A stretch of 64,000 nucleotides of DNA from Psychroflexus gondwanensis ACAM 44 (GTDB taxonomy: Bacteria > Bacteroidota > Bacteroidia > Flavobacteriales > Flavobacteriaceae). This document shows positions 1 to 64,000 of this stretch, in pieces. The number at the start of each line of letters is the position of its first letter. The stretch's first letter is position 1. Made by a program: the position numbers and the translations under genes. The notes under the pieces are model-generated. The model was given only the letters and a program-made list of their open reading frames with translations. It did no database searches and was not told the DNA's origin. Where the stretch lies: positions 248,001 to 312,000 of the forward strand of contig NZ_APLF01000009.1 of the NCBI RefSeq assembly GCF_000355905.1, given 5' to 3'.

Positions 1-1
1 G

Positions 2-757
2 GTTATACCTAGACTTAAAGATCGATTTAGAACACCATATATCATTCATAAAACGGTTCTCACCTATGGGCTAGGAGAAAGTGCTATTGCAGAGCGTATC
101 GAAGACTGGGAAAATCAGTTGCCTAAATTTATAAAATTAGCATACTTGCCAAGCTTAGGACGAGTAAGGTTAAGATTGAGCGCCAGAGGAGAGGATGAGC
201 AGCTGCTTAAAGAGGGTTTAAATACCGCTGTTGAGCGTCTAAACAGAGTTATAGGCGATATTATAAAAGGATATGAAGATGAGCAAACTCTTGAAGAGCG
301 CATCGCTCAAGCCTTTGTGGATCGTGGACAGTCACTAATTACAGCAGAAAGTTGTACAGGAGGACGATTAGCATCAAAATTTACTGAAATACCTGGTGCT
401 TCTGCTTATTTTAAAGGATCGATTGTCAGCTATGCAACCTCTGCCAAAAATGATGTCCTACATATTTCAAAGGATCTTATTTCTAAGTACTCCGTAGTGA
501 GTTTAGAAATTACCGAAGCAATGGCCAACAAAGCCAAAGCGATGTTTAAAGCTGATTATGCTATTGCAACAACTGGAAACGCGGGTCCTTCTAAAGGAGA
601 TAGTGATGCAGAGATTGGAACGGTGTTTATTGCTATTGCTTCACCAGAAAAAACAGAAGTTCACGAATATCAATTTGGAAAACACCGAGAGAGAGTGACT
701 CAAAAAGCAGTGAATAAAGCGCTAGAGCTGATTTATGAAGCTATTTTAAAAAATTAA
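2..757 (+). CDS. cinA: CinA-like protein, C-terminal part (5' end outside window)
   Basis: This is the 3' part of a CinA family gene. The reading frame is open from base 2, so the true start lies upstream of the window. The last 150 or so residues form the NMN deamidase (PncC) domain, recognisable by the ITAESCTGG motif and by TGNAGP further on. The family recycles NMN in pyridine nucleotide salvage, and the N-terminal COG1058 domain acts on ADP-ribose or related compounds. The part before the PncC domain fits the end of that first domain, so this is a full-length two-domain CinA and not a lone PncC. It is followed by rpmB after a gap of about 85 bases. An ATG at 119 lies inside the domain and is not the start. 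Confidence 0.93.
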   Translation, partial: VIPRLKDRFRTPYIIHKTVLTYGLGESAIAERIEDWENQLPKFIKLAYLPSLGRVRLRLSARGEDEQLLKEGLNTAVERLNRVIGDIIKGYEDEQTLEERIAQAFVDRGQSLITAESCTGGRLASKFTEIPGASAYFKGSIVSYATSAKNDVLHISKDLISKYSVVSLEITEAMANKAKAMFKADYAIATTGNAGPSKGDSDAEIGTVFIAIASPEKTEVHEYQFGKHRERVTQKAVNKALELIYEAILKN

Positions 758-841
758 AAAACTCTGAAATTTATTTTTTCTAATTGAGAAAAATGTCGTT
801 AATTTGCATCCTGTTTTTAATAACACATAAAAGTATATATA

Positions 842-1081
842 ATGTCAAGAGTTTGTGAGCTTACTGGAAAAAGAGCAATGTCCGGAAATAATGTTTCCAA
901 AGCATTAAATAGAACTAGACGTAAATTTAGCGTCAACTTGGTTAAGAAAAGATTTTATATCCCAGGTGAGGATAAATGGATAACTTTAAAAGTATCCACT
1001 TCTATTTTGAAAACCATCAATAAAAAAGGAATTCACGCTGTTTTGAAAGATGCACGTGCTAAAGGATTCTTGACAAAATAG
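842..1081 (+). CDS. rpmB: 50S ribosomal protein L28
   Basis: This 79-residue basic protein is ribosomal protein bL28, a component of the large subunit. It opens with MSRVCELTGKRAMSGNNVS, the typical L28 start in which the TGKR-(x)-GN segment is conserved. The length is normal. It is the first gene of a tight cluster with L33 and the DUF4295 protein, a common gene order in Bacteroidota. The sequence TTAATTTG at 799-806 is one base from the TAnnTTTG promoter motif and could drive the cluster, but no good -33 element is seen. Confidence 0.97.
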   Translation: MSRVCELTGKRAMSGNNVSKALNRTRRKFSVNLVKKRFYIPGEDKWITLKVSTSILKTINKKGIHAVLKDARAKGFLTK

Positions 1082-1102
1082 AGATTATAAAGCATTTATA
1101 TT

Positions 1103-1285
1103 ATGGCAAAGAAAGGGAATAGAGTTCAAGTAATTATGGAATGTACAGAGCACAAAGAATCTGGCCTTCCAGGGACATCAAGATATATTACAACAAAGAA
1201 CAAAAGAAATACTCCAGATAGATTAGAGCTTAAAAAGTTCAATCCTATAATGAAGAAAATGACTGTTCACAAAGAAATTAAATAA
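1103..1285 (+). CDS. rpmG: 50S ribosomal protein L33
   Basis: This 60-residue protein is bL33 of the large ribosomal subunit. It shows the family pattern of a basic N-terminus, an ECTEHK segment, [11 protein letters not shown] and a C-terminal LKKFNP. Only one cysteine is present, so it belongs to the zinc-free (C-minus) form of L33, which lacks the two CxxC pairs. It lies 21 bases after rpmB and 3 bases before the DUF4295 gene, so the three are presumably one transcript. Confidence 0.97.
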
Positions 1286-1288
1286 GAT

Positions 1289-1441
1289 ATGGCAAAGAAA
1301 TCGGTTGGTACAATACAGACAGGAACAAAAAGACTTACCAAAGCTATTAAAATGGTAAAATCACCAAAATCTGGTGCTTATGTTTATGTAGAAAAAATTA
1401 TGACTCCAGAAGAAGTCAATGACTTCATAAAGAGCAATTAA
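1289..1441 (+). CDS. DUF4295 small ribosome-associated protein
   Basis: A 50-codon gene begins at ATG 1289, three bases after rpmG, and ends at TAA 1439-1441. The product starts MAKKSVGTIQTGTKRLTKAI and is lysine-rich, with a C-terminal acidic segment containing MTPEEV. This matches the Bacteroidota-restricted DUF4295 family, nearly always encoded after L33. From memory, the family was reported as an extra large-subunit protein (bL38) in the Flavobacterium johnsoniae ribosome structure. The family match is seen in the sequence; the ribosomal role is recalled and not shown here. A rho-independent terminator follows directly. Confidence 0.9.
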   Translation: MAKKSVGTIQTGTKRLTKAIKMVKSPKSGAYVYVEKIMTPEEVNDFIKSN

Positions 1442-1463
1442 ATTTAAGACTTTATTATACGAG

Positions 1464-1494
1464 AAGCCGTTGCATTTTATGTAATGGCTTTTTT
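1464..1494 (+). terminator. rho-independent terminator after the L28-L33 cluster
   Basis: An 11-bp stem (1464-1474 with 1480-1490, two G-U pairs) with a 5-base loop is followed by a run of T. It lies just after the DUF4295 gene and before the ftsY promoter. Confidence 0.8.
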
Positions 1495-1503
1495 GTTTTT
1501 AAC

Positions 1504-1511
1504 TATCTTTG
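1504..1511 (+). promoter_or_regulatory. ftsY promoter -7 element
   Basis: TATCTTTG at 1504-1511 matches the Bacteroidota -7 consensus TAnnTTTG and lies about 50 bases before the ftsY ATG. No clear TTG is found at the expected -33 distance. Confidence 0.5.
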
Positions 1512-1559
1512 TGGTCATAATCAACTATAGGTTGAGGTAAATAGAATTATAACATAGAA

Positions 1560-2519
1560 ATGAGTTTTTTCAAAAAAATATTTTCCAAAGAAAAAAAAGA
1601 TAAATTAGATGAAGGTCTCGAGAAATCTAAATCAGATTTCTTTGGTAAGCTGGGTAAAGCGGTAGCTGGAAAATCCAAGGTAGACGAGAGTGTGCTTGAT
1701 GACTTAGAAGAAATTTTAGTCTCTAGTGATGTAGGGGTTTCAACCACCATTAAAATTATTGAAAGAATAGAGGCGAGAGTAGCTAGAGATAAGTACCTAG
1801 GTACAGACGAGCTTAATTTAATTTTAAGGGAAGAAATTGCTGGGCTATTGAGTGAATCTGAAAATGGAGAACTCGAGAGTTTGGAATTGCCAGAAGGTAA
1901 AAAACCTTATGTTATTATGGTTGTGGGTGTGAATGGTGTAGGTAAAACAACCACTATTGGTAAACTGGCGAAACAATACAAGATGAAGGGTAAAAAAGTA
2001 GTCTTGGGAGCTGGGGACACCTTTAGAGCCGCTGCAGTGGAACAACTACAGATATGGGCGGATCGTGTAGGGGTGCCTATCGTAAAACAAAAAATGGGAA
2101 GTGATCCTGCATCCGTAGCTTTCGATACAGTCCAGAGCGCCATAAAGCAAGATGCTGATGTTGTAATTTTGGATACTGCTGGTCGTTTACATAATAAAGT
2201 GAACTTGATGAATGAGCTCACAAAAATTAAACGGGTCATGCAAAAAGTTACGCCCAATGTTCCTGATGAAGTTCTTTTGGTTTTGGATGGTTCTACCGGT
2301 CAAAATGCTTTTGAACAAGCTAAACAGTTTACCGCTGCTACGGAGGTCACAGCCTTAGCGATTACTAAACTTGATGGCACAGCCAAAGGTGGTGTTGTGA
2401 TAGGAATTAGTGATCAATTCAAAATCCCGGTGAAGTACATAGGTGTTGGTGAAGGTATTGATGACCTTCAGATCTTTAATAAGTATGAATTTGTAGATTC
2501 TTTTTTTAGTAATAAATAA
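1560..2519 (+). CDS. ftsY: signal recognition particle receptor FtsY
   Basis: FtsY is the SRP receptor GTPase that docks ribosome-nascent-chain-SRP complexes at the membrane translocon. The 319-residue protein has a short charged A region (residues 1-40), the helical N domain (about 40-110) and the G domain. GTPase motifs visible are G1 GVNGVGKT at 123-130, DTFRAAA at 153-159, DTAGR at 205-209 and TKLDGTAKGG at 269-278. The A domain is short compared with E. coli, as usual in this phylum. The gene has its own promoter after the ribosomal protein terminator, and a small membrane protein gene follows after two bases. Confidence 0.98.
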   Translation: MSFFKKIFSKEKKDKLDEGLEKSKSDFFGKLGKAVAGKSKVDESVLDDLEEILVSSDVGVSTTIKIIERIEARVARDKYLGTDELNLILREEIAGLLSESENGELESLELPEGKKPYVIMVVGVNGVGKTTTIGKLAKQYKMKGKKVVLGAGDTFRAAAVEQLQIWADRVGVPIVKQKMGSDPASVAFDTVQSAIKQDADVVILDTAGRLHNKVNLMNELTKIKRVMQKVTPNVPDEVLLVLDGSTGQNAFEQAKQFTAATEVTALAITKLDGTAKGGVVIGISDQFKIPVKYIGVGEGIDDLQIFNKYEFVDSFFSNK

Positions 2520-2521
2520 TT

Positions 2522-2821
2522 ATGACAGACCAAAACCCAAGGCCTTTTTCATCGGACAAGAATAAATTGATTATCACTAAAATAATCGTGATCTATTCCG
2601 CTTTTTTTTTAATTCTTAAGCTATCAGCTATTTTTCAAGGAGGTTGGGTGATGGCCAATTTATTAGTAGCTCTTCCCTTGGTCGTTCTTGGCTTATTGGG
2701 GTTCTATTTTTTGAAATCCAACTCTACCAATTGGATTTATGCTTTAGGCAGCATAGTTATTATTTCTGCTATGCGTTATTATGAACAAGATTTAATCGTT
2801 TGGATCCATAATACAATCTAA
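2522..2821 (+). CDS. small three-helix membrane protein, unknown function
   Basis: This 99-residue product is not recognised. It has three hydrophobic segments at about residues 17-39, 43-65 and 72-88 with few charged residues between, so it is very probably an inner-membrane protein. It begins two bases after the ftsY stop and is probably co-transcribed with it. The link with the SRP receptor is only positional. The 109 bases after it contain the rimO promoter. Confidence 0.8.
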   Translation: MTDQNPRPFSSDKNKLIITKIIVIYSAFFLILKLSAIFQGGWVMANLLVALPLVVLGLLGFYFLKSNSTNWIYALGSIVIISAMRYYEQDLIVWIHNTI

Positions 2822-2900
2822 GCTGTTGTAAAAAATAGATAGTCTTAAGCTTTTATCATAGGTTTAAGGCTGTTAAATTATATTACAACCTAAGAGATTG

Positions 2901-2908
2901 TATCTTTG
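2901..2908 (+). promoter_or_regulatory. rimO promoter -7 element (decides the rimO start)
   Basis: TATCTTTG at 2901-2908 matches TAnnTTTG. It overlaps a TTG at 2898 that would otherwise extend the rimO frame, so translation must start downstream, at ATG 2931. Confidence 0.65.
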
Positions 2909-2930
2909 CAAACAAATTTTCAAGAAGCAG

Positions 2931-4253
2931 ATGAGGACAAAATCAATAAAGAAGAATAAAATCAATGTAGTAACACTAGGGTGTAGTAAAAATATCTACG
3001 ATTCCGAAATTTTGATGGGACAACTTAAAGCCAATGGTAAAGAGGTTGCTCACGAAACTGAGGGCGATATAGTAGTGATAAATACCTGTGGTTTTATTGA
3101 TAATGCAAAAGAAGAATCTGTTAATACAATTCTTGATTTTGTTCAGAAAAAAGAGAAGGGTGAGGTTAAAAAAGTGTTTGTGACAGGGTGCTTGTCAGAA
3201 CGTTATAAGCCAGACCTTCAAAAAGAAATACCAAACGTAGACCAATATTTTGGAACAACCGAACTTCCAGCGCTACTTAAAGCCTTAGGAGCAGACTACA
3301 AACACGAACTTATTGGCGAGCGCCTAACGACGACTCCAAAAAATTATGCTTTCCTAAAAATTGCTGAAGGTTGTGATCGTCCATGTTCATTTTGTGCAAT
3401 TCCTCTAATGCGAGGAGGCCACAAATCTACACCGATCGAAGATCTCGTGAAAGAAGCTAAAAGCCTAGCGGCGAAAGGAGTTAAGGAATTAATATTGATT
3501 GCTCAAGATCTGACTTATTACGGGCTTGATTTATATAAAAAGAGAAACTTAGCTGAATTGCTAAGGGAATTGGTCAAAGTAGAAGGTATAGAATGGATCC
3601 GTTTACATTACGCATTTCCAACTGGTTTTCCTGTTGACGTCCTTGACGTTATAAGAGAAGAGCCGAAAGTCTGTAATTATATCGATATTCCGTTACAGCA
3701 CATTTCAGATCACTTGCTGAAATCTATGCGAAGAGGAACTACCCATAAAAAAACAACAGACTTGCTTATTAAGTTTAGAAAAGAAGTTCCTAAGATGGCT
3801 ATCAGAACGACCCTTATCGTAGGTTATCCTGGTGAAACTGAAGAAGATTTTGAAGAGCTAAAACAATGGGTACAAGAGATGCGTTTTGAGCGTCTAGGCT
3901 GTTTTACCTATTCTCACGAAGAAAATACACATGCTTATAACCTTGAGGATGATGTGCCTGAGGAAGTTAAAATGCAACGTGCCAATGAAATTATGGAGAT
4001 TCAGTCTCAAATTTCTTGGGAATTGAATCAGCAAAAAATTGGGAAGACCTTCAAATGTGTGATTGACCGAAAAGAAGGCAACTATTTTGTAGGAAGAACG
4101 GAATATGATTCCCCTGATGTGGATAATGAAGTTCTTATTGATGCCAAAGCACATTACTTAAAAACGGGAGAATTCACTCAAATAAAAGTGACTGAAGCTG
4201 CTGATTTTGATTTGTATGGAGAGCCTGTTTCTGTTGAAGCTATTTTGAATTAA
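2931..4253 (+). CDS. rimO: ribosomal protein S12 methylthiotransferase RimO
   Basis: RimO is a radical-SAM enzyme with two Fe-S clusters that adds a methylthio group to an aspartate of ribosomal protein S12. The 440-residue product has the UPF0004 domain with cysteines C18, C53 and C87 for the auxiliary cluster, the radical-SAM motif CDRPCSFC (C148, C152, C155) and a C-terminal TRAM domain from about residue 375. The opening VTLGCSKNIYDSE is typical of RimO as opposed to MiaB. ATG 2931 is chosen because a promoter element covers the upstream TTG at 2898. It sits alone between two promoters. Confidence 0.97.
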   Translation: MRTKSIKKNKINVVTLGCSKNIYDSEILMGQLKANGKEVAHETEGDIVVINTCGFIDNAKEESVNTILDFVQKKEKGEVKKVFVTGCLSERYKPDLQKEIPNVDQYFGTTELPALLKALGADYKHELIGERLTTTPKNYAFLKIAEGCDRPCSFCAIPLMRGGHKSTPIEDLVKEAKSLAAKGVKELILIAQDLTYYGLDLYKKRNLAELLRELVKVEGIEWIRLHYAFPTGFPVDVLDVIREEPKVCNYIDIPLQHISDHLLKSMRRGTTHKKTTDLLIKFRKEVPKMAIRTTLIVGYPGETEEDFEELKQWVQEMRFERLGCFTYSHEENTHAYNLEDDVPEEVKMQRANEIMEIQSQISWELNQQKIGKTFKCVIDRKEGNYFVGRTEYDSPDVDNEVLIDAKAHYLKTGEFTQIKVTEAADFDLYGEPVSVEAILN

Positions 4254-4286
4254 CTTAACTTTTAAAGCTTTTTCATATCCCTCATT

Positions 4287-4294
4287 TATATTTG
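4287..4294 (+). promoter_or_regulatory. bshC promoter -7 element
   Basis: TATATTTG at 4287-4294 is a perfect TAnnTTTG match 21 bases before the bshC ATG. The -33 element is not obvious. Confidence 0.55.
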
Positions 4295-4315
4295 TGAGGA
4301 TTCAAACTTAAATTT

Positions 4316-5929
4316 ATGGCCGACTGTTTACCTTTTCGTTCAACAGGTTTCTTTAGTGATCTTATTTCAGATTATATCGAGCAAAGCCAAGATTTAAAGC
4401 CGTTTTATAATCGTTTCCCATCCATTGAAAGTTTCAAAGATCAAATTTCTGAAAAGCAGAAGAGCTATAACCAAGACAACCGAAAAGTTTTAGTTGAAGT
4501 TCTCAAAGAACAGTACCAATCCCTATCGACATCAGAAGATACCAAATTTCACATTGAATCCCTTCATGATTCTTCTACATTCACAGTAACCACTGGGCAC
4601 CAGCTTAATTTATTCACAGGCCCGCTTTATTTTCTTTATAAAATAGTTTCCACACTAAATTTAGCTAAATCGCTGAAGGAAAACTATCCAGATTTCAATT
4701 TTGTTCCTGTCTACTGGATGGCCACAGAAGACCATGATTTTGAAGAAATCAATTATTTTAATTATCAACACAAAAAGCTAGAGTGGAAAACCAATGCTGA
4801 AGGTGCTGTAGGTCATTTATCTACAGCGGGTCTGGACCAACTTAGCAAAACCATTGAAACTGAATTTGGGAAAAGTGATAATGCTGAATATCTAAAAGGT
4901 CTGTTTAAAGTGGCCTATCTAGAGCATGAAACCCTTGCTGAAGCTACACAGTTTTTAGCTAACGAATTATTTGGAGACTACGGGTTGGTTGTTTTGGATG
5001 CTGATGATGCACGCTTAAAGTCCAAGTTTAGTAAGGAAATAAAAAATGATTTGGTGTATCACACTGCTTTTCGTCAAATCGAGAAGCAATCCGATAAATT
5101 ATCCAAACTTGGGTATGGCCTTCAAGTGAATCCAAGAGAAATCAATCTTTTTTATTTGCATGAAAAAATACGATCGAGAATAGTCCAAAAAGATGAATAC
5201 TACCACGTGTTGGATACCGATATAAAGTTCACAGAAACAGAACTTTTAGATTCGGTCAATCAACATCCAGAGCGCTTTTCGCCCAACGTAGCTTTAAGGC
5301 CGCTTTACCAAGAAGTGATTTTACCAAATCTAGCATACATAGGTGGAGGAGGTGAGTTGGCTTATTGGTTGGAATTAAAATCTTATTTTGAAGCGGAACA
5401 GGTGACTTTTCCTTCTCTCGTGTTAAGAAATTCGGTCCTGCTATATTCAGATAAAACCTCTAGTAAGCTGAATAAATTAGGGACTAAAATTCAAGATCTC
5501 TTTCTTTCACCGGATCAGTTAGAAGCCCAGCATACCAAAAAAAATTCAAAGATAGATATCGATTTTAGTAAGCAGAAACAAGCCCTAGAAAAGCAATTTG
5601 AAGATTTATACGAGTTGGCTAAAAAAACAGATGAATCGTTTTATGGTGCTGTAGCAGCACAAGAGAAAAAGCAAAAAAATGGCCTAGATCATCTCGAGAA
5701 GCGTTTGCTGAAAGCACAAAAGCGTAAATTAAAGTCGGAGAACGAACGTGTTTTGGAATTACAACAGATGTTATTTCCAAAGCAATCACTTCAAGAGCGA
5801 TCCCTAAATTTTAGTGAAATCTACATAGATTATGGAGAGCGCTTAATCCCTAAATTAATAGAAGAACTGGACCCTTTTCAAATGAAGTTCCTCTGTTTGG
5901 AGTTAGCTATTTACAATAAAAAACACTAA
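4316..5929 (+). CDS. bshC: bacillithiol biosynthesis cysteine-adding enzyme BshC
   Basis: BshC joins cysteine to glucosamine-malate in the last step of bacillithiol synthesis. The 537-residue length is normal. Family landmarks include the TTGHQ(L)N(L)FTGP segment near residues 92-102 and PVYWMATEDHDFEE near 131-144, both part of the Rossmann-like core, followed by a basic coiled coil at about 400-490. Bacillithiol occurs in Bacteroidota as well as Firmicutes. The bshA and bshB genes are not in this window. The gene is followed after three bases by a PLP decarboxylase, suggesting an operon, although no pathway link is known to me. Confidence 0.94.
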   Translation: MADCLPFRSTGFFSDLISDYIEQSQDLKPFYNRFPSIESFKDQISEKQKSYNQDNRKVLVEVLKEQYQSLSTSEDTKFHIESLHDSSTFTVTTGHQLNLFTGPLYFLYKIVSTLNLAKSLKENYPDFNFVPVYWMATEDHDFEEINYFNYQHKKLEWKTNAEGAVGHLSTAGLDQLSKTIETEFGKSDNAEYLKGLFKVAYLEHETLAEATQFLANELFGDYGLVVLDADDARLKSKFSKEIKNDLVYHTAFRQIEKQSDKLSKLGYGLQVNPREINLFYLHEKIRSRIVQKDEYYHVLDTDIKFTETELLDSVNQHPERFSPNVALRPLYQEVILPNLAYIGGGGELAYWLELKSYFEAEQVTFPSLVLRNSVLLYSDKTSSKLNKLGTKIQDLFLSPDQLEAQHTKKNSKIDIDFSKQKQALEKQFEDLYELAKKTDESFYGAVAAQEKKQKNGLDHLEKRLLKAQKRKLKSENERVLELQQMLFPKQSLQERSLNFSEIYIDYGERLIPKLIEELDPFQMKFLCLELAIYNKKH

Positions 5930-5932
5930 GTT

Positions 5933-7321
5933 ATGAAAAGCATGCACGCTGTAGATATGGAGACTGTCGAAATGACTCTCGACATCATGAAATATGCCAT
6001 CAATAGAATATCGAACACTTCTCCTGAGTTGGGTAAGCCAAAACAGGAAAAAGAGCTTTTAGAACTTGTTGGAGACACCGTTACCAAAGAAGGTATTGGA
6101 GGTGAGAAAGCGTTTCAGTTATTTAGAGATGTTTTGGTGAAAGCCGCAGTGCCTGTAGACCATCCAAGACATTTGGCTTTTGTTCCTGCTGCTCCAACAC
6201 GTGCTGCAGTGTTATTTGATTTAGTAACCTCGGCTGCAAGTATTCATGGCGCCTATTGGATGACTGGCGGTGGTGGTATCTTTTGCGAAAATCGAGCCAT
6301 GGAGTGGTTGGTCTCTCTTACGGGAATGCCAGAAGGAACTTTTGGAGTTTTTACCAGTGGGGGAACTGCTGCCAATCTTTCAGCTATAGTTACGGCAAGA
6401 GAGTATTGGAGGTCATTAGAAGATGAGAATAAAGCCTTGAAGGGCTTGATCATTACTTCTAGTGGAGCCCACTCTTCAGTAAAATCTATGGCGCAAGTTA
6501 TTGATGCCGATATTTTTACTGTAGATAATAACGATGAACATAAACTCACACAGCAGTGTTTGGAAAAAGAAATTGAAGGTCTGTCTGCATTTGACAGGAA
6601 ACGATTATTTGCTGTGGTAGCGACAGGAGGAACTACAAACGCTGGGATTATCGATGATTTGAGTGGTGTTGCCGAAGTGTGCAAGCGAGAACATTTATGG
6701 TTCCACGTGGATGCTGCTTATGGTGGTGCAGCTTTGGCTGCTCCCTCGGTAAGACATCTTTTTAATGGTATTGAAAAAGCAGATAGTGTGACTATAGATC
6801 CTCATAAATGGATGTTCTCTCCTTACGATTGTGGAGCGATTATTTATAAAGACATGGATCTGGCCAGAAATGCCCATTCGCAAAAAGGAGCCTACTTAGA
6901 TATTTTTAAAGACGAAGGAGCTCAGGGTTTTAATCCATCAGATTATCAAATTCAATTGACAAGACGCCTTAGAGGGTTGCCTTTATGGTATTCTTTGGCG
7001 ATGCACGGGACAGACCGATATACTGTAGCAATAGAAAGAGGGCTTGAATTAGCAAATAACGCCGCTAAACAAATTGAACAGTTGCCTTTTGTCGAACTGG
7101 TTCGAGAACCTGGATTATCCTGTGTTTTATTTTCTAGACTAGGTTGGACTGCTGAAGATTATAGAGAATGGACCTATACCAATCACGATAGTGGTTTTGC
7201 CTTAGTAACTCCTACCAAATGGACTGGGAAAGATGGTGAAATCACCTGTGCTAGGTTTTGCTTTATCAATCCAGATACGACCGAAAAGGATATTAAGGAG
7301 ATACTAGAGTCCATGAAATAA
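5933..7321 (+). CDS. PLP-dependent group II amino acid decarboxylase
   Basis: The 462-residue protein belongs to the glutamate/aromatic amino acid decarboxylase fold-type I family. PLP-binding features are TSGGTAAN at 141-148, His180 (ring stacking position), HVDAAYGG with Asp260, and the Schiff-base lysine K292 in DPHKWMF. The substrate cannot be told from sequence; aromatic amino acids, glutamate or aspartate are all possible. It lies three bases after bshC and ends at a strong hairpin, so bshC and this gene form a two-gene operon. A cysteine or aspartate-derived substrate would fit the neighbour but is a guess. Confidence 0.9.
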   Translation: MKSMHAVDMETVEMTLDIMKYAINRISNTSPELGKPKQEKELLELVGDTVTKEGIGGEKAFQLFRDVLVKAAVPVDHPRHLAFVPAAPTRAAVLFDLVTSAASIHGAYWMTGGGGIFCENRAMEWLVSLTGMPEGTFGVFTSGGTAANLSAIVTAREYWRSLEDENKALKGLIITSSGAHSSVKSMAQVIDADIFTVDNNDEHKLTQQCLEKEIEGLSAFDRKRLFAVVATGGTTNAGIIDDLSGVAEVCKREHLWFHVDAAYGGAALAAPSVRHLFNGIEKADSVTIDPHKWMFSPYDCGAIIYKDMDLARNAHSQKGAYLDIFKDEGAQGFNPSDYQIQLTRRLRGLPLWYSLAMHGTDRYTVAIERGLELANNAAKQIEQLPFVELVREPGLSCVLFSRLGWTAEDYREWTYTNHDSGFALVTPTKWTGKDGEITCARFCFINPDTTEKDIKEILESMK

Positions 7322-7331
7322 ACCTTTAAAA

Positions 7332-7367
7332 ACACTACCTCCTCATTTCCTAATGAGGAGGTAGTGT
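7332..7367. terminator. bidirectional hairpin terminator
   Basis: A perfect 15-bp inverted repeat (7332-7346 with 7353-7367, 6-base loop) lies between two convergent genes. On the minus strand it is followed by a T run, so it best fits the DUF2911 gene, and it can also end the decarboxylase transcript. Confidence 0.85.
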
Positions 7368-7397
7368 AAGATTAAATTACGTTCGTTTGTGGTTGAA

Positions 7398-7934
7398 CTA
7401 TAATTTCTGAATTGGAATTTCCACAAAAGTATCATCCCAACCCATCAAAAGGTCGGAGCCATATTTGGTAGGTTTAAAAGTAACTGAGAAATCCTCGATG
7501 GTGGCGGCTGTATTTCTAGCCTCCACACTTGTTCTTAATATATCTAAAGAGTCGTCATAACTGTACGCTCCCCATGTGTTGATTGCTTTGTTAATTATAA
7601 CCACCCAGTTTTCTTTATTAGGAATGGTGTACAGGGCGTAAGTGCCAGCTTTTACTTTTTCACTGTTAAAAAGGACATCTTCATAGAATGTGATTTCTGT
7701 AGCTTCGTTTGCTCCAGTCCTCCATATTTTACCATAAGGAACTAATTCTCCAAAGATAACACGATTCTTCTTTTTTGGCCTGCTATAAATGATTCTAGCG
7801 AGTGGGGAGTTGTCTTGATTCCTTGTGATGACAGCATCCATGGGACTTTTATCTAGATCTTTAAAATCCTGTGCAGATATGGATACTGTTGTAAGAATGA
7901 GAACAAAGGAAAAACATAAATTGAGTAATTTCAT
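7398..7934 (-). CDS. DUF2911 family secreted protein
   Basis: This 178-residue protein has an N-terminal signal peptide ending near the SISAQ segment (residues 18-22), so it is exported to the periplasm or beyond. The rest matches the DUF2911 family, common in Bacteroidota, with the FGELVPYGKIWRTGANEAT motif and the AGTYALYTIP motif. The biochemical role of the family is unknown. It is a single-gene unit, transcribed towards the decarboxylase gene and ended by the shared hairpin. Confidence 0.88.
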   Translation of the reverse strand: MKLLNLCFSFVLILTTVSISAQDFKDLDKSPMDAVITRNQDNSPLARIIYSRPKKKNRVIFGELVPYGKIWRTGANEATEITFYEDVLFNSEKVKAGTYALYTIPNKENWVVIINKAINTWGAYSYDDSLDILRTSVEARNTAATIEDFSVTFKPTKYGSDLLMGWDDTFVEIPIQKL

Positions 7935-8131
7935 TTCTTTAAATTTTTATCAAATTAAATCTATGGATTCTCTTTATGAGTTTAATTTGTGTTAAAGTAA
8001 TATATAATTTTACTAAAATTGGATTCTAAGCTTATATCGTAATAATCTAAAGCAAAATACTGTAATTGAAATTAACTTCAATAAAATCGATTTAAGTAGG
8101 TTAAAATCATCAAAAAACATATCCAATTCAC

Positions 8132-8139
8132 TATATTTG
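8132..8139 (+). promoter_or_regulatory. gyrB promoter -7 element
   Basis: TATATTTG at 8132-8139 is a perfect TAnnTTTG match 25 bases before the gyrB ATG. The -33 box is weak. Confidence 0.55.
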
Positions 8140-8158
8140 TTTGTTGTTAAACTAATAA

Positions 8159-10105
<1,947 letters not shown>

Positions 10106-10216
10106 TTGAATTTGTATGAAACCTTTGAAAAGTCTTATTTATCTGGGTTTTTTAAGTTTTTGTTCTATCGACTAAATTTTGGAATTTAATTATTAATTAT
10201 ATAAAAACAATTAAAG

Positions 10217-11140
10217 ATGAAAATTACAGTAGTAGGTGCAGGTGCAGTAGGCGCTAGTTGTGCAGAGTATATCGCCATAAAAGATTTTGCTTCAGAAGTA
10301 GTTCTGCTTGATATTAAAGAAGGCTTTGCAGAAGGTAAAGCTATGGACTTAATGCAAACTGCAACGCTCAATGATTTCGATACTAAAATCACAGGAACCA
10401 CTGGAGATTATTCAAAAACAAAAGATTCTCAAGTGGCTGTTATTACCTCTGGAATTCCTAGAAAACCAGGAATGACTAGAGAGGAACTCATTGGGATTAA
10501 TGCTGGAATTGTGAAAGATGTGGCTACACAATTGGTGAAGCACTCTCCTAATGTTACAATTATAGTCGTAAGTAATCCAATGGACACGATGACTTATCTT
10601 GCTCATAAAGAACTAGGACTTCCAAAAAATAGAATTATTGGAATGGGAGGCGCTTTAGATAGTGCAAGATTCAAATATAGATTGAGTGAAGCATTAGACT
10701 GCCCAGGATCTGATGTTGACGGTATGGTGATAGGAGGGCATAGCGATACGGGAATGCTTCCGTTAACTCGTTTAGCGACTAGAAATAGTGTGAGAGTAAC
10801 TGAATTTTTGTCCGAAGAACGTTTGAATCAAGTATCGGAAGACACTAAAGTTGGAGGTGCCACCTTAACGAAATTGCTTGGTACAAGTGCTTGGTATGCT
10901 CCAGGAGCTGCAGTTTCCTCATTGGTTCAATCTATAGTTTGTGATCAAAAGAAAATGTTCCCTTGTTCAACTTTATTGGATGGAGAATATGGTCTAAAAG
11001 ATCTTTGTATTGGTGTTCCAGTGATCATTGGAAAAAATGGAATTGAAAAAATTGTTGAGATAGATCTCAATGATGCTGAAAAAGCAAAACTTAAAGAAAG
11101 TGCAGAAGCTGTGAAAAAGACAAATGGTCTTTTAGAGTAA
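10217..11140 (+). CDS. mdh: malate dehydrogenase
   Basis: The 307-residue protein is an LDH-like NAD-dependent malate dehydrogenase of the TCA cycle. It has the GAGAVGASCAEYIA dinucleotide-binding start, GIPRKPGMTREEL in the active-site loop (with Arg residues for substrate), SNPMDTMTYLA and the catalytic-histidine motif GGHSDTGMLP. The loop residues fit malate and not lactate dehydrogenases. Its own terminator follows. Aconitase, another TCA enzyme, is elsewhere in this window. Confidence 0.96.
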   Translation: MKITVVGAGAVGASCAEYIAIKDFASEVVLLDIKEGFAEGKAMDLMQTATLNDFDTKITGTTGDYSKTKDSQVAVITSGIPRKPGMTREELIGINAGIVKDVATQLVKHSPNVTIIVVSNPMDTMTYLAHKELGLPKNRIIGMGGALDSARFKYRLSEALDCPGSDVDGMVIGGHSDTGMLPLTRLATRNSVRVTEFLSEERLNQVSEDTKVGGATLTKLLGTSAWYAPGAAVSSLVQSIVCDQKKMFPCSTLLDGEYGLKDLCIGVPVIIGKNGIEKIVEIDLNDAEKAKLKESAEAVKKTNGLLE

Positions 11141-11161
11141 GTTTCTGATTCATATAATTTT

Positions 11162-11186
11162 AAACCCGACTTAGGTCGGGTTTTTT
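11162..11186 (+). terminator. mdh terminator
   Basis: A GC-rich 9-bp stem (11162-11170 with 11175-11183) with a TTAG loop is followed by a run of T. It lies 22 bases after the mdh stop. Confidence 0.9.
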
Positions 11187-11265
11187 GATTTTTTTCGATA
11201 TTTCATCAGGGTTTTGACTACTAAAAAAGATGACTCAAAAGTTAAAATTATCTTTAATAAAAAAA

Positions 11266-11296
11266 TTGCCATTTCTATATCGAAAACCTATATTTG
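11266..11296 (+). promoter_or_regulatory. secDF promoter
   Basis: TTG at 11266-11268 and TATATTTG at 11289-11296, spaced 20 bases apart, form a near-perfect Bacteroidota promoter 36 bases before secDF. Confidence 0.75.
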
Positions 11297-11331
11297 CCTG
11301 ATTTTATAATAAGACACTAATAATTTTAAGA

Positions 11332-14300
11332 ATGCAGAATAAAGGACTCATTAAACTATTTGCTGTACTATTTGCTTTGGTAAGTATTTATCAATTGTCA
11401 TTTACTTTTATAGCGAGTAACGTTGAAACAGAAGCAGAAGCTTTCGCAGAAAGTGAAATACCAGAAAGTGTAGAAAACTTCACACAGGAAAGGAATAATG
11501 CTGCCGAACAGTATCTAGACTCCATTGGGAATGAGTCAATTTTTGCAGGTATTAGCTACAATACTGCAAAAGGTAAAGAGCTGAATAAAGGCTTGGATTT
11601 GAAGGGTGGTATCAATGTTATACTTCAAATATCGGTTGAAGACTTATTAAAAGGCTTAGCTAACAATTCAAAAGATCCTGCTTTTAATCAAGCTCTAGCT
11701 GATGCTGGCGAAGCAAGGAAAAATAGTCAGGACAGTTTCTTGGAATTGTTTTACCAGGCTTTCGAAAGTAAAGAAGGAGCTAGTTTAGCTTCTCCTGATG
11801 TTTTTGGAACTAAAGCTTTATCCGATGAGATAAGCTTTGACATGGAAAACAGCAGTGTGAAGCCCATCATCAATAGAAAAATTGATGAAAGCGTAACTTC
11901 AGCGTTTGAGGTCTTAAGAGAACGTATTGACAAATTTGGGGTTACGCAACCAAACATTCAACGTCTTGGAGATTCTGGAAGAATATTAATTGAACTTCCA
12001 GGGGCTAAAGACATCAGCAGAATCCAAAACCTTTTGCAAAGTACAGCTCAGCTTGAATTTTGGGATGTTTACAGAGCTAATGAATTTTCGGATTACTTAG
12101 TGAATGCAGACGCTATCGTTGCTGAAAATATTAAAAGTGAGACTGAAAAGTCTGAAGATGTTCAAGTAGAAGATGAGGAACAAGAAGAGACTGAAACTGA
12201 TGATTTAGAAAGTTTACTTTCTTCTGAAGATGAAGAAACTGAAGATTTTTCAAAATCTAATCCTCTTTTAAGTTTGGTCCAAACTGTTGGACAACCTCAA
12301 GGCCCTATTATAGCATATTTTGCTATAAAAGATACTGCTAAGGTGAATTCTTACCTATCTATGCCTCAGGTTAAATCTCAGTTGCCTGCTGATAAAAAGT
12401 ACGCTGAATTTGTTTGGGGAAAACCACCACAAGATTCAGAAATTATTGAATTATACGCCCTGAAAGGCAATAGAAATAACGAGCCACAATTAAGTGGTGC
12501 CGTAGTTACAGATGCTCAACAAACTTATGACCAAGTAGGTCGTGTAGCAGTGAGCATGCAAATGGATGGACGTGGTGCCAAGATCTGGGAGGATATGACA
12601 GGTAAAGCGTCTTCTCAAGGTTCTCAAATTGCTATCGTCTTAGACAATATTGTGTATTCTGCACCAGGTGTTTCTAGCGGTGCTATTACTGGAGGTAGAA
12701 GTGAAATTACTGGTGAATTTTCTATTGAAGAGGCGCAAGATTTAGCGAATGTTCTAAGAGCTGGTAAACTTCCTGCTTCAGCAAATATTGTGCAAAGTGA
12801 GATAGTAGGGCCGTCTTTAGGTCAAGAAGCTATTGACAGTGGAGTTTTATCTTTTGGAATCGCGCTTATCTTTGTTCTTCTTTACATGATTTTCTATTAC
12901 GGAAAAGCTGGGCTTTATGCTGATATTGCTTTAGTGATAAACATTTTATTCATCTTCGGAGTTTTGTCTGGACTTGGAGCTGTTCTTACCTTACCCGGTA
13001 TTGCTGGTATAGTACTTACCATTGGTATGTCTGTAGATGCAAACGTTCTTATCTTCGAAAGGATAAGAGAAGAACTCGCAAAAGGTAAAACACAAGCCGA
13101 AGCGATTACCGATGGTTTTAAAAATGCACTATCGTCTATACTTGATGCCAATATCACTACAGGTCTTACGGGATTAATTCTTTTGACCTTTGGTACAGGT
13201 CCTATTAAAGGCTTTGCAACTACTTTATTAATTGGTATCGTCACTTCTTTATTCTGTGCAATTTTCTTAACTCGACTATTTATAGCTGGAGGAGGGAAAA
13301 AAGGTAAATCTTTACCATTCTCTACAGGTATGACAAAGAATTGGTTTTTGAATATTGACATCAACTTCTTGAAGAAAAGAAAAGTTGCTTATATCATCTC
13401 CGCGGTAGCAATCATTATCAGTATAGGTTCTTTAGCCACTAAAGGCCTTAATGAAGGTGTGGATTTTGTTGGAGGAAGAAGTTATACAGTAAGATTCGAA
13501 CAACCAGTGAATCCTACCGAAATCCAAACAAAATTAGTTCAAGATCTCCTAAGTGTCGAAGCTAAAACTTACGGTTCTTCAAGTCAGTTAAAAATAACAA
13601 CTAATTATAAAATCGAAGAGGAAGGAACAGTCATAGATGACGAGATTCAGGCTATTTTATTTAATAATCTAAAAGATTACCTGCCAGGAGGGATGACATT
13701 AAAAGCCTTCAAGGTTGGTGAATCTGGTAATGATGCGAAAGAGTATGGTATTATGTCCTCTATAAAAGTGGGGCCAACCATCGCAGATGATATTAAGACG
13801 GCCTCTTATTATGCCATTATAGGATCTCTTATCGTTGTCTTCTTATATATTCTTTTGAGATTTAGAAGATGGCAATTCTCCTTAGGTGCTGTAGCTGCCG
13901 TTATTCATGATGTCATTATAGTTCTCGGTCTTTTCTCACTACTTTACAATGTATTGCCATTTAGCCTAGAGATAGATCAAGCATTTATTGCAGCGATTCT
14001 AACGGTTATTGGTTATTCTTTAAATGATACCGTAGTTGTTTTCGATAGAATTAGAGAGTATTTCAATGAGCATCCAACTTGGAAGATGGATAAACTGATC
14101 AACTTAGCGGTAAGTTCTACGATAAGTAGAACAATCAACACCTCTTTAACCACACTTGTGGTATTGATTGCTATTTTTATTTTTGGTGGAGATAGCATAA
14201 GAGGATTTATGTTTGCTCTTATTATAGGTGTGGTTGTAGGTACTTATTCTTCTGTATTTATTGCAACGCCTGTAATGTTCGATTCAGTACAGAAAAAAGG

Positions 14301-14352
14301 AATTGATTTAAGCACAACTGAAGCTGAAGAAAAAGGCCAAGTGAATGCTTAA
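11332..14352 (+). CDS. secDF: fused protein translocase subunit SecDF
   Basis: SecDF uses the proton-motive force to pull exported proteins through SecYEG. In this 1006-residue protein SecD and SecF are one polypeptide, as is usual in Bacteroidota. Visible in order are an N-terminal membrane segment, the GLDLKGG motif of SecD, a periplasmic P1 domain, a very acidic stretch at about residues 262-308, the SecD membrane bundle with SVDANVLIFERIREE near 566, and the SecF half starting near 680 with GVDFVGG and GYSLNDTVVVFDRIRE. Both halves have the conserved D and R residues of the RND-like core. A strong bidirectional terminator follows. Confidence 0.97.
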   Translation: MQNKGLIKLFAVLFALVSIYQLSFTFIASNVETEAEAFAESEIPESVENFTQERNNAAEQYLDSIGNESIFAGISYNTAKGKELNKGLDLKGGINVILQISVEDLLKGLANNSKDPAFNQALADAGEARKNSQDSFLELFYQAFESKEGASLASPDVFGTKALSDEISFDMENSSVKPIINRKIDESVTSAFEVLRERIDKFGVTQPNIQRLGDSGRILIELPGAKDISRIQNLLQSTAQLEFWDVYRANEFSDYLVNADAIVAENIKSETEKSEDVQVEDEEQEETETDDLESLLSSEDEETEDFSKSNPLLSLVQTVGQPQGPIIAYFAIKDTAKVNSYLSMPQVKSQLPADKKYAEFVWGKPPQDSEIIELYALKGNRNNEPQLSGAVVTDAQQTYDQVGRVAVSMQMDGRGAKIWEDMTGKASSQGSQIAIVLDNIVYSAPGVSSGAITGGRSEITGEFSIEEAQDLANVLRAGKLPASANIVQSEIVGPSLGQEAIDSGVLSFGIALIFVLLYMIFYYGKAGLYADIALVINILFIFGVLSGLGAVLTLPGIAGIVLTIGMSVDANVLIFERIREELAKGKTQAEAITDGFKNALSSILDANITTGLTGLILLTFGTGPIKGFATTLLIGIVTSLFCAIFLTRLFIAGGGKKGKSLPFSTGMTKNWFLNIDINFLKKRKVAYIISAVAIIISIGSLATKGLNEGVDFVGGRSYTVRFEQPVNPTEIQTKLVQDLLSVEAKTYGSSSQLKITTNYKIEEEGTVIDDEIQAILFNNLKDYLPGGMTLKAFKVGESGNDAKEYGIMSSIKVGPTIADDIKTASYYAIIGSLIVVFLYILLRFRRWQFSLGAVAAVIHDVIIVLGLFSLLYNVLPFSLEIDQAFIAAILTVIGYSLNDTVVVFDRIREYFNEHPTWKMDKLINLAVSSTISRTINTSLTTLVVLIAIFIFGGDSIRGFMFALIIGVVVGTYSSVFIATPVMFDSVQKKGIDLSTTEAEEKGQVNA

Positions 14353-14373
14353 TACATAATCTTATAACTCCAC

Positions 14374-14408
14374 AAAAAAAGCCTTGAAATCATTTCAAGG
14401 CTTTTTTT
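14374..14408. terminator. bidirectional terminator between secDF and fabH
   Basis: A 17-bp perfect inverted repeat (14374-14390 with 14392-14408), A-rich on one side and T-rich on the other, separates two convergent genes and can work in both directions. Confidence 0.9.
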
Positions 14409-14433
14409 ATGCTCTAGAGGGTATGAACTATAA

Positions 14434-15438
14434 CTACCAACGAATTATAACACTTCCCCAGGTGAAACCACTTCCAAAAGCAGCCAAGACCACTAAGTCT
14501 CCTTTTTTAATTTTACCTTCTTCCCAAGCCTCTGTAAGTGCTATGGGGATAGAAGCTGCAGTGGTATTTCCATATTTTTGGATATTGTTATGGACTTGGT
14601 CATCTTTTAATCCTAATTTCTTTTGAATAAATTGAGAAATCCTCAAATTCGCTTGATGAGGGATAAACATATCGATATCCTCCTTGGTTAATTTATTGAA
14701 CTCTAAACCTTCTTGAATCACTTCAGAAAATCTTGAGACGGCATGTTTGAAAACAACTTGTCCGTTCATTTTCGGAAAGTAAGGAATATCTACTTGCGGG
14801 TTTTCGGCGATGATTTCTGGCACCCACTTCTCAGTCGACGGACCTCTTAAAGACAATTCGTCAATATACTCACCTTCCGAGTGTAAGTGTGAAGATAAAA
14901 TTCCTGACTCATCATCACTTCTGCTTAAAATAGCAGCACCGGCACCATCACCAAATATGACGGACACGTGACGACTTCTATTGGTCATGTCCAGTCCACC
15001 ACTATGGTTTTCACTTCCAATCACAAGCACATTTTTATACATGCCTGTCTTTATAAATTGGTCGGCTACAGAAATCCCGTAAATGAAACCACTACACTGA
15101 TTTCTAACATCCAATGCAGGACAGGTTTTTATACCTAATTCTTTTTGAATCTGAACACCACAGCCTGGAAAGTAATAATCTGGGCTCAACGTAGCGAAAA
15201 CGATAAGTTCTATATCATCTTTATCAATTTTTGCTCTATCTATGGCCTGTTGAGCTGCTTTTAAGCCCATCATTGCAGTAGAATTTCCGTCTCCCTTTTT
15301 TATATGTCGTCTTTCTTTTATGCCCGTTCGTTCTTGAATCCATTCATCGGAGGTATCCATAATCTTGCTCAAGTCTTCATTGGTGACGATGTGTTCAGGG
15401 ACAAACTTTCCTAAACCTATTATTTTTGATTTGTACAT
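14434..15438 (-). CDS. fabH: 3-oxoacyl-ACP synthase III (KAS III)
   Basis: FabH condenses an acyl-CoA with malonyl-ACP to start fatty acid synthesis. The 334-residue protein has the full Cys-His-Asn triad: C115 in RNQCSGF, H261 in PHQAN and N291 in YGNTTAAS. The C-terminal GFGSGFTWGS-type glycine motif is present. The length is normal. It is transcribed alone, convergent to secDF. Members in this phylum often use branched-chain primers, but that cannot be read from the sequence. Bacteroidota often carry more than one FabH paralogue. Confidence 0.94.
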   Translation of the reverse strand: MYKSKIIGLGKFVPEHIVTNEDLSKIMDTSDEWIQERTGIKERRHIKKGDGNSTAMMGLKAAQQAIDRAKIDKDDIELIVFATLSPDYYFPGCGVQIQKELGIKTCPALDVRNQCSGFIYGISVADQFIKTGMYKNVLVIGSENHSGGLDMTNRSRHVSVIFGDGAGAAILSRSDDESGILSSHLHSEGEYIDELSLRGPSTEKWVPEIIAENPQVDIPYFPKMNGQVVFKHAVSRFSEVIQEGLEFNKLTKEDIDMFIPHQANLRISQFIQKKLGLKDDQVHNNIQKYGNTTAASIPIALTEAWEEGKIKKGDLVVLAAFGSGFTWGSVIIRW

Positions 15439-15503
15439 TTAAATTAAATATTTAGCAATGCAAGATACATATAATTGAGTATTCCTTAAGATTAAGACCA
15501 AAA

Positions 15504-15540
15504 GAAAACGCTCTTTTACTAAATTTCAAAGAGCGTTTTC
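15504..15540 (-). terminator. terminator of the ABC1 kinase operon
   Basis: A 13-bp perfect stem (15504-15516 with 15528-15540) with an 11-base loop lies just after the minus-strand ABC1 kinase gene and is followed on that strand by TTTT. Confidence 0.8.
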
Positions 15541-15571
15541 CAACCAACCTAACCAATAATCTTCAAATGAA

Positions 15572-16879
15572 TTACATATATTTCTTGTAATCATTAATAT
15601 CAACCTTCGCATTCAAATCATGAAGCAAATTATAAAGGCCAAAAAACGTCCGGTTAATATAAAGGAAATGCTTACTTCCCCTGTTACCATTCATTTTTCT
15701 TAATTCTTTATCACTACTATATTTTTCGCTTAATCCTGAAATCTTAGACCAAAATTCTGCATCCCCAAAGTCAAAAGTATCTTGATGAAATGGACTTGTG
15801 AATAAGCTAAGCATTTCGTGAAATAAAGATGAAAAATACTCTATCTCTCTTTCAGAATCATCTGGTCTTATGATTTCTAGTTCTTTAAGTTTTTCAAGAA
15901 AGAAATCAGGGTCATTAATATTTTTAGGTATTGCCAGTTCAAAATAGGGCGTATAAAACTGAAGTGGTATCGTTTTGATACATCCAAAATCGATCGCGAT
16001 TAAATTATGGTCTTTATCGATTAAGAAATTTCCAGGATGTGGATCGGCGTGGACTTCCTTGAGTTTGTGGAATTGGAACATATAAAAGTTCCAAAGGGTT
16101 TGTCCTATTGAATTTCCTGTTTCTTCACTAAATTCTAACTTAACAAATTCGCTTAAATGTTTACCATCCATCCAGTCCATGGTAATGATTCGCTCACTCG
16201 ATAAATTCTCGTAATATTTAGGAAATTTCAATCCCGGAATTACTGCGCAAGCTTCAGAAATACGTTTGCTCTGTTCAACCTCAAGGATGTAATCTGTTTC
16301 CTCTATGAGTTTATCTTCAATCTCTTTAAAGTATTTTTCAGAATCTTTACCTTTTAAGTTGAACATCCTTGTCGCTATAGGTTTCACCATCGCAAGGTCA
16401 GAACTAATGCTATCTGCTACTCCTGGATATTGAATCTTGATGGCGTACTTATTTCCGTCCTTTTCAGCTCGGTGAACTTGGCCAATACTTGCAGCGTTTA
16501 CAGAATCTGCGGTGAATTTGTCGAAGATTTCTTCTGGGTACTTACCGTTATATTTTTTGAATGTTTTCCTAACTAAAGGTGCTGATAGCGGTGGAACACT
16601 AAATTGAGCTAAACTAAATTTTTCCACATACGCACTCGGCAATAGACTCTTTTCCATGGATAGCATTTGCGCTACTTTAAGCGCACTACCCTTAAGGTTC
16701 TTTAATCCATCGTAGATATCGGTCGCATTATCTTCATCTAAACTATCTCTAGTTAATTCAGGATTGAAGGCTTTTTTGGAATAATACTTCAGGTAGTTAG
16801 CACCGACTTTTGTTCCGGTTCCAATCAGTTTTGAAGTACGACTAAATTTGCCTGTAGGTATTTTATCAATTGTTTTCAT
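15572..16879 (-). CDS. ABC1/UbiB-family atypical kinase
   Basis: This 435-residue protein belongs to the ABC1/UbiB/ADCK atypical kinase-like family, linked to quinone and lipid metabolism. Seen are KVAQMLS at 68-74, where most members have KxGQ, the alanine-rich loop AASIGQVH at 129-136, AIKIQYPG with the ATP-site lysine K148, the catalytic loop HADPHPGN at 277-284 and the DFG at 297-299. There are no C-terminal membrane helices like those of E. coli UbiB. It lies three bases after a TetR regulator gene, which probably controls it. This phylum makes menaquinone, so a ubiquinone role is unlikely. Confidence 0.88.
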   Translation of the reverse strand: MKTIDKIPTGKFSRTSKLIGTGTKVGANYLKYYSKKAFNPELTRDSLDEDNATDIYDGLKNLKGSALKVAQMLSMEKSLLPSAYVEKFSLAQFSVPPLSAPLVRKTFKKYNGKYPEEIFDKFTADSVNAASIGQVHRAEKDGNKYAIKIQYPGVADSISSDLAMVKPIATRMFNLKGKDSEKYFKEIEDKLIEETDYILEVEQSKRISEACAVIPGLKFPKYYENLSSERIITMDWMDGKHLSEFVKLEFSEETGNSIGQTLWNFYMFQFHKLKEVHADPHPGNFLIDKDHNLIAIDFGCIKTIPLQFYTPYFELAIPKNINDPDFFLEKLKELEIIRPDDSEREIEYFSSLFHEMLSLFTSPFHQDTFDFGDAEFWSKISGLSEKYSSDKELRKMNGNRGSKHFLYINRTFFGLYNLLHDLNAKVDINDYKKYM

Positions 16880-16882
16880 TAC

Positions 16883-17545
16883 TTATTTCATTGTTTCTTT
16901 ATAAAGGAATTTTCCGAAATCGAAAACCTTTTCAAGAGGGGTATTATCAAATACATCAAAAATGGTGTTGACAGATTTCTCAATCGCGACATCTGTTTTT
17001 TCAAAATCTGCTGATTTATCATCTTTCCAGAATTTCAGTAGAAATAGAAATTGAATCCATGCCGCTTCAGAATAAATGGATTCATTCCGTTTTAGAAAGC
17101 TGTAAGACTTCCCATCATTGTCATCTTCTATCAATTCTTTTGCAAAAGATTTGATATTTCTACGTAAGCCTTTTAATTGTTTTAAGTTTTTAAGCTGGTC
17201 TTCATTTTCTTCAAGAACATAAAGAACGTAACTTCTGTTGGCAGTCAAAATTTCAAAAAAGGTGAAGAAAAAGGCGAGCATTTTCTCTCTACTTCCATAA
17301 TTCGCAACTTCTTCATTTTGATTCATCAAAGAATGGGCATTATCAAAAAAGGATTCCCAGATGTCTTCCCTTAAGGCTTGAAAATTCCCGAAGTATTTAT
17401 AAAAATCTTTCTCTTCAAATTTGTTATCCTTAGCAAATTTATAAACCGATTTAGGAATATGTTCATGCTCTAAGACATGATCCATATAATAAGTTATGAT
17501 GTCAATCTTAGATAATTTCTTTTCAGCCTTAGGTTTAGTTGCCAT
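16883..17545 (-). CDS. TetR-family transcriptional regulator
   Basis: The 220-residue product has the TetR/AcrR layout: an N-terminal helix-turn-helix region (about residues 14-60, with IPKSVYKFAKDNKFEEKDFY as the recognition segment) and a helical ligand-binding domain with no recognisable ligand signature. It is the first gene of a two-gene operon with the ABC1 kinase (gap of three bases) and presumably represses its own operon. It is divergent from htpG, with the promoters close together, so cross-control of the chaperone is possible but unproven. Confidence 0.82.
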   Translation of the reverse strand: MATKPKAEKKLSKIDIITYYMDHVLEHEHIPKSVYKFAKDNKFEEKDFYKYFGNFQALREDIWESFFDNAHSLMNQNEEVANYGSREKMLAFFFTFFEILTANRSYVLYVLEENEDQLKNLKQLKGLRRNIKSFAKELIEDDNDGKSYSFLKRNESIYSEAAWIQFLFLLKFWKDDKSADFEKTDVAIEKSVNTIFDVFDNTPLEKVFDFGKFLYKETMK

Positions 17546-17562
17546 AATATTGAATTTATATA

Positions 17563-17570
17563 CAAATATA
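17563..17570 (-). promoter_or_regulatory. tetR-kinase operon promoter -7 element
   Basis: On the minus strand this reads TATATTTG, a perfect TAnnTTTG match, 17 bases before the TetR start codon. Confidence 0.55.
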
Positions 17571-17640
17571 ATTATTGTTTAATCTTCAGGGTTTAACTTT
17601 AAACGAAATCTTTTGTTAAATCTACTGGTCTTATGTCAGA

Positions 17641-17672
17641 TTGTCACAAAAGCATTAGCGGTATTTAGTTTG
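17641..17672 (+). promoter_or_regulatory. probable htpG promoter
   Basis: TTG at 17641-17643 and TTAGTTTG at 17665-17672 (one base off TAnnTTTG) are 21 bases apart. The site lies inside the upstream extension of the htpG frame, which supports the start at 17703. Confidence 0.5.
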
Positions 17673-17702
17673 CTACTGTTTAGTAAATTAAAAATAAAAC
17701 AT

Positions 17703-19595
17703 ATGGCTACCGGTAATATTAACGTTTCAGTAGAAAACATTTTTCCACTGATTAAAAAATTCCTTTACAGCGATCACGAAATATTCCTAAGGGAATTGAT
17801 TTCCAATGCAACTGATGCGACTTTAAAGCTGAATCACTTGATTAGAATTGGTGAGGCTAAAATTGAAGCTAAACATCCTAAAATCGAAATTAAAATCAAT
17901 AAAGAAGACAATACACTTCATATTATCGATGAAGGTGTTGGGATGACTAAGGATGAAGTTGAAAAATATATTAATGAAATTGCCTTCTCAGGTGCTGAAG
18001 AATTTTTAGAAAAATACAAAGATTCCGATTCGAAAGATACTGGGATTATAGGTCATTTCGGTCTAGGCTTCTATTCTGCCTTTATGGTGGCTAATAAAGT
18101 GGAGATCAAAACCAAATCTTGGAAAGATGAGCCAGCAGCTCATTGGACTTGTGAAGGGACTACACAATTTAGCTTAGAAGAGTCTGATAAAACTGATCGG
18201 GGTACTGAAATTATTCTTCACATCAATGATGATGAAAAAGAATTTCTAGAGGACCAAAGAATCACCGAACTTCTTGTGAAATACAATAAGTTTATGCCTA
18301 TCCCCATTAAGTTTGGAACCAAGGAAAAAGAACTTCCAAAGGCTGAGGATGCGAAAGAAGAAGATGAGCCAAAAAAAGTGACTGTAGATAATATTATCAA
18401 CAATCCTAATCCAGCTTGGACAAAGCAACCTGCAGAACTTGAAGAAGCAGACTACAATTCTTTTTACAGTGAATTGTATCCTACTCAATTTGAAGAGCCT
18501 TTATTTCATATTCACTTAAATGTGGATTACCCTTTTAACCTGACAGGGATTCTTTATTTTCCAAAATTGACAAACGACTTATCTATACAAAAAGATAAAA
18601 TCCAACTCTATCAAAATCAGGTTTATGTAACAGACAATGTCGAAGGCATAGTGCCAGAATTCTTAACGATGTTGAAAGGCGTTATCGACTCGCCAGACAT
18701 TCCTTTAAATGTTTCTAGATCTTATTTACAAGCAGATGGTGCTGTGAAAAAGATTTCTAGTTACATCACTAGAAAGGTTGCCGATAAGCTGAATTCCCTA
18801 TTCAATGATAATAGAGAAGATTTTGAAAAGAAATGGAACGACATTAAAGTAGTGATAGAATACGGAATGCTTTCTGAAGATAAATTTTTTGAAAAAGCAC
18901 AGAAATTCGCTCTATATCCAACTACAGATGACAAATTCTACACCTTTGAGGAGCTGAAAAATGAGATTTCAGAACTGCAAACGGATAAAGAGGATAAGCT
19001 AGTGGTTCTATATGCTTCCAATAAAGATGCCCAACACAGCTACATTAAAAGAGCTGAGGCTAAAGGATACAAAGTTGTCTTATTGGACTCGCCAATTGTG
19101 TCTCATTTAATTCAAAAAATAGAACAAGAAAACGAGCAAAAAGTTTCTTTTGTGAGAGTAGATAGCGATCACGTTGAGAATTTGATTAAAAAGGATACCG
19201 AACAAGTGTCTAAACTTTCTGATGAAGAAAAAGAAACGGTTAAAACTAGTTTCGAAACCGTAGTTCCTAAAGAACGCTACACGGTTCAATTGGAGGCGCT
19301 TGATTCTGATACTGCTCCAGTCGTGATTACCCAGCCCGAGTTTATGCGTCGAATGAAAGAAATGCAGCAAACCGGTGGCGGAGGAATGTTTGGAATGGGA
19401 AATATGCCAGAGATGTATAATTTGGTGGTAAACACCAACAATCCATTGATCTCTAAAATTCTGAAAGCAAAAGAAGATTCTAAAAAAGAAGCTTTAATCA
19501 AGCAAAGTTTAGATTTAGCACTTCTTTCTCAGAATTTATTGAAAGGAGAAGAATTGACGAATTTCGTTGAGCGAAGTTTCAAAATGATTAAATAA
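17703..19595 (+). CDS. htpG: molecular chaperone HtpG (Hsp90)
   Basis: HtpG is the cytoplasmic Hsp90 ATPase chaperone. The 630-residue protein has the GHKL ATP-binding N domain with ELISNATDA, DEGVGMT and GHFGLGFYSAFMVA motifs, an acidic linker near residues 200-225 (rich in K, E and D), the middle domain with the LNVSRSYLQ segment and a C-terminal dimerisation domain containing a glycine/methionine-rich stretch (about 555-575). ATG 17703 gives the family start MATGNINVSVE; a longer frame from 17613 overlaps the promoter. It is a single-gene unit ended by a terminator. Confidence 0.96.
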   Translation: MATGNINVSVENIFPLIKKFLYSDHEIFLRELISNATDATLKLNHLIRIGEAKIEAKHPKIEIKINKEDNTLHIIDEGVGMTKDEVEKYINEIAFSGAEEFLEKYKDSDSKDTGIIGHFGLGFYSAFMVANKVEIKTKSWKDEPAAHWTCEGTTQFSLEESDKTDRGTEIILHINDDEKEFLEDQRITELLVKYNKFMPIPIKFGTKEKELPKAEDAKEEDEPKKVTVDNIINNPNPAWTKQPAELEEADYNSFYSELYPTQFEEPLFHIHLNVDYPFNLTGILYFPKLTNDLSIQKDKIQLYQNQVYVTDNVEGIVPEFLTMLKGVIDSPDIPLNVSRSYLQADGAVKKISSYITRKVADKLNSLFNDNREDFEKKWNDIKVVIEYGMLSEDKFFEKAQKFALYPTTDDKFYTFEELKNEISELQTDKEDKLVVLYASNKDAQHSYIKRAEAKGYKVVLLDSPIVSHLIQKIEQENEQKVSFVRVDSDHVENLIKKDTEQVSKLSDEEKETVKTSFETVVPKERYTVQLEALDSDTAPVVITQPEFMRRMKEMQQTGGGGMFGMGNMPEMYNLVVNTNNPLISKILKAKEDSKKEALIKQSLDLALLSQNLLKGEELTNFVERSFKMIK

Positions 19596-19620
19596 GACAA
19601 GAATTCAGATTTAATTTCAA

Positions 19621-19646
19621 AAACCACTTCCACGGAAGTGGTTTTT
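19621..19646 (+). terminator. htpG terminator
   Basis: A 10-bp stem (19621-19630 with 19635-19644) and CACG loop followed by T residues lie 25 bases after htpG. Confidence 0.88.
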
Positions 19647-19650
19647 TATG

Positions 19651-19972
19651 TTTAAAAACACTTTCTATCAATTTGACATTTAAAGGCTGAAGAAGAATTT
19701 GACAGTATGTAATAGTTGGAGGGCAAATAATATAAGACAAGACTTCAGATTAAATTTCAAATGAAGCTGTTTGAAAAGACTTTTATTGTCACCTTGAACT
19801 TGTTTCAAGGTCTACGTTTTAATGAATTGAGATTCTGAAATAAATTCAGAATGACAAAATTTCAGGTTTTTAGGCAGTTTTTTTCTTTTAAAAACACTTT
19901 CTATCAATTTGACATTTAAAGTTTGAAGAAAAATCTGATAGTATGAAATAATTGAAGGACAAATGATATAAG
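19651..19972. repeat. two imperfect direct repeats of about 86 bp
   Basis: The segment 19651-19736 is repeated at 19887-19972 with scattered substitutions. Both copies contain the shared sequence ACTTTCTATCAATTTGACAT. A shorter flanking repeat (around 19595-19620 and 19734-19760) suggests that the whole region after htpG was duplicated. The unit has no coding content, and the htpG terminator is present in only one copy. Together with the REP-like pair this fills most of the 460-base gap between htpG and thrS. Confidence 0.75.
19786..19857. repeat. inverted pair of REP-like palindromic elements
   Basis: The element at 19786-19813 (starting TTGTCACCTTGAA) reappears in inverted orientation at 19830-19857 (read on the minus strand as TTGTCATTCTGAA). 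Each is itself a small hairpin. The two align along nearly 28 positions, differing mostly by transitions. In translation they give the VTLNLFQG and CHSEFISES peptides that recur in spurious database proteins. This is the layout of a REP doublet; no RAYT transposase is in the window. Confidence 0.75.
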
Positions 19973-20006
19973 GCTCTGTATTCAACCAAACAAAAGCCAT
20001 TTGATA

Positions 20007-20036
20007 TTGCAAAGAAAGATTATCTAAGTATCTTTG
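20007..20036 (+). promoter_or_regulatory. thrS promoter
   Basis: TTG at 20007-20009 and TATCTTTG at 20029-20036 with 19-base spacing match the Bacteroidota consensus. It lies 19 bases before the thrS ATG. Confidence 0.75.
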
Positions 20037-20055
20037 CTCGAAATTAAAAAGAACG

Positions 20056-22002
20056 ATGATAAATATTACTTTACCTGACGGAAGCGTAAAGCAGTTTGAT
20101 AAGGGGTCAACACCTATGGATGTTGCTTTTAGCATAAGTGCTGGATTAGCCAGAAACGTCATTTCTGCTAAGTTTAATGATGATGTTGTCGAAACTATCA
20201 CGCCTCTTGAAGAGGATGGTAATTTAGTTCTTTTAACCTTTAACGATGATGACGGTAAGCAGGCTTTTTGGCATTCTACAGCCCATCTTTTAGCTCAGGC
20301 TATCACCAAATTATATCCAGGTGTAAATCTTACAATTGGGCCTTCAATAGAAAAAGGATTTTACTACGATGTAGACCCTAATGGACAAGCGATTTCTGAA
20401 AATGATTTTCCTGAAATTGAAAAGAAGATGCTCGAACTCGCTAGAGGTAAGCATGACTTCCACATGCATCCTGTGTCAAAACCTGAAGCCTTAGAGTATT
20501 ACAAAATAAACAACAACCCTTATAAAGTTGAGCTTATAGAAAACCTCACCGATGGTGAGATTACCTTTTGTGACCACGACGATTTTACAGATTTATGTAG
20601 AGGTGGGCATATTCCAAATACAGGCTTTATAAAAGCCGTAAAACTGATGAATATTGCAGGAGCTTACTGGCGAGGCGATGAAAATAATGCTCAACTGACT
20701 CGGATTTATGGAATTTCATTTCCAAAACAAAAAGAGCTTAAAGAATATCTAGAACTTCTAGAAGAGGCTAAAAAAAGAGATCATAGAAAGTTGGGGAAAG
20801 AATTAAAGCTTTTTGCATTTTCTCAAAAAGTGGGACTTGGTCTTCCTTTATGGTTGCCTAAAGGCGCTGCATTGAGAGATCGTTTGGAGAAATTTCTAAA
20901 AGATGCTCAGGAAAATGCAGGCTACCAACAGGTCGTTTCTCCTCATATAGGACAGAAAGAATTATATATGACTTCTGGTCATTTTCAGAAGTATGGAGAA
21001 GATAGTTTCCAGCCTATAAAAACACCTCAGGATGGAGAAGAATATCTTCTCAAGCCAATGAATTGCCCTCACCATTGTGAGATTTTTAATGCACAAACTT
21101 GGAGCTATAGAGATTTACCACAAAGATATGCCGAGTTTGGAACAGTGTATAGGTATGAACAAAGTGGAGAACTGCATGGTCTTACTCGGGTAAGAGGGTT
21201 CACGCAAGACGATGCTCATATTTTTTGTACACCAGAACAGCTGGATGAGGAATTTAAGAAAGTTATAGATTTAGTGCTTTATGTATTTGGATCTTTGGGC
21301 TTCGAAAATTTCACGGCTCAAGTTTCTTTAAGAGATCCAGAAAACCCTACCAAATATATAGGTTCCGATGAAAACTGGAAAAAAGCCGAATCTGCCATAT
21401 TAAATGCGGCAGAGGAGAAAGGGCTAAACTATAAAGTGGTAACTGGTGAAGCTGCATTTTATGGACCTAAGCTCGACTTTATGGTCAAAGATGCCTTAGG
21501 AAGACAATGGCAATTGGGAACTATACAAGTCGACTATAATTTGCCGGAACGTTTTGAATTGGAATATAAGGGAAGTGATAACGAAATGCACAGACCTGTA
21601 ATGATTCACAGAGCGCCTTTTGGGAGCCTAGAACGTTTTATAGCTATCTTAATCGAGCACACCGGAGGAAACTTTCCGTTATGGTTAATGCCTGAACAAG
21701 CTACTATCCTATCAATCAGTGAGAAATATGAAAATTATTCTAAAAAAGTTTTAAGTTTACTTAAAAAACACGAAATTCGCGCCACATTCGATAACAGAGG
21801 TGAAACCATGGGTAAGAAAATCCGTGAGGCCGAAATGAATAAGATACCTTATATGCTCATCGTTGGTGAAGCTGAGGTTGAAAATGAAACGGTTTCTGTA
21901 AGAAAACACGGAGGTGAAGACTTAGGTCAAATGTCCATTGCAAGTTTCGCTGAAATTATAAATGCACAAATAGATAAAGAGATCTATAAATTTGAAGTTT
22001 AA
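20056..22002 (+). CDS. thrS: threonyl-tRNA synthetase
   Basis: ThrRS charges tRNA-Thr. The 648-residue protein has an N-terminal TGS domain (about 1-60), the editing domain with [10 protein letters not shown] (H73-type zinc/editing motif) near residues 73-82 and DLCRGGH, the class II catalytic core with [10 protein letters not shown] and [18 protein letters not shown], and a C-terminal anticodon-binding domain (about 545-640). The length is normal. It is the first gene of a thrS-infC-rpmI-rplT cluster, the classical translation operon order. Confidence 0.98.
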
Positions 22003-22020
22003 TTAAAAAATTATATAGCC

Positions 22021-22578
22021 ATAGCAATACGTAGAAAAAAATCAAGACAGTCACCGAGGCAGATCAAAGAGAACCCTCATAAGATCAACGACAAAATAAG
22101 AGCCCCAAAGGTTCGTCTTGTTGGTGAGAATGTAAAAGTAGATATCTATTCATTAAAAGAGGCTCTCGCCATGGCGGAAGAGCAGGAACTCGATTTAGTT
22201 GAAATATCTCCTAAAGCAGATCCTCCTGTTTGTAAAGTTATGGACTACAAGAAATTCTTGTATGAACAAAAGAAACGCGAAAAAGCTCTTAAAGCAAAAA
22301 CAACGCAAGTTGTTGTGAAAGAGATTCGTTTTGGCCCCAACACCGATGATCACGATTATGAATTTAAAAAGAAAAATGCGGAGAAGTTCCTTAAAGATGG
22401 AGCAAAACTGAAAGCATTCGTCTTTTTTAAAGGGCGTTCCATCGTTTTTAAAGATAAAGGACAAATTTTATTACTTAGACTTGCTCAAGATTTAGAAGAT
22501 CTAGCTAAAGTTGAACAAATGCCGAAACTAGAAGGGAAAAGAATGATTATGATCCTTGCTCCTGTTTCAAAAAAATAA
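22021..22578 (+). CDS. infC: translation initiation factor IF-3 with probable AUA start
   Basis: IF-3 binds the 30S subunit and rejects wrong start codons. From the codon ATA at 22021 the frame reads (M)[17 protein letters not shown] and continues into the conserved [18 protein letters not shown] and the linker plus C-terminal domain, giving 185 residues, the usual size. There is no ATG, GTG or TTG in frame between the thrS stop and ATG 22171, which would remove the first 50 residues including part of the N domain. Non-canonical starts (AUU in E. coli) are known to let IF-3 control its own synthesis. The start at 22171 used by simple gene finders is therefore wrong; a start at ATA 22015 is also possible. 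Confidence 0.92.
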
Positions 22579-22605
22579 TTGCGATAATTCCAAATACAGA
22601 TCCAA

Positions 22606-22803
22606 ATGCCAAAGATGAAAACAAAATCGAGTGCTAAAAAGCGTTTTAAAATTACCGGTACAGGTAAAATAAAACGCAAACATGCATTCAAAAGTCACAT
22701 TTTGACCAAAAAGTCAAAAAAGAGAAAATTGAAGTTAACCCACTCTACTTTAGTAGACAAAGCAGATGTGCATAGCATCAAAACTCAATTACGCTTAAAA
22801 TAA
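22606..22803 (+). CDS. rpmI: 50S ribosomal protein L35
   Basis: This 65-residue, very basic protein is bL35, with the typical [15 protein letters not shown] start followed by the [15 protein letters not shown] segment. It lies 27 bases after infC and is part of the infC-rpmI-rplT unit, which in other bacteria is repressed by L20 binding to the mRNA leader. Confidence 0.97.
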
Positions 22804-22887
22804 GCAAACAGGTTATTATTATTAATCCATGGAGTTAGGCTCATAAAATGTTTATTATAAACTGCCTACTACAAAAAACAGCAAATT

Positions 22888-23232
22888 ATGCCAAGATCAA
22901 CAAATTCTGTCGCTTCCAGAGCCAGACGTAAAAAAATAATGAAGCAAGCTAAAGGTTACTTCGGACGTCGTAAAAACGTTTGGACAATAGCCAAGAATGC
23001 AGTCGAAAAAGCAATGTTATATGCTTACAGAGACCGTAAAACCAAAAAGAGAAATTTCAGATCGCTTTGGATCATTAGAATTAATGCTGCAGCAAGATTG
23101 CACGGATTATCTTACTCTCAATTTATGGGAAAAGTTAAAGCTCATAACATAGAGTTAAACAGAAAAGTTCTAGCTGATTTAGCTATGAACAATCCTGAAG
23201 CTTTCAAAGCTGTAGTAGACAAAGTAAAATAA
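22888..23232 (+). CDS. rplT: 50S ribosomal protein L20
   Basis: The 114-residue protein is bL20, an early assembly protein of the large subunit, with the [20 protein letters not shown] start, GYFGRRKN and the [19 protein letters not shown] segment. It follows rpmI after 84 bases, a gap long enough for an RNA structure such as the L20 operator known from other phyla, although none was clearly identified. A strong terminator follows. Confidence 0.98.
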
Positions 23233-23257
23233 TTTTAATCAATTATTATCGCAATTT

Positions 23258-23287
23258 AAAACCTGTTCTTATCGAACAGGTTTTTTT
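23258..23287 (+). terminator. rplT terminator
   Basis: An 11-bp stem (23258-23268 with 23274-23284), TTATC loop and seven T residues end the thrS-rplT operon. Confidence 0.92.
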
Positions 23288-23394
23288 ATTTTAATTCAGT
23301 CTAATGATTTATAAAGGAATATTCTCAATCATTTTGAGGAAATGATACGTTAAATACTTAATTTAGAAATAAATGTTTAACTAAAAAATGAATT

Positions 23395-23631
23395 ATGGCT
23401 ATTAGATTTGCGAGTAACTGTGGAAACTGTAAGCATTTAGTGGAAAACACCTTTTGTAGTCAACACAATGTTATGGTGTCTTCAAAATATACCTGTGATC
23501 AGTTTAAAATGAAAGCGGCTCTCAAAAATGAGAGGAGTTGTTCAGATTGTAGTAAATATGAAACTGAAATTTGTGCTCATCCCGAAAAGGCTGCACCTGG
23601 AATGCTTTGTGCCTCTTGGAGTCCACAATAA
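23395..23631 (+). CDS. small protein with two tandem four-cysteine units
   Basis: The 78-residue product has eight cysteines in two similar units: C9-x2-C12-x8-C21-x12-C34 and C49-x2-C52-x7-C60-x11-C72. Each unit would suit one zinc ion or a small Fe-S cluster. There is no signal peptide, so it is cytoplasmic. I do not recognise a named family. It stands alone between the rplT terminator and a BtuF-like gene, and an internal duplication is the simplest origin of the two units. Confidence 0.8.
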   Translation: MAIRFASNCGNCKHLVENTFCSQHNVMVSSKYTCDQFKMKAALKNERSCSDCSKYETEICAHPEKAAPGMLCASWSPQ

Positions 23632-23700
23632 AACTATAAATTTCTATTCAAAATCTAAATACTAGTTGAAATATCGGCTGGTATTTTTTAGTTTAGAGTT

Positions 23701-24471
23701 ATGAAAGATCAACTAGGTAGAGAACTCCATTTTGAAACTATTCCCCAACGTATAGTTTGTCTAGTTCCAAGCTTAACGGAATTACTTGTAGATTTAGGAC
23801 TAAGGTCGAAACTAGTTGGGGTGACCAAGTTTTGCGTCCATCCTAAAGATATTAAAGAGAGTGTTGAAATTATTGGTGGTACCAAAAATGTAAAGTTGGA
23901 TAAGATCAAGATCTTACAACCTGATTTTATTCTAGCCAATAAAGAAGAAAATACCTTGGAGGATATTGACTTGCTCTCAACTGACCTCAACGTCTATGTA
24001 AGTGATATAAATGATCTGAAAGATTTAAAAGGTTTAATCACAGATATATCTCTTTTGTTTGGTGTCGAGGAAAAAGGACGACAGCTGATAAAAGCTATTG
24101 AAAGTCAATTTCTAGATTTTCAAAATTTCATAAAGGATAAACCAAAACTTAAAGTCGCTTACTTTATTTGGAGAAATCCGTGGATGGTTGTTGGGTCGTC
24201 AACATTTATCAATTATATGTTGGAGCTAAACAACTTCGAAAATGTTTATGCTCACCTTCAGCGTTATCCTGAAGTTGATATTAAGGCTCTTAAAAAAGTT
24301 GATTATATTTTGCTGTCCTCGGAGCCATTTCCATTTAAAAACGACCACAAAACAGAATTAGCAGTTGAAGATCATAACATAGAAATTGTAGATGGAGAAT
24401 ACTTTAGTTGGTATGGTTCGAGACTTGTTAAAGCCTTTCCCTATTTTAAACAATTGAGAGACAAACTATAA
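23701..24471 (+). CDS. BtuF-like periplasmic-binding fold protein without signal peptide
   Basis: This 256-residue protein has the helical-backbone metal/cobalamin-receptor fold (BtuF/FhuD type): PQRIVCLVPSLTELL near residues 16-30, GGTKNVKLDKI(K)ILQPD near 59-76, and a C-terminal GSRLVKAFPYF. No signal peptide or lipobox is present at the N-terminus, which starts directly with MKDQLGRELHFE, so it may act in the cytoplasm. No transporter subunits are beside it. A B12-dependent mutase (icmF) lies 1.7 kb downstream, which is only a hint of a cobalamin link. Confidence 0.8.
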   Translation: MKDQLGRELHFETIPQRIVCLVPSLTELLVDLGLRSKLVGVTKFCVHPKDIKESVEIIGGTKNVKLDKIKILQPDFILANKEENTLEDIDLLSTDLNVYVSDINDLKDLKGLITDISLLFGVEEKGRQLIKAIESQFLDFQNFIKDKPKLKVAYFIWRNPWMVVGSSTFINYMLELNNFENVYAHLQRYPEVDIKALKKVDYILLSSEPFPFKNDHKTELAVEDHNIEIVDGEYFSWYGSRLVKAFPYFKQLRDKL

Positions 24472-24519
24472 AATTATAACATGATTTTTGGTTATTCGCC
24501 TTATCATGGCTAAACTTAT

Positions 24520-24527
24520 TATATTTG
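24520..24527 (+). promoter_or_regulatory. alpha/beta hydrolase promoter -7 element
   Basis: TATATTTG at 24520-24527 lies inside the upstream extension of the hydrolase frame, which argues for translation from TTG 24539. Confidence 0.45.
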
Positions 24528-24538
24528 CAATAAAAAAC

Positions 24539-25348
24539 TTGATAAACCACTCTATATATCATCATGACACTTCCTCGCAATGGGTCACTTTTGTTCATGG
24601 TGCTGGTGGAAGTTCCTCAATTTGGTTCAAGCAATTAAGAACGTTCCGTGTCCATTTTAATATCCTATTACTGGATTTGAGGGGTCACGGTAACTCTAAA
24701 CCTAAGCTTCAAGATTCGCTTAACGAAAATTATACTTTTGATGCTATTACAGATGATATTATTGAGGTTTTGGACTTAAATAACATCGAGAAATCACATT
24801 TTGTAGGAATTTCCTTAGGGACTATCTTGATAAGAAATTTAGCTGAGAATTATCCTAATCGAGTCTCAAGTATGATTATGGGAGGCGCCATTATGAAAAT
24901 GAATGTAAGATCTAGATTTTTAATCAAAGTAGGAGTCATCTTTAAGTCAGTTGTCCCTTACATGATTCTTTATAAATTATTTGCATTTATCATCATGCCG
25001 AGGAGAAACCATAAAAAATCAAGAAATCTCTTTGTGAATGAAGCTAAAAAACTTTATCAAAAAGAATTCATTAGATGGTTCAAGCTCACTTCTGAAATCA
25101 ATCCATTACTAAAATTCTTTAGACAAAAGCCGATCGATATTCCTTCTCTTTACATGATGGGAGAACAAGACTATCTGTTTTTACCAGCGGTGAAAAAGAT
25201 TTCTGAAACTCATAAGGAAGCCAAGTTATTTATATTGAAGAACTGTGGACATGTAGTCAATGTTGAACAGCCTAAAGTCTTCAATACTCAAGTGATCGAC
25301 TTTATCAAAAGCCTCGAATACCCAAACGCGTCTTTGAAATTGGTTTAA
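24539..25348 (+). CDS. alpha/beta hydrolase
   Basis: The protein has the alpha/beta-hydrolase fold: an oxyanion-loop motif TFVHGAGGSSSIWFKQ, LDLRGHGNS, the nucleophile elbow GISLGT with the serine, and a C-terminal CGHVVN histidine. The acid residue is likely the Asp in MGEQDYLF. The substrate is unknown. TTG 24539 is taken as the start (269 residues, start MINHSIYHHDTSSQWVTFVHG would be expected for this family) because a promoter element covers the more upstream ATGs at 24488-type positions and 24506. Its end overlaps the end of the convergent lipoprotein gene by four bases. Confidence 0.85.
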   Translation: MINHSIYHHDTSSQWVTFVHGAGGSSSIWFKQLRTFRVHFNILLLDLRGHGNSKPKLQDSLNENYTFDAITDDIIEVLDLNNIEKSHFVGISLGTILIRNLAENYPNRVSSMIMGGAIMKMNVRSRFLIKVGVIFKSVVPYMILYKLFAFIIMPRRNHKKSRNLFVNEAKKLYQKEFIRWFKLTSEINPLLKFFRQKPIDIPSLYMMGEQDYLFLPAVKKISETHKEAKLFILKNCGHVVNVEQPKVFNTQVIDFIKSLEYPNASLKLV

Positions 25349-26046
25349 TCTTGGAGGGCAAATACTCTTTTTAATAATAGGGAAGATCTTTCATTGATGT
25401 TATTCCTAATTTCAATTTCTTCCATTTCAATCATTTTATAAACTCCCTTCAACGCTTGTGAAGTCACATAATCGGTTAAATCAGGATTGACCTCCTTCGT
25501 TAAGGGTATTTGGTTGTATCGCTGTATGGTTGTTTCCCATATTTGATCGGCTCCTACTTTCTTGAAGTTAGCTGCTACCACAGGCTGGAATTTAAGGTAC
25601 AATTCATTTTCTGTTTTAGACTTTAGATAATCTGTAGCAGCTGACGGACTGCCTAATAAAATGGCTTTTGACTCCTCAAAGGTGAGGTCTTTAATCGCCG
25701 CTATAAATAGTGGGGTTGCTTCTTTTACGGCCTCTTCAGCAGTTTTATTTAAAGCACGAATCCCTTGCTCTGTTAAGGATTCCAAACCCACTTTTTGGAG
25801 TATATTTTCAACCGTCTCCAATTCGCTAGGTAATTCAATTTTGACCATCGGGTTTGAATAAAAGCCATCTTCTTGAGTGAGTTTTGTTACTTCTTCACGG
25901 ATACCTTTAGTTAAGGCTTCTTTTAAGCCGTCTCCTATTTGTTCTTCCGTAAGAATTCCAGAGTTCGATATCTCTTCAGAAATTTGTTGAAGTTCAGCGC
26001 AAGATTGTGTTATGAAAATAATGATAAGGCCAATATGAAGCCTCAT
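25345..26046 (-). CDS. DUF4197 lipoprotein
   Basis: The product matches the DUF4197 family of unknown function: ILTEEQIGDGLKEALTKGI, then TPLFIAAIKDLTFEESKAIL and a C-terminal TSQALKGVYKMI. From ATG 26046 (233 residues) it begins MRLHIGLIIIFITQSCAEL, a lipoprotein signal with lipobox TQSC, so it is probably anchored in the outer or inner membrane. A longer frame reaches 26082, but the added 12 residues would lie in front of a complete signal peptide. The gene is convergent with the hydrolase and divergent from icmF. Confidence 0.85.
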   Translation of the reverse strand: MRLHIGLIIIFITQSCAELQQISEEISNSGILTEEQIGDGLKEALTKGIREEVTKLTQEDGFYSNPMVKIELPSELETVENILQKVGLESLTEQGIRALNKTAEEAVKEATPLFIAAIKDLTFEESKAILLGSPSAATDYLKSKTENELYLKFQPVVAANFKKVGADQIWETTIQRYNQIPLTKEVNPDLTDYVTSQALKGVYKMIEMEEIEIRNNINERSSLLLKRVFALQD

Positions 26047-26206
26047 AATGTTGCTTTTGTAAAATGAAAACATGAAATTCAATTTTTAGAACTGTATGTG
26101 AGCTAATTTACTCTTTTTATTTTGTATTCCTTTAGAAATTTAAAGGCGTTGAGTTGAATATTTCGTAATTTTACAGTCCAAATTTTCATAATAATTCAAC
26201 ACCATA

Positions 26207-29200
26207 ATGGAGCAACAAAAACCATATACACCTCAAAATCAAATCAGAATTGTTACTGCTGCCTCTTTGTTCGATGGACACGATGCTGCTATCAACGTGA
26301 TGCGTCGTATCATACAATCCACGGGAGTTGAAGTTATTCACCTTGGACACGATAGAGGCGTGGAAGAAGTAGTCAATACGGCAATTCAAGAAGACGTTAA
26401 TGCTATAGCTTTAACCTCTTACCAAGGCGGACACAATGAATACTTCAAATACATGTACGATTTGCTTCAGGAAAAGGGAGCAACGCATATTAAGATTTTT
26501 GGCGGTGGAGGTGGAGTCATCCTTACAGAAGAAATTGAAGAATTAATGGAACACGGCATCACTAGGATTTATTCTCCCGATGATGGACGTAAAATGGGAC
26601 TTCAGGGAATGATTAACGATTTGGTGGAAAAATCTGATTTTCCCACTCCAAAATTAAAAGCACCAGATAAAACTGCAGAGCGTCTTAAACAAAAAGATGT
26701 CAATACTATCGCTAGATTGATTTCTTTAGCTGAGAACCGTCATGATGAATTTAAAAAAATATTCTCACCGATACAGGAAGCCCATAAAAATGAAGTCCCT
26801 GTTCTAGGAATCACTGGAACTGGAGGCTCTGGTAAATCCTCATTGGTAGACGAATTGATCAGGCGCTTCTTGGTCGATTTTGAAGACAAGCAAATAGGAG
26901 TTATCTCTGTAGATCCTTCCAAACGAAGAACAGGCGGAGCATTGCTAGGAGACAGAATTCGCATGAATGCTATTAACTCTCCGCGAGTGTATATGCGTTC
27001 TTTAGCAACACGTCGATCTAATTTAGCTTTATCAAAATATGTTCAAGAAGCGATTGAGGTCCTAAAAGCGGCTAACTACGACTTAATCATTTTAGAAACT
27101 TCGGGGATCGGTCAAAGTGATACTGAAATTCTAGACCATTCCGATATTTCTCTTTACGTGATGACGCCAGAATTTGGGGCCGCCACACAATTGGAGAAGA
27201 TCGACATGTTAGATTTCGCAGATCTTGTGGCGATCAATAAATTTGATAAGCGTGGCGCAAAAGATGCACTTCGCGATGTCAAAAAACAATATCAGCGTAA
27301 CCACAATTTATGGGATGCTAAACCAGAAACCCTTCCTGTTTATGGAACTATAGCCTCCCAATTTAATGATCCTGGAATGAATATTCTTTACAAAAGAATT
27401 ATGGATCAACTTTCAGAAAAGACGTCTACCACTCTAAAAAGTGATTACCAGATCACGGATGAGATGTCAGAGAAAATTTTCGTCATCCCACCGGCGCGCA
27501 CGCGTTACCTTTCAGAAATTTCAGAAAGCAACAGATCTTATGATGATAAGGCCAACTCTCAGGTAGAAGTTGCTCAAAAACTCTATGGTATATTTAAAAC
27601 CTTAGAAAGTGTTACAGAAAGCAAACTTCAGCTTGATAAAAATGGAATAGATGAAGCGCAATTAAAAGAAACGCTTACAGAGGATAACGAAACCTTAGTC
27701 GAATTGCTTAAAAAAGAATTTGATAGAGTGAAGATGGACCTTGACCCATACAACTGGGAGAAGGTTCTAGATTGGGAAAATGTCGTTCAGAAATATACAA
27801 ATGAGGTCTATACGTTTAAAGTCAGAGATAAAGAGATAAAAATCGATACGCATACCGAGTCTCTCTCTCATCTTAAAATACCCAAAGTCGCTTTACCAAA
27901 ATACAAAGCTTGGGGTGATTTACTAAAATGGCTATTACAAGAAAATGTTCCAGGTGAATTCCCCTATACGGCTGGATTATATCCTTTCAAAAGAACGGGG
28001 GAGGATCCAACCAGAATGTTTGCCGGAGAAGGTGGGCCAGAAAGAACCAATCGACGGTTTCATTATGTAAGTGCGGGATTACCTGCAAAACGACTTTCTA
28101 CAGCTTTTGATTCGGTGACCCTGTATGGAAATGACCCTAACCACAGACCCGATATTTACGGTAAAATTGGTAATGCGGGGGTCTCTATTTGCTGCCTAGA
28201 TGATGCTAAAAAATTATACTCAGGTTTCGATTTGGCAGATGCCATGACCTCTGTGAGCATGACCATCAACGGACCTGCTCCAATGTTGCTTGGCTTTTTT
28301 ATGAATGCCGCAATCGACCAGCAGTGTGAAAAACACATTCAAGAACACGGACTAGAGAAAGACGTACAAGCCAAGATAAAAGCCATCTATAAAAAAAATG
28401 GGAGTGAAAGGCCAACCTATCAAGGCGAGCTTCCAGAAGGAAACAACGGACTTGGATTGATGTTGCTTGGCGTCACTGGAGATATGGTTTTGCCTAGAGA
28501 TGTTTATGAGAAGATTAAACAGAACACTATTGCTGTGGTACGAGGAACTGTACAGGCCGATATTCTAAAGGAAGATCAAGCTCAGAACACCTGTATTTTC
28601 TCAACGGAGTTTGCTATACGTCTCATGGGAGATGTTCAGGAGTATTTTATTGAAAATAAAGTGAGAAACTTCTACTCGGTTTCTATTTCTGGATACCATA
28701 TTGCTGAAGCCGGTGCCAACCCTATTACGCAATTAGCTTTAACGCTTTCTAACGGATTCACGTACGTGGAATACTACTTAAGCCGTGGAATGGACATCAA
28801 TAAGTTTGGCCCCAATTTAAGTTTCTTTTTCTCCAACGGGATAGACCCAGAATACGCGGTTATTGGTAGGGTCGCGAGACGAATCTGGTCCAAAGCTATG
28901 CGCGACAAATATGGAGCGAATTCACGGGCGCAAATGTTGAAGTATCATATCCAGACCTCTGGTCGTTCGCTTCATGCCCAAGAAATAGATTTTAACGACA
29001 TTAGAACTACTCTCCAAGCCCTATATGCCATTTACGACAACTGTAATTCTCTACATACCAATGCGTATGATGAAGCGATTACAACACCTACAGAAGAATC
29101 TGTACGTCGAGCAATGGCTATCCAGTTAATCATCAACAAAGAATTAGGCTTAGCGAAGAACGAAAATCCTATCCAAGGTTCTTTTATTATTGAAGAATTA

Positions 29201-29641
29201 ACAGATCTTGTAGAAGAAGCGGTCTTGTTAGAATTCGATCGTCTTACGGAGCGTGGCGGAGTTTTGGGAGCGATGGAGACGATGTACCAGCGAAGTAAAA
29301 TTCAAGAAGAGAGTCTGCATTACGAAATGCTTAAGCACACAGGCGAATTTCCAATTATTGGGGTGAATACGTTCTTGAGTTCCAAGGGATCGCCAACGGT
29401 AAAACCAAGGGAAGTGATTCGAGCGACAGAGACGGAGAAAGAGTTCCAAATCGATACACTCAACAAATTGCATACGGTTTATGAAGATAGAGCTCAAGAC
29501 AACCTAAAACGCATACAAGAAGCAGCTATCAAAAATGAAAATATCTTCGAAGAATTGATGCAAGCGACCAAGTATTGTTCTTTGGGTCAAATCACAGAAG
29601 CTCTTTTTGAAGTCGGCGGACAGTACCGTAGAAATATGTAA
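26207..29641 (+). CDS. icmF: fused isobutyryl-CoA mutase IcmF
   Basis: IcmF interconverts isobutyryl-CoA and butyryl-CoA with adenosylcobalamin. The 1144-residue protein has three parts: an N-terminal B12-binding domain with the base-off histidine motif DGHDAAIN near residues 23-30, a MeaB-like G-protein chaperone domain with P-loop GTGGSGKSS at 204-212, and a C-terminal mutase domain from about residue 550 with the [19 protein letters not shown] segment. In methylmalonyl-CoA mutase the B12 domain is at the C-terminus and MeaB is separate, so the order identifies IcmF. Related mutases with this architecture can also act on pivalyl-CoA. The gene stands alone and is followed by a structured repeat element. 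Confidence 0.95.
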
Positions 29642-29659
29642 TTTTTTTAAAAAGTAGAT

Positions 29660-29800
29660 GGGCGTGACCCCGTTCCGATAAAAATCGGGACGGGGTCGGG
29701 CTTTTTGCTATTACGCCTCCACAAAAGCAGTAGCCTTACTCAGGTAAGACTACTGCTTTTTTAGTTCGGGGTAACCGCTTCAATCCCTCACGCGGGGCTT
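29660..29800 (+). repeat. structured intergenic element with three hairpins
   Basis: GGCGT at 29661-29665 can pair with ACGCC at 29713-29717, enclosing a GC-rich hairpin (29666-29679 with 29684-29697). This is followed by a second hairpin at 29723-29760 with a T-run that can act as the icmF terminator, and then by a CCGC...GCGG pairing (29775-29778 with 29792-29795). I recall elements with the same GTCGGGCTTTT(T)CGCTA and CAATCCCTCACGCGG parts in many Bacteroidota genomes, but could not check. It is an RNA-like or mobile palindromic repeat; it has no coding capacity. Confidence 0.6.
29723..29761 (+). terminator. icmF terminator inside the structured element
   Basis: Stem 29723-29739 with 29744-29760 (one 2-base internal loop), loop TCAG, followed by TTTTTT. 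Confidence 0.75.
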
Positions 29801-29882
29801 TTCATTATTTTGTTTTCTGAAGAATGAATTATGCTTATCCCGAGAATTGATGGGGGTAAAGGTTTAGTTTTAAAACCTTAGG

Positions 29883-29998
29883 GAAGACCATTGGGTAATA
29901 TGTATGAAAGTGTTAGTTTAGTTGATAATAAAATACCGCCTAAATAGAGTTATACTCTATAGTGGAGAGTTGAATAGGGTTTATACGGATGTTAGCGG
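29883..29998. repeat. copy R1 of the island's long repeat (3' part only)
   Basis: This 116-base segment matches the last quarter of the two long repeats at 33279-33727 and 34748-35190. It ends in GGTTTATACGGATGTTAGCGG immediately before the SMI1 gene. The rest of the stretch 29801-30014 has no gene. Confidence 0.75.
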
Positions 29999-30014
29999 TT
30001 ATTAAACAGATGAA

Positions 30015-30740
30015 ATGACAAATCTTGAAATAATAAAGAAACTTAAGGAGTCTACATTTACTGATGAAGATGGAGAAGATTACCAACTCGAATTTCAAGA
30101 CGGTTTAACTGATTCTGAAATTGAAGATCTGAAAGAACAATTTCCCAACAATAAAATCGATAACGAACTAATTGAAATCCTTAAGGAGACTAAGGGCTGG
30201 GATGGCTATGGCCCAGAAAGGATTTATTTCGACTCAATTGGCGAATTCGGATTTTGGGAATTATCTGCTAATTCTTTGACTCTCGGACATGATGGATTTG
30301 GAAATCATTGGATACTGGATTTGGACAAAAACGGAAATCTTGGTAAAGTATTTTTTGCCTGTCATGACCCAGCAGTGTTTGTCGTTCATTCTCAAAATCT
30401 AAACGAATACCTGCATCATTTACTTGAATTATATAACAGTCCTGATAAGTGTCATTTAAATGAAATTCATGACGAAACTGTAATGACAGTTTGGGATCAA
30501 AATAAGGTGTGTATTCCCAAACCCAAATTTGAAAACGAAAATCCCGAGTTCAAGGAGTTTTTAGCAAAATTTGAAGGAGAAGAATGGACAATAGCGGATT
30601 TAAGAAATGGACAAAATAAAGATGGATTTGCTTGGGGGAAATTTGGTCCTAATCAATTTACTGAAAGACATCCAACTGAATTAGTCTGGTCCATTAAGAA
30701 TAAGAAAAAAGGATTATTATCAAGACTATTTGGAAAATAA
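30015..30740 (+). CDS. SMI1/KNR4 family protein
   Basis: This 241-residue protein resembles the SMI1/KNR4 (SUKH) superfamily: after an acidic N-terminus it has the characteristic IDNELIEILKETKGWDGYG segment, then IYFDSIGEFGFWELSANSL and an HWILDLDKNGNLGKVFFACHDP strand-rich core. In bacteria such proteins are often immunity proteins against polymorphic toxins, but no toxin gene is adjacent, so this is an orphan. The gene is flanked by an exact 11-bp inverted repeat (29990-30000 and 30748-30758), which suggests that it moved as a cassette. Confidence 0.72.
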   Translation: MTNLEIIKKLKESTFTDEDGEDYQLEFQDGLTDSEIEDLKEQFPNNKIDNELIEILKETKGWDGYGPERIYFDSIGEFGFWELSANSLTLGHDGFGNHWILDLDKNGNLGKVFFACHDPAVFVVHSQNLNEYLHHLLELYNSPDKCHLNEIHDETVMTVWDQNKVCIPKPKFENENPEFKEFLAKFEGEEWTIADLRNGQNKDGFAWGKFGPNQFTERHPTELVWSIKNKKKGLLSRLFGK

Positions 30741-30747
30741 AACAACA

Positions 30748-30804
30748 AACCGCTAACACTATGTAAAAATGCATTAAAACGCATTTTACATTAAACGTTA
30801 TACC
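30748..30804 (+). repeat. attC-like recombination site 1
   Basis: The 55-base segment 30750-30804 begins CCGCTAACACTATGTA and ends GTTATACC. In between lies an inverted repeat (30761-30772 with 30781-30791) with one extra unpaired base. The terminal boxes resemble the RYYYAAC and GTTRRRY boxes of integron attC sites, and the left one is the exact complement of the box that opens the SMI1 cassette at 29991. The second site at 33917-33971 has the same length and start. No integrase is present. Confidence 0.5.
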
Positions 30805-30825
30805 ACATTAGAAAAAACTACCTTA

Positions 30826-32334
30826 ATGAGAAAATCATTATTTTTTTTCCTTCTACTGATCACCTCCTCCATTGGATTTGGGCAATCTATTGACGAGCCC
30901 TTTTCAAAGACTAAAATGTCAAAAGATTTAGCTGTTTTTAAAGAAATTCGACAAAAAGTAAATTCTGGACTTTATAAATACAGAACTAAACAACAAATCG
31001 ATAGTGTTTATAATTGGGCAGAAAACGAAATTAAAAACCTAACCACATATAGAGAGTTTTATAATTTAATTTCAGAAGTAACCGATTATGAAGGCAGCCT
31101 GCATAATGATACATCCATACCCAATAAGAAACGGCAAAATTTACGGAAAGAAAAAACTGGTTATTTCCCATTATCACTTAAATGGATACAAGGCGAATGG
31201 TTGATTAATTCAAAAAATGGAGAAATACCTTTAGGAGCTAAAATTATTTCAATTAATGATATTCCTATATCTGAGGTAATATCTGAACTCAATAAATATT
31301 ACACAACAGACGGACAAAACCTTACTGGAAAAAGACTTGGAATAAGAACACATTTTTCGAAATATTTCAGATTAAATTATGGCTTACAAACTAATTTCAA
31401 AATTGATTATAAGAAACACAATGCTAATAAAAGTGAAGAAATCATCATAAATAGCGTGAGTTATTCAAAATATTATGAAAGATTTAGAGCTAGGCATTCA
31501 AAACCTTTTGATCAAATCTACTATGCTGATCTAGATTATGATCAAAAATATTCCTTTCAAAAAATTGATTCATTAAGTGGATTACTTACTATCCATTCTT
31601 TTAGTATGGGTAATGAATCATCAGAAGAACATAAAGAATATGCTAAATTTTTAGACAGTGTATTTACCAAAATCAAAGAAAACAAAATTGCAAACTTGAT
31701 TGTAGATGTTCGCCAAAATGGTGGTGGTGATGACCCAAATGACCTTGTTACTTATTCATACTTAACGCAAAGAAAATTTCAAGAAAACAAACAAGCTTGG
31801 ATTAGTTTTAAAAAAATACCCTTACTCAAATATTATAACATTGGTATCCCTAAATTCATTAGACCATTACTTGTGGGCAAATACAATCGGCAACTTCAAG
31901 ATAATTTCCCATTAGAAAAAGATAAGAATTATTATCAAAATGAAAATAGCGATGACCACACGATAAGGTTACCTAAAAAAAATGCCTTCACAGGTAACAT
32001 CTACTTATTAATAAGTCCAGCAGTCGCATCAGCTGGTAGTTTATTTGCCTCCATGGTTGCAGGAAACGAAAATACCATAACGATAGGTGAGGAAACAATC
32101 GGTGGATATTACGGACACAATGGACATACTCCTATGGAATATAAATTGCCTAAATCAAAAATCGTAACACGGTTTTCAATAGTAAATTTAGAACAAGATG
32201 TACCGCAAAAATCCAATCAATCTTATAATAGAGGCCTATTACCAGATTTAGAAGTGACACAATCATTTGAAGATTTTATAAAAAATATAGATACACAAAT
32301 GAACTATACTCTAGAATTGCTAAAGGCGGAATAA
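30826..32334 (+). CDS. S41-family secreted protease (tail-specific protease type)
   Basis: The 502-residue product has a signal peptide (MRKSLFFFLLLITSSIGFG) and the peptidase S41 fold: an N-terminal helical part, a PDZ-like GAKIISINDIPISEVI segment near residues 138-153, NLIVDVRQNGGGDDPND near 291-307 and the nucleophile region SPAVASAGSLFAS. The serine is in the SAGSLF motif, but the usual catalytic lysine could not be assigned with confidence. It is probably periplasmic. It follows the attC-like site directly, and lies in the repeat-rich island. Confidence 0.8.
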   Translation: MRKSLFFFLLLITSSIGFGQSIDEPFSKTKMSKDLAVFKEIRQKVNSGLYKYRTKQQIDSVYNWAENEIKNLTTYREFYNLISEVTDYEGSLHNDTSIPNKKRQNLRKEKTGYFPLSLKWIQGEWLINSKNGEIPLGAKIISINDIPISEVISELNKYYTTDGQNLTGKRLGIRTHFSKYFRLNYGLQTNFKIDYKKHNANKSEEIIINSVSYSKYYERFRARHSKPFDQIYYADLDYDQKYSFQKIDSLSGLLTIHSFSMGNESSEEHKEYAKFLDSVFTKIKENKIANLIVDVRQNGGGDDPNDLVTYSYLTQRKFQENKQAWISFKKIPLLKYYNIGIPKFIRPLLVGKYNRQLQDNFPLEKDKNYYQNENSDDHTIRLPKKNAFTGNIYLLISPAVASAGSLFASMVAGNENTITIGEETIGGYYGHNGHTPMEYKLPKSKIVTRFSIVNLEQDVPQKSNQSYNRGLLPDLEVTQSFEDFIKNIDTQMNYTLELLKAE

Positions 32335-32369
32335 AATGTTTGCCAGCAAAGAATTGATGTGAAAAACAA

Positions 32370-32416
32370 GGTCTAAATAGAGTTATACTCTATAGAGGAG
32401 AGTTGAATAGGGTTTA
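32370..32416. repeat. copy R2 of the island repeat (short)
   Basis: A 47-base segment matches the CTAAATAGAGTTATACTCTA part of copy R1, followed by the GTTGAATAGGGTTTA end. It lies just before the following gene and lacks the terminal GATGTTAG. Confidence 0.65.
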
Positions 32417-32426
32417 AAGCAAGCTT

Positions 32427-33278
32427 ATGAAAAAATTCATTTATATAATAACGATAATTTTTGCAACCATGGCAAACGGGCAAAGTACAGATGTCTTAAT
32501 TTGGAAGTCCGACACTTTGAATCTTTACTCAAACCCATTGGAACTAAAGGCTGATTGGGAGCAATTAAACCAAGTCATTACAAGTCAAATTGGACTTAAT
32601 AGAGTTGAAAAATCAAAGGATTCTGTTATTTTAAGTTATTTATGGAGAAACTATAAAACAGAATGGTTTATTGAAAATGATAGCCTTTATTTGACGGATT
32701 TAAGTTCATTATACAGTAGTGAAATTAGTATCGGATTAAACAAAGTTTTCTCTACTACAGAAAAACGAATTTTTGCCGACTGGGTAAATTCTTCTTTAAC
32801 TACTTTCAGAGGAACCTGTATTGTTTGCAGAGGAACTCATCACAAAAACACTTCAATTTATCCAAATGAAAAACTTCTTGAATTCAAAAATGGAGTTTTA
32901 ATCAAAACCACAGATTATAAAAATTCAGTCTTAAGAGAATCCAAATTTTCATCTTCTGATCCAAACGTCTATCTGAGCTTTATTTACAGAAATGTAGAAT
33001 GGAGTAAGCTACCCGATTTGAGTAACAAACATCTTCTAGTTTGGGTAAGCGTTGAACCTAGAAAAAATGGAAAACTAAGAAATATTGACTGGGAGAACAC
33101 TTTTCTAATTGATGGAAGCAATCTTATTGACGACCCGGAAAACATTTATATAAAAGAGGCGGTTAGAATTGCAAAAAAGATTCCTGAATGGAATGTTGTA
33201 ATCCGACATAATAAAATTTTAAACCAAAACTTAGTCATTGTTTTTAACGAACAAATGAAGAAAAAATACGGCCGTTAG
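32427..33278 (+). CDS. secreted protein of unknown function
   Basis: The 283-residue product starts with a signal peptide (MKKFIYIITIIFATMANGQ), so it is exported. The C-terminal part, with SVEPRKNGKLRNIDWENTF, then IKEAVRIAKKIPEWNVVIRH, resembles the TonB C-terminal-like domain found in many Bacteroidota envelope proteins. It also contains a CIVCRG motif near residue 132 with two cysteines. I do not recognise a named family. It lies between the short copy R2 and a full-length repeat. Confidence 0.7.
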   Translation: MKKFIYIITIIFATMANGQSTDVLIWKSDTLNLYSNPLELKADWEQLNQVITSQIGLNRVEKSKDSVILSYLWRNYKTEWFIENDSLYLTDLSSLYSSEISIGLNKVFSTTEKRIFADWVNSSLTTFRGTCIVCRGTHHKNTSIYPNEKLLEFKNGVLIKTTDYKNSVLRESKFSSSDPNVYLSFIYRNVEWSKLPDLSNKHLLVWVSVEPRKNGKLRNIDWENTFLIDGSNLIDDPENIYIKEAVRIAKKIPEWNVVIRHNKILNQNLVIVFNEQMKKKYGR

Positions 33279-33727
33279 TAACTAAGCATTCGTGTGGTAG
33301 GTAGAGCTTGTGCTTTATTTTCGATAACTCAACATGAATTCCTCGATCCTTAGGGGTTAACTTAACTGCTTGTTGGTATATGATCTATGAGGGTTAATTG
33401 ATTTTTGGGAATAGTTTTTTAGGTTTAGAAGAGTAAACCTTTTAATTGTTTAGCTGATCACCAACTTAAGGGCATACAAATTCAAGTCATCGAGACGTCT
33501 AGCTATGTTCTGGCTAGGCTTTCATTACCATAGAAAAGGAAGAAGCATCAACTTACTAAAACCAAAAAAATAAATACTCGAGTTTTGTCTTTTCATAACA
33601 AAACCGTAGAAAAGTCTATTGGATAATAGGTATGAAAGTATTAGTTTAGATGAAAATAAAAAATCACCTAAATAGAGTTATACCCTATAATGACGATTTG
33701 AATAAGGTTTATACGGATGTTAGTGGT
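33279..33727. repeat. long direct repeat, copy A (about 449 bp)
   Basis: This segment starts TAACTAAGCATTCGTGTGG at the stop of the preceding gene and ends GGTTTATACGGATGTTAGTGG. It is repeated with scattered substitutions at 34748-35190, and in truncated form at 29883-29998, 32370-32416 and 36565-36643. It contains a terminator-like hairpin (33421-33443: AGGTTTA, GAAGAG loop, TAAACCTTTT). No open reading frame of note is in it. Confidence 0.85.
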
Positions 33728-33734
33728 AATTAAG

Positions 33735-33943
33735 AAAATGAAACTTCAATTCCATATATGATTGGTGCTTTAATTTGAGAACAAACAAATAGAATTTATG
33801 GAAAGGAAAAGCTATTTGAACTATCAAACTCTAAAAAAGAATTTTGGGAAAGCTTAGAAAAATTTGGGTTATCAAAAAATAACATAACCGAAGAACTAAA
33901 AAAAGAATTAAAGCGACCACCAACACTATATATGAAATTATAG
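33735..33943 (+). pseudogene. 3' remnant of an unidentified gene
   Basis: In one frame the sequence reads as the C-terminus of a protein: SIPYMIGALI, a TGA at 33776-33778, then EQTNRIYGKEKLFELSNSKK, EFWESLEKFGLSKNN, and a lysine-rich end at TAG 33941-33943. The pattern resembles the C-terminal tail of secreted metallopeptidase-like or DUF proteins, but the family is not identified. The upstream part of the gene is missing, replaced by long repeat A, and one stop interrupts it. Thus it is a decayed fragment of an earlier cassette gene. Confidence 0.6.
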
Positions 33944-33971
33944 CGCCCTTCGGGATGCTACGCGTTAAATA
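33916..33971 (+). repeat. attC-like recombination site 2
   Basis: The 55-base site begins CCACCAACACTATATATG and ends GCGTTAAATA. The right box GTTAAAT fits GTTRRRY fully. The left box CCACCAAC pairs with GTTAGTGG (33719-33726), which opens the remnant cassette, with one G-U mismatch. The centre contains a small CCCTTCGGG hairpin. It matches site 1 in length, spacing and its first 13 positions. Confidence 0.5.
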
Positions 33972-34734
33972 CTTAACGAACATTTTGACAAAACCAATCA
34001 AAAACAGAATAAAATTGAGAAAATTAATACTTGTATTACTAACAATCGGAATAATAAGTTGCAACTCGACTAAAAAAGAATCTAATTCAACAGAAGAGTA
34101 TTCTGATATAAAAATTGTTGGAGCACTGAAAAGCGTAATGTGGAAAGGTGAATTAGAGAGCAAAATTGAATTAGACAGCATTTTGAACAAGAAGGGACTC
34201 TATGGAATTGGACCTGTTAGCTATTTGGCGGGCGAATTACTAATCAATGACGGACAGAGTTACATATCGAAAGTAACTTCTGATTCTACAATGACAGTTG
34301 AGAAAAGTTTTGACATATCTGCACCTTTCTTTGTATATGCCAATGTAACTGAATGGAACGAATTTGAATTGCCATCAAATATTATATCAATCCAAGATTT
34401 GGAAAAATTTATTGACGAAAAAACGACGAAACGCAAGCGACCATTTGTTTTTAAATTAAAAGGAGAAGTTTCAACAGCTATTATTCACTCTCAAAACTTA
34501 CCAGAAGGAACCAAGGTCTCTTCACCAGACGAGGCACATCAGGGACAAGTTAATTATAATTTGACTGAAGAAGAGTCTGAAATAGTTGGATTTTTCTCTA
34601 CAGAACATAAAGGAGTTTTTACACATCACGACTCATTTGTCCATATGCACTTAATAACGAAGGATGAAAATAAGATGGGGCATTTAGACGAATTGGAAAT
34701 TGGGAATATGAAACTATATCTGCCGAAAAAATAG
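33955..34734 (+). CDS. acetolactate decarboxylase-like lipoprotein
   Basis: The protein aligns by eye with alpha-acetolactate decarboxylase (AlsD/BudA): GLYGIGPVSYLAGELLINDG, then the APFFVYANVTEW strand, IVGFFSTEHKGVF, and the metal-site region HMHLITKDENKMGHLDE with HxH and a later His, the zinc ligands, plus the Glu of GELL. The family converts acetolactate to acetoin. Here the N-terminus carries a lipoprotein signal: from TTG 34015 it reads MRKLILVLLTIGIISCNS, so TTG 34015 may be the true start and the ATG at 33955 lies inside the attC-like site. No acetolactate synthase is nearby, so the physiological substrate is uncertain. Confidence 0.8.
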   Translation: MLRVKYLTNILTKPIKNRIKLRKLILVLLTIGIISCNSTKKESNSTEEYSDIKIVGALKSVMWKGELESKIELDSILNKKGLYGIGPVSYLAGELLINDGQSYISKVTSDSTMTVEKSFDISAPFFVYANVTEWNEFELPSNIISIQDLEKFIDEKTTKRKRPFVFKLKGEVSTAIIHSQNLPEGTKVSSPDEAHQGQVNYNLTEEESEIVGFFSTEHKGVFTHHDSFVHMHLITKDENKMGHLDELEIGNMKLYLPKK

Positions 34735-34747
34735 AAACTATCGCCAA

Positions 34748-35190
34748 TAACTAAACATTCATGTGGACGTTAAAGCTTGTGCTTTATTTTCGATAACCCC
34801 AGATGATTGCCCCGATCCTTTGGGGTTGACTGAACCTATTGTTTGTCGATGATCTATGGGGATGAGTTGATTTTTGGGAATGGTTTTTTAGGTTTAGAAG
34901 AGTAAACCTTTTAATTGTGTAGCTCATTACCGACTTAAGTGCCTACAAATTCAAGTCATCGAGGCGTCTAGCTATGTTCTGGTTAGCCTTTCATTACCAT
35001 AGCAAAGAAAGCAGAATCAATTCACTAAAACCAAAGAAATATACACTCGAGTTTTGTCTATTCATAATAAAACCACGGAAAAGACCATTGGGTAATATGG
35101 ATGAAAGTATTAGTTTAGATGAAAATAAAACATCACCTAAATAGAGTTATACCCCATAATGAAGATTTGAATAAGGTTTATACGAATGTT
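34748..35190. repeat. long direct repeat, copy B (about 443 bp)
   Basis: This is the second full-length copy of the repeat at 33279-33727. It begins TAACTAAACATTCATGTGG and ends TTTATACGAATGTTACC. The same hairpin (34890-34912) is conserved while the sequence around it differs, so the hairpin may be functional. It is non-coding and separates the decarboxylase-like gene from the next lipoprotein gene. Confidence 0.85.
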
Positions 35191-35200
35191 ACCAAACATT

Positions 35201-35737
35201 ATGAAAAACTACAGAAAGCAGAAGAAACTAATAGTAATTTTAATTTTTGCTTCAATTTTATTGAGTTGTCAATCGGAGAAAAAAGTCTCAGAAAAACAGG
35301 ACTATTTACGTTGGGTTGGAGACATTGAACAAAATGATAAGATTGATCAACTGGACTTTAAAGCTTGTCACGGAGATGATGAAATCCTTCAATACTTCAA
35401 TTTAGGAGAAGGTCCAATTTATAGTGGAGAAAAGTCAGCAATTCTAAACATATTTAAATCAAGATACATACCACTGGCCGACAAAGAACAAAATGGCTTA
35501 ATCAGAATAAGATTTTTTGTAAACTGCAAAGGAAAAGCTGGACGATTTAGGATTTTTCAATCTGACTACAACTACCAAGAAATTAAATTTGACAATAGAA
35601 TTGTTACTCAACTTGCGGACATAACAAAAAGTATTGAAAATTGGAAAGTTTTATACAGAAGAGAAGTTCCTGTTGATTACTATATGTATCTTATTTTTAA
35701 AATTACGAACGGACAACTAACTGAAATTTTACCTTGA
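35201..35737 (+). CDS. lipoprotein with TonB-C-like domain
   Basis: From ATG 35201 the product is 178 residues and begins MKNYRKQKKLIVILIFASI followed by LLSC, a lipoprotein signal. An ATG at 35186 lies in the end of repeat copy B and is less likely. After a short linker it contains NGLIRIRFFVNCKGKAGRF, similar to the TonB C-terminal-like domain of envelope proteins. Function unknown. Its stop (TGA) overlaps the start of the next gene by one base (TGATG), so the two are translationally coupled. Confidence 0.75.
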   Translation: MKNYRKQKKLIVILIFASILLSCQSEKKVSEKQDYLRWVGDIEQNDKIDQLDFKACHGDDEILQYFNLGEGPIYSGEKSAILNIFKSRYIPLADKEQNGLIRIRFFVNCKGKAGRFRIFQSDYNYQEIKFDNRIVTQLADITKSIENWKVLYRREVPVDYYMYLIFKITNGQLTEILP

Positions 35738-36567
35738 TGAAGATATTAAATCTAATACTAGTGTTGTTTTCTTTTTCGAGTGTACTCGCACTACCCAATT
35801 GTGAGGCTTTTAAATATTATGGCGACACCTTAAAATATGAAGCCTGTAAAAAAGCAATGGAAATTAATGGTCACTACCAATTTAGTAAAGAATATCAAAC
35901 TATTCTGGATGAATCATTGAAGATTGACCCAACATTTGACTATGCTTATTGGGCAAAATCTATTGCTTATTTAAAAAGCGGCGATTTTGTGACTTGGAAA
36001 AAACTTATAGACAAAGCAGTTGAATATAACCCAAAAGAATATTTAGGATACCGAGGTTGGTGTCGTTATCAATTTTTCCGAGATTATAAAGGCACTATTG
36101 CAGATATTGAAAAACTAGATAGTTTAGTGGATTATGATATTGGACAATCTCAAAACGGAACATATCATCTAAACATTGCAAAAGGTTTATGCTATAAAGC
36201 AATTGGACAAAAAGAAAAAGCGATAACAATTATTGAAAACCAAATCAAATTAAACGAATATGAGAACTTTGTGGGAAAGTATGACTATTTGCATCTTGGA
36301 GTGCTTTATTTAGAAACTGGAGAATTTGAAAATGCCATTAAAATGTTTAAGAAGCAATCCCATACGAATGAATTGGCTGAAAATCAATATTATTCTGCTT
36401 TAGCTTTCTTGAGTTTAGATAAATTAACTGAATACAAATCTTGTTTGAAAAAAGCAAAAGAACTCTACGTTGGAGGTAAAAAAATGCACGATACTTATTC
36501 AAATCCAATGGACAAAATATATTTGGATAATATTGAAAATGAAATAAAAACCGCCTACAATAATTAA
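35737..36567 (+). CDS. TPR-repeat secreted protein
   Basis: The 276-residue product has a signal peptide (MKILNLILVLFSFSSVLA) and several tetratricopeptide-type helix pairs: PTFDYAYWAKSIAYLKSGDF, then IAKGLCYKAIGQKEKAITII, YLHLGVLYLETGEFENAIKM and YYSALAFLSLDKLTEY. TPRs usually mediate protein-protein contacts. ATG 35737 is used because it overlaps the stop of the lipoprotein gene; a TTG at 35734 is three bases upstream. It forms a two-gene unit with the TonB-C-like lipoprotein. Confidence 0.8.
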   Translation: MKILNLILVLFSFSSVLALPNCEAFKYYGDTLKYEACKKAMEINGHYQFSKEYQTILDESLKIDPTFDYAYWAKSIAYLKSGDFVTWKKLIDKAVEYNPKEYLGYRGWCRYQFFRDYKGTIADIEKLDSLVDYDIGQSQNGTYHLNIAKGLCYKAIGQKEKAITIIENQIKLNEYENFVGKYDYLHLGVLYLETGEFENAIKMFKKQSHTNELAENQYYSALAFLSLDKLTEYKSCLKKAKELYVGGKKMHDTYSNPMDKIYLDNIENEIKTAYNN

Positions 36568-36643
36568 GCATTGCTTTGGTCGGTAAACCACCATGAATGC
36601 CCATATCCTTCAGGGTTAACTTAACCGCTTGTTGGTATATGAT
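36565..36643. repeat. truncated copy of the island repeat (5' part)
   Basis: This 79-base segment matches the first part of copy A, including GGTTAACTTAACCGCTTGTT, and stops at GGTATATGAT. It marks the right edge of the island before the FNT gene. Confidence 0.7.
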
Positions 36644-36682
36644 TATATCAAGATAAGACTAACTTTTTATCTTTAGGATGTA

Positions 36683-37546
36683 TTAATACCCTGTTTTTGA
36701 ATCGGGAACATTAAATACAAACGCTCTATACTTAAGTAAAGCCACAAAGAATGCACCCCCTATTGCATTGCCGAGTAACGCAACAGATTGTACAACTAGG
36801 TAGTCTGTAAAAGTGATTTCTGGTCCTACTAGAAATGCAGAAAATACTTCAATATTACCTATAATACTATGGTGTAAACCGGTAAACGCCATCGTAGCGG
36901 TTATAATAAAGATAATGACAATACGACTTATGGTATCTTTTGAGGACGTGATGAGCCAAGAGAGTAATCCCATCAACCATCCGGCAAGTATGGCGCTTAC
37001 TAAAATAACATTCCAGTCAAAATTCGCGACGTGAGTCCCTATTGCAATAACCGTTTCGTGGTCAAATATCCTTAGTTTAGGCCCTATCCAGAGGAGTACA
37101 ATACCTATTATATAACCACCAATAAGATTACCAGCAATAACTAAACCCCATAAACGCAAAAGGCTCCATAGACTCCGCTGTTGGTTTAATACCGGTAGCG
37201 TGAGCAGCGATGTTTGCTCAGTAAACAATAAAGATTGTCCTAGAACAACTAGTATAAACCCGAGCGGATATACAAAGGCAAGTATTTTAAACAAACTTTC
37301 TTCGGGTAAGCTGTCTGAATAAAAATAAAAAATGCTGCACAACATCAGATAACTGAAGCCAATCTCCAAACCAGCGGTAAACGAACTCAGTAAAATGCTA
37401 CTTATACTCCGTTTATAGATCTCTTGTCCTTCACAAATTTGTTCTTTTAAAATCTCCCCGTGACTTTTGGCCTGACTAATTTCACTGTCATCAGCTTGCT
37501 CAAGCTCTTGGTCTACATTCTCTTGTTTTTCTTTTTCTTCACTCAT
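36683..37546 (-). CDS. formate/nitrite transporter family (FNT) channel
   Basis: The 287-residue protein is an FNT-family integral membrane channel, closest in layout to E. coli YfdC. An acidic soluble N-terminus (about 1-45) is followed by six hydrophobic helices, with the typical LGQSLLFTEQTSL and AGNLIGGYIIG segments and TGLHHSIIGNIEVF in the later helices. The transported anion cannot be inferred. It starts two bases after the deaminase gene ends, so the two are co-transcribed. Confidence 0.9.
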   Translation of the reverse strand: MSEEKEKQENVDQELEQADDSEISQAKSHGEILKEQICEGQEIYKRSISSILLSSFTAGLEIGFSYLMLCSIFYFYSDSLPEESLFKILAFVYPLGFILVVLGQSLLFTEQTSLLTLPVLNQQRSLWSLLRLWGLVIAGNLIGGYIIGIVLLWIGPKLRIFDHETVIAIGTHVANFDWNVILVSAILAGWLMGLLSWLITSSKDTISRIVIIFIITATMAFTGLHHSIIGNIEVFSAFLVGPEITFTDYLVVQSVALLGNAIGGAFFVALLKYRAFVFNVPDSKTGY

Positions 37547-37548
37547 AA

Positions 37549-37998
37549 TTACGATTTCCAGACTGCGACGGCTTTATCGCGCAGCATTTGTTTTAATTTA
37601 AATTCTATATGACGATTCTCTGTATTTGACTGGTAAAAAAGATCACTATAGATATATCCCGCTTCTTTGGCATCTTCTGCAGAAGCACCGAAAAAAACTT
37701 GATCAAGATCTGCCCATCTAGTTGTTCCTAGACACATTAGGCAGGGTTCGCAACTGGTGTACAACACGCAACCTTTTAGAGATTTTGATTTTAGCTTTTT
37801 ACAGGCCTCCTGTACCATAGCGAGTTCAGCGTGCTGGGTACAATCGGTTTTAGACCCTACCTGGTTATGACCTTCGGCAAGGATGTGACCCTCTTTTACG
37901 ATAACAGCGCCAAAAGCTCCTCCTCCCTTAGTGGCCTTTCCTTTTTTTGCCCAACTAATGGCTTTCAACATAAATTTGTCGTGTATTTCTTTTTTCAT
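37549..37998 (-). CDS. nucleoside/guanine deaminase
   Basis: The 149-residue protein belongs to the zinc-dependent cytidine/deoxycytidylate deaminase superfamily: H56-A-E58 with the catalytic glutamate and PC(86)xxC(89) bind zinc. GGGAFGAVIVKEG and the C-terminal region fit the guanine deaminase (GuaD-like) or tRNA/nucleobase deaminase subset. It precedes an FNT channel gene by two bases. A 9-bp inverted repeat (38015-38023 with 38043-38051) lies just upstream and could be an operator. Confidence 0.88.
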   Translation of the reverse strand: MKKEIHDKFMLKAISWAKKGKATKGGGAFGAVIVKEGHILAEGHNQVGSKTDCTQHAELAMVQEACKKLKSKSLKGCVLYTSCEPCLMCLGTTRWADLDQVFFGASAEDAKEAGYIYSDLFYQSNTENRHIEFKLKQMLRDKAVAVWKS

Positions 37999-38014
37999 AG
38001 CATTGAATTAAAAA

Positions 38015-38051
38015 ACAGATGCTAAAATAATACAACTCGTTGAGCATCTGT
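38015..38051. promoter_or_regulatory. inverted repeat upstream of the deaminase operon
   Basis: ACAGATGCT at 38015-38023 is exactly inverted at 38043-38051 with a 19-base spacer, 17 bases upstream of the minus-strand deaminase start. It could be an operator or leader hairpin. The rest of the 515-base gap 37999-38513 shows no gene. Confidence 0.3.
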
Positions 38052-38513
38052 TCTTAAATTTTGTTATCAAATGGTTTTAGCCATAAAGTTTTTCTTTTTA
38101 ATGATCATTTTGATTGTATTTTTTCATTTCAACCTAAGTCAGATTTCCGGATAGCAAAATAAGGCTTGAGCAGCTTAAAGACATAAAAAACTTAATAATT
38201 TACTTAGAAAAATATTGATTTGTAAAATGCCATCGACGTATTAACTCTAATATCAGTTTAGCTTTCTTAATAATAAATAAGTAAATTGTATTTTATTAAT
38301 AGCTTTAGATCCTTGAATGCAGCACTCCAGATTCAAAAAATAGACGTCACTGTAGTTCCTTGTTAGTATTGCTAAAACAGGCAAAAAATTATTTTAAAGA
38401 TAGGATCTAATATATGCAATAAAGGAATTCTATGTAAATCCTTATCCGATTTATATAGATCTTATAGGGTTGTATTTTTTCCAGTATAAACATGTGGTAT
38501 AAAAATAATAACG

Positions 38514-38939
38514 ATGAAAAAAGAAGTCAAAACGAGTTTAACCCAAAACATATTTAGAATACTACTAGCTTTACTCATGATCTATACGGGGTTCAGTCAC
38601 CTCACCTTTAATAGGATAGAATTTCAATCTCAGGTGCCAGATTGGCTACCCTTAAGCAAAGATCTAGTGGTAATCCTTTCAGGTATTGTTGAAATGTGCT
38701 TAGGTCTCACTTTATTACTCTGGAAAAATCAACGCGCTAGAATTGGATGGGCACTTGCTATTTTCTTTATACTCATATTTCCTGGTAACGTGGCCCAGTA
38801 TCTGGATGGAAAAGATGCTTTTGGAGCTTTAAATTCTGATACAGCTCGATTGATAAGGCTTTTCTTTCAGCCTGTTCTTATAGCCTGGGCAATTTGGTCA
38901 TCTGGTGCATGGCAGTCATGGAGAAATTCCAAAAAATAA
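38514..38939 (+). CDS. DoxX-like membrane protein
   Basis: The 141-residue protein has four hydrophobic segments and resembles the DoxX/DoxD membrane family: an early LLALLMIYTGFSHLTF, a second helix near residues 47-66, a third near 75-92 and a fourth near 115-131. Such proteins often accompany redox or stress genes. Its last codons overlap the start of the dead MarR/OhrR gene (38918). With the quinone-reductase-like gene it may once have formed a redox-responsive operon under that regulator. Confidence 0.82.
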   Translation: MKKEVKTSLTQNIFRILLALLMIYTGFSHLTFNRIEFQSQVPDWLPLSKDLVVILSGIVEMCLGLTLLLWKNQRARIGWALAIFFILIFPGNVAQYLDGKDAFGALNSDTARLIRLFFQPVLIAWAIWSSGAWQSWRNSKK

Positions 38940-39373
38940 ATAATCAAGTTTGCTTTCCTATATATTCGGTTTACCGTTTAATAACGAAAGCATGTAAACC
39001 ATTTCTGGGAGATTTAAACTTGACCTACCCACAGTATTTGGTATTACTGGTTTTATGTGAGAATGATAATTTATGAGTAAACCAAACCGGTGAAAGGTTA
39101 CTTCTAAATAACATTATCCTAATTCCCATTATAAAGCAAATGGGGTAAATGAAATTGATCGTCAAAGATCGAAATTCGATGAAAGAAAGTCCATGTTTAA
39201 TTTCCGATAATGGAAAATAACTGAAAGAAGATGCCATTCCAACTCCAAATAAACTGTTCAATACCCTGAGAGCAGAAAAGGTTAAGTTAGGAAACCTTAT
39301 GTTTTTAAAAGATAGTTTAAACAATTGGGCCGATATTCTTTCAGATAAACTGAATGACAGAAATAATCCTTAA
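38918..39373 (+). pseudogene. inactivated OhrR/MarR-family regulator
   Basis: Starting at ATG 38918, inside the end of the DoxX gene, one frame encodes a MarR-type protein of the OhrR type: MEKFQKINNQVCFPIYSVYR with the redox-cysteine motif QVCFP, LTYPQYLVLLVL and, after a stop, VNQTGERLLLNNI and the rest of the winged helix. Three stops interrupt it: TGA at 39074-39076, TAA at 39146-39148 and TAA at 39218-39220. No frame change is needed to follow the whole length to TAA 39371-39373. So it is a full-length gene lost by nonsense changes and not a sequencing frameshift. Confidence 0.85.
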
Positions 39374-39411
39374 ATTACTGATAATAAAAATCAATATAAA
39401 AAGCATTAGAT

Positions 39412-40401
39412 ATGAAAGCCTTACAAATAGTAAAATACGGTGAAATTAAAGATAGTTTATCTATCAAAGAAATTAAAAAACCAGCCGTAAAGGCGAATGA
39501 TATTTTAATTGAAGTTAAAGCCGCTGGGCTAAACCCCATAGATTACAAAATAGTGGAGGGTCAATTGAAAGATATGATTGCTTTAAACTTACCTTGTACA
39601 ATCGGTTTTGACGTGAGTGGCGTAGTTGTTGAAAAAGGGGCAGATGTAAATAATTTTGAAATTGGAGATGAAGTCTATTCTAGAGTCCCACAAGAACAAA
39701 TGGGGACAGTAGCCGAATTTGTTGTGGTTAATAGTGACATGGTTGCTAAAAAACCAGATAATGTCTCTTTTGAAAAAGCTGCTGGTTTACCATTGGTTGG
39801 ACTTACTGCAATCCAAGCTTTAGAGCGTGTTGGTCTTAAGGAAAATGATAGGATCCTAATTCATGCTGGCTCTGGTGGTGTAGGTAGTTTTGCCATTCAG
39901 TATGCAAAGGCAAAAGGAGCTATTGTGTATACGACTACGAGTACTAAAAATGTAGATTGGGTTAAAGCTTTGGGCGCCGACCGTGTGATCGATTATAAAA
40001 CAGAGGATTATAAAGAAGTCTCTACTAATTTGGATATCGTTTTCGACACTTTAGGAGACGATTATACTTTTGATGCTTTTCAAATCATAAAGGAAGGTGG
40101 GAAAGTAACGACAATAGTAGGTCCACCAGACGAGGAAACAGCAAAGCAAATGGGTATGACCGATTATACACTACCCGAAAAATTATCAAAGTTAATTGAT
40201 GAGAAGTCCGCTGTTTACAGGCTAACGTGGATGCAACCTAATGCAGGACAACTGAAGGAAATTGCAACTATGGTTGAAGATAGAGCCATAAAACCCATTG
40301 TAGATTTTATTTATTCTCTTGAAGATGGGATAGATGCTTACGAATACCTAGCTACAGGAAGGGCAGAAGGAAAAGTAATCATAAGTCTTTCTATAAACTA
40401 A
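39412..40401 (+). CDS. NADPH:quinone oxidoreductase-like MDR protein
   Basis: The 329-residue protein is a zinc-free medium-chain dehydrogenase/reductase of the quinone oxidoreductase type. An N-terminal GroES-like domain has NPIDYKIVEGQL and IGFDVSGVVVEKG; the nucleotide fold has ILIHAGSGGVGSFAIQYAKA near residues 144-163. No structural zinc cysteines are seen. The reaction is probably NADPH-dependent reduction of quinones or enals. It lies after the dead OhrR-like gene, which suggests a former peroxide- or electrophile-responsive unit. Confidence 0.9.
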   Translation: MKALQIVKYGEIKDSLSIKEIKKPAVKANDILIEVKAAGLNPIDYKIVEGQLKDMIALNLPCTIGFDVSGVVVEKGADVNNFEIGDEVYSRVPQEQMGTVAEFVVVNSDMVAKKPDNVSFEKAAGLPLVGLTAIQALERVGLKENDRILIHAGSGGVGSFAIQYAKAKGAIVYTTTSTKNVDWVKALGADRVIDYKTEDYKEVSTNLDIVFDTLGDDYTFDAFQIIKEGGKVTTIVGPPDEETAKQMGMTDYTLPEKLSKLIDEKSAVYRLTWMQPNAGQLKEIATMVEDRAIKPIVDFIYSLEDGIDAYEYLATGRAEGKVIISLSIN

Positions 40402-40595
40402 ACCTTAAAGACCGTTATCCGAAGTTTAACTTAGGATAAATATAAGTACCATATTCCTCTATTATGTTTTTTTTGATATACTGAAAAGCTAGTATCTTTT
40501 TTACACTCTACTATAAATTTTAAACGTTGTCAACAATTCCCCTCTTTTCCAAAAAAAAAATAATTACTTTAAGGTAACGTTTGTATCTTACTGGC

Positions 40596-40801
40596 TAGCC
40601 CATTGCAAGACCGATTTCAAATTGATGCCTTAAAAGCTCGTGCGCAATTCTGGTTGGAATGTGAAAAGCCTTTGATATTGACCTATCAAAGGCTTGTGAT
40701 AATTACACTGATGAATCCTTTATGGATATCTCGTTCAGAATATTTTCTTGTTTACAATATACATTCTCTTTGGGTTTTTTATTCATCTAAAACCAAAAAT
40801 A
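40596..40801 (+). ncRNA. candidate bridge (seek) RNA region of the IS110 element
   Basis: IS110-group elements are known to encode a guide RNA in the non-coding left end that pairs with target and donor DNA. This region has no coding content and can form a 12-bp perfect hairpin (40666-40677 with 40684-40695, loop TTGACC), a small hairpin around 40647-40660 and another ATCC/GGAT hairpin near 40716-40730, before a TTTGGGTTTTTT stretch. The RNA is inferred from position and structure only. Confidence 0.4.
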
Positions 40802-42148
40802 ATGGCAAAGAGAAAATTAGAAATGGAAATCATCAATCCTAATGCAGCTGGAATTGATATTGGCAGTCGCTCACATTTTGTAGCAATTAATCAAGACCTC
40901 TCAGATGTAAGAGAGTTTGGAGTTTACGCTGAGGATATGAAAGAATTACTCAAGTGGCTACTTGAAAATGACGTGAAAACTGTGGCTATGGAATCTACAG
41001 GTTCCTATTGGCAAAATTTATTTACTGAATTACAAAATTCCGCTATAGAAGTAATTCTAACCAATGGAAAATTCACCAAAAATATCCAAGGAAAGAAAAC
41101 AGATGTACTAGATTGTATGTGGATTCAAAAGTTACATACCCTCGGACTTTTACGGGGAAGTTTTTTGCCTGATTTACAAACAGAACATCTAAGAACCTTA
41201 GTAAGGCATCGTGGTAATTTAATTGATACAACTTCAAAAGCCTCTAAAAGAATGGCTCAAAATATGAGACTGATGAATCTTAGATTGGATGTAGTAGTAA
41301 AAGATATTGTGGGACTCACTGGTTTACGCATTATAAATGCAATATGTAATGGTCAAACCAGCGGTGAAGAACTTGCAAAGCTGAGACACGGAAATTGTAA
41401 AAAATCTGAAAAAGAAATAGCAAAAGCCCTACAAAGTAATAACCGTCAAGATTATTTATTTGTTTTAAAACAAGAACTACAAAAATATCAAGATGCACAA
41501 AGATTAATCTTTGAATGTGATATAGAAATAAAAAAGATTTTGGATCAATGTATCAATCAAGATGATGTGAAAAAATCCCTTTGTATTGATAAGAAAGTAC
41601 ATAAAAGAATAAATAAAAACACGCCGAAAAATATAGATTTAAACCTTATTTCTTATCAATACTTTGACGGAATTGATTTGTACGCTATAGAAGGTTTTAG
41701 TCACGGCACTGTACTAACTTTAATGAGTGAACTTGGCGAAAATGGCATCTTAAAATTCCAAAACGCACAACACTTTACATCCTGGCTTAGATTAGCACCA
41801 AATAATAAAGTCTCAGGAGGAAGAATTCTTAGCAGTCGAACACCTAAAGGTAGTAATAGACTTAAAATTGCCCTAAGACAAGCAGCAAATTCAATTGGAA
41901 ATCTAAAAGATACCCACCTTTCTAATTTCTTCAATAGAATTGCCTACAGAAAAGGGAGAGCTGTTGCTGTTTCTGCCACTGCAAGAAAATTAGCCACCAT
42001 ACTTTGGAATATGCTTTATAAAAAGCATCAATACAATCCACCTACTGTTTACGAATATCTTGACCAAAAAAGAAAGAGAAAAGTAATCGAACTTCAAAAA
42101 CAAATTGCTAATTTAGATGCAAGAATGACTAAAATTAAACCCGCCTGA
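40802..42148 (+). CDS. IS110-family transposase
   Basis: The 448-residue transposase has the RuvC-like DEDD domain: D19 in GIDIGSRSH, E64 in VAMESTGSYW, and D101 and D104 in KTDVLDCMW. A coiled-coil linker is followed by the C-terminal Tnp domain with the GRILSSRTPKGSNRLKIALR segment, where the catalytic serine is expected. It appears complete, with no stops. ATG 40802 is chosen because it gives the usual MAKRKLEMEIINPNAAGIDI start; a longer frame begins at 40748 inside the left end. Confidence 0.93.
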   Translation: MAKRKLEMEIINPNAAGIDIGSRSHFVAINQDLSDVREFGVYAEDMKELLKWLLENDVKTVAMESTGSYWQNLFTELQNSAIEVILTNGKFTKNIQGKKTDVLDCMWIQKLHTLGLLRGSFLPDLQTEHLRTLVRHRGNLIDTTSKASKRMAQNMRLMNLRLDVVVKDIVGLTGLRIINAICNGQTSGEELAKLRHGNCKKSEKEIAKALQSNNRQDYLFVLKQELQKYQDAQRLIFECDIEIKKILDQCINQDDVKKSLCIDKKVHKRINKNTPKNIDLNLISYQYFDGIDLYAIEGFSHGTVLTLMSELGENGILKFQNAQHFTSWLRLAPNNKVSGGRILSSRTPKGSNRLKIALRQAANSIGNLKDTHLSNFFNRIAYRKGRAVAVSATARKLATILWNMLYKKHQYNPPTVYEYLDQKRKRKVIELQKQIANLDARMTKIKPA

Positions 42149-42245
42149 ACGCCAGTAAAAACAGGGTGTAAAAAAAACGTTACTCAGAAATTGAAGCAAA
42201 AATATCTAAATTCTCACATCTTTAAGATGTAATAAATTCATAATT

Positions 42246-42686
42246 ATGAAAAATAAAATCTTGAACTTACTAATAATTTTAGTATTAGTATTATTAGTAA
42301 GTTGTAGTGATAATGATGATAACGGTCAAATAGTTGTTGATGAGGTTGGTTCCGTAGAATATTTTATTAATAACAAAACAACTAAAGACTTGGTACTTAT
42401 TTTCGAAAAATCTGAAGAATTAGGGTCTGAAATTGACACCACAAGAGTTATATCTTCTGATATTTCTTTACTAATTCTAGAAGATAGTGTAATTGGGCAA
42501 AATCCAGTACCTGAAGATTCCCTAGAAGAAATTAAAATTTATGAGGCTTCTAACTTATCTGATCCACTCTCAACTTTTTCACCAGTTAATAATGAAGATT
42601 GGACAATCACAAGTCAAGAATTAGGGGATTATGGATTTGGTTTAACCAGTTATGAGATTATTATAACTGATTCTATTTTAGATTAA
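42246..42686 (+). CDS. small lipoprotein, unknown function
   Basis: The 146-residue product begins with a lipoprotein signal, hydrophobic residues 4-18 and lipobox LVSC with Cys20, followed by an acidic linker (SDNDDNGQ). The mature part is acidic and strand-rich with no family recognised. It lies just beyond the right end of the IS110 element. The 267 bases after it contain the guaB promoter and no gene. Confidence 0.7.
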   Translation: MKNKILNLLIILVLVLLVSCSDNDDNGQIVVDEVGSVEYFINNKTTKDLVLIFEKSEELGSEIDTTRVISSDISLLILEDSVIGQNPVPEDSLEEIKIYEASNLSDPLSTFSPVNNEDWTITSQELGDYGFGLTSYEIIITDSILD

Positions 42687-42923
42687 AAAATTGAAGATAA
42701 ATAAGTTTACGGGCTAGTTGAAGGCTAAATCGTGTTTAAGTAGATTTCTAAATAGGGGATCTCCAACTTCCAAAACTTCAACTATCCACGTAAATCTATC
42801 TTCTTGAGCGGTTAAGTTTTAATTTGGTATAATTTAGTTCTTAATTTTAACTCATATAAAGGATATTACATTTGACACTCTAAACTAAACCTTAAAGTGT
42901 CAGTAACTTAATTTCAAAAAAAC

Positions 42924-42931
42924 TATATTTG
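42924..42931 (+). promoter_or_regulatory. guaB promoter -7 element
   Basis: TATATTTG at 42924-42931 matches TAnnTTTG, 22 bases before the guaB ATG; no convincing -33. Confidence 0.5.
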
Positions 42932-42953
42932 CACGCAATTAAATCTAATTGCA

Positions 42954-44420
42954 ATGACACATTCAAAAGTAAAAGGATTAGGCTTTACCTACGACGATGT
43001 TCTTTTAGTTCCTGCTTACTCAGACATTCTACCTAGGACCGTAAGTATCGAAAGCAAATTCACAAGAAATATATCACTTAACGTTCCAATAGTCTCTGCC
43101 GCCATGGACACGGTAACAGAATCTAGAATGGCTATTGCTATTGCAAGAGAAGGGGGGATTGGCGTTCTTCATAAAAACATGACCATAGAGCAGCAAGCCC
43201 TTAAAGTGAGAAGAGTGAAGCGTGCTGAAAGTGGAATGATCATAGATCCTGTTACACTCCCTATAACCGCTACTGTGAAAGATGCTAACGATAGCATGCG
43301 AGAGCACAGTATTGGGGGGATTCCTATTGTAGATGATTCTAAAAAATTAATAGGTATTGTTACCAATCGTGATTTGCGTTTCGAACAAAAAAACGACAGA
43401 CCTATTAAAGAGGTGATGACCACTGGAAACTTAGTCACTGTTAGTGAAGGGACTTCCCTTAAAGAAGCTGAAGTCATTTTGCAAAAACATAAAATTGAAA
43501 AACTTCCAGTTATCAATAAAGATAACGAACTCGTAGGTCTTATTACCTTCAGAGATATAACAAAATTAACTCAAAAACCTTCAGCAAATAAAGATCAGTA
43601 CGGGAGGCTGAGAGTTGCTGCAGCATTGGGAGTGACCAATGATATTGTAGAAAGAGCAACAGCCTTAGTAAAAGCTGGCGTAGATGCCGTTGTTATTGAT
43701 ACGGCTCACGGCCATACGAAAGGGGTGGTGGATGTTTTGAAACTCATTAAAAAAGAATTTCCAAACCTCGATGTTGTGGTTGGAAATATAGCTACAGCCG
43801 AGGCTGCAAGATATTTGGTAGAGGCTGGCGCAGATGCAGTGAAAGTTGGAATTGGCCCAGGATCTATTTGTACCACACGAATAGTTGCTGGAGTAGGTTC
43901 TCCTCAACTCTCTGCGGTTATGGAAGTTTCTGAGGCTATAAAAGGATCTGGTGTTCCTGTAATTGCCGATGGAGGAATTCGATATACGGGTGATATTCCA
44001 AAGGCTATTGCTGGAGGTGCAGATTGTGTGATGCTTGGGTCGTTGCTAGCTGGAACCAAAGAATCTCCTGGAGAAACCATCATTTATGAGGGCAGAAAGT
44101 TTAAATCTTATAGAGGAATGGGATCTGTAGAAGCTATGCATAAAGGCTCTAAAGATAGATACTTCCAAGATGTTGAAGATGATATTAAGAAGCTAGTCCC
44201 AGAAGGCATCGTAGGCCGTGTTCCTTATAAAGGAGAATTGGTGGAGAGTATGGTACAGTTTATTGGCGGGTTAAGAGCTGGAATGGGCTACTGTGGAGCA
44301 AAAGATATTTCAGCTTTAAAAGAGAATGCTCAGTTTGTTCAAATTACAAGTTCTGGTATCATGGAAAGTCATCCACATGGCGTTACCATTACCAAAGAAG
44401 CTCCTAATTATAGTAGATAA
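42954..44420 (+). CDS. guaB: inosine-5'-monophosphate dehydrogenase
   Basis: GuaB oxidises IMP to XMP with NAD, the committed step to GMP. The 488-residue protein has the TIM barrel, an inserted pair of CBS domains (about residues 95-210), the catalytic loop GPGSICTTR with the cysteine, [10 protein letters not shown] for phosphate binding, and the flap segment. The C-terminal motif [10 protein letters not shown] is typical. The gene is a single unit with a strong terminator. Confidence 0.97.
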
Positions 44421-44435
44421 TTAAGGTTCATATAA

Positions 44436-44466
44436 AAAAAGCTCGAAATACTATTTCGAGCTTTTT
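44436..44466. terminator. bidirectional terminator after guaB
   Basis: A 15-bp perfect inverted repeat (44436-44450 with 44452-44466), A-rich before and T-rich after, lies between convergent guaB and ompH-like genes. Confidence 0.9.
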
Positions 44467-44489
44467 GCTTTTATTCTTAAATCTATAAT

Positions 44490-45014
44490 TTATTCAGGAG
44501 TTACGTCTGGAGTGTCTTTGACCTCAATTCCCATTTTTTTCAAAGTTTTGAGAGTGATGTCAAATTTAGGATCGATATAGATGATGCTATTGTTTTCATC
44601 AAAAATCTGTGTAAACCCATCTTCTATAACAATAGCTTCTACTGTTTTTCCTATTTTATTATAAAGTGGTCTCAGGTATTCGTCTTGTTGCAATTGGAGC
44701 ATTTTAGAAGAATTTTCCTGCAAGTTTTGTAAATCCTCTTCTAAGTCGACGATTTCCCCTTGCTTCATTTTCTTCATCAAGTCACTCATGTCTTTCTCCC
44801 CTTCGTTATAGTTGGCTACCACTTCTTGGTATTCTACGTATTTTTGTTGAATGGTACTATCCAGCTTGGCGCTGTAGGTTTTTAATTTTTCTTCAACATC
44901 CTTTATCTCTGGCATCTGAGATAAAATGTATTCATTATTAATGGTGCCCACTTTAGTTTGTGAAAAAGCACTGAAGCTTAAAGTCAATAAAGCAATGTAA
45001 ATAATCTGTTTCAT
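44490..45014 (-). CDS. OmpH/Skp-family periplasmic chaperone
   Basis: The 174-residue product has a signal peptide (MKQIIYIALLTLSFSAFSQ) and the OmpH/Skp pattern: VGTINNEYILSQMPEIKDVE, a long charged coiled coil (about 40-120) and a C-terminal AIVIEDGFTQIFDENNS. Skp-like proteins hold unfolded outer-membrane proteins in the periplasm. It is monocistronic here, but close to the SurA-like genes at 45.6-49.8 kb that serve the same pathway. Confidence 0.88.
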   Translation of the reverse strand: MKQIIYIALLTLSFSAFSQTKVGTINNEYILSQMPEIKDVEEKLKTYSAKLDSTIQQKYVEYQEVVANYNEGEKDMSDLMKKMKQGEIVDLEEDLQNLQENSSKMLQLQQDEYLRPLYNKIGKTVEAIVIEDGFTQIFDENNSIIYIDPKFDITLKTLKKMGIEVKDTPDVTPE

Positions 45015-45069
45015 CGGTATTTAAATTTTTTACAAATAAAGTTATTTATTATTATAAATCAAACCATAC

Positions 45070-45522
45070 TCAATTTGTTTTCACACTCTTACCGTCTTCG
45101 ATAAATGCTTTAAAATCTTTTTGGACTAAAACAGATCGTTTTTTAAAGATCTCAGGGAGCAATTTGCTAATCACTTTCATAAAACCTGAAAATTTGAATT
45201 GGCTGTAAGAGGTCCATTTGGTTTGATTCTCGCTGATGTCTTCAAAATAATTTTTTTGAACGCTCTCCATGCCCTTAGAAGAGTATTCACCATGCCACTC
45301 TTCGGGTAAATTCTTTTTAATAATTGTTTCAGTCATTTTTATAGACTGACCTTCTATGGTGATGTATAGTTTTCGTTTACTGCCTACTTCTCCGTTTCTG
45401 CCGCTTAATAGCCGACTTCGTTTGAGTCCTCTTTGCCAATGTGGAAGTAAACTAGAATTTTCAAACGCATCGATGATTTCCTGTCTAGGTTTGTTGATGA
45501 TAATTTCGGTCTTATATTCCAT
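45070..45522 (-). CDS. SRPBCC (START-like) family protein
   Basis: The 150-residue protein has the polyketide-cyclase/START-like helix-grip layout: MEYKTEIIINKPRQEIIDAF, a strand-rich middle with GSKRKLYITIEG, and a C-terminal helix with ISKLLPEIFKKRSVLVQKDF. Members bind hydrophobic ligands in a cavity; the ligand is unknown. It is transcribed divergently from the PpiC gene, and its start is 116 bases from that ATG. Confidence 0.82.
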   Translation of the reverse strand: MEYKTEIIINKPRQEIIDAFENSSLLPHWQRGLKRSRLLSGRNGEVGSKRKLYITIEGQSIKMTETIIKKNLPEEWHGEYSSKGMESVQKNYFEDISENQTKWTSYSQFKFSGFMKVISKLLPEIFKKRSVLVQKDFKAFIEDGKSVKTN

Positions 45523-45590
45523 GGATGCAATCTTAATTTAAATCTGAAGATAAGAGAGAAATAGTTCAAATTTTTATAAAAACTTAAACA

Positions 45591-45620
45591 TTGTGTGCGT
45601 AAGCATTTTTCTTACTTTTG
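45591..45620 (+). promoter_or_regulatory. promoter of the PpiC/SurA operon
   Basis: TTG at 45591-45593 and TACTTTTG at 45613-45620 are 19 bases apart, a full consensus match. It overlaps the TTG at 45618, which therefore cannot be the start of the PpiC gene. Confidence 0.8.
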
Positions 45621-45638
45621 CTTCTAAAATTTCAGAAA

Positions 45639-47570
45639 ATGAAACCCCTATTTAATTTTTACATAATTTTCGTATGTTTTGTTTTTGGAGCAAATGCACA
45701 AGAATCAGATGATGTATTATTTGAGATAGATGAAGAGACTTTTCAAGTTGATCCTTTCGTAGAATCTTTCCAAAAGAATTCCGAATTAATGGCATCCTCA
45801 AAAGAAGATCTAGAAGATTACCTCCAACTTTACATCAACTTCCGATTAAAAATAAAATCGGCTTACGACCAGGAACTAGATACTTTACAATCTTTCCAAA
45901 AAGAGTTTAGCAGGTATTATAAACAAATTGCAGATAGTTATATTTCCAATGGTGAAGTGACGGAAGCGATGGTAAAAGAAACTTATGACAGAACCAAAAC
46001 TGAAGTCAGGGCAAGTCATATTTTATTGAATCTTTCTAAGTATGATGAAGACACTGCTAAAGTTTACGATAAGGCCTTAATGCTATCGAAAAGAGCAGAA
46101 AATGGTGAGGACTTTGCCATGCTCGCCAAGCAGTATTCAGAAGACCCATCAGCTCAACGTAATGATGGTGATCTTAACTGGTTCAATGCCTTTAAAATGG
46201 TTTATGAATTTGAGGATGCAGCTTATAAATTGGATATCGGTGAAATTTCAAAACCAGTACGGTCCGACTTCGGTTACCATATTATAAAGAAAACAGGAGA
46301 GCGGGCATCTAAAGGTCAACTCAAGACCGCTCATATTATGGTGGTAAAAAAAGATTCGCTACAAGACCCTAAAGAGCAAATCGACAAAATATACGCGAAA
46401 GTGGAGAGTGGAGACGATTTTCATGACCTTGCAAAGCAATATAGCGACGATACGAATACTGCCAGTAACGGTGGTTATATTGCTCCATTTGGGATAGGAG
46501 GACTTAACTCAAAAGCTTACGAGAATGAAGCTTTTCAATTGGAGAATACTGGCGATTATACCGAGCCGTTTCAAACTAGCTTTGGTTGGCATATTGTAAA
46601 ATTAATCGAAATTGAGCCTATACAATCCTACCAAGACATAAAAGAAGACTTGAAGAAAAGGCTCAAAAGTTCTTCAAGGTCAAAATTATTGGTCAGTAAG
46701 ATTAAAGAAGATTTGGAAGCGCGTTACGAAGTAACTATAAATGAAGATGCTAAGTCTTATTTCTTGAAAACATTAGACAGTACTTTTGATAAAGGGAAGT
46801 GGAGGTTCTCGCCAAGCGAAAATTTACCTGAAACTTATGTGTTTAAAGTTGAAGACAAGGAAGTTGATTTCAAAACCTTTGGAGAATACTTAGAAAGGCA
46901 ACAAAGAAGCCTGTCTAAATTGCCAGAACACAAAGTAGTTATTGAGGATGCGCTAAATGATCTGGTTTATAATCAGCTTTTAGCTTACCATAAAACTCAA
47001 TTGGAAGAAATAGATCAGGATTTTGCTAACAGAATAGAGGAGTATAAAAATGGGATTTTGATTTTTGATTATATGTCTGCGAATGTCTGGGAGCCCACTT
47101 CAAAAGACACAATCTTACAACGCGAATATTACACACAAAATCGAGATGAATTTGTGACAGACTCCAAAATAGAAGGTCAGCTGTATACTTCTGCTTCCAA
47201 ATCCTCAATTAAAGAGGTAAGATCCAGACTAAAAGAAAAAATATTATTAGATACTATTTCCATACAATTACCTGATGATGTGATTTTAGAACAGGTGGCG
47301 ATCTCGAAGTCTTCATCCAAAATACCTAAAGCTTTCAAATTCAAAGAAGGGGTGAGTAAGATTTATGACTACTTGGACCAATATTTGATTATGAATGCCA
47401 CAGAAGTAAAGCCTTCTTTTGTCCCTGAATTTAATAAAGTGAGCGGTAAAATAATAAGCAGTCTTCAAGAAAAACGTGAAGAACAACTGATATCAAATCT
47501 TAGAGATCGATATACGATAAAGATCAACAAGGACGTTTTAGAACAAGTAAAACAAAAGTTTGAAAAGTAA
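45639..47570 (+). CDS. peptidylprolyl isomerase with two parvulin domains (PpiC/SurA-like)
   Basis: From ATG 45639 the 643-residue protein begins with the signal peptide MKPLFNFYIIFVCFVFGANA. It carries an N-terminal SurA-like helical region, two parvulin rotamase domains (about residues 120-220 and 225-325, each with a GDLNWF or GYIAPFG type loop and an FGYHIIK or FGWHIVK end) and a long C-terminal region of no known family. Its role is probably to fold outer-membrane proteins in the periplasm. The start is fixed by the overlapping promoter at 45613-45620. It is the first of three related genes and overlaps the next by 11 bases. Confidence 0.9.
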   Translation: MKPLFNFYIIFVCFVFGANAQESDDVLFEIDEETFQVDPFVESFQKNSELMASSKEDLEDYLQLYINFRLKIKSAYDQELDTLQSFQKEFSRYYKQIADSYISNGEVTEAMVKETYDRTKTEVRASHILLNLSKYDEDTAKVYDKALMLSKRAENGEDFAMLAKQYSEDPSAQRNDGDLNWFNAFKMVYEFEDAAYKLDIGEISKPVRSDFGYHIIKKTGERASKGQLKTAHIMVVKKDSLQDPKEQIDKIYAKVESGDDFHDLAKQYSDDTNTASNGGYIAPFGIGGLNSKAYENEAFQLENTGDYTEPFQTSFGWHIVKLIEIEPIQSYQDIKEDLKKRLKSSSRSKLLVSKIKEDLEARYEVTINEDAKSYFLKTLDSTFDKGKWRFSPSENLPETYVFKVEDKEVDFKTFGEYLERQQRSLSKLPEHKVVIEDALNDLVYNQLLAYHKTQLEEIDQDFANRIEEYKNGILIFDYMSANVWEPTSKDTILQREYYTQNRDEFVTDSKIEGQLYTSASKSSIKEVRSRLKEKILLDTISIQLPDDVILEQVAISKSSSKIPKAFKFKEGVSKIYDYLDQYLIMNATEVKPSFVPEFNKVSGKIISSLQEKREEQLISNLRDRYTIKINKDVLEQVKQKFEK

Positions 47571-48420
47571 ATTAATTTTTTATCTGATTATTAGTTCCGT
47601 TATGCTGAGTTCATGCGCTTTCTTTAGTAAGGAAGAAAATACGACTAGTGTGGCGAGGGTAAATAATCATTACCTGTCTCGCGAAGAGCTCTCCGAGCAA
47701 ATATCCAGTAATCTTTCAGAAATGGATAGTACTGTAGCTGCTAGGAATTATATTCAAAATTGGGCTAGGGATAAGCTGTTTTTAGATAGAGCAAAATTGA
47801 ATTTACCCCAAGAGCAACAATCGTATTTTAGAGACTTGTCCAAAAGGTATGAAGAGCAATTGTTTAAAAAGGCCTATAAGGATGCACTTATTGAAAAACA
47901 GTTGAAAATTCAAATTGATTCCTCAGAAATTGCTTCGTACTATCAAGACAACAAATCCAATTTCAAATTGAATGAAGATTTAGTTCAATTAAGATACCTT
48001 CAATTGGATAAAAAAATGAAATCTTTGCGTGACATAAAACGTGAATTTGTACGTTTTAATGCTGAAGATATGCTATCATTGCAAGAAAAGTCTTTGGAAT
48101 TCAAATCTTTATCTTTAAACGATTCCATCTGGGTTCGCGTCACCGACGTAGTCAAAGAATTTGAAGAAAACAAAGGTATACAGCTGGAAAAGTCTGAAAT
48201 ATCAAAGGCCAATAGTTTTTTGGAATTTGAAAATGAAAGCGATTTGTTTTACTTTTATTCCAAAGACTTTTTAAAGCGTAACGATGAAGCGCCTTTAAGC
48301 TATGTGAGACCAACTATTGAGCAGATTTTACTCAACAAGAAAAAAATAAATATTTCAAAAATAATTGACAAAGAGATTACAAAAGATGCTACAAAAAATA
48401 ATGAATTTAAAGTCTATTAA
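47560..48420 (+). CDS. SurA-N-like lipoprotein, probably TTG start
   Basis: The 286-residue product starts at TTG 47560, since no ATG precedes the signal sequence: MKSKLIFYLIISSVMLSSC is a complete lipoprotein signal with lipobox LSSC. The mature part is helical with SVARVNNHYLSREELSEQIS, as in the N-terminal region of SurA/PrsA, but it lacks a parvulin domain. It is therefore likely a chaperone without isomerase activity. It overlaps the upstream gene by 11 bases and the downstream gene by 35, typical of translational coupling. Confidence 0.85.
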   Translation: MKSKLIFYLIISSVMLSSCAFFSKEENTTSVARVNNHYLSREELSEQISSNLSEMDSTVAARNYIQNWARDKLFLDRAKLNLPQEQQSYFRDLSKRYEEQLFKKAYKDALIEKQLKIQIDSSEIASYYQDNKSNFKLNEDLVQLRYLQLDKKMKSLRDIKREFVRFNAEDMLSLQEKSLEFKSLSLNDSIWVRVTDVVKEFEENKGIQLEKSEISKANSFLEFENESDLFYFYSKDFLKRNDEAPLSYVRPTIEQILLNKKKINISKIIDKEITKDATKNNEFKVY

Positions 48421-49843
48421 TTTAAAAGCTATTGCATTTTTAGGAATGTTGTTCTTTAGTTTTATCACTATAGCTCAAGTGACTATAGATGATGAAGACA
48501 ACTTGCTAAAAGAGTCAGATTTCAGCCCTGAAATATTGAAAGCGACTAAAATGACTCAAGACGGTCGTTTAAAAATTGACGGGGTTGCCGCTGTTGTTGG
48601 AGATTATTTGGTTTTAGAAAGTGATATTTCTAAAGCATATATCGATATGAAAAACCAACAAATTGGTGAAATTACCTATTGTGATGTCGCCGAAACAATT
48701 CTTGAGAATAAGCTTTTTGCTCATCATGCGGTCCAAGACAGTTTGCCTTTCAATCCTTCTCGTGTAGAAAGTTTTACAGATCAACAAATAGATCAATTTG
48801 TACGACAAGTCGGTAGTATGGATAAGCTATTAGAATTCTATAAAATCGATTCTGAAAGTGAACTGAGAGACCAACTTAACGAAATCAACACCCAAAGAAT
48901 GCTTGCTGAAGAGATGCAAGGATCTATTGTGGACGAGGTTGAAATAACCCCTGAAGAGACAAGAGATTTCTTCGAGGCTATTCCAGAAGATGAAATTCCA
49001 TTGATAAATGATGAGGTAGAACTTGCTCAAATTATTGTAAGGCCTGAAGTAGGTGAAAAAGAGGAACAAGCTGTTATCGACAAATTGAATTCTTATAGAG
49101 ACGATGTAGTTGCCGGTGGAAGTTTTGCTACCAAGGCTGTTTTATATTCTGAAGATAGAGGATCTAGGAGTCAGGGAGGTAAAATTACCTTAACTAGGGA
49201 AGACAATTTTGTAAAAGAATTTAAAGATGCTGCATTCAGTTTACAAGAGGGTGAGGTGAGTAAACCTTTTGAAACTGAATTTGGATGGCACATTCTTACT
49301 GTGGAAAAAATTAGAGGTCAGCAAGTAGATGTTAGACACATTTTATTATATCCTGAAATTAGTTCTGAAGCTATTCAAAAAGCTAAAGATGAAATTGAAC
49401 TGGTTAGAAAAAAAATAGTTGATGGAGAAGTTGATTTTAAAGAGGCTGCAAGAGAAGTGTCCGATGAAATGGAAACTAGAGAAAGTGGTGGCCAATTGAT
49501 AAATAACGCGACTGGCGATAGACGTTTTGAGTTGACCAAGATAGACCCTACACTCTACGACCAAGTCATAGACCTGAAAGAAAATGAAGTGTCTCAAGTC
49601 ATTAAAGATTCTGAGCCTAGAACCGCTAAAATCTTTTTTAAGGTCATTACAGTCACCAAAAAGATCCCGGAGCACATAGCTGAATTCAGTAAAGATTACA
49701 CAAAAATCCGAGAACTGGCTTTACAGCAGAAAAAGTTAAGAGAAATAAAAGAGTGGAAAGCCGAAAAGGTTATAGATACCTACGTTAAAATAAATGGAGA
49801 TTACAAAGCTTGTGAATTTGCAAAATCTTGGATAAAACAATAA
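48386..49843 (+). CDS. SurA-like peptidylprolyl isomerase
   Basis: The protein has a signal peptide (MNLKSINLKAIAFLGMLFF from ATG 48401; ATG 48386 and TTG 48365 are alternatives), an N-terminal chaperone domain with IDGVAAVVGDYLVLESDISK, and two parvulin domains ending in FGWHILTV (about residue 295) and a more divergent second one near 310-400. The order is that of E. coli SurA. It presumably supports outer-membrane protein assembly. Exact start is uncertain among the three codons. A one-base gap separates it from moxR. Confidence 0.9.
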   Translation: MLQKIMNLKSINLKAIAFLGMLFFSFITIAQVTIDDEDNLLKESDFSPEILKATKMTQDGRLKIDGVAAVVGDYLVLESDISKAYIDMKNQQIGEITYCDVAETILENKLFAHHAVQDSLPFNPSRVESFTDQQIDQFVRQVGSMDKLLEFYKIDSESELRDQLNEINTQRMLAEEMQGSIVDEVEITPEETRDFFEAIPEDEIPLINDEVELAQIIVRPEVGEKEEQAVIDKLNSYRDDVVAGGSFATKAVLYSEDRGSRSQGGKITLTREDNFVKEFKDAAFSLQEGEVSKPFETEFGWHILTVEKIRGQQVDVRHILLYPEISSEAIQKAKDEIELVRKKIVDGEVDFKEAAREVSDEMETRESGGQLINNATGDRRFELTKIDPTLYDQVIDLKENEVSQVIKDSEPRTAKIFFKVITVTKKIPEHIAEFSKDYTKIRELALQQKKLREIKEWKAEKVIDTYVKINGDYKACEFAKSWIKQ

Positions 49844-49844
49844 T

Positions 49845-50798
49845 ATGTCTGATGTTCAGGAATTAGATGAGTTTGTAAAAAAGTATGCGGCTTTAAAGTC
49901 TGAAATTGCCAAGGTAATTGTAGGGCAAGATAAAGTTGTAGAGACTTTATTAATATCTATTTTTTCCGGAGGTCATTCCCTTTTGGTGGGCGTGCCTGGC
50001 CTAGCTAAAACACTCATGGTCAATACCATCTCTCAAGCATTGGGCCTAGACTTTAAAAGAGTTCAATTTACACCAGATTTAATGCCAAGTGATATAATTG
50101 GTTCTGAAATTCTGGACGAAAATAGAAAGTTCAAGTTTCTGAAAGGACCTGTTTTTACAAATATGTTACTAGCAGATGAAATTAACAGAACTCCACCAAA
50201 AACCCAAGCCGCCTTACTAGAAGCCATGCAAGAAAAAGCGGTAACTGTTGGCGGAAAGAATTACAAGCTCTCTAAGCCTTATTTTGTTCTTGCTACCCAA
50301 AATCCTATTGAGCAGGAAGGGACTTATCCACTACCAGAAGCCCAATTGGATAGGTTTATGTTCGAGGTTAATCTTACTTATCCTAGTTACCAAGAGGAAG
50401 TGGATGTCGTTAAGGCGACAACTCAAAATCACAATGCTCAGATCGATTCACTCTTTAGTGCTGCAGAAATTATTGAAATTCAACAATTAATTAGAAAAAT
50501 GCCAATCGCAGATAATGTGATTGAGTATGCTGTAACTTTAGTGAGTAAAACCAGACCCAATACAGAGTCATCATCAGAATTTATCAATACGTATGTAGAT
50601 TGGGGGGCAGGACCAAGAGCTTCTCAAAACCTCGTGCTTGCAGGAAAAACACATGCGGCGTCCAAAGGTAAATATTCACCCGATATTGAAGATATACAAG
50701 CTGTGGCCACATCTATATTAAGGCACAGGGTAGTAAGAAATTACAAAGCTGAAGCAGAAAACATATCGATAGAAGCTATTATAGATCAATTGCTCTAA
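49845..50798 (+). CDS. MoxR-family AAA+ ATPase
   Basis: The 317-residue protein is a MoxR-type AAA+ ATPase: Walker A GVPGLAKTLM near residues 47-56, Walker B LLADEINRTPPKTQAALLEAMQE and sensor ATQNPIEQEGTYPLPEAQLDRF. MoxR proteins work with VWA-domain partners as chaperones that insert metals or activate enzymes. No VWA gene is within the window next to it. It follows the SurA-like gene after one base and may share its transcript. Confidence 0.94.
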   Translation: MSDVQELDEFVKKYAALKSEIAKVIVGQDKVVETLLISIFSGGHSLLVGVPGLAKTLMVNTISQALGLDFKRVQFTPDLMPSDIIGSEILDENRKFKFLKGPVFTNMLLADEINRTPPKTQAALLEAMQEKAVTVGGKNYKLSKPYFVLATQNPIEQEGTYPLPEAQLDRFMFEVNLTYPSYQEEVDVVKATTQNHNAQIDSLFSAAEIIEIQQLIRKMPIADNVIEYAVTLVSKTRPNTESSSEFINTYVDWGAGPRASQNLVLAGKTHAASKGKYSPDIEDIQAVATSILRHRVVRNYKAEAENISIEAIIDQLL

Positions 50799-51001
50799 GT
50801 TTTATTGATACTCAATCTAAATTATTGAGATTTTTATTACTTTTAGTCCTCCATCTACCGCATCAAATTATCATTTTATTATTTATTATTTGAAAAAATT
50901 GTAAATACCATAATTATAATCACTATTATTGATCTAGATGTGAATTATTGTTAGAAATTTTGCTATTATCTTACATATTTTCTAAAGTCAACTGAAATCA
51001 C

Positions 51002-51009
51002 TATTTTTG
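51002..51009 (+). promoter_or_regulatory. aconitase promoter -7 element
   Basis: TATTTTTG at 51002-51009 matches TAnnTTTG, 22 bases before the aconitase ATG. The 233-base gap 50799-51031 holds no gene. Confidence 0.5.
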
Positions 51010-51031
51010 TAGTACAAATAAAACATATACT

Positions 51032-53299
51032 ATGGCTTTTGATATCGATATGATTAAGAAAGTGTATAGCCAAATGCCCGAAAGAGTTGAAAAAGCTCGA
51101 GAAGTAGTTGGTAAACCACTTACACTTTCAGAAAAAATCCTTTATTCCCACTTATGGGAAAAGACACCAAGTAAAAAACTTAATAGAGGTAAAGATTACG
51201 TAGATTTTGCTCCAGACCGCATTGCTTGTCAAGATGCAACGGCACAGATGGCCTTATTACAGTTTATGCAAGCTGGAAAAGAAAATGTAGCCGTTCCTAC
51301 GACCGTACATTGCGATCACTTGATCCAAGCAAAACAAGGCGCTGTAAAAGACTTGAAAAGAGCCAATGATACCAGTAGTGAGGTTTTTGATTTTTTGGAA
51401 TCGGTATCTAGTAAATACGGTATTGGATTTTGGAAACCGGGAGCAGGAATTATACACCAAGTCGTCTTAGAAAATTACGCTTTTCCTGGAGGAATGATGA
51501 TAGGAACCGACTCACATACGGTAAATGCAGGTGGACTCGGAATGGTCGCTATAGGAGTAGGTGGAGCAGATGCTGTAGACGTTATGGCTGGAATGCCTTG
51601 GGAGCTTAAATTTCCTAAATTAATTGGTGTGAAGTTGACTGGTGCACCAAAAGGATGGACTGCTGCTAAAGATGTAATCTTGAAAGTGGCACAAATTTTA
51701 ACGGTAAAAGGAGGAACAGGTTGTATCGTCGAATACTTTGGCGAAGGTGCTAAAAACCTCTCTTGTACTGGGAAAGGAACTATTTGTAATATGGGAGCAG
51801 AAATAGGAGCGACCACATCTACATTTGGCTACGATGATTCTATGGAACGTTTTTTAAGGGCGACAGATAGAAACGAAATTGCAGATGAAGCCAATAAAAT
51901 AAGAGAGCACCTTACTGGAGATGCTGAGGTTTATGACAACCCAGAAGAGTATTTTGACCAAGTTATTGAAATTGACTTAAATACCTTAATGCCACATTTA
52001 AATGGTCCTTTTACTCCAGATTTAGCCACTCCCGTTGGAGAGCTAGGAGCAAAAGCTAAAGAAAATGGATGGCCAATAAAAGTGGATTGGGGATTAATAG
52101 GGTCTTGTACTAACTCTTCTTACGAAGATTTAACTAGAGCGGCCTCTATTGCTAAGCAGGCAGTGGATAAAAAATTAATACCAAAATCTGATTTTGGTAT
52201 TAACCCAGGTTCAGAGCAAATTCGATTTACTGCAGAACGTGATGGGCTTCTTAAAGTTTTTGAAGATTTAGGAGCGACTATATTTACTAATGCCTGTGGA
52301 CCTTGTATAGGCCAATGGGATAGAAGTGACAGAAAAGGCGATGAGAAGAATACAATTGTTCATTCTTTTAATAGAAACTTTTCGAAACGAGCTGATGGTA
52401 ATCCAAATACACATGCTTTTGTAGGTTCTCCAGAAATGGTAGCAGCCATAGCAATTTCTGGTCGTTTGGATTTTGATCCAATGAACGACACTCTTATCAA
52501 TGAAGATGGTGAAGAAGTGAAATTGGACCCGCCTCAAGGAATAGAATTACCCGAACTAGGTTTTGCTGTTGAAAACAATGGGTATTTGGAGCCCAAAGAG
52601 GATGGAAGCTCTATTAATGTAAGTGTGGATCCCAGCTCTAATAGAATTCAATTGTTAGATCCGTTTGATCCTTGGGATGGTAAAAATCTTACAGGAGCCA
52701 AATTGCTAATAAAAGCTCATGGTAAGTGTACAACAGACCATATTTCTATGGCTGGTCCTTGGTTGAAGTATAGAGGGCACCTAGATAATATCTCAGAAAA
52801 TTGTTTGATTGGTGCAGTGAATGCTTTTAATATGAAGACTAACTTTGTAAAAAGTCAGTTGGATGGAAAACATGATGCTGTTCCCAAAACACAAAGAGCT
52901 TATAAAGCTGAAGGCATACCAACGGTAGTTGTGGGAGACCATAACTATGGTGAAGGGTCTTCACGTGAACACGCTGCTATGGAGCCAAGACATCTTGGTG
53001 TAAGAGTCGTTTTGGTGAAATCTTTTGCAAGAATTCATGAGACGAATTTGAAAAAGCAAGGAATGCTAGGAATTACTTTTGAGAACGAAAGTGACTACGA
53101 CTTGATTCAAGAAGATGATACGTTTAACTTTGTAGATCTTAAGGACTTTGCAGAAGGCAAACCTTTAACTATTGAAGTTGTTCATGCCGATGGGTCGAAA
53201 GACACTTTCAAAGCAAATCACACTTACAATGACACTCAAATTGGATGGTTTAAAGAGGGCTCTGCGCTTAATATGATTAAGAAGCATAATAAGGCTTAA
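51032..53299 (+). CDS. acn: aconitate hydratase (mitochondrial-type)
   Basis: Aconitase interconverts citrate and isocitrate through a 4Fe-4S cluster. The 755-residue protein has the family's [14 protein letters not shown] start region, [12 protein letters not shown], cluster cysteines in [14 protein letters not shown] and [10 protein letters not shown], and the C-terminal swivel domain with [14 protein letters not shown]. The length and motifs match the mitochondrial-type enzyme and not the longer AcnA/IRP type or AcnB. With malate dehydrogenase it represents the TCA cycle in this window. Confidence 0.95.
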
Positions 53300-53326
53300 A
53301 ACTTATTTCACAATGTTATGTTTAAA

Positions 53327-53351
53327 GAAGCCATCTCCGAGAGATGGCTTC
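53327..53351 (+). terminator. aconitase terminator
   Basis: An 11-bp stem (53327-53337 with 53341-53351) and a three-base loop lie 28 bases after the gene; the T-run after it is weak (TTAGTTTTG). Confidence 0.7.
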
Positions 53352-53390
53352 TTAGTTTTGAAGCTTGTAAGTACAAGTTAAATACTGATT

Positions 53391-53957
53391 ATGAAATTTT
53401 TTAAAAAACATTGGAGTAGTCTTCTTTTTGTAGTCGTAGTTATATTATTGATCCTTCCACCCACAAGACTTCCAATTCAGATTTTTATTAATAAAATTAT
53501 TGCTTTCAGTCCTTCTGAAATTAGTCAAGATGATAGGGAGTCTCTAACGGATTACGAGTGGTACATGAAAAATGCTGATGGTAAAACGGTAAATTTTGAA
53601 AATTCTGAAGATAAAATAATACTCATAAATTATTGGGCAACTTGGTGTGCACCTTGTATCGCAGAGATGCCAGATTTGCAAAAACTATATGGCGATTATA
53701 AGAATAAAGTAGACTTCTACTTTGTCACCTCAGATTCACAAGACCTTGTAAGACCTTTTTTGAAAAAAAGAAATCTGGATATCCCTGTATATTACTTGTT
53801 ATCGGAGCCTCCTAAAGGTTTACAAAGTCAAAAATTACCAACCACATTTCTTATCAATCCTGAAGGGGAAATCGTTATAAAAAAGACAGGAGCTGCCAAT
53901 TGGAATAGCGCCACTGTAAGACATACAATTGATAAAATATATTCAAAAAATCTATAA
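53391..53957 (+). CDS. membrane-anchored TlpA-like thiol-disulfide oxidoreductase
   Basis: The 188-residue protein has one N-terminal membrane helix (about residues 9-22) and a periplasmic thioredoxin domain with active site C86-A-P-C89 in YWATWCAPCIAEMP, and cis-proline region KLPTTFLINPEG. It resembles TlpA/ResA reductases that keep exported cysteines reduced, for instance for cytochrome c maturation. It lies 48 bases before the glutathione peroxidase gene. Confidence 0.9.
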   Translation: MKFFKKHWSSLLFVVVVILLILPPTRLPIQIFINKIIAFSPSEISQDDRESLTDYEWYMKNADGKTVNFENSEDKIILINYWATWCAPCIAEMPDLQKLYGDYKNKVDFYFVTSDSQDLVRPFLKKRNLDIPVYYLLSEPPKGLQSQKLPTTFLINPEGEIVIKKTGAANWNSATVRHTIDKIYSKNL

Positions 53958-54004
53958 ACAAAAGCCTAAGTCAAATAGGCTGCAATACATTTAAAATAAA
54001 AAAT

Positions 54005-54490
54005 ATGAACTCCAGTATACACCAATTTCTAGCCACCGATATAAAAGGCGATACCTTTGAATTTTCAAATCTTAAAGGGAAAAAAGTTATGATTGTAAAT
54101 ACAGCTTCTCAATGTGGACTTACTCCTCAATATGAAAAGCTGCAAGAACTCTATGATACTTACAAAGATTCTGATTTCACTATTATAGGTTTCCCAAGTA
54201 ATGATTTTATGGGGCAAGAGCCTGGAAGCAATTCTGAAATATCAAAATTTTGTGTCGAAAATTATGGTGTGGAATTCAAAATGATGGGAAAGATTAAAAT
54301 TAAAGGGGATGATAAACATGATGTCTATCAATTTCTAACCGATAAGGAATGGAATAATAAACAAGATAGCTCGGTAGAGTGGAATTTTCAAAAATATCTT
54401 TTAAATAGGAACGGTGAGCTCGAAAAAGTGATTTCTCCACAAACATCTCCAATGGATGAAGAAATTGTGAATTGGATAAAACAAAGCTAA
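54005..54490 (+). CDS. glutathione peroxidase-like peroxidase
   Basis: The 161-residue protein belongs to the GPx family with a cysteine (C37 in NTASQCGLT) in place of selenocysteine. The tetrad glutamine in FPSNDFMGQEPGSN and tryptophan in VEWNFQKYL are present. Members in bacteria usually take electrons from thioredoxin instead of glutathione. Its position after the TlpA-like gene suggests co-transcription and a joint thiol redox role. Confidence 0.93.
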   Translation: MNSSIHQFLATDIKGDTFEFSNLKGKKVMIVNTASQCGLTPQYEKLQELYDTYKDSDFTIIGFPSNDFMGQEPGSNSEISKFCVENYGVEFKMMGKIKIKGDDKHDVYQFLTDKEWNNKQDSSVEWNFQKYLLNRNGELEKVISPQTSPMDEEIVNWIKQS

Positions 54491-54620
54491 AACATAAAAT
54501 AGGTTATCTGATTGTAGGAATCTTTTGTTAGGTTTAAGGTCGATTTGTCCTTGAGGTGTGACATATTATTCGTTTTACCGAAACATGTTCGTCACAGACT
54601 TTTTTCACTCTCATTTCTGA

Positions 54621-54672
54621 AAAAAAAATGCTTATCATCCCGACAGTAAAATTCGGATGATTAGCTTTTTTT
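54621..54672 (+). terminator. terminator after the peroxidase gene
   Basis: A stem of about 17 pairs with one mismatch (54621-54640 with 54655-54672), loop of 14 bases, A-rich before and T-rich after, can serve both the peroxidase gene and the convergent folA. The 305-base gap 54491-54795 otherwise shows no gene. Confidence 0.7.
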
Positions 54673-54795
54673 AATCACGTTATCAAAAAATAATTCAGAA
54701 TCTTTTACGGCCTTTAAAAGGCAAATAGGTATAAGTGGATTTTAAAATTTGGTTGAAATAATCAACCGCGTTTTAAACTCAATACAACTGAAGAT

Positions 54796-55281
54796 TTACT
54801 TTTTAGTATAAGTTAAATAACTAAATGAATACTTGTGTTTTTCATCTTTGTCATGAAATTCAGAATTGACTAGATCCCATTTTTCTTCATCAATCTCAGG
54901 AAAAAAGGCGTCAGCTTCAAATTCGCCATGAACACGAGTTAATTCAATTTTATTAGCAAACGGTAAGGCCTGCTTATAAATCTCACCTCCACCAATTATA
55001 AAAATTTGGTCTTCAGTAGAACTGAATTGGATCGCTTCTTCAAGACTATGTACAACTTCTATAGTCTCATTTTTATAATTTTCCTGCCTGGTAATTACCA
55101 CATGTTTTCTATTAGGGAGAGGCTTGGGGAAGGATTCAAAGGTTTTTCTTCCCATAATTATATGGTGGTAAGACGTAAGAGCTTTAAACCTCTTAAAGTC
55201 ATCTGGAAGACGCCAAATTAAATCGTTATCTTTTCCAAGAGCATTATTTTCTGCAGCCGCAGCAACTATCGTAATCATCAT
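54796..55281 (-). CDS. folA: dihydrofolate reductase
   Basis: DHFR reduces dihydrofolate to tetrahydrofolate with NADPH. The 161-residue protein has the chromosomal DHFR pattern: ITIVAAAAENNALGKDNDLIWRLPDDF, HHIIMGRKTFESF, and IFIIGGGEIYKQAL. The catalytic acid (Asp or Glu) is in the LPDDF segment. It supplies thymidylate synthase, encoded 4 kb away on the same strand (59.3 kb). A two-helix protein gene lies two bases upstream and shares the promoter. Confidence 0.96.
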   Translation of the reverse strand: MMITIVAAAAENNALGKDNDLIWRLPDDFKRFKALTSYHHIIMGRKTFESFPKPLPNRKHVVITRQENYKNETIEVVHSLEEAIQFSSTEDQIFIIGGGEIYKQALPFANKIELTRVHGEFEADAFFPEIDEEKWDLVNSEFHDKDEKHKYSFSYLTYTKK

Positions 55282-55283
55282 GT

Positions 55284-55682
55284 CTATTGAGAATTTTTGT
55301 TATCTTGAGCTGGCTCATCGATAGGGTGCTTTTTATCTACTTTTCTTTGAAGTTTTCGAAGTCGTTCTAGCTGTTTTTCCACAAGTCTGTTCATTTGTTT
55401 TTCTTCCCATTCTTTACCCATTAGGTTATTGACAATAAACACGTTGATGGCATGGATGATTAAAAAGAATAGCCAAATTAATATGGCAGTAACAAACCAA
55501 TAATTATTAAAAGGCTTGAAATCGACCATATAATTTAATACGATATTTACAAATATGAAAATCACAGACCCAGCTATAAATACTACAAGATGAGTTACCA
55601 ATCGCTTCTTTTGTTTTAAACGCTGATGAGCATTTTCATAAAGCTCTATGGCTTCAGGGTCAATTTTCTTATTTGAATCCAT
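55284..55682 (-). CDS. 2TM domain protein
   Basis: The 132-residue protein has two hydrophobic helices (about residues 28-50 and 62-83) flanked by charged coiled-coil-like stretches, matching the 2TM domain family of Bacteroidota. The C-terminus is very charged and ends KKHPIDEPAQDNKNSQ. Its function is unknown. It forms a short operon with folA. Confidence 0.85.
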   Translation of the reverse strand: MDSNKKIDPEAIELYENAHQRLKQKKRLVTHLVVFIAGSVIFIFVNIVLNYMVDFKPFNNYWFVTAILIWLFFLIIHAINVFIVNNLMGKEWEEKQMNRLVEKQLERLRKLQRKVDKKHPIDEPAQDNKNSQ

Positions 55683-55701
55683 TTTCAGTATATTAGAGCT
55701 C

Positions 55702-55709
55702 CAAATTTA
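55702..55709 (-). promoter_or_regulatory. promoter -7 element of the 2TM-folA operon
   Basis: On the minus strand this reads TAAATTTG, a TAnnTTTG match, 19 bases before the 2TM gene start. Confidence 0.5.
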
Positions 55710-55732
55710 CTAATACTTTCACAGACTTGAAC

Positions 55733-56818
55733 ATGATAGATTTAAAAAAAGAATTTCCCATTACCTCTACCTATACTTATTTAAACACACCTTTTACAGG
55801 TGTACTTTCTTCTGAAGTTTCCAAAAAGATACAGGATATGGAGGAAGCTTATAGATTAAGAGGAAGCGTGTTTACCAATGAATACGAAAACCAGATTATT
55901 GAAGATACCAAATCGTTAATCGCTAAAATTTATAATTCCAAAGCTGAGAATATTGGTCTTCTCAATAACTTTTCAACAGGATTCAATCTGATTTTGAATG
56001 ATTTGTCGGATTCCTCTAAAGTTGTTTTGTTAACACAGGATTACCCTTCAGTTAATTTGCCAGTGAAATCTCGGCATTTTCAAATTTATGAAGTTGATAT
56101 TAATCATCACTTATACGAGAATTTAAGAAAAGTCTTCTCAGAGGAAAGTCCAGATTTTTTCATGTTTAGTATGTCTCAATTCATAAGTGGTATAACATTT
56201 AGTATGGATGCCTTAAAAGAGCTTAAAAATGAATTTCCAAGCGTGAGCTTTATGGTGGATGCGACTCAATATTGCGGTACTGAGTCTTTTGATTTTGAGA
56301 ACTCCCCATTTGATGTCTTTGGGACAAGCGGTTATAAATGGATTAATGCTGGTTTGGGGAACGCTTTCTTCCTAATAAAAGATAGCTTTTTGAATCGATT
56401 CAATTTTAAAACTATCGGGAGCAATTCACTTAGTTCAAAACCAGAGGGTGAACCAAGGTTAACCGGATTCCTTGAACCAGGGCATTATGATATTCTTGCA
56501 GTTGCAAGGTTGAAATTTGCTTTAGAATTTCACTACAATAAAGTGGGAATCGATTTTATTGAATCAAACATCAAAACACTTTCAAAACAAGCCAAAGCTC
56601 AATTCTTGGAGATGAATTTACTGGATAACGAAATTATTAACGCAGACGCCTATCAGAATATATTCAGTCTAAAAGGAGATGAAAAATTAATGGAGAAGTT
56701 GCAAGACAAAGGAATCTTAAGTGCTTATCGAGGAGGTAGAATTCGAGTTGGATTTCAATATTTCAACACGGGAACTGACTTAGAAATGTTATTAAATGAG
56801 TTGCGTGAAAATTCTTAA
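55733..56818 (+). CDS. class V PLP-dependent aminotransferase/desulfurase-like enzyme
   Basis: The protein is a fold-type I PLP enzyme of aminotransferase class V (related to NifS and kynureninase). The Schiff-base lysine is in FGTSGYKWINAGLG; the conserved Asp is in MVDATQYCGT; NNFSTGFNLI holds the phosphate region. A substrate cannot be assigned from sequence alone. It converges with egtD-egtB, ten bases from the DUF427 gene, and its family is that of the C-S lyase EgtE, so a role as the last ergothioneine enzyme is a reasonable hypothesis. The start is ATG 55733 (361 residues); a TTG at 55727 is also open. Confidence 0.85.
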   Translation: MIDLKKEFPITSTYTYLNTPFTGVLSSEVSKKIQDMEEAYRLRGSVFTNEYENQIIEDTKSLIAKIYNSKAENIGLLNNFSTGFNLILNDLSDSSKVVLLTQDYPSVNLPVKSRHFQIYEVDINHHLYENLRKVFSEESPDFFMFSMSQFISGITFSMDALKELKNEFPSVSFMVDATQYCGTESFDFENSPFDVFGTSGYKWINAGLGNAFFLIKDSFLNRFNFKTIGSNSLSSKPEGEPRLTGFLEPGHYDILAVARLKFALEFHYNKVGIDFIESNIKTLSKQAKAQFLEMNLLDNEIINADAYQNIFSLKGDEKLMEKLQDKGILSAYRGGRIRVGFQYFNTGTDLEMLLNELRENS

Positions 56819-56827
56819 TTAAAAACT

Positions 56828-57109
56828 CTATTCCACAACGTCTACTCCTTTCCAAAATGCTACATAGTTTTCAATAGCATTGGCTTTAGATTTTGTTTCG
56901 GGATAATACCATGCTGCATTTTTATTTTTTTCGCCTTTTACTACTAAAGTATAATAGGAAGCTTTTCCTTTCCAGGGGCAAGAAGTATGGTAGTCACTAT
57001 TTTCAAAATAAGCGCGGTCAATACTGGAAGCTGGGAAATAGTGATTCCCTTCTACGATTATTGTTTCATCACTTTCAGCTATTTTTTGTCCATTCCAAAG
57101 TGCTTTCAT
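56828..57109 (-). CDS. DUF427 domain protein
   Basis: The 93-residue product from ATG 57109 begins MKALWNGQKIAESDETIIVEG, the typical DUF427 start, followed by NHYFPASSI, TSCPWKGKASYYTL and AAWYYPETKS. The family is a small beta-barrel domain of unknown function. It follows egtD by one base, so it is presumably part of the egtB-egtD operon. A longer frame to 57160 overlaps egtD and is not preferred. Confidence 0.88.
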   Translation of the reverse strand: MKALWNGQKIAESDETIIVEGNHYFPASSIDRAYFENSDYHTSCPWKGKASYYTLVVKGEKNKNAAWYYPETKSKANAIENYVAFWKGVDVVE

Positions 57110-57110
57110 A

Positions 57111-58079
57111 TCATTTTTTTTTAAAGGTATAATTTTTATAATAACCATTTTCACTTTCAAAAACTCTGTCGATATTTAAGTTAGCCTCACTAGCTAGCCA
57201 TTCTACGGTTTCATCGTCGTATTTCTGAGAGATTTCTGTATGGATAGTTTCCCAAGCTTTAAAATCAACCGTAAGTTCTAGTTTTGAAATTTTGACCTGC
57301 TGCGTTTTCCGGCTTACCAAAAAACTCTTAGCAGTTCCCGTTTCTGGGTCGTAGGTTTCCCAATGGAAAAATGAATCCAAATCGAAGTTTGCATCAAACT
57401 CTTCATTCATTCTTACGAATAGGTTTTTATTAAAAGCTTCGGTGAGCCCTTTGGGATCATTATAGGCGTCAAGAACGGTTTGTGGATGCTTTTTTTGATC
57501 AAAGCCCATGAATAACAAATCTTCTGAAGACATGTTTTCTTCAATTTTAGATAAGAAATCGACAGCATCACTGTGCATTAGGTTTCCTATGTTGGACCCT
57601 AATACTAAAATCACTTTCTGCCTTTTGTTATAACTAGAAAGCTGGTTCAATACTTCAAAATAACTTCCTTGAAGTAATTCGTAGCTTACTTTTGGTAATT
57701 CATTATTTAAAGCATTTCCAAGTTCATCCAGTACATTTTGGCTAATGTCTACTGGTAAATAATTAAAATTGGCTTCAATTTCGACGAGGTGATTTAGTAA
57801 AAGTTTAGTTTTTTTTCCATCACCAGCACCTAGTTCGATTAAGTCGAACCCTTCTTTAAGCTTAAACTTTTCAGCAATACCTGAAGACTGGTGCTTTAAG
57901 ATATTGTACTCACAAGTCGTTAAATAATATTCTGGCATGGCCATGATATCTTGAAATAGTTTATCTCCTTTTTTATCATAAATAAATTTGGAAGACAAAT
58001 GTTTCGGATAATCTGAGAGTCCTTTGATAACATCTTTTTCAAAAGCTGTGTGGGTTGTCGTTTGAGTTGTATTGTTCAT
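57111..58079 (-). CDS. egtD: L-histidine N-alpha-methyltransferase EgtD
   Basis: EgtD trimethylates histidine to hercynine, the first step of ergothioneine synthesis. The 322-residue protein has the EgtD layout: KGLSDYPKHLSSKFIYDKKG, EYYLTTCEYNIL, the SAM-binding ELGAGDGKKTKLLL, LVLGSNIGN and the C-terminal FLVSRKTQ segment. Motifs and adjacency to egtB identify it. It lies 15 bases after egtB on the same strand. Confidence 0.95.
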   Translation of the reverse strand: MNNTTQTTTHTAFEKDVIKGLSDYPKHLSSKFIYDKKGDKLFQDIMAMPEYYLTTCEYNILKHQSSGIAEKFKLKEGFDLIELGAGDGKKTKLLLNHLVEIEANFNYLPVDISQNVLDELGNALNNELPKVSYELLQGSYFEVLNQLSSYNKRQKVILVLGSNIGNLMHSDAVDFLSKIEENMSSEDLLFMGFDQKKHPQTVLDAYNDPKGLTEAFNKNLFVRMNEEFDANFDLDSFFHWETYDPETGTAKSFLVSRKTQQVKISKLELTVDFKAWETIHTEISQKYDDETVEWLASEANLNIDRVFESENGYYKNYTFKKK

Positions 58080-58094
58080 TGTGTGATTGTCGAT

Positions 58095-59240
58095 TTATTT
58101 GGCGAGTCTTACACCGCTTTGCTGCCATCTCATATGAGGGTGAAAAAAATTTCGGTATGTTTTCCTAGTGTGATGGCTTGAGGTGAGGGCAGAACCACCG
58201 CGTAATACTTTTTGGTTGACCATAAATTTGCCATTGTACTCTCCAAGAGCGCCAGCTGCTTTTTTGTAGTTTGGATAGGGGGTATAAGCACTTTCTGTCC
58301 ACTCCCAGCGTTTTCCCCAATCGAATTTCTCTTGGGCGATCTCCCATTCAAATTCGGTGGGTAATCTATACCCTTTCCATTGAGCAAAGGCAGCAGCTTC
58401 GAAGTAGGAGACATGACTTAAAATATGGTCTAAATTTAATGGTTTTAAACCATTTAAAGTAAACTCAAACCAACCTTTCTCTTTTTTTTGCCAATACATG
58501 GGATAGTTTATGTTTTCAGCATGGATCCAATCCCAGGCTTCGGCATGCCATAACAACGGATCTTTATAACCGCCATCCTCTATAAATTCTAAAAACTCTC
58601 CGTTAGTGACAAGCCCATCTCGAATCTTAAACTCTTGAAGAAATACTTGGTGAGCTTCAGTTTCGTTATCGTAGCAAAATCCCTTGCCGAAATGGCCTAT
58701 CTTATAAAGTCCTTCCTTAACGGAATGCCAGTTTTGGTTTTTTTCTTGGGAAGATTGCTCATCAAAACTTTCTTCATAGACTGGAAAAAGAGGATTATGA
58801 CCAAAACAGTATTTAATATCCATCAACAATAATTCTTGGTGTTGTTTTTCATGATGGATGCCAATATCTACTATGGATAAAAGTTCATTGTGATTAGGAT
58901 TGGAATCTAACAGCTTTGATAATGCGTTAGTGACATGAGATCTATAGTTGAAAATTTCCTCTACCGAGGGTCTTGATAAATTACCACGATCAGTTCTCAT
59001 CACTCTATCCCCTTTTGCTTCATAATAGCTATTGAAGAGGTAAGGATAATCTGCATTGTATAACTTATAATCTTTACTGAATTTGGTAAGTACAAATACT
59101 TCGAAAAACCAAGTCGTATGGGCTAGATGCCATTTTGTAGGTGAAACAAACTCAACAGGTTGTATAACAAAGTCTTCTAGTTGAAGAGGCTTGCAGAGAT
59201 CTCCTGTAAAGGTTCTCGTTTTTAAAAATTCTTGAATCAT
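58095..59240 (-). CDS. egtB: ergothioneine synthase EgtB (sulfoxide synthase)
   Basis: EgtB is a non-haem iron enzyme that couples oxygen, hercynine and a thiol to form a sulfoxide. The 381-residue protein has a DinB-like iron-binding helical domain with H41 (HLAHTTW) and H130 and H134 (HHEKQHQELL), and a C-terminal FGE-sulfatase domain with the GYRLPTEFEWE and LRGGSALTS motifs. There is no egtA or egtC nearby, so the sulfur donor may be cysteine instead of gamma-glutamylcysteine. It starts the operon egtB-egtD-DUF427. Confidence 0.94.
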   Translation of the reverse strand: MIQEFLKTRTFTGDLCKPLQLEDFVIQPVEFVSPTKWHLAHTTWFFEVFVLTKFSKDYKLYNADYPYLFNSYYEAKGDRVMRTDRGNLSRPSVEEIFNYRSHVTNALSKLLDSNPNHNELLSIVDIGIHHEKQHQELLLMDIKYCFGHNPLFPVYEESFDEQSSQEKNQNWHSVKEGLYKIGHFGKGFCYDNETEAHQVFLQEFKIRDGLVTNGEFLEFIEDGGYKDPLLWHAEAWDWIHAENINYPMYWQKKEKGWFEFTLNGLKPLNLDHILSHVSYFEAAAFAQWKGYRLPTEFEWEIAQEKFDWGKRWEWTESAYTPYPNYKKAAGALGEYNGKFMVNQKVLRGGSALTSSHHTRKTYRNFFHPHMRWQQSGVRLAK

Positions 59241-59310
59241 AATTAATTAAAATGGAATTTACTAAAAAATGACTCTGAGCAAGACCTATTCTAAAAGAAT
59301 TAACCAAAGT

Positions 59311-60135
59311 TTAAATAGCCACTTTTCCTTTGATATGTGGATGTGGATCGTAATTTTCTAAAGTAAAATCTTCAAATTTAAAATCGAAGATAGAATTTAC
59401 TTCCGGGTTCAGCTTCATAGTAGGAAGGGGTCTTGCAGTTCTGGAGAGTTGGAGATCAACCTGTTCAAAATGGTTGTTGTAAATATGGGCATCTCCAAAC
59501 GTATGAATAAAATCACCTAATTTTAAATCACAGACTTGTGCAACCATCATCGTAAACAAAGCGTAAGAGGCAATGTTGAAGGGCACACCTAAAAAGACGT
59601 CTGCACTACGTTGATAGAGTTGACAGGATAATTTCCCTTCAGCGACATAAAACTGGAAGAAGGCATGGCAAGGTGGTAAGGCTGCTTTTCCATTGGCTAT
59701 ATTGTCTTCAAAAGAATCTGAAGTATCTGGCATAACACTTGGGTTCCAAGCAGAAACCATCATTCTTCGGCTATTAGGATTTGTTTTTAAGGTGTGAATC
59801 AATTCCTCAATTTGGTCGATATCTTCAGAATTCCAATTTCTCCATTGGTGGCCATATACTGGGCCAAGATCTCCATCTTGGTTGGCCCATTCATTCCAGA
59901 TTTTAACGCCATTTTCCTGCAAATAGGAAATGTTGGTGTCCCCTTTTAAAAACCATAGCAATTCATAAATGATAGATTTGAGATGAATTTTCTTGGTGGT
60001 TACCAGCGGAAACCCTTCGTTAAGATCAAATCGCATCTGGTAGCCAAACACGCTTTTGGTTCCTGTTCCTGTTCTATCGCCTTTCTGGATTCCGTTGTCA
60101 AGAATATGAGAAATTAAGTCGTGGTACTGTTTCAT
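59311..60135 (-). CDS. thyA: thymidylate synthase
   Basis: ThyA methylates dUMP to dTMP with methylene-tetrahydrofolate, making dihydrofolate that FolA recycles. The 274-residue protein from ATG 60135 begins [15 protein letters not shown] and has the RTGTGT region, the catalytic cysteine C156 in [29 protein letters not shown] and HIYNNH. A further frame up to 60159 is unlikely because a promoter element sits at 60157-60164. Confidence 0.97.
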
Positions 60136-60156
60136 AAACATCGTATTAGGGACATC

Positions 60157-60164
60157 CAAAAATA
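60157..60164 (-). promoter_or_regulatory. thyA promoter -7 element
   Basis: On the minus strand this reads TATTTTTG, matching TAnnTTTG, 21 bases before ATG 60135. It overlaps an upstream ATG, supporting the shorter thyA. Confidence 0.5.
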
Positions 60165-60344
60165 GAAATTTTAATGTTCAGAGATCGATAATCAACTATT
60201 TTTTATCTCAATTTAACGACACTTATTATCCGAGTCCATTTGTAGTGAAACTCGGTTTCTGTGTATTCTTAGTAATACGTCATGAATAGTAAAATTCTAT
60301 AAAGCCTTTTTATGGATACTTTTCTAGGTTGACTACTTTATGTA

Positions 60345-62036
60345 CTAACCGATAATCATCCCTGCAATAGTAGCAGACATGAGAGAGGCTAGGGTTCCGC
60401 CAATAAGGGCGCGCATACCAAATTCTGATAAAACTTTACGTTGTCCTGGTGCCAGCGAACCTATACCTCCAATTTGGATACCAATAGAGGCGAAGTTGGC
60501 AAATCCACATAACATATAGGTGGCCATAATGACCGATTTTTCGAAGTTTAAACTCAGGGCATTTGCAGTGTTTTTGAGTTCTGCTAGCTGAATATATCCA
60601 ACAAATTCACTAGCCACTAGTTTTATCCCTAAAAGCTGTCCCATGAGCATTACATCTTCTTTGGCTACCCCTATCAGCCACATGAGTGGAGCAAAGATAA
60701 TCCCTAGAACAGCTTCCAATGAAAACTTATCGTAAGGTGTATTTTGGGCAACTAATACATTCAGATTGGTAATATCTCCAATCTTTTCAAATCCATAATT
60801 AATAAAAGCGATTAAGGCTACAAACACGAGGAGCATTGCTGCAACATTCGCCGCAAGTTTTAAACCTTCGGTAGTACCGTTGGCAATAGCATCTAGGATG
60901 TTGGAACCTATTTTTTCTGAAGATACTTCTACGTTGGTATTTACTTTTTCTAGTTGGGGATAGAGTATTTTGGAAATAACAATAGCTCCAGGAGCTGCCA
61001 TGACGGAGGCTGCAAGCAAATGTTTTGCAAATGCTAACCTCATAACTGGGTCATCTCCACCAAGAAAACCTATGTAGGCAGCAAGGACCCCTCCAGCCAC
61101 AGTTGCCATACCACCAATCATCACCAATAGGATTTCAGAACGGGTCATGCGTTCTAAATACGCCTTAATCATCAGTGGGGCTTCAGTTTGTCCAAGAAAT
61201 ATATTCCCTGCAACACTTAAGCTTTCTGCTCCAGAAATTCCTAATAATTTAGAAAGTACCCAAGCTAATCCGCTCACCACCTTCTGAATAATTCCTAGAT
61301 AGAATAAGATAGAAGTTAGTGCTGAAAAGAAAATAATAGTGGGCAAGATTTGAAAAATAAAAATATAGCCGTAAGTACTAGTGTCCATTAAATCTCCAAG
61401 TAAAAACTCACTTCCAGCTGCAGTGAAATCCAAGATTTTTACGAAGATATTTCCTACAAATTCGAATGCAGACTGTACAAAAGGAATTTTTAATACGCCA
61501 ATGGCCAAGATAAGTTGGGCTAATAATCCAAACCCAACGGTTTTCCAATTAATGGCTTTTTTATTTTTGCTCAGGATATAAGCGATAAGGAGTAAACTGA
61601 ACATGCCCAAAACGCCTCTCCATAAGCTATTGAAACTAAAATTTTGATTGGAAATAATAACCTTAGAGGCCGCTATTTCTGAAATGGATTCAGTAGTATT
61701 TAGTTTATTGAGTTGTAGCTTGAATTTTTCAGAAGTTAAGCTCAAAACAGAATCAGAAGAAAACTGAAAATCAAAGACAATGTCGTTTAAAGAACTTAAT
61801 TCAGGTTTCAATATGAGCTCACTACCCTCTGTAGAAAAGTTCCCTTGATGTGCGAGATCTTTTGTAGAATGTTGGATTGTAAAAACGGAATCTAAAAACT
61901 CTATAGTCTGCTCATTTTCTAAATAGAGGACCGAGTCTTGCTGTTCTTTGATATCAATTTCCCAAGTCCCCTGGATGTTTTGGGCCATTAATAAAGTAGG
62001 CAGGCACAGTAGGAGTACCCAAGTCAAATGTTTCAT
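60345..62036 (-). CDS. CNT-family nucleoside transporter with N-terminal extra domain
   Basis: The C-terminal part (from about residue 140) is a concentrative nucleoside transporter of the NupC type with the GNIFLGQTEAPLMIKAYL signature and many membrane helices. The first 130 residues are unusual for the family: a signal peptide (MKHLTWVLLLCLPTLLMAQ) and a strand-rich lipocalin-like domain with GTWEIDIKEQ and GNFSTEGSELILKP. Orientation suggests the extra domain lies in the periplasm. Nucleosides taken up could feed thyA/guaB salvage. The gene ends before thyA and is preceded by a nuclease gene with a 3-base gap. Confidence 0.92.
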   Translation of the reverse strand: MKHLTWVLLLCLPTLLMAQNIQGTWEIDIKEQQDSVLYLENEQTIEFLDSVFTIQHSTKDLAHQGNFSTEGSELILKPELSSLNDIVFDFQFSSDSVLSLTSEKFKLQLNKLNTTESISEIAASKVIISNQNFSFNSLWRGVLGMFSLLLIAYILSKNKKAINWKTVGFGLLAQLILAIGVLKIPFVQSAFEFVGNIFVKILDFTAAGSEFLLGDLMDTSTYGYIFIFQILPTIIFFSALTSILFYLGIIQKVVSGLAWVLSKLLGISGAESLSVAGNIFLGQTEAPLMIKAYLERMTRSEILLVMIGGMATVAGGVLAAYIGFLGGDDPVMRLAFAKHLLAASVMAAPGAIVISKILYPQLEKVNTNVEVSSEKIGSNILDAIANGTTEGLKLAANVAAMLLVFVALIAFINYGFEKIGDITNLNVLVAQNTPYDKFSLEAVLGIIFAPLMWLIGVAKEDVMLMGQLLGIKLVASEFVGYIQLAELKNTANALSLNFEKSVIMATYMLCGFANFASIGIQIGGIGSLAPGQRKVLSEFGMRALIGGTLASLMSATIAGMIIG

Positions 62037-62039
62037 TTC

Positions 62040-62657
62040 TTAGCTTCGTTTAGAAATTTCATCACGAATTTTTGCAGCGCGCTCATAATCTTCGTCAGTA
62101 ACGGCTTTGTCGAGAAGTTCGTTTAGTTTTTTTGTCGTCATTTGGCTAAACTCACTTTTAAATGAAGTTGTTTTTTCTTTGGATTCTTTTCGTTCGGTAG
62201 CGTCTATATTTTCAGAGTCGTATATATCGCTACTTTCGCCTTTATCTTTTAAGTAAATACCGGCTTTGTCTAGAATATTTTTATAGGTAAAAATAGGGGC
62301 ATCAAACCGGAGCGCGAGAGCTATAGCATCGCTTGTGCGAGCATCTATGGTTTCTTCAATACCATCTCTTTCACAAACCAAGCTAGAATAAAAAATTCCA
62401 TCTACCAGTTTATGGATAATAACCTGCTTAACGGTAATTTTGAATCTATCTGAAAATGATTTGAATAAATCGTGTGTAAGAGGTCGTGGAGGTTTTATTT
62501 CTTTTTCTAAGGCGATGGCTATAGATTGGGCTTCGAAAGCTCCAATAACTATTGGCAATTGTCTATCACTATCCATATCGCTCAATAATAGTGCATACGC
62601 ACCATTTTGCGTTTGACTATAAGATATTCCTTTTATGCTAAGTCTAGCTAGGCTCAT
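62040..62657 (-). CDS. bifunctional nuclease (DUF151) with UVR motif
   Basis: The 205-residue protein has an N-terminal bifunctional nuclease (BFN/DUF151) domain (about 1-130): LPIVIGAFEAQSIAIAL and ARTSDAIALALRFDAPIF. The C-terminal segment (about 165-203) with LNELLDKAVTDEDYERAAKI is a UvrB/UvrC (UVR) motif. The domain has been linked to stress response and DNase/RNase activity in plants and bacteria. It lies three bases upstream of the CNT gene on the same strand and is probably co-transcribed with it. Confidence 0.92.
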   Translation of the reverse strand: MSLARLSIKGISYSQTQNGAYALLLSDMDSDRQLPIVIGAFEAQSIAIALEKEIKPPRPLTHDLFKSFSDRFKITVKQVIIHKLVDGIFYSSLVCERDGIEETIDARTSDAIALALRFDAPIFTYKNILDKAGIYLKDKGESSDIYDSENIDATERKESKEKTTSFKSEFSQMTTKKLNELLDKAVTDEDYERAAKIRDEISKRS

Positions 62658-62679
62658 ACTACATTTTGTTAAATAAAAA

Positions 62680-62719
62680 GGCGGTCTAATTTTAAGGATA
62701 TCTTAGAAATTAGACCGCC
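62680..62719 (-). terminator. terminator of the etf operon
   Basis: A 13-bp perfect stem (62680-62692 with 62707-62719) with inner pairing, followed on the minus strand by CTTTTTATTT, ends the etfB-etfA transcript. Confidence 0.88.
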
Positions 62720-62746
62720 CATTATTAAGGGCACAATTTATAAAAA

Positions 62747-63715
62747 TTATGAGTTATTCGCTTTAAATTCCTTTAGTTTTTCAATCAATTGTGGGACAAC
62801 TTCAAAAGCATCGCCCACAACACCGTAATCTGCAGCTTTAAAGAATGGAGCTTCAGGGTCTGTATTAATCACAACTTTATTCTTGGAAGCGCTTATACCA
62901 GCGAGATGCTGTATAGCTCCAGAAATACCAATAGCAATGTATAAATTGGTAGCCACAGGTTTTCCTGTTTGTCCAACGTGTTCGCCGTGAGGTCTCCAAC
63001 CCATATCACTTACGGGTTTTGAACAAGCTGTTGCCGCATTAAGAACTTCAGCAAGCTCTTCAATCATTCCCCAATTTTCAGGACCTTTCATTCCTCTTCC
63101 AGCTGAGACGACGACCTCCGCATCTGCAATGCTTACTTTATCTTTATTTTTATCTACAGACTCTACCGTAATTCCGAAATTTTCATCGGTAAGTTCTGGA
63201 GAAAATTCTTCTTGCGTTAGAGAAGATTCATTTTCTTTAAGACCGTAAGAATTACTCGATAACCCTAAAACTTTTACATCTGTAGAAATAGAGGTTATAC
63301 TGAAAGCCTTGTTTGTAAAAGCTGTACGTTCTACATTAAATCCCTCATCCACTGTTGGAAGCTTCACAGCATTAGAGACATATCCAGCTTCTAGATCTAC
63401 TGCTAGAAGTGGTGCCATATATTTCGCATTAGCACTTTGGCTAATGATTACAACTTTGGAACCTTCTTTTTTAGCTGCTTGTGTGATCACTTCAGCATAG
63501 GCATCAGCATTAAATTTTGAAAGCTTATCGTTGGAAACCTTCAAAACCTTATCGACACCATATTGACCTAATTCCTCTACATTTTCTGCATTAACGGTAA
63601 CCGCAGTTACGCTAGTCCCCATTAGATCTGCAATTCCCTTGGCATAAGAAGCGACTTCATAAGCAGCTTTCTTAAGTTTGCCATTCTCCGATTCTGTATA
63701 TACTAAAATTGACAT
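62747..63715 (-). CDS. etfA: electron transfer flavoprotein alpha subunit
   Basis: EtfA carries FAD and, with EtfB, takes electrons from acyl-CoA dehydrogenases. The 322-residue protein has the ETF alpha motifs: VVSAGRGMKGPENW, GQTGKPVATNLYIAIGISGA for FAD binding and AGISASKNKVVINTDPEAP. It follows etfB after 16 bases, forming the usual etfB-etfA operon on the minus strand. Confidence 0.96.
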   Translation of the reverse strand: MSILVYTESENGKLKKAAYEVASYAKGIADLMGTSVTAVTVNAENVEELGQYGVDKVLKVSNDKLSKFNADAYAEVITQAAKKEGSKVVIISQSANAKYMAPLLAVDLEAGYVSNAVKLPTVDEGFNVERTAFTNKAFSITSISTDVKVLGLSSNSYGLKENESSLTQEEFSPELTDENFGITVESVDKNKDKVSIADAEVVVSAGRGMKGPENWGMIEELAEVLNAATACSKPVSDMGWRPHGEHVGQTGKPVATNLYIAIGISGAIQHLAGISASKNKVVINTDPEAPFFKAADYGVVGDAFEVVPQLIEKLKEFKANNS

Positions 63716-63731
63716 ATTATATTTTTTAAAG

Positions 63732-64000
63732 TTATATAGCTTTTGCTTCGTTATGAAGTAAGTCTATTAGTTTATCTAAATTATCTGCGTCTATTAAAGT
63801 GACTTCACTTTTGGGTTCTGGTTTTCTAAAGCTTTTAGCTTCAGTATGAATTTCAGAAGATAAAGGCTCTATGACATTTAAAGGTTTTTTTCTAGCCATC
63901 ATAATTCCTCTCATATTAGGAATTTTTAAATCGCTTTCTTCTACTAAACCTTTTTGACCACCTATAACTAAGGGTAAAGTTGTTTTAATTGTTTCTTTAC
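63732..64000 (-). CDS. etfB: electron transfer flavoprotein beta subunit, C-terminal part (start outside window)
   Basis: The frame is open on the minus strand to base 64000 and covers the last 89 residues or so of EtfB, including TLPLVIGGQKGLVEESDLK and the IPNMRGIMMARKKPL segment, the typical ETF beta C-terminal region. The ATG near 63914 lies inside this motif and is not a start. The rest of the gene, including the AMP-binding part, lies outside the window. Confidence 0.93.
   Translation of the reverse strand, partial: KETIKTTLPLVIGGQKGLVEESDLKIPNMRGIMMARKKPLNVIEPLSSEIHTEAKSFRKPEPKSEVTLIDADNLDKLIDLLHNEAKAI

Follow-up and report, generated by a model that had tools for sequence, protein, structure and literature searches.

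A probable worn outpost of an integron-like gene cassette system in Psychroflexus gondwanensis

Gene content and repeats of the island

The window, which is the whole analyzed stretch of 64,000 nucleotides from the genome of Psychroflexus gondwanensis ACAM 44, contains an island with four attI-like leader copies (one of them a fragment), one recognizable cassette with a SUKH gene, half of another cassette, and remains of genes once carried by cassettes (Table 1). No integrase was found in the island, and the window contained no tRNA.

Table 1. Features of the island (positions in the window; a slash within a sequence marks the insertion point)
Feature	Position	Strand	Evidence
attI-like leader copy, ends ...TTTATACGGATG/TT	29884-29993	+	88% identity over 111 nt to contig C5 leader (3' of integrase)
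Cassette start box R' (GTTAGCGGTTATT)	29991-30003	+	Complements 30748-30757
Predicted crossover	Between 29991 (G) and 29992 (T)	+	At start box R'
Single-gene cassette with SMI1/KNR4 (SUKH-1) gene	29992-30797	+	Matching ends, fold
SUKH-1 (SMI1/KNR4) protein gene, 241 aa	30015-30740	+	Pfam PF09346, E 6.9e-8, above cut-off
attC-like site 1, short form	30748-30799	+	Covariance model R1; only strong match in island
Parts of site 1	R'' 30748-30757, L'' 30760-30772, L' 30781-30793, GTT 30797-30799	+	
Second cassette start (GTTATACCACATTAG), then peptidase S41 gene	30797-32334	+	Start motif in sequence
Peptidase S41 gene	30826-32334	+	Pfam PF03572, E 4.4e-15
attI-like leader fragment	32363-32416	+	84% identity over 55 nt
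Tail repeat after gene 32427-33278	33280-33557	+	Direct repeats D1 and D4
attI-like leader copy	33575-33721	+	87% identity to contig C5 leader
Remnant cassette and truncated attC-like site 2	33719-33967	+	Sequence; missed by covariance model
Parts of site 2	R'' 33915-33924, inner hairpin from 33941, GTTA 33964-33967	+	Sequence
attI-like leader copy, ends at cassette start GTTACCAAACATT (35188)	35045-35190	+	86% identity to contig C5 leader
Putative lipoprotein and TPR genes; relic two-gene cassette, decayed end 36551-36573	35186-36573	+	

The SUKH unit is one gene cassette, since its ends are complementary and, once rejoined, fold far better than shuffled sequences. A sequence check established that TGTTAGCGGTT at positions 29990 to 30000 is the exact complement of AACCGCTAACA at positions 30748 to 30758, and none of 47 starts taken from other cassettes found an end within the window as good as that found by the SUKH start. 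Joining this start to its own end, as in the excised circle, resulted in z values of -5.4 (top strand) and -5.1 (bottom strand), and none of 200 shuffles folded as well on either strand. The linear site 1 folded slightly better than shuffles, with z values of -1.46 and -1.39, respectively, so that the bottom-strand folding proposed by the first-pass annotation as a check gave a weak result for the linear site and a strong one for the rejoined ends. Positions 29000 to 37500 were searched, with filters off, using covariance model R1, which was built from other genomes and contains no sequence from this one. Site 1 was the sole strong match (30742 to 30810, minus strand, 32.6 bits, E = 1.4e-6), and the second-best match reached 11.1 bits (E = 0.14). 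Site 1 is also the only match to the pattern AACACTA...AACGTTA in the whole genome. The first-pass annotation had considered this unit a gene cassette with complementary start and end boxes; both boxes are present, and the model match at its end and the rejoined fold bear this out.

The same annotation had described a second attC-like site, of the same 55-bp length and also ending in GTTA, at the end of a remnant cassette with boxes that pair with one wobble. In the island search, the model that recovered site 1 gave only partial, chance-level matches for site 2 (3 to 4 bits, E = 6 to 9), and no inner arm pairing across the site was seen. Site 2 is at most a truncated site, of which only the left half has been kept. 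The boxes GTTAGTGG (33719) and CCACCAAC (33917 to 33924) are present, as is the wobble, which is A.C on the top strand and G.T on the bottom strand, but their complementarity is not outstanding, and the best-pairing end for the remnant start box lies elsewhere in the window. GTTA is found in both sites, although that of site 2 is at 33964 to 33967 and not at 33968 to 33971. The shared length was not upheld as a trait of the sites: the 48 intact sites kept from other loci of this and related genomes (see below) are 69, 130 to 138, or 185 to 199 nt long. The lack of an integrase in the CALIN-like reading holds for the island alone; the genome has two open Xer-like integrase genes, on contigs C5 and C10. 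An attC cluster is defined as two or more attC sites less than 4 kb apart (PMC9668308), and the island does not form such a cluster because only one of its two sites is recognizable.

No matching end or attC site was found for the peptidase S41 cassette. In relatives, the flanks of the genes homologous to peptidase S41 and to the AAL-like gene (L198 to L201) showed no cassette ends visible by eye, and therefore not every passenger gene is cassette-borne there. Positions 35263 to 36564 are 80% identical to part of a complete 1,494-bp two-gene cassette of another congeneric species, which carries a full attC-like site. The tail repeat recurs after position 34734 and, partly, after position 36567; related tails elsewhere in the genome follow cassette ends of the type ..CAAT/AACTAAGCAT. 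A genome-wide repeat query gave 29 matches, of which 27 extended into the leader part. The cassette explanation does not account for the leader and tail repeats that this genome carries. The island is very probably an eroded outpost of a cassette system, without an integrase of its own, a worn remainder of a gene-swapping system that is widespread in Bacteroidota.

Cassette sites, strand asymmetry, and mobility

At least 42 cassette sites were found in this genome at an E value of 0.01, with 150 of 1,472 candidates scored, and site 1 is absent among the matches listed in this genome-wide use of model R1. Arrays in this and related genomes were walked from attI, and 48 of the 70 candidate sites were kept under a fixed cut; site 1 is among the 22 below it and is a short, weak member of this group of sites. 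A number of features characterize the 48 kept sites. (i) The attC architecture of AAC...GTT inverted repeats in the order R''-L''-L'-R', with the capacity to fold, is present, and most sites hold long loops. (ii) The cassette start invariably has GTT followed by R and an A at position 11 (48 of 48 for both), the fifth base is T (24), G (17), or C (7), and the bases that follow vary. (iii) Canonical integron core sites read RYYYAAC and GTTRRRY, and the R boxes do not follow these patterns. In addition, the sites covary: predicted pairs change on both sides with pairing kept in 13 of 14 cases on the top strand (energy, -10.5) and in 15 of 21 on the bottom strand (energy, -24.3). These covariation alignments and the model were based on 28 of the 34 middle-length sites from named genomes, six edge or divergent ones being excluded.

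Start-end pairing was analyzed in 92 cassettes lying between consecutive model matches, in the detection of which start/end matching played no part. Start and end paired at all 7 variable positions in 53 cassettes and at 6 or more in 81, against 0.4% and 2.7%, respectively, of the mismatched start-end pairs that served as control. Of 129 model matches, 125 were used (three edge-cut matches and the weakest one were dropped), and AAC or GTT was not in place in 11 of these. The cassette finder also accepted a share of decoys that has to be reckoned with, namely, 52 of 478 shuffled starts and 14 of 100 windows upstream of integrases. Reverse-strand windows, 19 of 68 of which passed, were an unsuitable control because the sites are near-palindromic, and they were replaced by three others.

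Most wobble positions of the sites read A.C on the top strand, which corresponds to G.T on the bottom strand. Bottom and top G.T pairs numbered 51 versus 1 in the R stem and 86 versus 5 in the L stem of the 48 sites, and 29 versus 1 and 55 versus 8, respectively, in a second set of 33 class-wide sites that shares one near-identical cassette with the first. These one-sided wobbles suggest that recombination involves the bottom strand. A 16-bp L stem free of defects on the bottom strand was present in 34 of the 48 sites and in 11 of the 33 class-wide sites. A heuristic search beside ten true IntI genes retrieved no classical attC site.

Comparison of related genomes points to precise gain, loss, and exchange of cassettes. 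In nine pairs among ten related integrase loci, the integrase region was common up to 3 to 15 nt past the G of attI, and the two loci of each of these pairs diverge at the GTT of attI. In addition, a 1,051-bp cassette, with 1,050 identical positions, occurs in Gelidibacter (L054) and in genome G076 (L166). These two loci differ in attI and in the next cassette, have unrelated neighbors, and encode integrases that are 42% identical. Gain or loss at such points in relatives, suggested earlier as a check, is visible in the breakpoints at GTT and in this shared cassette.

The integrase family and its distribution

The first-pass annotation had proposed a search for an IntI gene elsewhere in the genome; none was found above the IntI cut-off, and the genome has the two Xer-like integrases instead. 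An attI-like site can be seen at the 3' end of the C5 gene, and the leader there has no match to the simple promoter pattern TTG-N17-23-TANNTTT. The C10 copy scores above the cut-off of NCBIfam NF040815 (227.6 versus 220 bits) and the C5 copy below it (194.9). In total, 46 integrase loci were found, and the 3' flank was read for 45; in 32 of these, chosen by eye, it ends in a GTT start box. The attI site adjoins the integrase and is conserved up to GTT, after which different first cassettes follow. A divergent zinc-ribbon partner gene is present in a sub-lineage (21 of 31 loci).

Several properties characterize this family. (i) The integrase has an extra N-terminal domain of about 90 residues, which was barely covered by the structure search and gave only sub-threshold Pfam matches, namely, DUF5710 (E = 0.006 to 0.04, 3 of 8 sequences) and HARP (E = 0.022, 1 of 8). 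(ii) The KDR and LRHS motifs are 60 to 61 residues apart in 19 of 24 family sequences and 102 residues apart in 9 of 29 IntI sequences (those in which both motifs were matched). The family is thus about 42 residues shorter than IntI between the two catalytic motifs, with a gap in the alignment to 2a3v, and by both measures it lacks the additional (I2) domain of IntI. (iii) In the tree, 13 IntI sequences form a clade that excludes the 24 integrases (support, 100/99); the latter lie on one side with weak support (66/88), and two other Xer-like genes of this genome are placed apart from them. (iv) The top structural matches of the recombinase core were XerA 5hxy_D (Z, 22.9; rmsd, 14.4; 250 aligned), 4a8e (Z, 21.8; rmsd, 7.0; 251 aligned), and IntI 2a3v_C (Z, 20.6; rmsd, 4.5; 259 aligned). 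Another kind of integrase than that of integrons seems to drive the system.

The integrase family was found in 147 of the 295 species sampled in the class, and cassette sites were found in at least 190 (with at most 10 candidates scored per genome). With the same limit on candidates, 128 genomes contained integrase and site, 19 integrase only, 62 site only, and 86 neither; 62 of the 190 site-bearing genomes therefore had no integrase at the cut used. Adjacent cassettes were present at 13 of 20 class-wide integrase loci, the controls being 2 of 58, 14 of 100 (windows upstream of integrases), and 4 of 60. Two of the seven loci without an adjacent cassette have fewer than 700 bases past the integrase, and one of the seven (G535) has a model match about 1 kb downstream. 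IntI was above the cut-off in 84 of 296 genomes sampled across the phylum; a single one of these (G037) belongs to the class of the window genome, and none to its family. Both the present family and true IntI occur in other classes of the phylum, and therefore neither alone marks a class. For Bacteroidetes proper, a single complete integron, that of Salinibacter, is named in the work on IntegronFinder 2.0 (PMC9024848). In at least one survey, the additional domain was the criterion for picking integron integrases (PMC2426708, methods), and a cassette system without this domain would therefore be missed. Bacteroidota, with few recorded integrons, seems to carry its own overlooked version. Literature searches of a collection with no preprints and only a minor part of the subscription papers listed no description of the present system, as judged from titles and the openings of abstracts.

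Interpretation and relation to known systems

On sequence grounds, the locus very probably belongs to a system that captures cassettes in the manner of an integron and has an integrase lineage of its own. The data in its support are the anatomy, the covariation, the strand asymmetry, the precise breakpoints in relatives, and the cassette common to distant integrons. In the proposed mechanism, a Xer-like tyrosine recombinase with an extra N-terminal domain and without I2 would be encoded directly upstream of an attI-like site ending in ...G/TT. The free circular cassette would carry a single site with cassette-particular, mutually complementary R'' and R' arms, a short unpaired spacer after them, and, further inward, the L''/L' stem with a loop that varies. 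Once its bottom strand had folded into a hairpin, this site would be recombined by the integrase with attI at G/TT; the newest cassette would land beside the integrase and older ones would be pushed outward. We infer that the enzyme is the integrase adjoining attI, that its substrate is the folded bottom strand, and that cassettes form circular intermediates.

Several alternatives were considered. A canonical integron or CALIN, with usual attC sites that a usual IntI encoded elsewhere would move, would share the logic of attI, cassettes, and AAC/GTT ends, and the integrases do score on the IntI model TIGR02249. This is nevertheless very improbable given the lack of a match above the IntI cut-off in the genome, the shorter distance between catalytic motifs with its gap to 2a3v, the separate IntI clade, R boxes that do not fit GTTRRRY, and the scarcity of IntI in the class and family. 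The initial reading as integron cassettes holds in substance, with complementary R' and R'' boxes, but domain, clade, R boxes, and the apparent marking of the strand separate these cassettes from IntI integrons. It is extremely improbable that the sites are ordinary transcription terminators or REP-like gene-end repeats with boxes complementary by coincidence. They do lie just past stop codons and can fold; yet their outer arms are gene-particular, match the sequence ahead of the same gene, and covary, breakpoints between genomes fall at GTT, and no Rfam family reached the gathering score in the window.

Two further alternatives bear on parts of the explanation. The same cassette system might recombine its sites as double-stranded palindromes, similar to Xer/dif, and not as folded single strands. 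The unbroken bottom stem in 34 of 48 sites would suit such a route, as would an integrase without the additional domain of IntI, which is held to be an adaptation to the extrahelical bases of single-stranded attC (PMC4792948). The strongly one-sided G.T coding, of no obvious use in a duplex, and the long loops inside most sites argue against it, and we consider it unlikely, with an appreciable residual probability. Quite unlikely is that leader and tail repeats form the two ends of a transposon with a tyrosine recombinase, and that the island arose by transposition or homologous recombination between copies instead of cassette insertion. In favor of this, many of the 27 leader copies begin at one point inside the 3' end of the integrase, and the tail repeats are long. 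However, 17 of the 27 leader copies run straight into a cassette start box (by eye; a pattern counted 19, and L021 and L022 are one and the same cassette), and the SUKH unit is complete, with an end that matches its start and a site of its own.

Within the preferred cassette-capture reading, we lean slightly toward a second integron lineage, in which a Xer-like integrase without I2, present in about half of the class species sampled, would recombine folded single-stranded sites with the strand marked by G.T pairs and not by extrahelical bases. In attC, it is the extrahelical bases of the stem that set the strand (PMC2727003), and a "chicken-egg paradox" has been stated for I2 and these bases (PMC4792948). 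A second lineage, if true, would mean that the integron was invented twice independently or that a state predating the acquisition of I2 has survived, and it would provide a natural answer to this paradox. If the mechanism holds, a major phylum would have a large pool of cassettes to itself, and a natural enzyme lacking I2 would allow a direct test of whether recombination of single strands needs this domain.

Among the closest known systems is the integron-like tyrosine recombinase subgroup of Smyshlyaev et al. (2021); the part of that source consulted describes no cassettes or sites for members without the insertion. Features shared with integrons, including archaeal ones, whose attI is also directly downstream of intI (PMC9668308), are an attI beside the integrase, the G/TT insertion point, AAC...GTT ends, R''-L''-L'-R' folding, signs of bottom-strand use, and large chromosomal arrays. 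The differences from integrons are an integrase that falls outside the IntI clade, has no IntI-specific domain, and carries a further domain at its N terminus; R boxes of about 10 nt that are cassette-specific; many sites with no stem defect; a strand that is apparently coded by G.T pairs; and a divergent zinc-ribbon partner gene in one sub-lineage. The Xer recombinases (XerA/XerC/XerD and XerH) resemble the present integrase in the top structural matches of its core and in the NF040815 assignment of the C10 copy, whereas the present integrase differs from them in its additional N-terminal domain and in being tied to attI and cassette arrays.

Cassette ends in the window island

The first-pass annotation had read two attC-like sites in the accessory island, each closing a single-gene cassette. 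For the SMI1/KNR4 (SUKH) unit at 29992-30797, this reading held: its start TGTTAGCGGTT (at 29990) is complementary to its end AACCGCTAACA (at 30748), and an equally good end in the SUKH stretch was found for 0 of 47 foreign cassette starts. A covariance model of cassette sites (R1), derived from 28 sites in other genomes and representing the inner stem together with the AAC/GTT core, returned site 1 as the single strong match in the island (32.6 bits, E 1.4e-6); in the genome-wide R1 search, in which 150 of 1472 candidates were scored, site 1 was absent from the matches listed. As a linear sequence, site 1 has an unremarkable fold; with the cassette's own ends joined, folding gave z values of -5.4 and -5.1 (0/200 shuffles each).

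The second unit stood only in part. Its start (33719) and its R'' box (33915-33924, one bottom-strand wobble) are present and the right half is missing; complementarity is present, not outstanding. Site 2, a truncated site at most, was not found by R1 in the covariance-model search of the island. The SUKH unit is the one recognizable cassette in the island, which also contains leader copies, one truncated cassette and relics; a second cassette start precedes the S41 gene, and no end was found for it. Several island genes are followed by long tail repeats. At 33955-34734 lies an alpha-acetolactate decarboxylase-like gene with a lipoprotein-signal-like stretch near its start. Of 20 relatives in the genus, 17 gave a match to the mutase gene that flanks the island, one more matched a 39-base piece only, and two gave nothing; next to the mutase gene of these relatives, no island gene was matched. 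In another species of the genus (G555), the putative lipoprotein and TPR genes make up an intact two-gene cassette of 1494 bp that includes a full site (80% identity).

Leader copies and integrases of the genome

In front of the SUKH unit lies a recurrent leader of about 115-160 bp, reached by 27/29 repeat-query matches. Most copies continue to about GGATGTT, after which the DNA differs, and at three places the leader carries the 3' end of an integrase. On contig C5, an open integrase gene (379 aa) is followed by the leader, GTT, and a cassette, and from this order we read the C5 leader as attI-like and located at the integrase gene's 3' end. Contig C10 carries another open copy (375 aa), but its attI is not seen because the contig stops 44 bases past the integrase stop. 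Upstream of both integrases is a small, divergent zinc-ribbon gene, also present in 21/31 related loci (with a DUF2116 match below the cut-off in one); its product is a possible regulator or cofactor.

The 27 leader copies are distributed over C1, C3, C5, C11, C19, C21, C24, C27, and the window (loci L009-L037), and many begin at one same point within the integrase 3' end. The copies at C27:10335-10446 (L021) and C19:40535-40646 (L022) share leader and cassette start and lie near two contig ends; they are therefore probably one array piece split or duplicated in assembly. We also observed a second kind of cassette end, whose R'' terminates with AAT instead of AAC; AACTAA and a further hairpin come after it. 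In this genome such an end can be fused to a leader copy, and it may represent either an alternative, long form of the site or the terminus of an array.

Coordinates of leader copies, second-kind (AAT) cassette ends, and zinc-ribbon genes
Feature	Location	Coordinates	Remark
Leader copy	Window island	29884-29993	
Leader copy	Window island	33575-33721	
Leader copy	Window island	35045-35190	
Leader fragment	Window island	32363-32416	
Second-kind cassette end	Window	33280-33557	
Second-kind cassette end	Window	34749-35026	
Second-kind cassette end	Window	36562-36643	
Second-kind cassette ends	C27, C1 (L044, L041)		
Second-kind cassette end	L055		
Zinc-ribbon protein gene	L039	2180-2539	Divergent from integrase
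Zinc-ribbon protein gene	L040	1237-1614	Divergent from integrase

Cassette arrays, strand asymmetry, and distribution

The C5 integrase query retrieved 46 related loci, including Aequorivita, Gelidibacter, Algibacter, Profundicola, and many Bacteroidota MAGs. In many of them, the post-integrase leader stops at ...ATGTT or a similar sequence, and next comes a start box (GTT R N5-6 [CA]A) that varies among species. For the start boxes, 32/45 loci were chosen by eye, and walking from the box revealed arrays of up to six cassettes; 48/70 candidate sites passed a fixed cut, with lengths of 130-138 nt (35), 185-199 nt (12), and 69 nt (1). Genome G226 carries 35 R1 matches, all on one strand, over 51 kb starting at the integrase. 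The contigs of L051, L052, L059, L072, L073, L076, G370, G439, and G545 break off no more than about 2.3 kb (often no more than 1 kb) beyond the integrase, which would be expected of an array that is repetitive or varies within the culture. Integrase relatives also occur in records labeled as other phyla, namely, L085 (Desulfobulbus MAG), L087 (Mollicutes MAG, with a cassette site after the integrase relative), and L074 and L089 (Cloacimonadota MAGs), which possibly reflect MAG contamination.

Since R1 does not pair a cassette start with its own end, consecutive R1 matches provide an unbiased test. At seven variable positions, 53/92 cassettes paired fully and 81/92 at ≥6 positions, versus 0.4% and 2.7%, respectively, of mismatched start-end pairs. 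The inner stems covary: changes on both sides with the pair kept were seen in 13/14 predicted pairs of the top-strand alignment and in 15/21 of the bottom-strand alignment. Almost all wobble-type positions are A.C on the top strand, corresponding to G.T on the bottom strand. With equal weight given to both kinds of wobble, bottom versus top wobbles at the 48 sites numbered 51 versus 1 in the R stem and 86 versus 5 in the L stem; a second set (33 sites, 13 other loci, including a cassette nearly the same as one in the first set) gave 29 versus 1 and 55 versus 8. Start position 10 (counted from 0) is A opposite C in 43/48 and 76/92 cases, the alignment folds at -24.3 kcal/mol on the bottom strand versus -10.5 kcal/mol on the top strand, and the bottom strand is defect-free through 16 positions in 34/48 sites (class-wide set, 11/33). 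We infer from these patterns that the bottom strand would be the substrate, marked by wobble pairs.

Of 295 species sampled from the class, which to judge from named relatives is probably Bacteroidia, 147 had the integrase family (E 1e-80) and 190 had cassette sites (E 1e-5): both in 128, integrase only in 19, sites only in 62, and neither in 86 (Fisher p 1.6e-16). Cassettes were adjacent to 13/20 class integrase loci, and control values were 2/58, 14/100, and 4/60; a reverse-strand set (19/68) is unsuitable as a control. True IntI exceeded the cut-off in 84/296 phylum genomes, including a single genome of the window's class and none of its family; some genomes of other classes in the phylum contain both integrase kinds and R1 sites (e.g., G038).

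Two loci, L054 (Gelidibacter) and L166 (genome G076, coded as another family than that of the window's genome), share a 1051-bp cassette (1050/1051 identical). Their upstream attI and downstream cassette differ, on both sides the match stops within a few bases of GTT, and their integrases are 42% identical. Ten related loci, four of them from Gelidibacter, gave nine alignments that span the integrase at 86-96% identity and stop 3-15 nt past the attI G.

Identity of the integrase and comparison with IntI integrons

The top structural matches of the integrase were XerA and IntI cores (Z 22.9, 21.8, and 20.6; rmsd 14.4, 7.0, and 4.5; 250, 251, and 259 aligned positions), and the predicted structure has an extra N-terminal alpha/beta domain; the enzyme is a Xer-like recombinase. 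It lacks the IntI additional domain and falls outside the IntI clade, and is therefore by sequence not an IntI. The system nevertheless appears to work in an integron-like manner. In the literature, the additional domain (I2) is tied to extrahelical bases, with a chicken-egg paradox named (PMC4792948), and is called the basis of attC processing (PMC7790495); strand choice is assigned to an extrahelical base (PMC2727003), and integrases have been selected by the additional domain (PMC2426708). Among titles and abstract openings of published articles, preprints being outside the scope, we found no description, for Bacteroidota, of cassettes accompanied by an integrase that lacks I2.
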